A stretch of DNA of 11,145 bases from an archaeon (GTDB lineage: Archaea; Aenigmatarchaeota; Aenigmatarchaeia; GW2011-AR5; GCA-2688965): the NCBI GenBank assembly GCA_002688965.1, contig NZEE01000057.1, positions 1 through 11,145 of the forward strand, read 5' to 3'. Shown piece by piece: positions 1 to 11,145 of this stretch. A model generated the notes under the pieces. It was given only the letters and a program-made list of their open reading frames with translations, was not told where the DNA came from and searched no databases. Position 1 is the first letter of the stretch. Each line of letters opens with the position of its first letter. Position numbers and translations under genes: made by a program.

Positions 1-257
1 TCTTGAGGAATATTACCTATTTTCCCACCTTTTATTATATCCAAATAAGCTTTATCAGAAAAATTCACACGTCCTGTTAATTCTAATCTGGATTTCATAA
101 AGTCAATAGTTTGTTTATCAGACGCACCCTTTGATTTGGCATACAATCCGTCTTTTATTACACTAAGAAAATTTTGCTTACGAAATTCAAAGATACCAGA
201 ATCATCTGCGGCTTGAGTCATCCTATTAAAAACGTTATTATCTGTTCTATCAGCCAT
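1..257 (-). CDS. Hypothetical protein, C-terminus beyond the left edge
   Basis: An open frame starts at the ATG read leftward from 257 and has no stop before the edge, giving the first 85 residues of a longer protein. It begins MADRTDNNVFNRMTQAADD and is hydrophilic with mixed charge. An AGGAG ribosome site lies about 8 bases upstream. The start is one base beyond the stop of the muramidase gene, so the two are probably co-transcribed and translationally coupled. I see no signal peptide, membrane segment or recognisable motif in the visible part. Its place beside lysis and packaging genes suggests a virion or lysis role, but this is inference from position only. Confidence is good that it is a gene and nil for its function. 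Confidence 0.75.
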   Translation of the reverse strand, partial: MADRTDNNVFNRMTQAADDSGIFEFRKQNFLSVIKDGLYAKSKGASDKQTIDFMKSRLELTGRVNFSDKAYLDIIKGGKIGNIPQ

Positions 258-258
258 C

Positions 259-861
259 TCATGGACTCCTAAAGTAGTCACTCATGAAATTGGCACGATT
301 TTCCCATCCTTTAGCATAGGTTCCATATTTACCAGGATCTCCAGCAATAATATCTTTATACTGTTTCTTTTGCTCATTAATTAACTCCCTCAAAAGAACA
401 TCCTCTCCTAAATCTGCTATAGCTTGTCTATAATTGCGATCAGTCTCACCTCCCTGTACCCATCCACCATCAACAGCTGTATTATACCCCAACCTTGTCA
501 ACATACTTTGCATAACTTTACTAGAACCAGATCTCCCCATATTTACTGCCATATCAAACATCTTATCTCCTATAGCTTGAGATCCTCCTGCCCCTTGCCA
601 AGATGGCGCCCAAAGGTTATATTTAGTTTCATAAAGTTTGATAGCATCCGCTTCTGTCAAATTTCTTATCTGAGAATCATTTAGCCCATAAGCCCTTGTA
701 ATTCCATATTTAGTCAATCCACCTGAATCTGTATGTACTATATTCCCTCCCTCTCTTTCTAGTAATTTCACGAAGTCAAAAGTAACTCCAGTATCTTCTT
801 CAAAGAATCCTCCTCCTTCTGCAACCATTTCATCCATTAGTACATCTGTCATATTTGGCAT
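259..861 (-). CDS. GH108-family N-acetylmuramidase (phage endolysin or virion lysin)
   Basis: This 200-aa protein matches the glycoside hydrolase 108 pattern. After an acidic N-terminal extension of about 27 residues comes the catalytic-type motif E37-G-G, then D45-SGG and TKYGIT (50-55), which resembles the family's EGG...DPGGxTxYGI. Further on come LTEADAIKLYETKY, an FDMAVNMG segment and a C-terminal GWENRANF that resembles the peptidoglycan-binding part of the family. Such enzymes cleave the glycan strand of peptidoglycan; E37 would be the general acid. There is no signal peptide, so release would need a holin or use as a virion lysin. The ATG has an AAAGGA site 8 bases upstream. It lies in the leftward cluster just after a 40-aa membrane protein that could be its partner. 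Family confidence is high; endolysin versus virion enzyme is not resolved. Confidence 0.88.
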   Translation of the reverse strand: MPNMTDVLMDEMVAEGGGFFEEDTGVTFDFVKLLEREGGNIVHTDSGGLTKYGITRAYGLNDSQIRNLTEADAIKLYETKYNLWAPSWQGAGGSQAIGDKMFDMAVNMGRSGSSKVMQSMLTRLGYNTAVDGGWVQGGETDRNYRQAIADLGEDVLLRELINEQKKQYKDIIAGDPGKYGTYAKGWENRANFMSDYFRSP

Positions 862-873
862 ATTATAATCCTT

Positions 874-996
874 TCACATCCCATATGAGTATTTTATAAA
901 TAAAACCATTGCTGCTAAAGCTGCAATAAATAGAATCTTCTCAAATGGATCCATCGAGCCCCAGTAAGATTCATACTCTTCCTTCTTACGCTTCAT
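874..996 (-). CDS. Small single-pass membrane protein (holin/spanin candidate)
   Basis: This 40-aa frame starts inside the end of the small-terminase-like gene: its ATG overlaps that gene's TGA in an ATGA arrangement, which supports translational coupling. The peptide starts with a strongly charged segment (MKRKKEEYES), then has a hydrophobic stretch at about residues 21-34 (ILFIAALAAMVLFI) and a short polar tail. It therefore looks like a single transmembrane helix with a basic cytoplasmic N-terminus. Its stop lies 12 bases before the muramidase start. Position next to a cell-wall hydrolase is typical of holins and other lysis accessories, but it is shorter than most known holins and no family is recognised. 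Holin is an inference from context and topology. Confidence 0.65.
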   Translation of the reverse strand: MKRKKEEYESYWGSMDPFEKILFIAALAAMVLFIKYSYGM

Positions 997-1724
997 GATT
1001 CTATTTCTACTGGCCTCTCAACACCTTTTATCTCATCATCAGAGAATCCCTGAAAGACAGCACCTGTAAGTTGAGTAACCTTTGCAACACTCTTATCCTC
1101 TAGATCCAGTATATCAGAGAGTTTAAATAATGCACGCAACCTTACATCCTCCTTCTCTGCCATATTCGCTGTATCCTTAATACCATTTAAAACATACTCC
1201 TCGTCTATTCCAAGTTTCGTTAATAATGGCTTTAATTCTTTCTTCATCTCAGTCTGTATCCTCTCTGTCTTGGTTAATTGCCCTGATCGTAGCATTGCAT
1301 ATCTTTCATTGCTAGTAGGGAATGCCTTCAAATAAGAATCTCGAGGAGAGAATCCAGAGACTAAGTACTGAACAAACAAAGTCTCACTCTTAGTAAGTTT
1401 TCTCCTGCTTAATATCCTCTCATCTATATACTTCTCACCTCCAAAGGAATATATATTCTTCCTCCTAGAAGTATCCATCTTAACGTTGGGCTGGCACATG
1501 AACGTTCCAGTACATGTACCAACCCATTCACGCTTTCTCTCCTTCCCCTTACTCCTTAACATCGAACCTTTCCTCAATATCTGGATTATACAGTCATCAT
1601 CCGATAATACCCAGTCACCTATACCTGATAGTCTCCAATCAGTACCAGTCTTTATATCTGAAGGAGCTTCATCTGAAGAGTCATAGACTGTATGCCTCCT
1701 GCCCTTCACCTTGTAATACCTCAT
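993..1724 (-). CDS. Terminase small subunit-like DNA-packaging protein
   Basis: A 243-aa soluble protein. Residues from about 108 onward follow the usual pattern of small terminase helix-turn-helix domains: LTKSETLFVQYLVSGFSPR, then SYLKAFP, a helix ending near GQLTKTERIQ, and a second helical part with EEYVLNGIKDTA and RLRALFKLSDIL. In phages, such proteins recognise the packaging site and load the large terminase. The N-terminal 100 residues form a separate region with TDWRLSGIGDWVLSDDDC and a TCTGTFMC segment that I cannot assign, so this subunit is longer than a minimal one. Both ends overlap neighbouring genes by 4 bases (ATGA), indicating an operon. The large terminase is not in the window. 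An alternative is a different HTH regulator. Confidence 0.6.
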   Translation of the reverse strand: MRYYKVKGRRHTVYDSSDEAPSDIKTGTDWRLSGIGDWVLSDDDCIIQILRKGSMLRSKGKERKREWVGTCTGTFMCQPNVKMDTSRRKNIYSFGGEKYIDERILSRRKLTKSETLFVQYLVSGFSPRDSYLKAFPTSNERYAMLRSGQLTKTERIQTEMKKELKPLLTKLGIDEEYVLNGIKDTANMAEKEDVRLRALFKLSDILDLEDKSVAKVTQLTGAVFQGFSDDEIKGVERPVEIES

Positions 1725-1906
1725 GTAAGACCTATTCGACCTCCATTAAGAAGCAATGCTTCATCGAAATCCTTAGAATCAATATCAGGCAATACATCCT
1801 CACCATCTAATTCGAAATAAGGCTTATCCTCTTCAAGACTTTCCTCTAAAAATTCAATTTCGTCTGTTTCTTCATTGATTCCAATGATTAACCTATATAT
1901 TTTCAT
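1721..1906 (-). CDS. Small acidic protein, first gene of the leftward operon
   Basis: A 61-aa protein rich in Glu and Asp (for example EETDEIEFLEESLEED), with a calculated net negative charge obvious by eye, no membrane segment and no recognised motif. Its TGA overlaps the ATG of the terminase-like gene (ATGA), so it is coupled to it. No Shine-Dalgarno sequence is visible upstream of its ATG; instead an AT-rich promoter-like sequence ends almost at the start codon, so the message may be leaderless or the start may differ. It might be a regulator or a DNA-mimic-like acidic protein, but nothing in the sequence proves a function. Confidence 0.6.
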   Translation of the reverse strand: MKIYRLIIGINEETDEIEFLEESLEEDKPYFELDGEDVLPDIDSKDFDEALLLNGGRIGLT

Positions 1907-1913
1907 AGGCTAT

Positions 1914-1941
1914 AATATAATAAGTATATGATAACATGCAA
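1914..1941 (-). promoter_or_regulatory. Candidate promoter of the leftward packaging/lysis operon
   Basis: Read on the minus strand, TTGCAT (1941-1936) is followed after 16 bases by TATATT (1919-1914), close to a sigma70 promoter. Transcription would begin around 1907, at or next to the first ATG, which implies a leaderless or very short leader mRNA. The region is AT-rich, so chance matches are possible. Confidence 0.35.
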
Positions 1942-1967
1942 GAACTTTCATCTAATATGTATTTTTA

Positions 1968-1998
1968 GGTAAACTTCAGCCCTATGGTGAACTTTACC
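1968..1998. repeat. Imperfect palindrome, operator-like
   Basis: GGTAAACTTCA (1968-1978) and TGAACTTTACC (1988-1998) are inverted copies with one mismatch, separated by nine bases. The arrangement fits a dimeric repressor operator. It lies about 27 bases upstream of the -35 of the leftward promoter candidate and also upstream of the rightward candidate, so it could control both directions. As RNA it would form a hairpin with further CC/GG pairing in the loop, but no U-tract follows on either strand. Confidence 0.5.
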
Positions 1999-2359
1999 AG
2001 TTCTTAAATTACACTTTAACCAAAAAGACTTGTATCCTATATTCCCCCTATCATATATTAGCACAGTAGCCTTTGGTAACAAAGGATCACCCAGACAGTA
2101 CCCGTGTGAATCGTTCTGCTGAAAGGGTCAGACGTTGGATTGCCCAAAGCACGCATATAAGGGATTTTCTCCGATACTACAAAACTACCTTCTATCTATA
2201 AAACATGATATGGGAGCAATTACTGGTCTTGCGGAAATGTAAAGTGTGAAATTTTTTCCCACCCCTCCCACCTCAGGGAGGACTCCATCTAATTCTAGCC
2301 CAAAAACAAAAACTTTTAAAAATTGTAGCGTTTTAGTATGCGGTGTTTATTCAAAGGGT

Positions 2360-2380
2360 ACCCCCTTACTGGGGGTTTTT
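2360..2380 (+). terminator. Intrinsic terminator upstream of the 95-aa gene, possible attenuator
   Basis: ACCCCC (2360-2365), loop TTACT, GGGGGT (2371-2376) and then a run of T to 2380 make a standard rho-independent terminator on the plus strand. An alternative hairpin, AAGGG-TACC-CCCTT (2354-2367), uses the same C-run and would prevent the terminator stem, which is attenuator-like. Only a transcript starting within the upstream noncoding region could be stopped here, because the genes left of it point the other way. Confidence 0.65.
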
Positions 2381-2466
2381 CACTTTGTGAATTTAGTTAT
2401 TTTTGATTTGGTTATTATTTTTTAGTTGTTTAATTTTAATCTAATCATAAGGAAGGAATAAATACT

Positions 2467-2754
2467 ATGGATAAGAATCAACGCTGGCAGAATGGTAGAG
2501 AATATCGTCGAGCTAATGATGTGGCAGTTAAGCCTGAGACAAAGGACAGTCTTGAGTCTATCATGACTGCTGCTGCTGCTGCTGGTGCAACGGATACATT
2601 TCAGATGTTATTCGCATCACTGAACAAGATCGCAGTACAGGATAACTTGGCAGCATTGCAAGGCGAGATACTTAATAAGCTGAATCAGACTCTGGAAGAA
2701 AACGCTAAGTTACGTTCAATGTTGGCACCAGATGTTGAAAAGGTAAAGAAATAA
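2467..2754 (+). CDS. Small helical protein of unknown function, first rightward gene
   Basis: A 95-aa hydrophilic protein that is predicted by eye to be mostly helical. It has a charged N-terminus (MDKNQRWQNGREYRRAND), an alanine run near residues 35-39, and a C-terminal segment with heptad-like leucines (LNKLNQTLEENAKLRSML) that could form a short coiled coil. The start has a good AAGGAAGGA site about 10 bases upstream. Codon choice is less AT-biased than in the genes at 5200-8200, which could reflect high expression. It lies just after an intrinsic terminator and alone between two noncoding stretches, so it may be its own transcription unit. I do not recognise the family. Confidence 0.75.
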   Translation: MDKNQRWQNGREYRRANDVAVKPETKDSLESIMTAAAAAGATDTFQMLFASLNKIAVQDNLAALQGEILNKLNQTLEENAKLRSMLAPDVEKVKK

Positions 2755-2989
2755 CTTTTTGGGAGGTTCCTAGGCTCGGATCTTGTCGTGAAGGGCTCAT
2801 GGGTAATAGATCACGTACCGATCTTCCTTCTCAATTTTCACACATAGGATATCATTTAGTATAGCATCCTAACTTATACCTAACACATAGAGATCATGAT
2901 TGCACATGCTGACCAAAATTGCACATCATGGCCTAGGGCTGAAAATAAACCTTCATATCAACCTTCAACAAATTAATTGGGAGTAATTA
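2755..2989. other. Noncoding region with nested inverted repeats and a direct repeat
   Basis: About 235 bases without a credible ORF. CCTAGGC (2769-2775) is complementary to GCCTAGG (2931-2937) and brackets most of the region. Inside it, TCGG/CCGA (2776-2779 with 2818-2821) and CGTGA/TCACG (2787-2791 with 2811-2815) make one arm, TAGGAT/ATCCTA (2845-2850 with 2866-2871) makes another, and two ATTGCACAT copies lie at 2899 and 2918. The GGGAG at 2761-2765 lies after the upstream stop and leads to no ORF I can support. A structured leader for the 131-aa gene or an operator region are both possible. Confidence 0.4.
2899..2926. repeat. Two direct copies of ATTGCACAT, 19 bases apart
   Basis: ATTGCACAT occurs at 2899-2907 and again at 2918-2926. 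A 19-base period puts both on nearly the same helix face, as in tandem operators or iterons. The copies lie 64-91 bases upstream of the 131-aa gene. Two copies alone are weak evidence for either role. Confidence 0.4.
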
Positions 2990-3385
2990 ATGCAAAGACT
3001 ACACCTTCAAAATGGTATCGCAATAGTTAATTTTAGTTCACCACATTCATTCAAATTTATTACAGGTGAGGAATTAGGTGCTTGTGATGTAGACTGGACT
3101 AAGAAGATGGCTTTAAATATCAAAGAAACAGAAACAGTTACATTATCTAATGAATATTCACCAGAACGAACATGGACTGATGTTCAACTAGACATATCAA
3201 TTCCTAAAAATGTAAAAAAGGTTCTTGATGAGTTGACAAATGATAGATATGTTGACATTGTTCTTGTTCCCTTCATGATGCTAGAAGCCATGAAATCTGA
3301 GGGACTTAATACTAGCAAGTTCAGAACTATCAGAATAGCAGATAGAATAACCAAGGAAATATATTCTGATAGATTCTGTTCATAA
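2990..3385 (+). CDS. Conserved-looking hypothetical protein
   Basis: A 131-aa soluble protein. It opens with a beta-rich part (IAIVNFSSPHSFKFITGEEL) and has a hydrophobic strand (VDIVLVPFMMLEAM at about 88-101) and a C-terminus IRIADRITKEIYSDRFC. The pattern, with SPH-F-F near the start and an IRxADR-TKxIYxDxFC-like end, seems familiar from uncharacterised phage and bacterial proteins, but I cannot attach a function. The ATG follows GGGAG with about 8 bases between. An intrinsic terminator lies about 50 bases past its stop, so it ends a transcription unit. Confidence is high for the gene and none is offered for its role. Confidence 0.8.
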   Translation: MQRLHLQNGIAIVNFSSPHSFKFITGEELGACDVDWTKKMALNIKETETVTLSNEYSPERTWTDVQLDISIPKNVKKVLDELTNDRYVDIVLVPFMMLEAMKSEGLNTSKFRTIRIADRITKEIYSDRFCS

Positions 3386-3437
3386 CTATTAACTTAAAAC
3401 AAATGAGGATAAGTTATTTGATTAATCCTACAATTAG

Positions 3438-3470
3438 AGCTTTCTGAAGCAACCAGAGAGCTTTTGTTTA
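3438..3470 (+). terminator. Intrinsic terminator after the 131-aa gene
   Basis: AGCTTTCTG (3438-3446) pairs with CAGAGAGCT (3454-3462) around a 7-base loop: nine pairs including one G-U. A TTTTGTTT tract follows directly. It separates the 131-aa gene from the small-gene cluster that starts at 3592. Confidence 0.75.
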
Positions 3471-3486
3471 TATGTTATGTATTATT

Positions 3487-3551
3487 AGTGGTAGGTAATT
3501 TAGATAGGATTTGACGGAAGCACCTGTTATGTCATGAATATACCTACCACT
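3487..3551 (+). repeat. Perfect 11-bp inverted repeat in the leader of the small-gene cluster
   Basis: AGTGGTAGGTA (3487-3497) is exactly complementary to TACCTACCACT (3541-3551), enclosing 43 bases. Inside, TGAC (3512-3515) can pair with GTCA (3531-3534), so a two-storey stem is possible. The element sits between a terminator and the next ribosome site (3581), where a cis-acting leader RNA would be expected. A protein-binding site pair is the alternative. It matches no riboswitch consensus that I know. Confidence 0.5.
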
Positions 3552-3591
3552 TGAAATTTAATTGTTCGTTAATAACAAAAAGGGAGGAATA

Positions 3592-3795
3592 ATGCACTTA
3601 GACACCACAGTGTTACAATCAAGGACATGTATAAATATAATGAAATGTCTGGAAAAAGTGGTAAAACACTATAAAGAAGATAGTCTTCCATCAGAATTAT
3701 ATGATCAGTTAGTTATAATTCGGGAAGAAAGGGAGAAAGCTTTTAAGAAAAATAAGCAAGGTTCTAAATTATACCATACAGAAGATGAACCTTAA
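3592..3795 (+). CDS. Small hypothetical protein, charged and helical
   Basis: A 67-aa protein starting MHLDTTVLQSRTC. A longer reading from a TTG at 3562 is open, but the AGGGAGGA at 3581-3588 lies inside that extension and just 3 bases before the ATG at 3592, so I choose the ATG. The protein has two Cys near the N-terminus (C12 and C19), then charged helical segments (KCLEKVVKHYKED and IIREEREKAFKKNKQ). No family is recognised. It starts a run of four small genes (3592-4578) after a terminator and an inverted-repeat leader. Confidence 0.75.
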   Translation: MHLDTTVLQSRTCINIMKCLEKVVKHYKEDSLPSELYDQLVIIREEREKAFKKNKQGSKLYHTEDEP

Positions 3796-3802
3796 AGGAG
3801 GA
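3796..3802 (+). promoter_or_regulatory. Strong Shine-Dalgarno with no nearby ATG: possible AUU start
   Basis: AGGAGGA-type sequence (AGGAGGA at 3796-3802, within AAAGGAGGAT) is the best ribosome site before the 87-aa frame, yet the first ATG is almost 30 bases further on. In-frame ATT codons lie at 3807 and 3813, with spacings near 5 and 11 bases. Initiation at a non-AUG codon would add 6-8 residues. Confidence 0.45.
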
Positions 3803-3830
3803 TATTATTTACATTAAAAAATCAGAAAGA

Positions 3831-4094
3831 ATGAATATTCTAAAGAAAGCATTACAATTAAATCAAATGCTTTTTATGTCTGTTATGAGATACAACATCA
3901 CTAATCCTGAAGAAGATACGAAAGAAATTGATGATGATCTTGGTGAAGTTTGTTCTATGATTATGACATCAATTGCAACTTCCTTAGGATTGAATGAAGA
4001 GGATGTTCTAAAAGCAATTGAAGATGATAGAGAAAGTTTTGAGGACTTTCAAACCAAATGTAATTTAAATTCGGATTATACTGATATAAATTAG
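3831..4094 (+). CDS. Small acidic hypothetical protein, start uncertain
   Basis: From the ATG at 3831 this is 87 residues, soluble and acidic, with NPEEDTKEIDDDLGEVCSM and LGLNEEDVLKAIEDDRESF as its most distinctive parts. It looks helical. The ATG has only a poor ribosome site of its own (a weak AGAAAGA), whereas a strong AAAGGAGGA lies 30 bases upstream, next to in-frame ATT codons at 3807 and 3813, so the natural protein may begin there with an extra basic segment (for example YIKKSER). The next gene starts 10 bases after its stop. I do not recognise a family or function. Confidence 0.7.
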   Translation: MNILKKALQLNQMLFMSVMRYNITNPEEDTKEIDDDLGEVCSMIMTSIATSLGLNEEDVLKAIEDDRESFEDFQTKCNLNSDYTDIN

Positions 4095-4104
4095 GGAGTT
4101 TATT

Positions 4105-4323
4105 ATGAACTGGAAAATAAAAAATAAAAAAGGTAATTGGGAAGTAATAGAAGATGAATTAACACCTCAATTGCCTTTAAAAGAACGCATAGCAAGGTTT
4201 TGGTTTAGTAATGAAGAAAGAAAGCCTATTAGCTATATCATGGCATACTTTCTTGTTATTACTATTGCAGGATCTTTAATGTGGTTTGTAATGGAATTTT
4301 TAAGATTTAGAGGAGAATTTTAG
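4105..4323 (+). CDS. Small single-pass membrane protein
   Basis: A 72-aa protein with a polar, basic N-terminal part (MNWKIKNKKGNWEVIEDE) and one hydrophobic segment at about residues 43-64 (ISYIMAYFLVITIAGSLMWF, then VM), followed by a short tail with two Arg. This predicts one transmembrane helix with a cytoplasmic N-terminal half. AGGGAG lies about 7 bases before the ATG. Its TAG directly abuts the next ATG, so the two genes are in one operon. It is in the early-gene direction, away from the lysis cluster, so a host-takeover or superinfection role is as likely as lysis. No family is recognised. Confidence 0.75.
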   Translation: MNWKIKNKKGNWEVIEDELTPQLPLKERIARFWFSNEERKPISYIMAYFLVITIAGSLMWFVMEFLRFRGEF

Positions 4324-4578
4324 ATGATAAAAATATCTGACAATTTAAAAGATATTGTTCTAACCAAAATACAGAAACCTAAACTTAAAAGAGTTAAAAA
4401 AGTAAGGAAATGTAAAATCCATCCTTTAGATGAAGTGTTAGATACATATCGTGAATTAATAAAGGAAAAAATAATAGCGAAAGATTATCCTCGATTTACA
4501 GCCCTTGTTAGTCAAAGAATAGATACAGAAAGATGGGAGTATGAAAAGTGGTTGACAAATAAGGTTATAAATCGTTAA
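4324..4578 (+). CDS. Small very basic hypothetical protein
   Basis: An 84-aa protein with a strongly basic stretch at about residues 16-32 (IQKPKLKRVKKVRKCKIHP) followed by a helical, mixed-charge part (LDTYRELIKEKIIAKDYPR). The ribosome site GAGGAG lies inside the end of the upstream membrane protein gene, and the ATG begins directly after its TAG, so translation is coupled. The basic stretch could bind nucleic acid or acidic surfaces, but no motif is recognised. It is the last gene before a 376-base noncoding gap. Confidence 0.75.
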   Translation: MIKISDNLKDIVLTKIQKPKLKRVKKVRKCKIHPLDEVLDTYRELIKEKIIAKDYPRFTALVSQRIDTERWEYEKWLTNKVINR

Positions 4579-4694
4579 AATTATTAAGGTAGATATATAT
4601 TAACATCCTCCCAAAACTCCTAATATATGTGGTACGTATATGTAACAACTCAACATTAATATAATATTTAGGAATATATATTTACCTTATATTT

Positions 4695-4757
4695 TAATTA
4701 TCTACAAAAGTTGCGCATACATCAGATGATGGACCCTTAACGCTGTTTAGATAATTA
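4695..4757. repeat. Perfect 10-bp inverted repeat enclosing 43 bases
   Basis: TAATTATCTA (4695-4704) pairs exactly with TAGATAATTA (4748-4757). The enclosed 43 bases are locally richer in G+C and contain a CATC/GATG hairpin (4720-4731) and GCG/CGC possibilities. The insert length equals that of the 3487-3551 element, although I see no shared sequence. Confidence 0.5.
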
Positions 4758-4766
4758 TTGAACAAC

Positions 4767-4886
4767 AAAAAAAGACTTGTACAAACTGATGATCCTCCCA
4801 GATTTCTAAAGTTATAATCCGTAATTCAGATTTTAACTAATGAAACAAGTGCTGATAACATCTAGGTAGTACATATGTCTTTTTTT
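4767..4886 (+). repeat. Perfect 10-bp inverted repeat with terminal T-run, possible terminator-like domain
   Basis: AAAAAAAGAC (4767-4776) is complementary to GTCTTTTTTT (4877-4886). Inside it, GTAC (4779-4782) can pair with GTAC (4869-4872), and ACTTGT (4775-4780) with ACAAGT, so a long branched RNA closed by this stem is possible. The right arm ends in seven T, so a shorter local hairpin there could also end transcription. The AT-rich arms raise the chance-match rate. Confidence 0.4.
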
Positions 4887-4893
4887 CAATTAT

Positions 4894-4936
4894 AGGGGGA
4901 GAAATAGTGACAGAAATTCAATTTTGATCTCCCCCT
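4894..4936 (+). promoter_or_regulatory. Hairpin that sequesters a ribosome site and a 6-codon leader ORF
   Basis: AGGGGGAGA (4894-4902) pairs with TCTCCCCCT (4928-4936). The left arm is an excellent ribosome site, and five bases after it a GTG (4907) opens a six-codon frame ending in TGA at 4925-4927, wholly inside the loop. Directly after the right arm come TATAAT (4938-4943), AAGGA and the ATG at 4955. The layout suggests leader-peptide or ribosome-occupancy control of the operon. It may instead be simply an operator. Confidence 0.45.
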
Positions 4937-4954
4937 GTATAATTTAAGGAAAAT

Positions 4955-5203
4955 ATGGAAAAATATAAAAAACAAGACAAATATGGATGGTGGGCAGCAA
5001 AACCTATAGTGAATACGAATGGGAAGAGCCCTGCATTTAAAGTTCGTTGGTGTATAGTATGCAAAACCGCATGGGAAATTGAATCCCACGGATATCGAAA
5101 AAAACAAAGAGTACTTCACTATGAAGACTTTCCTACATATGGACTAAAAAGGAAAATTTGTGATGACTGTAAAGAAAATTATTTAAAGGAGAAAAATGAG
5201 TGA
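4955..5203 (+). CDS. Small zinc-ribbon-like protein heading the ubiquitin-like operon
   Basis: An 82-aa basic protein with two CxxC knuckles, C33-IV-C36 in RWCIVCKTAWE and C69-DD-C72 in KICDDCKENY, 32 residues apart. This is a four-cysteine zinc ribbon or treble-clef arrangement. Aromatic and basic residues between them (HYEDFPTYGLKRK) fit a small zinc fold that binds nucleic acid or protein. AAGGA lies 4-5 bases before the ATG. The frame overlaps the E2-like gene by 8 bases, so the two are translationally coupled. In this place it might be an adaptor or ligase-like partner of the conjugation enzymes or a transcription regulator; neither is shown by the sequence. Confidence 0.75.
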   Translation: MEKYKKQDKYGWWAAKPIVNTNGKSPAFKVRWCIVCKTAWEIESHGYRKKQRVLHYEDFPTYGLKRKICDDCKENYLKEKNE

Positions 5204-6641
5204 AAATTTAATTGATTTGACATTTTTAAATCCTATTTTTGAAGTTTTGCCTATAGGAGATAGGGCAGAAATTTTAGGAATGCTTGAAAGTGTTAATAAT
5301 ATCAGTGAGGGTAGAACAGGTTTAGATAAACAACCTATAGGGGCATTGAAAATTCGTAAAAACTTCACATGGGGACATGATACTCGTCCTCGAATAAGAA
5401 AAATAATTGAATCTTTTAGATGGAAGAAAAAAAGAGGTTCTTTAACATCTATGTTTAATAATGAACGAATGAATAGAGATTCATATCTTGAACGTAGATT
5501 TACAAACAATGTCAAAGAAGTAGACAACAAATTAAGAACACTACGTTGGATGGGTGCACAATGGCTAGATAATGATATACAAAAAGATAAAGTTATAACA
5601 AATGCAAAAGATAAATTTCATAAAGAAATGTCTGAAGTATGTGATATCTATAATTTAAATTGTATTGAACATATAATGGATTTACCAAGATATACTGCAA
5701 AAGATGGTATTATTATTGACAGTCTTATTCCAATATTAGATTCTATAGAAAGTGTATCAGAGCAAACAAATGATATCCATTTTATAAGATTTAAAGATGA
5801 AGAAAATATTAATATTGTTTTCGATATAAAAGGTGATATGGAAATATTTCATCAGCATAACAAAGTTCCATTGCAAAGTATTCCACATGGTAAGATTATA
5901 GTTATATTAGAGTATGATTATAAATCATTTGCAAGAAAACTTTTAAATCTTGCTCATAATTCAAATAGAGATCATACTGACATGAAAATTTTCTTTAAAT
6001 CAGAGAATAATAATCCATCACTAAAGCATCCATTTATTACTGTAGGAGCAAATATTAATTGGAATATAGATAATGGAGGAACCAAATGGAATTGGCAATC
6101 AGGAAATCTTGCTGCATGTTTTGGAGATTTTAATATTAATACTTATGTTCAGAGATTTGAATTAATTAAAATGATGCATTCTCTAATAATGTGGAATAAA
6201 ATATTTCGTATTGGAATAACAAATCCTATAAATCACATTGGATATAGTTGGCATGGGATGGTAGAGAATCCAACACCTGAAATAATAAAAGCAAATGCTG
6301 CTTTCTTTCCTCATCAATGTTCAGCAATGATACGAACAAGACGTGATACGGAAAGAAATTCTGAGAAAGAAGAATTGAGAACAATTACAGAATGTCATAC
6401 TATATGTTCTCAATGTGAAGATAGATGTATAGAAGCAGAAAAGAAATATAAAACTGATTTCATGTGTAGCTTACATCCTCATCATACAGAAAGAAAGGAG
6501 ATAAAAGAGAATAATAGAATACAGGAGTTGATGGAAAATGCTGTAAAAGAAAATGAAAATCAAGAACAACAACATGAAACCGAACAGTCTATTGAAGAAG
6601 TAGAAGAAGAAATGAGAAGATGGGCTGTCGCTAATCGTTAA
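5196..6641 (+). CDS. Putative E2-like (UBC-fold) protein with Cys/His-rich tail
   Basis: A 481-aa protein. Residues 1-190 are a charged, mostly helical region of unknown kind. Residues about 195-335 alternate strands and end in a long helix; within them H278-PFI and GNLAACFGD with C308, followed by the helix TYVQRFELIKMMHSLIMW, resemble the E2 layout (strand meander, HP motif, active-site Cys, helix). The HP-to-Cys distance is about 30 residues, longer than in classical E2s, so an insertion must be assumed. Residues 375-430 hold a cluster, C400-x3-C404-x2-C407-x3-C411-x12-C424-x2-H427-x-H429-H430, that probably binds zinc. An acidic Glu/Gln-rich coiled tail ends the protein. The role is inferred largely from its E1, JAB and Ubl neighbours: C308 would carry the Ubl thioester. 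PRTRC protein B is the closest analogy I can name. The start follows AAAGGAG. Confidence 0.55.
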   Translation: MSENLIDLTFLNPIFEVLPIGDRAEILGMLESVNNISEGRTGLDKQPIGALKIRKNFTWGHDTRPRIRKIIESFRWKKKRGSLTSMFNNERMNRDSYLERRFTNNVKEVDNKLRTLRWMGAQWLDNDIQKDKVITNAKDKFHKEMSEVCDIYNLNCIEHIMDLPRYTAKDGIIIDSLIPILDSIESVSEQTNDIHFIRFKDEENINIVFDIKGDMEIFHQHNKVPLQSIPHGKIIVILEYDYKSFARKLLNLAHNSNRDHTDMKIFFKSENNNPSLKHPFITVGANINWNIDNGGTKWNWQSGNLAACFGDFNINTYVQRFELIKMMHSLIMWNKIFRIGITNPINHIGYSWHGMVENPTPEIIKANAAFFPHQCSAMIRTRRDTERNSEKEELRTITECHTICSQCEDRCIEAEKKYKTDFMCSLHPHHTERKEIKENNRIQELMENAVKENENQEQQHETEQSIEEVEEEMRRWAVANR

Positions 6642-6660
6642 CACAATAATAAGAGGTAAT

Positions 6661-7578
6661 ATGTTTTATATAGATGACAAAAACTGGCGAAAATTATTGA
6701 ATTATGCAAATTCCGCCTATAATGAGTTTAAAAGCGAGATAACAGGATATATGATACTACGTAAGGATGAAGAAGATGATTGGGAAATGAAAGATCCTAT
6801 AATTCTTAAACAAGAAGTATCAAGTGGATCTTGTGAAATAGATAAAGAAGAATCTGCAAATTACTTTGTAGATGCTTTTGATAAATATGGTGAAGATGTT
6901 CGATTTATTTGGTGGCATACTCATGGGAATATGGCAGCATTTTGGTCATCTACAGATACTAAGAATATGGAAGATCAATGCTCGAATGGATGGGCTGCCT
7001 CTTTAGTAATAAATATAAGAGGTGAATATAAATTCAGAGTAAACTTCTATGAACCGATTGAAACATATTCAGATACAGAAATCACAATTGTTAATCATAA
7101 AACTGCAAAGATTCCAAAGAATATAGTAAATGAAGTAAAAGCTAAATGTTCTAAACCTACTTATACTTACAAAAGTGTGTGGAAGAATAATTCTTATGGA
7201 AATTACAAGCAATATAACAATTGGAAACTTAGCAATCAGTTGGTGATACCTGGTACTAGTCATGAAGTATATCGTAATTTTACTGTACGTAATAATTGGT
7301 ATGAATTATATGCAGATCTTAGAGATAAACTAGATGAATATATAGAAGGTACTTTACAATGGAAAGATTTAAAATCTTGGATTGATAAAGAAAATAAAAA
7401 GAATGCCGCTCAAGGGAATGATTATTATATTCTTGAATTTGATGAAGATGATCTTCAAACAGCTATGTTAGATGATAATTCTGGATATACAGCTATGTAT
7501 GGAGTTGCTGATTATGATCAATTTATTGCTTGTAGAAATGGTGAAAGGGAAAAGGTAAATAATGAGCTCCCGTACTGA
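6661..7578 (+). CDS. JAB/JAMM metalloprotease (deubiquitinase-like)
   Basis: A 305-aa protein with the whole JAMM zinc-protease signature: E26 in SEITGYMIL, then H86-T-H88, S96 and D99 in WWHTHGNMAAFWSSTD, giving HxHx7Sx2D with the usual preceding Glu. Enzymes of this family cut isopeptide or peptide bonds after the Gly-Gly of ubiquitin-like proteins. The JAB domain covers about residues 1-155; the C-terminal half is a Tyr/Trp/Asn-rich extension of unknown role, possibly for substrate or Ubl recognition. It follows the E2-like gene by 19 bases and overlaps the E1 gene by 17. As the operon's Ubl already ends in GG, the likely job is removing Ubl from targets rather than maturing it. PRTRC protein A is the nearest named analogy. 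Confidence 0.9.
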   Translation: MFYIDDKNWRKLLNYANSAYNEFKSEITGYMILRKDEEDDWEMKDPIILKQEVSSGSCEIDKEESANYFVDAFDKYGEDVRFIWWHTHGNMAAFWSSTDTKNMEDQCSNGWAASLVINIRGEYKFRVNFYEPIETYSDTEITIVNHKTAKIPKNIVNEVKAKCSKPTYTYKSVWKNNSYGNYKQYNNWKLSNQLVIPGTSHEVYRNFTVRNNWYELYADLRDKLDEYIEGTLQWKDLKSWIDKENKKNAAQGNDYYILEFDEDDLQTAMLDDNSGYTAMYGVADYDQFIACRNGEREKVNNELPY

Positions 7579-8221
7579 AAGATTCAAAGATATCATACCT
7601 TGTATTAATAATCATCATTTTCATATTTTGGGTTGCGGAGCTATAGGTAGTTCCGCAGCTATCCAATTAGCTAGAACAGGAGCAGAAAGATTTAGTCTCT
7701 ATGATCCTGATGATGTTGGAATAGAAAATGTAGGTGTAAGTCAATATGATATGTCTCATTTAGGAATGTTAAAAGTAGATGCTTTAGAAAGAATTTTATC
7801 AACTATTTGTGATGATGTAGGAGTATTTAAATATCCTGAATTATTTGAAGTTTATAAGCCTTATAAGAATGATGTTATTATATTAGGATTTGATAATATG
7901 AAAGCAAGACTTGATGCTGTACAAGCTATCTTGTTAAATAGAGTATGTCCTAAATTAATAATTGATGGTAGAATGGGATCTGAAAGCTATCAACAATATT
8001 CATTTAATGGAAAGAATATCACAGAAAAGAATTATAGAGATTGTTGGTATTCTGATGATGATGCATCTACTGAACCTTGTACTAGAAAGGCTACATCATA
8101 TTGTTCTAATATGGCAGGAAGTTTTATGACTAATACAGTTGGTAGAGTTCTGAATAAATTAGAACATTCAAAAGAGATACTATTTCATTTCCCATCTATG
8201 ACACTAGTAACAAAGGAGTGA
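7562..8221 (+). CDS. ThiF/E1-like Ubl-activating enzyme
   Basis: A 219-aa Rossmann-type adenylating enzyme. Visible motifs are the nucleotide loop G24-CGAIG in HILGCGAIGS, the acidic D48-PDDVGIEN (D50, E55, N56), K71 in GMLKVDAL, and D111 in GFDNMKARLDAV. C173 in EPCTRKATSYC is the best candidate for the catalytic thioester cysteine, by analogy with the Cys-Thr start of E1 crossover loops. Compared with ThiF and MoeB it lacks two CxxC zinc knuckles and the Arg that usually follows the Asn of the acidic motif, so it is a minimal E1. It would adenylate the C-terminal Gly of the 67-aa Ubl encoded downstream. It overlaps the JAB gene and ends 1 base before the 57-aa gene. Confidence 0.88.
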   Translation: MSSRTERFKDIIPCINNHHFHILGCGAIGSSAAIQLARTGAERFSLYDPDDVGIENVGVSQYDMSHLGMLKVDALERILSTICDDVGVFKYPELFEVYKPYKNDVIILGFDNMKARLDAVQAILLNRVCPKLIIDGRMGSESYQQYSFNGKNITEKNYRDCWYSDDDASTEPCTRKATSYCSNMAGSFMTNTVGRVLNKLEHSKEILFHFPSMTLVTKE

Positions 8222-8222
8222 T

Positions 8223-8396
8223 ATGGAAAAATATGGAAAAGTATACAGACAAGAAAAAGCTTCTCAACGTAAAGAAGAAAGAAAGAATCGAACCCCAGAA
8301 GAACAGTTAAGGCTTTTGGACGAACGATTAGGGAAGGGCATTGGTGCCTCGAAAGAACGTAAGCGCTTAACACAAATCCTTAAGGAGGATAAATAA
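8223..8396 (+). CDS. 57-aa basic peptide between E1 and Ubl
   Basis: A short frame starting at 8223, with AAAGGAG overlapping the E1 stop four bases before the ATG, and ending in a TAATG overlap with the Ubl gene. The peptide is very rich in Lys, Arg and Glu; its second half contains RTPEEQLRLLDERLGKGIGA and then SKERKRLTQIL, likely two helices around a Gly-rich turn. The Leu-Asp-x-Arg-Leu-Gly-x-Gly-x-Gly-Ala core seems familiar from small phage proteins of unknown function. With 8 lysines visible and a place inside the conjugation operon it could be a target, an adaptor or just a neighbour; none is proven. Codon use is less AT-rich than in the E1 gene, like the Ubl gene. Confidence 0.75.
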   Translation: MEKYGKVYRQEKASQRKEERKNRTPEEQLRLLDERLGKGIGASKERKRLTQILKEDK

Positions 8397-8599
8397 TGGC
8401 TATTAATATATGGCTGATGAAAGACAGTAGAACGTTTGAAAAGACTACTGTAACATCTACAACTGTTGGTGAACTACGAAACGAGTTAGATCTTGATGGT
8501 TACACCGTAAATGTAAACAAGGTTACTGCAAGTGATGATCATGTTATTGCTGAAGATAATCGTGTTGCAGTTGTTAGAACTAATGAAAAGGGTGGATAG
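8396..8599 (+). CDS. Ubiquitin-like beta-grasp modifier ending in Gly-Gly
   Basis: A 67-aa protein with the pattern of ThiS/MoaD/ubiquitin-type beta-grasp folds: strand INIWLMK, strand EKTTVTSTT, helix VGELRNELD, strand YTVNVNKV, an acidic turn and the final strand RVAVVRT, ending NEKGG directly before the stop. The free C-terminal diglycine is the substrate signature for E1 adenylation, so no processing is needed before activation. Its neighbours encode E1, JAB and E2-like proteins, so protein conjugation is more likely than sulphur transfer. A strong AAGGAGG lies 8 bases upstream, inside the 57-aa gene, with a TAATG stop-start overlap. Less AT-biased codons suggest high expression, as expected of a modifier used in excess over its enzymes. 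PRTRC protein C is an analogue. Confidence 0.88.
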   Translation: MAINIWLMKDSRTFEKTTVTSTTVGELRNELDLDGYTVNVNKVTASDDHVIAEDNRVAVVRTNEKGG

Positions 8600-8734
8600 T
8601 TTCACCTAAAATGTGGATGATTCTGTCAGGGGATCGCAAATGTATTGTTGGTATGGGTATTCCCTACTAAGACATCTAGCGCACCAGCAATACATCCATT
8701 TCAATACAATAAACCGTAACAAAAAGGAAATAAA
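8600..8734 (+). other. Leader of the ParB-like gene with a 13-bp stem-loop domain
   Basis: ATGTATTGTTGGT (8640-8652) pairs with ACCAGCAATACAT (8683-8695): 13 pairs with one G-U. The 30-base interior holds a GGG-TATT-CCC hairpin (8655-8664). An upstream AAATG-TG-GATG (8610-8620) can instead pair with CATCCATTT (8693-8701), competing with the main stem, which is switch-like. No T-run follows, so it is not a simple terminator. The AAAAAGGAA ribosome site of the ParB-like gene lies about 20 bases further on. Confidence 0.55.
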
Positions 8735-9382
8735 ATGAACCTCGTACACATAGCAATGAAGGATTTAAAAGATAATCCATTCAATCCACCTCAAAGAATA
8801 GATAAAAAGAGAACTTCTTATAAAGAACTTCTTACATCTTTTAAGAGTGCTGGACAAATAGAACCAATAACAATATCATCTGATAATGTTATAATAAATG
8901 GAACAAGACGTAAATCAGTAATGATTGACTTAGGAGAAAAGAGAATTTATGCAAATAAATTGAATTCTAATTCAGCTAAATTATTTGATGATATGTTTTT
9001 AGAATGCAATGTAGTAGAGAAGATTTCAGGAGCTCAATGGGCTTGGAGATATCTTCAAAAAGCACCAGTTCCTAAACTTCTTAAATTAACTTTAGATAGA
9101 TTAAAGAAGATAGGTGGTACTGCATGTATTAAAAGACTAGTAGAACAAAATAAATCTCCTATCTCATTTTATGTAGGATTGACTATGTTTAAAAATTATA
9201 CTCGTCAATTTGATAAACGGATAGCAAAGAAAGCAATATATTGGATGCTTCATGTAGAATCTGCTTATCGCATGAAATGGCTTATAAGCGAATTTGTTCC
9301 TACTCAAGTACTAATTAGTGCTGTAAAAGAAAAGAGACCAATTGTTTTAAGTAAGAAAGGTTGGGAAGTAAAAGTTCTATAG
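8735..9382 (+). CDS. ParB-like (ParB/Srx N-terminal domain) protein
   Basis: A 215-aa protein whose first 80 residues follow the ParB N-terminal pattern: the KDNPFNPPQR segment, YKELLTSFKSAGQIEPITI, then ING-T-R58-R59 with VMIDLGEKRIYAN. The GxRR box corresponds to the CTP- or nucleotide-handling motif of ParB-fold proteins. The rest is basic and helical (for example LLKLTLDRLKKIGG), probably DNA-binding, but no clear helix-turn-helix is assigned. Functions in the family include plasmid partition, CTP switches, nucleases and transcription regulation, so the role here is open. There is no ParA in the window, so partition is not supported. Its closeness to E1, JAB, Ubl and E2-like genes is the defining mix of PRTRC cassettes. 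AAAAAGGAAA is the ribosome site. Confidence 0.82.
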   Translation: MNLVHIAMKDLKDNPFNPPQRIDKKRTSYKELLTSFKSAGQIEPITISSDNVIINGTRRKSVMIDLGEKRIYANKLNSNSAKLFDDMFLECNVVEKISGAQWAWRYLQKAPVPKLLKLTLDRLKKIGGTACIKRLVEQNKSPISFYVGLTMFKNYTRQFDKRIAKKAIYWMLHVESAYRMKWLISEFVPTQVLISAVKEKRPIVLSKKGWEVKVL

Positions 9383-9388
9383 ACTGAG

Positions 9389-9535
9389 ATTGAGGAAGTT
9401 ACGGCTAAAACCACCATTCCGTTAGATATTAGCCCCACCATACGTACTGCTTTTATAAATGGCATAGACAGTACTATACGATTGGTAATGAAACCTGTCA
9501 TAAGTGGCGGACAGGCAAGCGTGGTCTTCCTCAAT
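9389..9535 (+). ncRNA. Candidate multibranch structured RNA between parB-like gene and recombination module
   Basis: ATTGAGGAAG (9389-9398) is exactly complementary to CTTCCTCAAT (9526-9535). Inside lie three 6-bp hairpins in order: GGCTAA/TTAGCC (9403-9408 with 9429-9434), GTACTG/CAGTAC (9444-9449 with 9469-9474) and CCTGTC/GACAGG (9494-9499 with 9510-9515). Together they form a closed four-way, cloverleaf-like fold of 147 bases. The segment starts 7 bases after the ParB-like stop and is richer in G+C than its surroundings. It matches no RNA family that I know; T-loop and anticodon features of tRNA are absent. A cis-regulatory leader or processed small RNA is possible. Confidence 0.5.
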
Positions 9536-9596
9536 AAAAATATTGTTTTTAATGTATAAAAAGTGATAAATTACACTAGTATAAAAAGGAGGAATT

Positions 9597-9746
9597 ATGC
9601 TAGAAGAAACTATCCAAAATATTATATTAGAAACCTATATAAAAAAATATATAGCGTGTGTAGCCAAAGTTCCACAAAACCTTAAACAAACTAAACTGAT
9701 TCAAAAAAGATTAACAACTCTCATAAAAAGATATAAAGGAGAATAA
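9597..9746 (+). CDS. 49-aa basic helical protein
   Basis: A short frame with a strong AAAAAGGAGG site a few bases before its ATG and a TAATG stop-start overlap with the ATPase gene. The peptide (starts MLEETIQNIILETYIKKY) is rich in Ile, Lys and Leu and probably forms two helices separated by a VPQNL turn, with a basic C-terminus (KRLTTLIKRYKGE). No family is recognised. It may be an accessory of the ATPase or mainly serve translational coupling. Confidence 0.7.
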   Translation: MLEETIQNIILETYIKKYIACVAKVPQNLKQTKLIQKRLTTLIKRYKGE

Positions 9747-10504
9747 TGAAAGTTCTTTTATTTGATTTAGAAGATGGTTCTAAATCGTTGGGTGGTAAAG
9801 AGATTATAAAGGATATGTTTAACTTTCCTGTATTATCTCCATCTACATATCCCCAATTTAAAGATATATTGATGAAACTGTATACTAATCAGACAATAGA
9901 TGAAACAGAAATATTACCTAATAAAATGGAAATTACTGTTCAGAAAAATAAAACAGTACCTATTGATGGTATTGAAATAGATGCTGTTATATTGGATACA
10001 TTTTCAGAATTATCTAAAAAATATCAACGCTCATTAGCTAAACAACATAAGACTGGTGTAATGAAGATACAAGATTGGGGTAAATTGAAAAATACACTCG
10101 ATGGCTTATTAGAATTCCTTAGTCATCTTCCTGGTATTCTTGTAATGAATGTACATGCTAAAATAAGTAGTTTAGATGATGGCACAACTAAAATGTTGCC
10201 TTACATTGATGGTAGTACAAAGGAAGATATAAGTAAATGGTTTGATTTTGTATTCTATACAAAGACTATTGAAAATGCCAAAAGTGAAATGGTATATGTA
10301 TGGCATACACAACACAGTGATAGATATGCTCATGCAAAAGATCGAACACAATTATTGGCTAAAGAGATTCATCAAGACTTTCAACTGCCAATAGAAGCAG
10401 CTAAAAAGAGAGGGTTTGATTCAGTAAAGATTCTTATTATAGGAGAACCTGGAACTGGTAAAACTCTCAGTTTAAAAACATTAATTAATAAGGAGAAAAA
10501 GTAA
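9746..10504 (+). CDS. Sak4/AAA_24-like RecA-fold ATPase, apparently circularly permuted
   Basis: A 252-aa protein with a P-loop ATPase fold in unusual order. It begins with the strand that normally follows Walker A (MKVLLFDLEDGSKSL), then Walker B-like IDAVILDTFSEL with D84, WGKLKNTLDGLLEFL, a strand ILVMNVHAKI and a KWFDFVFYTK segment, all in the order of AAA_24/Sak4 proteins. Walker A, G233-EPGTGKT, comes only at the end in KILIIGEPGTGKTLSLKTL. Joining C- to N-terminus restores the usual order, so a circular permutation is the simplest reading. Sak4-type proteins are phage single-strand annealing ATPases that act with SSB, and an SSB-like gene follows directly (TAATG overlap). Alternative: another AAA-type ATPase with a fused P-loop remnant. 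Confidence 0.7.
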   Translation: MKVLLFDLEDGSKSLGGKEIIKDMFNFPVLSPSTYPQFKDILMKLYTNQTIDETEILPNKMEITVQKNKTVPIDGIEIDAVILDTFSELSKKYQRSLAKQHKTGVMKIQDWGKLKNTLDGLLEFLSHLPGILVMNVHAKISSLDDGTTKMLPYIDGSTKEDISKWFDFVFYTKTIENAKSEMVYVWHTQHSDRYAHAKDRTQLLAKEIHQDFQLPIEAAKKRGFDSVKILIIGEPGTGKTLSLKTLINKEKK

Positions 10505-11019
10505 TGGCAATTAGAACTACATCTTCAGCTGAAGGTGGTCAATATGATCCAGGATGGAGAGAAGTTACTGTTAAAAAAGCATCTTATGGTACTTGGGATG
10601 ACAATAAATATTTAGATGTATATTTTGAAGAACTTCCTGAAAACTTAAATCTTAGAGTTTACGAAGCTTACTCAAAGAAAACACAAGAAGAGTTTGCACT
10701 AGCAAAATTCTTTAAACTTGCCAATGCAGGTATACTTGAAGAAGTTGTAGACCATAATGGTAAAAAGTGTTTAAGATTTGATGATGCTCCAGAAGGTCTA
10801 AAAGGTAAACGAATATTCATTCGTGTATATAAGAATGAAGAAGGATATTCTAGAGTACTTAGAGAAATTGCACCAGTAGCTCAAGATGTTGAAGGAGAAG
10901 TGTTATCTTATAAAGATAAAGATACTGAATACTGGAAAAAACGAGCTGAGAAGTATTACAATGAATATAAGAAGCCTTCTAATGAAGAAAATTCATCAAC
11001 TGAAGATATACCTTTCTAA
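10504..11019 (+). CDS. SSB-like single-stranded DNA-binding protein
   Basis: A 171-aa protein with a beta-rich core (residues about 15-125: strands such as VTVKKASYGTW, KYLDVYFEEL and KRIFIRVYKNEE), a linker rich in Lys, Tyr and Asn, and an acidic hydrophobic C-terminal tip, EDIPF. That tip is the hallmark of bacterial SSBs, which use it to dock partner proteins. The core is compatible with an OB-fold but without a clear SSB signature, so it is probably a phage-type SSB. Its ATG overlaps the stop of the ATPase gene in TAATG, indicating one operon for annealing and recombination or replication. AAGGAG lies 7 bases upstream. A replication accessory protein with an SSB-like tail is the alternative. 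Confidence 0.72.
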   Translation: MAIRTTSSAEGGQYDPGWREVTVKKASYGTWDDNKYLDVYFEELPENLNLRVYEAYSKKTQEEFALAKFFKLANAGILEEVVDHNGKKCLRFDDAPEGLKGKRIFIRVYKNEEGYSRVLREIAPVAQDVEGEVLSYKDKDTEYWKKRAEKYYNEYKKPSNEENSSTEDIPF

Positions 11020-11034
11020 TTTGGTTAGGTAGAC

Positions 11035-11070
11035 AAGTGAGAGGCGTGGCTCACTTTAAATTTCCACGCC
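11035..11070 (+). other. Pseudoknot-like or alternative-hairpin element after the SSB-like gene
   Basis: AAGTGAG (11035-11041) pairs with CTCACTT (11050-11056) around the loop AGGCGTGG. Seven bases of that loop, GGCGTGG (11043-11049), are exactly complementary to CCACGCC (11064-11070). The two stems can form an H-type pseudoknot or replace each other. No T-run follows, so a plain terminator is unlikely. It lies 28 bases before the next start codon and may control that gene. Confidence 0.5.
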
Positions 11071-11097
11071 ACTCCCTCCATATATAATAGGATAAAA

Positions 11098-11145
11098 ATG
11101 AATAAAGATACCTTTAATGTAGAATCAGCTATAAGAAATTTAAGA
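11098..11145 (+). CDS. Start of a gene continuing past the right edge
   Basis: An ATG at 11098 with AGGA six bases upstream opens a frame of 16 residues (MNKDTFNVESAIRNLR) that runs to the edge. It has the low-GC codon use of its neighbours. Too little is present to assign a family; by position it may belong to the recombination/replication module. Confidence 0.6.
   Translation, partial: MNKDTFNVESAIRNLR

What the first reader, a model, noticed from the sequence alone, without database searches (positions are those of the whole stretch)
5196..8599. Phage-borne ubiquitin-like conjugation operon: E2-like, JAMM protease, E1, small peptide, Gly-Gly Ubl
Seen: complete JAMM residues (E26, H86, H88, S96, D99), a ThiF-type nucleotide loop and acidic motif with C173, a 67-aa beta-grasp protein ending in GG-stop, and an upstream protein with an HP...C pattern, all in one overlapping operon. 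Known: E1-E2-Ubl-JAB sets exist in bacteria (Bil-like and CBASS-related systems, and PRTRC cassettes). Inference: this phage can attach a Ubl to targets (its own virion, host or anti-phage proteins) and remove it again. A compact operon with every component inside a phage genome is the strongest candidate here for an undescribed system.
Basis: partly seen in the sequence, partly recalled or inferred. Interest (0 to 1): 0.95.

Follow-up and report, generated by a model that had tools for sequence, protein, structure and literature searches.

The report
Phage-encoded ubiquitin-like protein tagging operon
A bacteriophage genome fragment carries adjacent genes for a predicted ubiquitin-like tag, an enzyme of the family that activates such tags, a likely transfer enzyme and a predicted tag-removing protease, which together would let the virus label proteins reversibly, and the same gene set recurs in many other phages.

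Summary
Window 5196-8599 encodes, in order, an E2-like protein (HPF...C308), a Prok-JAB/JAMM protease (E26, H86, H88, S96, D99), a minimal ThiF-type E1 (C173), a 57-aa peptide and a 67-aa predicted beta-grasp protein ending Gly-Gly-stop. It belongs to a phage-borne Ubl-E2-JAB-E1 cassette: an IMG/VR scan gave 348 stretches encoding relatives of this E1. With an unrelated neighbour (Sak4-like annealase) as bait, 18 of 29 loci with enough upstream DNA carry all four genes and 11 carry none. Active-site residues are near-invariant: E1 Cys 80/80, JAMM H/H/S/D 74/74, E2 Cys 41/41, Ubl Gly-Gly 47/47. Of those Ubls, 27 carry 1-11 residues after Gly-Gly, implying JAMM maturation. Cultured crAss-like phages carry a divergent version. 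Of 80 non-redundant loci, 59 have an ssDNA-annealing protein gene nearby and 59 a primase-helicase gene, suggesting early/replication targets. The weakest link is the E2: no Pfam match and no E2 in the structure search; it rests on motif, predicted topology, position and profile comparison. Bil, PRTRC and CBASS membership tests fail. Chemistry and targets are untested.

The parts
5196..6641 (+). E2-like protein, 481 aa: N-terminal helical region, beta-meander, HPFI (residues 278-281, nt 6027-6038), conserved C308 (nt 6117-6119), C-terminal Cys cluster
   Evidence: P279 and C308 invariant in 41 aligned rows; H278 34/41, Y/F280 41/41; AF2 order helix, three strands, strand, HP, Cys, helices; profile-profile match to UBC at the HPN..C motif, 0/150 shuffles reach it; no Pfam match, no E2 family in its relatives and no E2 among structure-search rows
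6661..7578 (+). JAB/JAMM metalloprotease, 305 aa, predicted deconjugase and Ubl-maturing enzyme
   Evidence: Pfam PF14464 25.4 bits, cut-off 25; four-sequence profile weakly hits Rpn11 structures (best E 0.00035); H86, H88, S96, D99 74/74 and E26 72/74 (two gaps)
7562..8221 (+). Minimal E1 (ThiF-type adenylyltransferase), 219 aa, candidate catalytic C173 (nt 8078-8080)
   Evidence: Pfam PF00899 8.5e-16; four-sequence profile hits MccB, UBA5, ThiF, Cap2, BubCD structures; C173, K71, D111, R116, R137 80/80, R7 79/80
8223..8396 (+). 57-aa charged peptide between E1 and Ubl, function not assigned
   Evidence: open reading frame with a Shine-Dalgarno-like leader; no relative in the 96 loci then held and no Pfam, NCBIfam, PHROG or PADLOC family
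8396..8599 (+). Ubiquitin-like beta-grasp protein (predicted fold), 67 aa, C-terminal Gly66-Gly67 (nt 8591-8596)

Best explanation
Window 5196-8599 is a phage operon that encodes a predicted ubiquitin-like protein ending in Gly-Gly, a ThiF-type E1, a JAMM-family protease and a likely E2, predicted to attach the Ubl reversibly to proteins during infection, most likely to proteins of the early recombination-replication stage. Predicted steps: the E1 adenylates the C-terminal glycine of the Ubl with ATP and holds it as a thioester on C173; the Ubl passes to C308 of the E2-like protein, which transfers it to target amines; the JAMM protease removes it again and, in relatives whose Ubl has residues after Gly-Gly, first trims that tail. 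Shown here: the gene set, its conserved active-site residues, its all-or-none presence in 29 loci and its recurrent position near annealase and primase-helicase genes. Inferred: every chemical step, the E2 fold, and the targets.
For: Families and residues. Ubl fold and Gly-Gly: 103 of the 120 listed of 251 homologues end exactly in GG; 47/47; 20 end exactly in GG, 27 have 1-11 extra residues. E2: invariant P279 and C308 in 41 rows, order of elements as recalled for UBC, hhalign to a UBC profile whose best local alignment is the HPN..C segment (score 20.4; 150 shuffles max 19.4) and to the crAss-like gp78 family (26.9; max 17.6). Functional unit: of 29 loci found by the Sak4-like neighbour with enough upstream DNA, 18 have Ubl, E2, JAB and E1, 11 have none. 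Gene order Ubl>E2>JAB>E1 in 50 of 96 loci, E2 there counted by position. Replication context in 80 non-redundant loci: any Sak4-like or Erf annealase 59, primase-helicase 59, either 66 (clusters, named from one representative each, or by similarity to a window protein). Divergent cassette in crAss-like phages.
Against: No biochemical data. No E2 family appears among the Pfam matches of the 41 E2-like rows, and the model gave no E2 among the Foldseek and VIA rows shown, only weak matches, mostly to kinases and on residues 21-122. The marine-type E2 profiles do not detect the crAss gp78 family by hmmsearch. The hhalign match to UBC is modest (P 0.009, probability 4.4%) and short (25 columns), its UBC profile was made of close UBE2D relatives, and the shuffles came near it (19.4). 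The pattern [HF]P.[IVL] was not found within 60 residues before the Cys in 3 of 41, and the Asn of the eukaryotic HPN is Tyr or Phe in all 41. None of 80 E1s has an arginine at aligned positions 57-62, where the ATP-contacting Arg73 of MoeB should fall. The E1 is too short for a separate Cys or Ub-fold domain. 11 of 29 related loci lack the cassette, so it is dispensable. Target choice rests on gene position only.
Confidence: 0.72

Rival explanations
1. The Ubl is a sulfur carrier, as ThiS, MoaD or CysO: the E1 makes a C-terminal thiocarboxylate that feeds tRNA or cofactor thiolation, and the JAMM releases the carrier.
For: The Ubl is closest to ThiS and MoaD in profile and structure; minimal ThiF-type E1; ThiS/MoaD-like, JAB and E1 genes occur together in sulfur assimilation clusters (PMC1779556, passages).
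Against: A fourth gene with an invariant P...Cys site accompanies the three in 18 of 18 Sak4-baited loci that have them; the ten neighbour representatives scanned gave replication and recombination families or nothing informative, and no sulfur-transfer family.
Confidence: 0.1
2. The cassette is a counter-defence device: a phage copy of bacterial Ubl machinery that tags, blocks or strips host Bil, CBASS or other immune proteins.
For: Bacterial Ubl-type sets with E1, E2 and JAB parts are anti-phage systems (CBASS Cap2, ISG15-like; PMC12355090 and PMC10952713 passages); the cassette is present in some and absent from other related loci (18 of 29), as counter-defence genes often are.
Against: The E1 gives only partial matches to PADLOC E1-E2 models and the Ubl and E2 none; a complete conjugation set is more than a decoy or a protease needs; in two phage groups it lies among replication genes.
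Confidence: 0.2
3. The genes modify a small peptide rather than proteins (as MccB or other ThiF-type peptide-modifying enzymes); the 57-aa peptide would be the substrate.
For: MccB is the top hit of the E1 profile among solved structures; a 57-aa peptide lies in the operon.
Against: The 57-aa peptide has no relative in the 96 loci then held, whereas the Gly-Gly Ubl recurs; a JAMM protease is not expected there.
Confidence: 0.04

Closest known systems
BilABCD (ISG15-like anti-phage operon)
   Same: Separate Ubl, E2, JAMM and E1 genes; Ubl tails to be trimmed by the JAMM, as reported for BilA and BilC (PMC11354881 passages). The order Ubl>E2>JAB>E1 (50 of 96 loci) is the one I recall for bilA-B-C-D.
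   Different: Here one Ubl domain, not two; a 219-aa single-domain E1 without inactive adenylation or Cys domain; no CEHH motif after the E2 cysteine; carried by phages, not by hosts as defence; and in this window the Ubl gene comes last.
Operon class 6d of Iyer, Burroughs and Aravind 2006 (Ubl + JAB + E1 + E2 as separate proteins)
   Same: Same four kinds of gene as separate proteins (PMC1779556 passages).
   Different: Class 6d E2s lack the upstream histidine and have a downstream one, its JABs have an extra N-terminal domain, and a helical fifth protein is present; here the E2 has HP before the Cys and the JAB match starts at residue 18. The 6d members listed there are cellular bacteria.
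PRTRC cassette
   Same: ThiF, JAB, Ubl and E2-like genes, and in this window a ParB-N-like gene next door (definition recalled).
   Different: NCBIfam PRTRC models score far below cut-off (14.6 against 101.8 and 14.9 against 144.75 bits); a relative of the ParB-like neighbour was found in 3 of the 96 loci.
Lambdoid tail genes TAPI-TAPK (Ubl with JAB/NlpC)
   Same: A phage-encoded Ubl with a JAB protease (PMC1779556 passages).
   Different: Described there without E1 or E2, in the tail module, TAPI with an extra domain; here near replication genes with E1 and E2-like genes.
crAss001 gp79-gp76 cassette (annotated as two hypothetical proteins, metalloprotease, thiamine biosynthesis protein)
   Same: beta-grasp-related protein, E2-like protein with HSH..CLG, JAB and ThiF E1 in the order Ubl>E2>JAB>E1, next to replication genes.
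   Different: Ubl-like domain has an extension after a conserved Ser-Gly (Gly 11/11, Ser 10/11) instead of a terminal Gly-Gly; E1s 30.6-33.8% identical to the window's in the 40 rows listed; E2 related only at profile level.

Membership tests
E1 / ThiF superfamily | ThiF profile, GxGxxG loop, catalytic Lys and Asp, Cys for thioester | tested here: met
   PF00899 8.5e-16; G24, G26, D48, N56, K71, D111, C173 80/80, G29 77/80
E1 / ThiF superfamily | Arginine equivalent to MoeB Arg73 | tested here: not met
   No Arg at aligned positions 57-62 in 80 distinct sequences; MoeB residues from a PMC12355090 passage; position assigned by spacing to the Lys, not by structure
JAMM/MPN+ proteases | Glu, HxH and SxxD zinc-site residues (motif recalled) | tested here: met
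   E26 72/74 (two gaps), H86, H88, S96, D99 74/74; Prok-JAB just above cut-off
Ubiquitin-like beta-grasp modifiers | beta-grasp fold with C-terminal Gly-Gly | tested here: met
   by prediction and comparison; GG 47/47
E2 / UBC fold | UBC fold by structure comparison | tested here: inconclusive
   AF2 order of elements fits but Foldseek and VIA listed no E2; whole 481-aa model, domain not folded alone
E2 / UBC fold | HP motif followed by catalytic Cys | tested here: met
   P279 and C308 41/41, H278 34/41; that the Cys is catalytic is inferred
E2 / UBC fold | Asn of HPN | tested here: not met
   Tyr 21, Phe 20 of 41
BilABCD | E1 with inactive adenylation domain plus Cys domain; two-domain Ubl; CEHH motif in E2 | tested here: not met
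   E1 219 aa, Ubl 67 aa, residues +6, +8, +13 after C308 are I, T, F; definition from PMC11354881 passages
PRTRC | NCBIfam PRTRC models at their cut-offs | tested here: not met
   TIGR03735 14.6/101.8, TIGR03736 14.9/144.75 bits; no PRTRC hit for E2 or Ubl
CBASS Cap2/Cap3 | E1-E2 fusion with CD-NTase substrate | tested here: not met
   Separate E1 and E2-like genes; no CD-NTase among the 10 window proteins scanned with Pfam
Iyer 2006 class 6d | E2 lacking upstream His with a conserved downstream His | tested here: not met
   Upstream H278 in 34/41 and in the window; definition from PMC1779556 passages
Ubl protein conjugation systems (function) | ATP-dependent covalent Ubl-protein adducts | not testable with these tools
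   needs bench work

The most novel reading that the evidence does not exclude
Tailed phages own a virus-specific, SUMO-like tagging pathway: a Gly-Gly Ubl, made mature by a JAMM protease, is cycled on and off the phage's own recombination-replication proteins (annealase, primase-helicase and partners) to switch the replisome between states, and it evolved in viruses, since scans of cellular genomes with two E1 profiles found no relative that looks host-encoded.
Probability: 0.27. Interest if true: 0.95.

Novelty: new variant of a known kind. Interest (0 to 1): 0.83.

Why it matters
Ubiquitin-type conjugation in bacteria has been studied above all as a host weapon against phages. A complete, compact and widespread set owned by phages, with versions in cultured crAss-like phages of Bacteroides, would turn that picture round and open a direct test: does a virus of bacteria use reversible protein tagging to run its own replication? 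It also offers a minimal single-domain E1 that should work with a separate E2, of interest for the origin of the ubiquitin system.

Tried and rejected
PRTRC membership: suggested by the ParB-like neighbour, rejected on NCBIfam scores. The upstream zinc-finger ORF (4955-5203) as an E3: rejected for now; the relatives found (8 rows at E up to 1, in 8 loci) lie downstream of the E1, not before the E2. The 57-aa peptide as a component: no relatives in the 96 loci then held. Host-encoded origin: genome contigs scanned twice; with A3, 26 stretches matched a pattern and none was a relative; with A9, 1 of 5 was a relative, on a 3.7-kb contig of a Spirochaetia MAG, 87% identical to the crAss001 gp76 query, so probably phage DNA. 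These scans use one or two short patterns each and can miss relatives. Structure comparison of the E2: not informative. Plasmids: the E1 matched 197 of 72,556 records, 30 listed, four opened: a CBASS operon with Cap2 and three other ThiF contexts; two records in the 60-80% identity band were not among the rows opened. The crAss JAB matched no plasmid. A Cap2 N-terminus search of plasmids (13 records) was not used further. Prok-E2_B was not found in the crAss001 record. The window's terminase matched no phage record, nor did the window E2. Tracing the window's own contig by an exact 41-base pattern and E2 relatives by patterns from the window E2 gave nothing.
Full report
WHAT IS THERE. The window is a tailed-phage fragment: small terminase and endolysin genes on the minus strand, a long run of genes on the plus strand. 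Positions 5196-8599 hold five co-directional ORFs with Shine-Dalgarno-like leaders: a 481-aa protein, a 305-aa JAB protein, a 219-aa ThiF protein, a 57-aa peptide and a 67-aa protein ending Gly-Gly-stop. JAB/E1 overlap by 17 nt and P57/Ubl by 1 nt; the other two junctions are gaps of 19 and 1 nt. Downstream lie a ParB-N-like protein, a Sak4-like annealase and a 171-aa protein without a credible family match.

THE E2-LIKE PROTEIN is the least certain part. The alignment holds the window, two database relatives (the only two homologues found) and 38 complete ORFs chosen from the loci with an ORF ending at the JAB start (67 loci; crAss-type, truncated and most near-identical ones left out). P279 and C308 are invariant; position 278 is H in 34, F in 5, Y in 2; position 280 is Y or F in all 41 instead of the Asn of HPN; the pattern [HF]P.[IVL] stands within 60 residues before the Cys in 38 of 41. 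The AF2 model (pLDDT 75.5, but block means of 47-70 over residues 251-310, the HP-Cys loop) has helix 174-186, strands 193-199, 204-218, 227-241 and 264-269, then HPFI, C308 and helices 314-319 and 323-335, the order I recall for the UBC fold. hhalign of the core against a UBC profile (close UBE2D relatives, so shallow) scored 20.4 (P 0.009) with the HPN..C segment as its best local alignment; 150 column shuffles reached at most 19.4. Against the crAss gp78 family it scored 26.9; 150 shuffles at most 17.6. crAss gp78 against UBC gave nothing at the active site. Against: no E2 family among Pfam matches of 41 members (first 25 of 31 families shown) or of 10 crAss-type ones; no sequence-profile match to an E2 structure; no E2 among the Foldseek or VIA rows shown, which fell mostly on residues 21-122 in VIA; hmmsearch does not link the two E2 families. 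A Cys cluster follows in 31 of 41.

IT IS A UNIT. A scan of IMG/VR with the E1 profile gave 348 stretches with relatives; the best 80 were kept. Of the 96 loci then held (some duplicates, many cut by contig ends), 50 show Ubl>E2>JAB>E1, 17 E2>JAB>E1, 18 JAB>E1, 3 Ubl>JAB>E1 and 8 E1 alone; E2 here means an ORF of 200 aa or more ending at the JAB start, and the profiles miss crAss-type Ubls and some crAss-type JABs. To lessen bait bias I fetched loci by the Sak4-like neighbour instead: 74 loci, 29 with at least 4.7 kb upstream. Ubl, JAB and E1 are together in 18 and all missing in 11; an E2 is detected in 13 of the 18 with a three-sequence profile, 17 with the 41-row profile and 18 with its core, and in none of the 11. 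Fisher 3e-8 for Ubl against E1, not corrected for kinship: eight of the 18 lie on contigs also kept from the E1 scan, on which the profiles were partly trained, and two pairs look near-identical. In this window the Ubl sits at the 3' end, an order seen in none of the 96 loci.

CONTEXT. Around 80 non-redundant E1 loci (clusters named from one representative each, or by similarity to a window protein): primase-helicase 59, Sak4-like annealase 36 and 13, Erf annealase 11, any annealase 59 (58 of the 67 non-crAss loci), annealase or primase-helicase 66; two small families whose representatives have no Pfam or PHROG hit 33 and 24 (I suspect SSBs, untested); endonuclease VII 23; RusA-like resolvases 13 and 9. 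crAss001 has primase, the cassette (gp79-gp76), gp75, uracil-DNA glycosylase, resolvase and exonuclease in that order, with unassigned genes between. Two phage groups thus keep the cassette among replication-recombination genes; that is the only basis for the proposed targets.

CRASS-LIKE RELATIVES. 48 of 50,697 phage records match the E1, 43 over at least 80% of its length; 29 are named Bacteroides phages and 12 uncultured. Of four records opened, three are Steigviridae (crAss001, DAC15, cr128_1) and one is unclassified below Caudoviricetes. 45 records match the gp78 protein. gp79 N-termini are related to the Ubl family (hhalign probability 78.8, E 1.6e-5) and carry Gly in 11/11 and Ser-Gly in 10/11 after the beta-grasp-like region, followed by an extension. 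The crAss001 record calls these genes hypothetical (gp79, gp78), metalloprotease and thiamine biosynthesis protein.

NOVELTY. Ten full-text searches listed no paper on a phage-owned E1-E2-Ubl-JAB set; I saw titles and abstract starts of capped lists, and the library lacks most subscription papers and holds few preprints. Read by passages only: PMC1779556 (bacterial classes 6a-6e; phage Ubl-JAB pair in tails), PMC12355090, PMC10952713, PMC11354881. Term look-ups found no mention of ubiquitin in PMC6235969, PMC7886860 and PMC10172136. Membership tests fail for Bil, PRTRC, CBASS and class 6d; the working principle is the same. Hence: new variant of a known kind.

Noticed in passing
L017:4289-4963 (crAss001 gp79) and relatives in A8: Ubl-like domain followed by a conserved glycine (Gly 11/11, Ser-Gly 10/11) and an extension, next to a JAB gene; looks like a Ubl precursor to be cut.
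   Followed up: partly
window 5196-6641, residues 375-424: Conserved cysteine cluster (C-x2-4-C-x4-7-C in 31 of 41) downstream of the E2 core, possibly a zinc or iron-sulfur site.
   Followed up: partly
window 4955-5203: 82-aa protein with two CxxC pairs overlapping the E2 start by 8 nt; the relatives found lie downstream of the E1 in other loci.
   Followed up: partly
window 8735-9382: ParB N-terminal-domain-like protein directly after the Ubl; relatives in 3 of 96 loci.
   Followed up: partly
E1 family, residues 56-62 (NVGVSQY; crAss N.SGQLY): No arginine where MoeB has the ATP-contacting Arg73, in 80 of 80 viral E1s; an invariant R137 might compensate.
   Followed up: partly
L101: 3.7-kb contig in a Spirochaetia MAG encodes a protein 87% identical to crAss001 gp76, probably phage DNA binned with a bacterium.
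   Followed up: no
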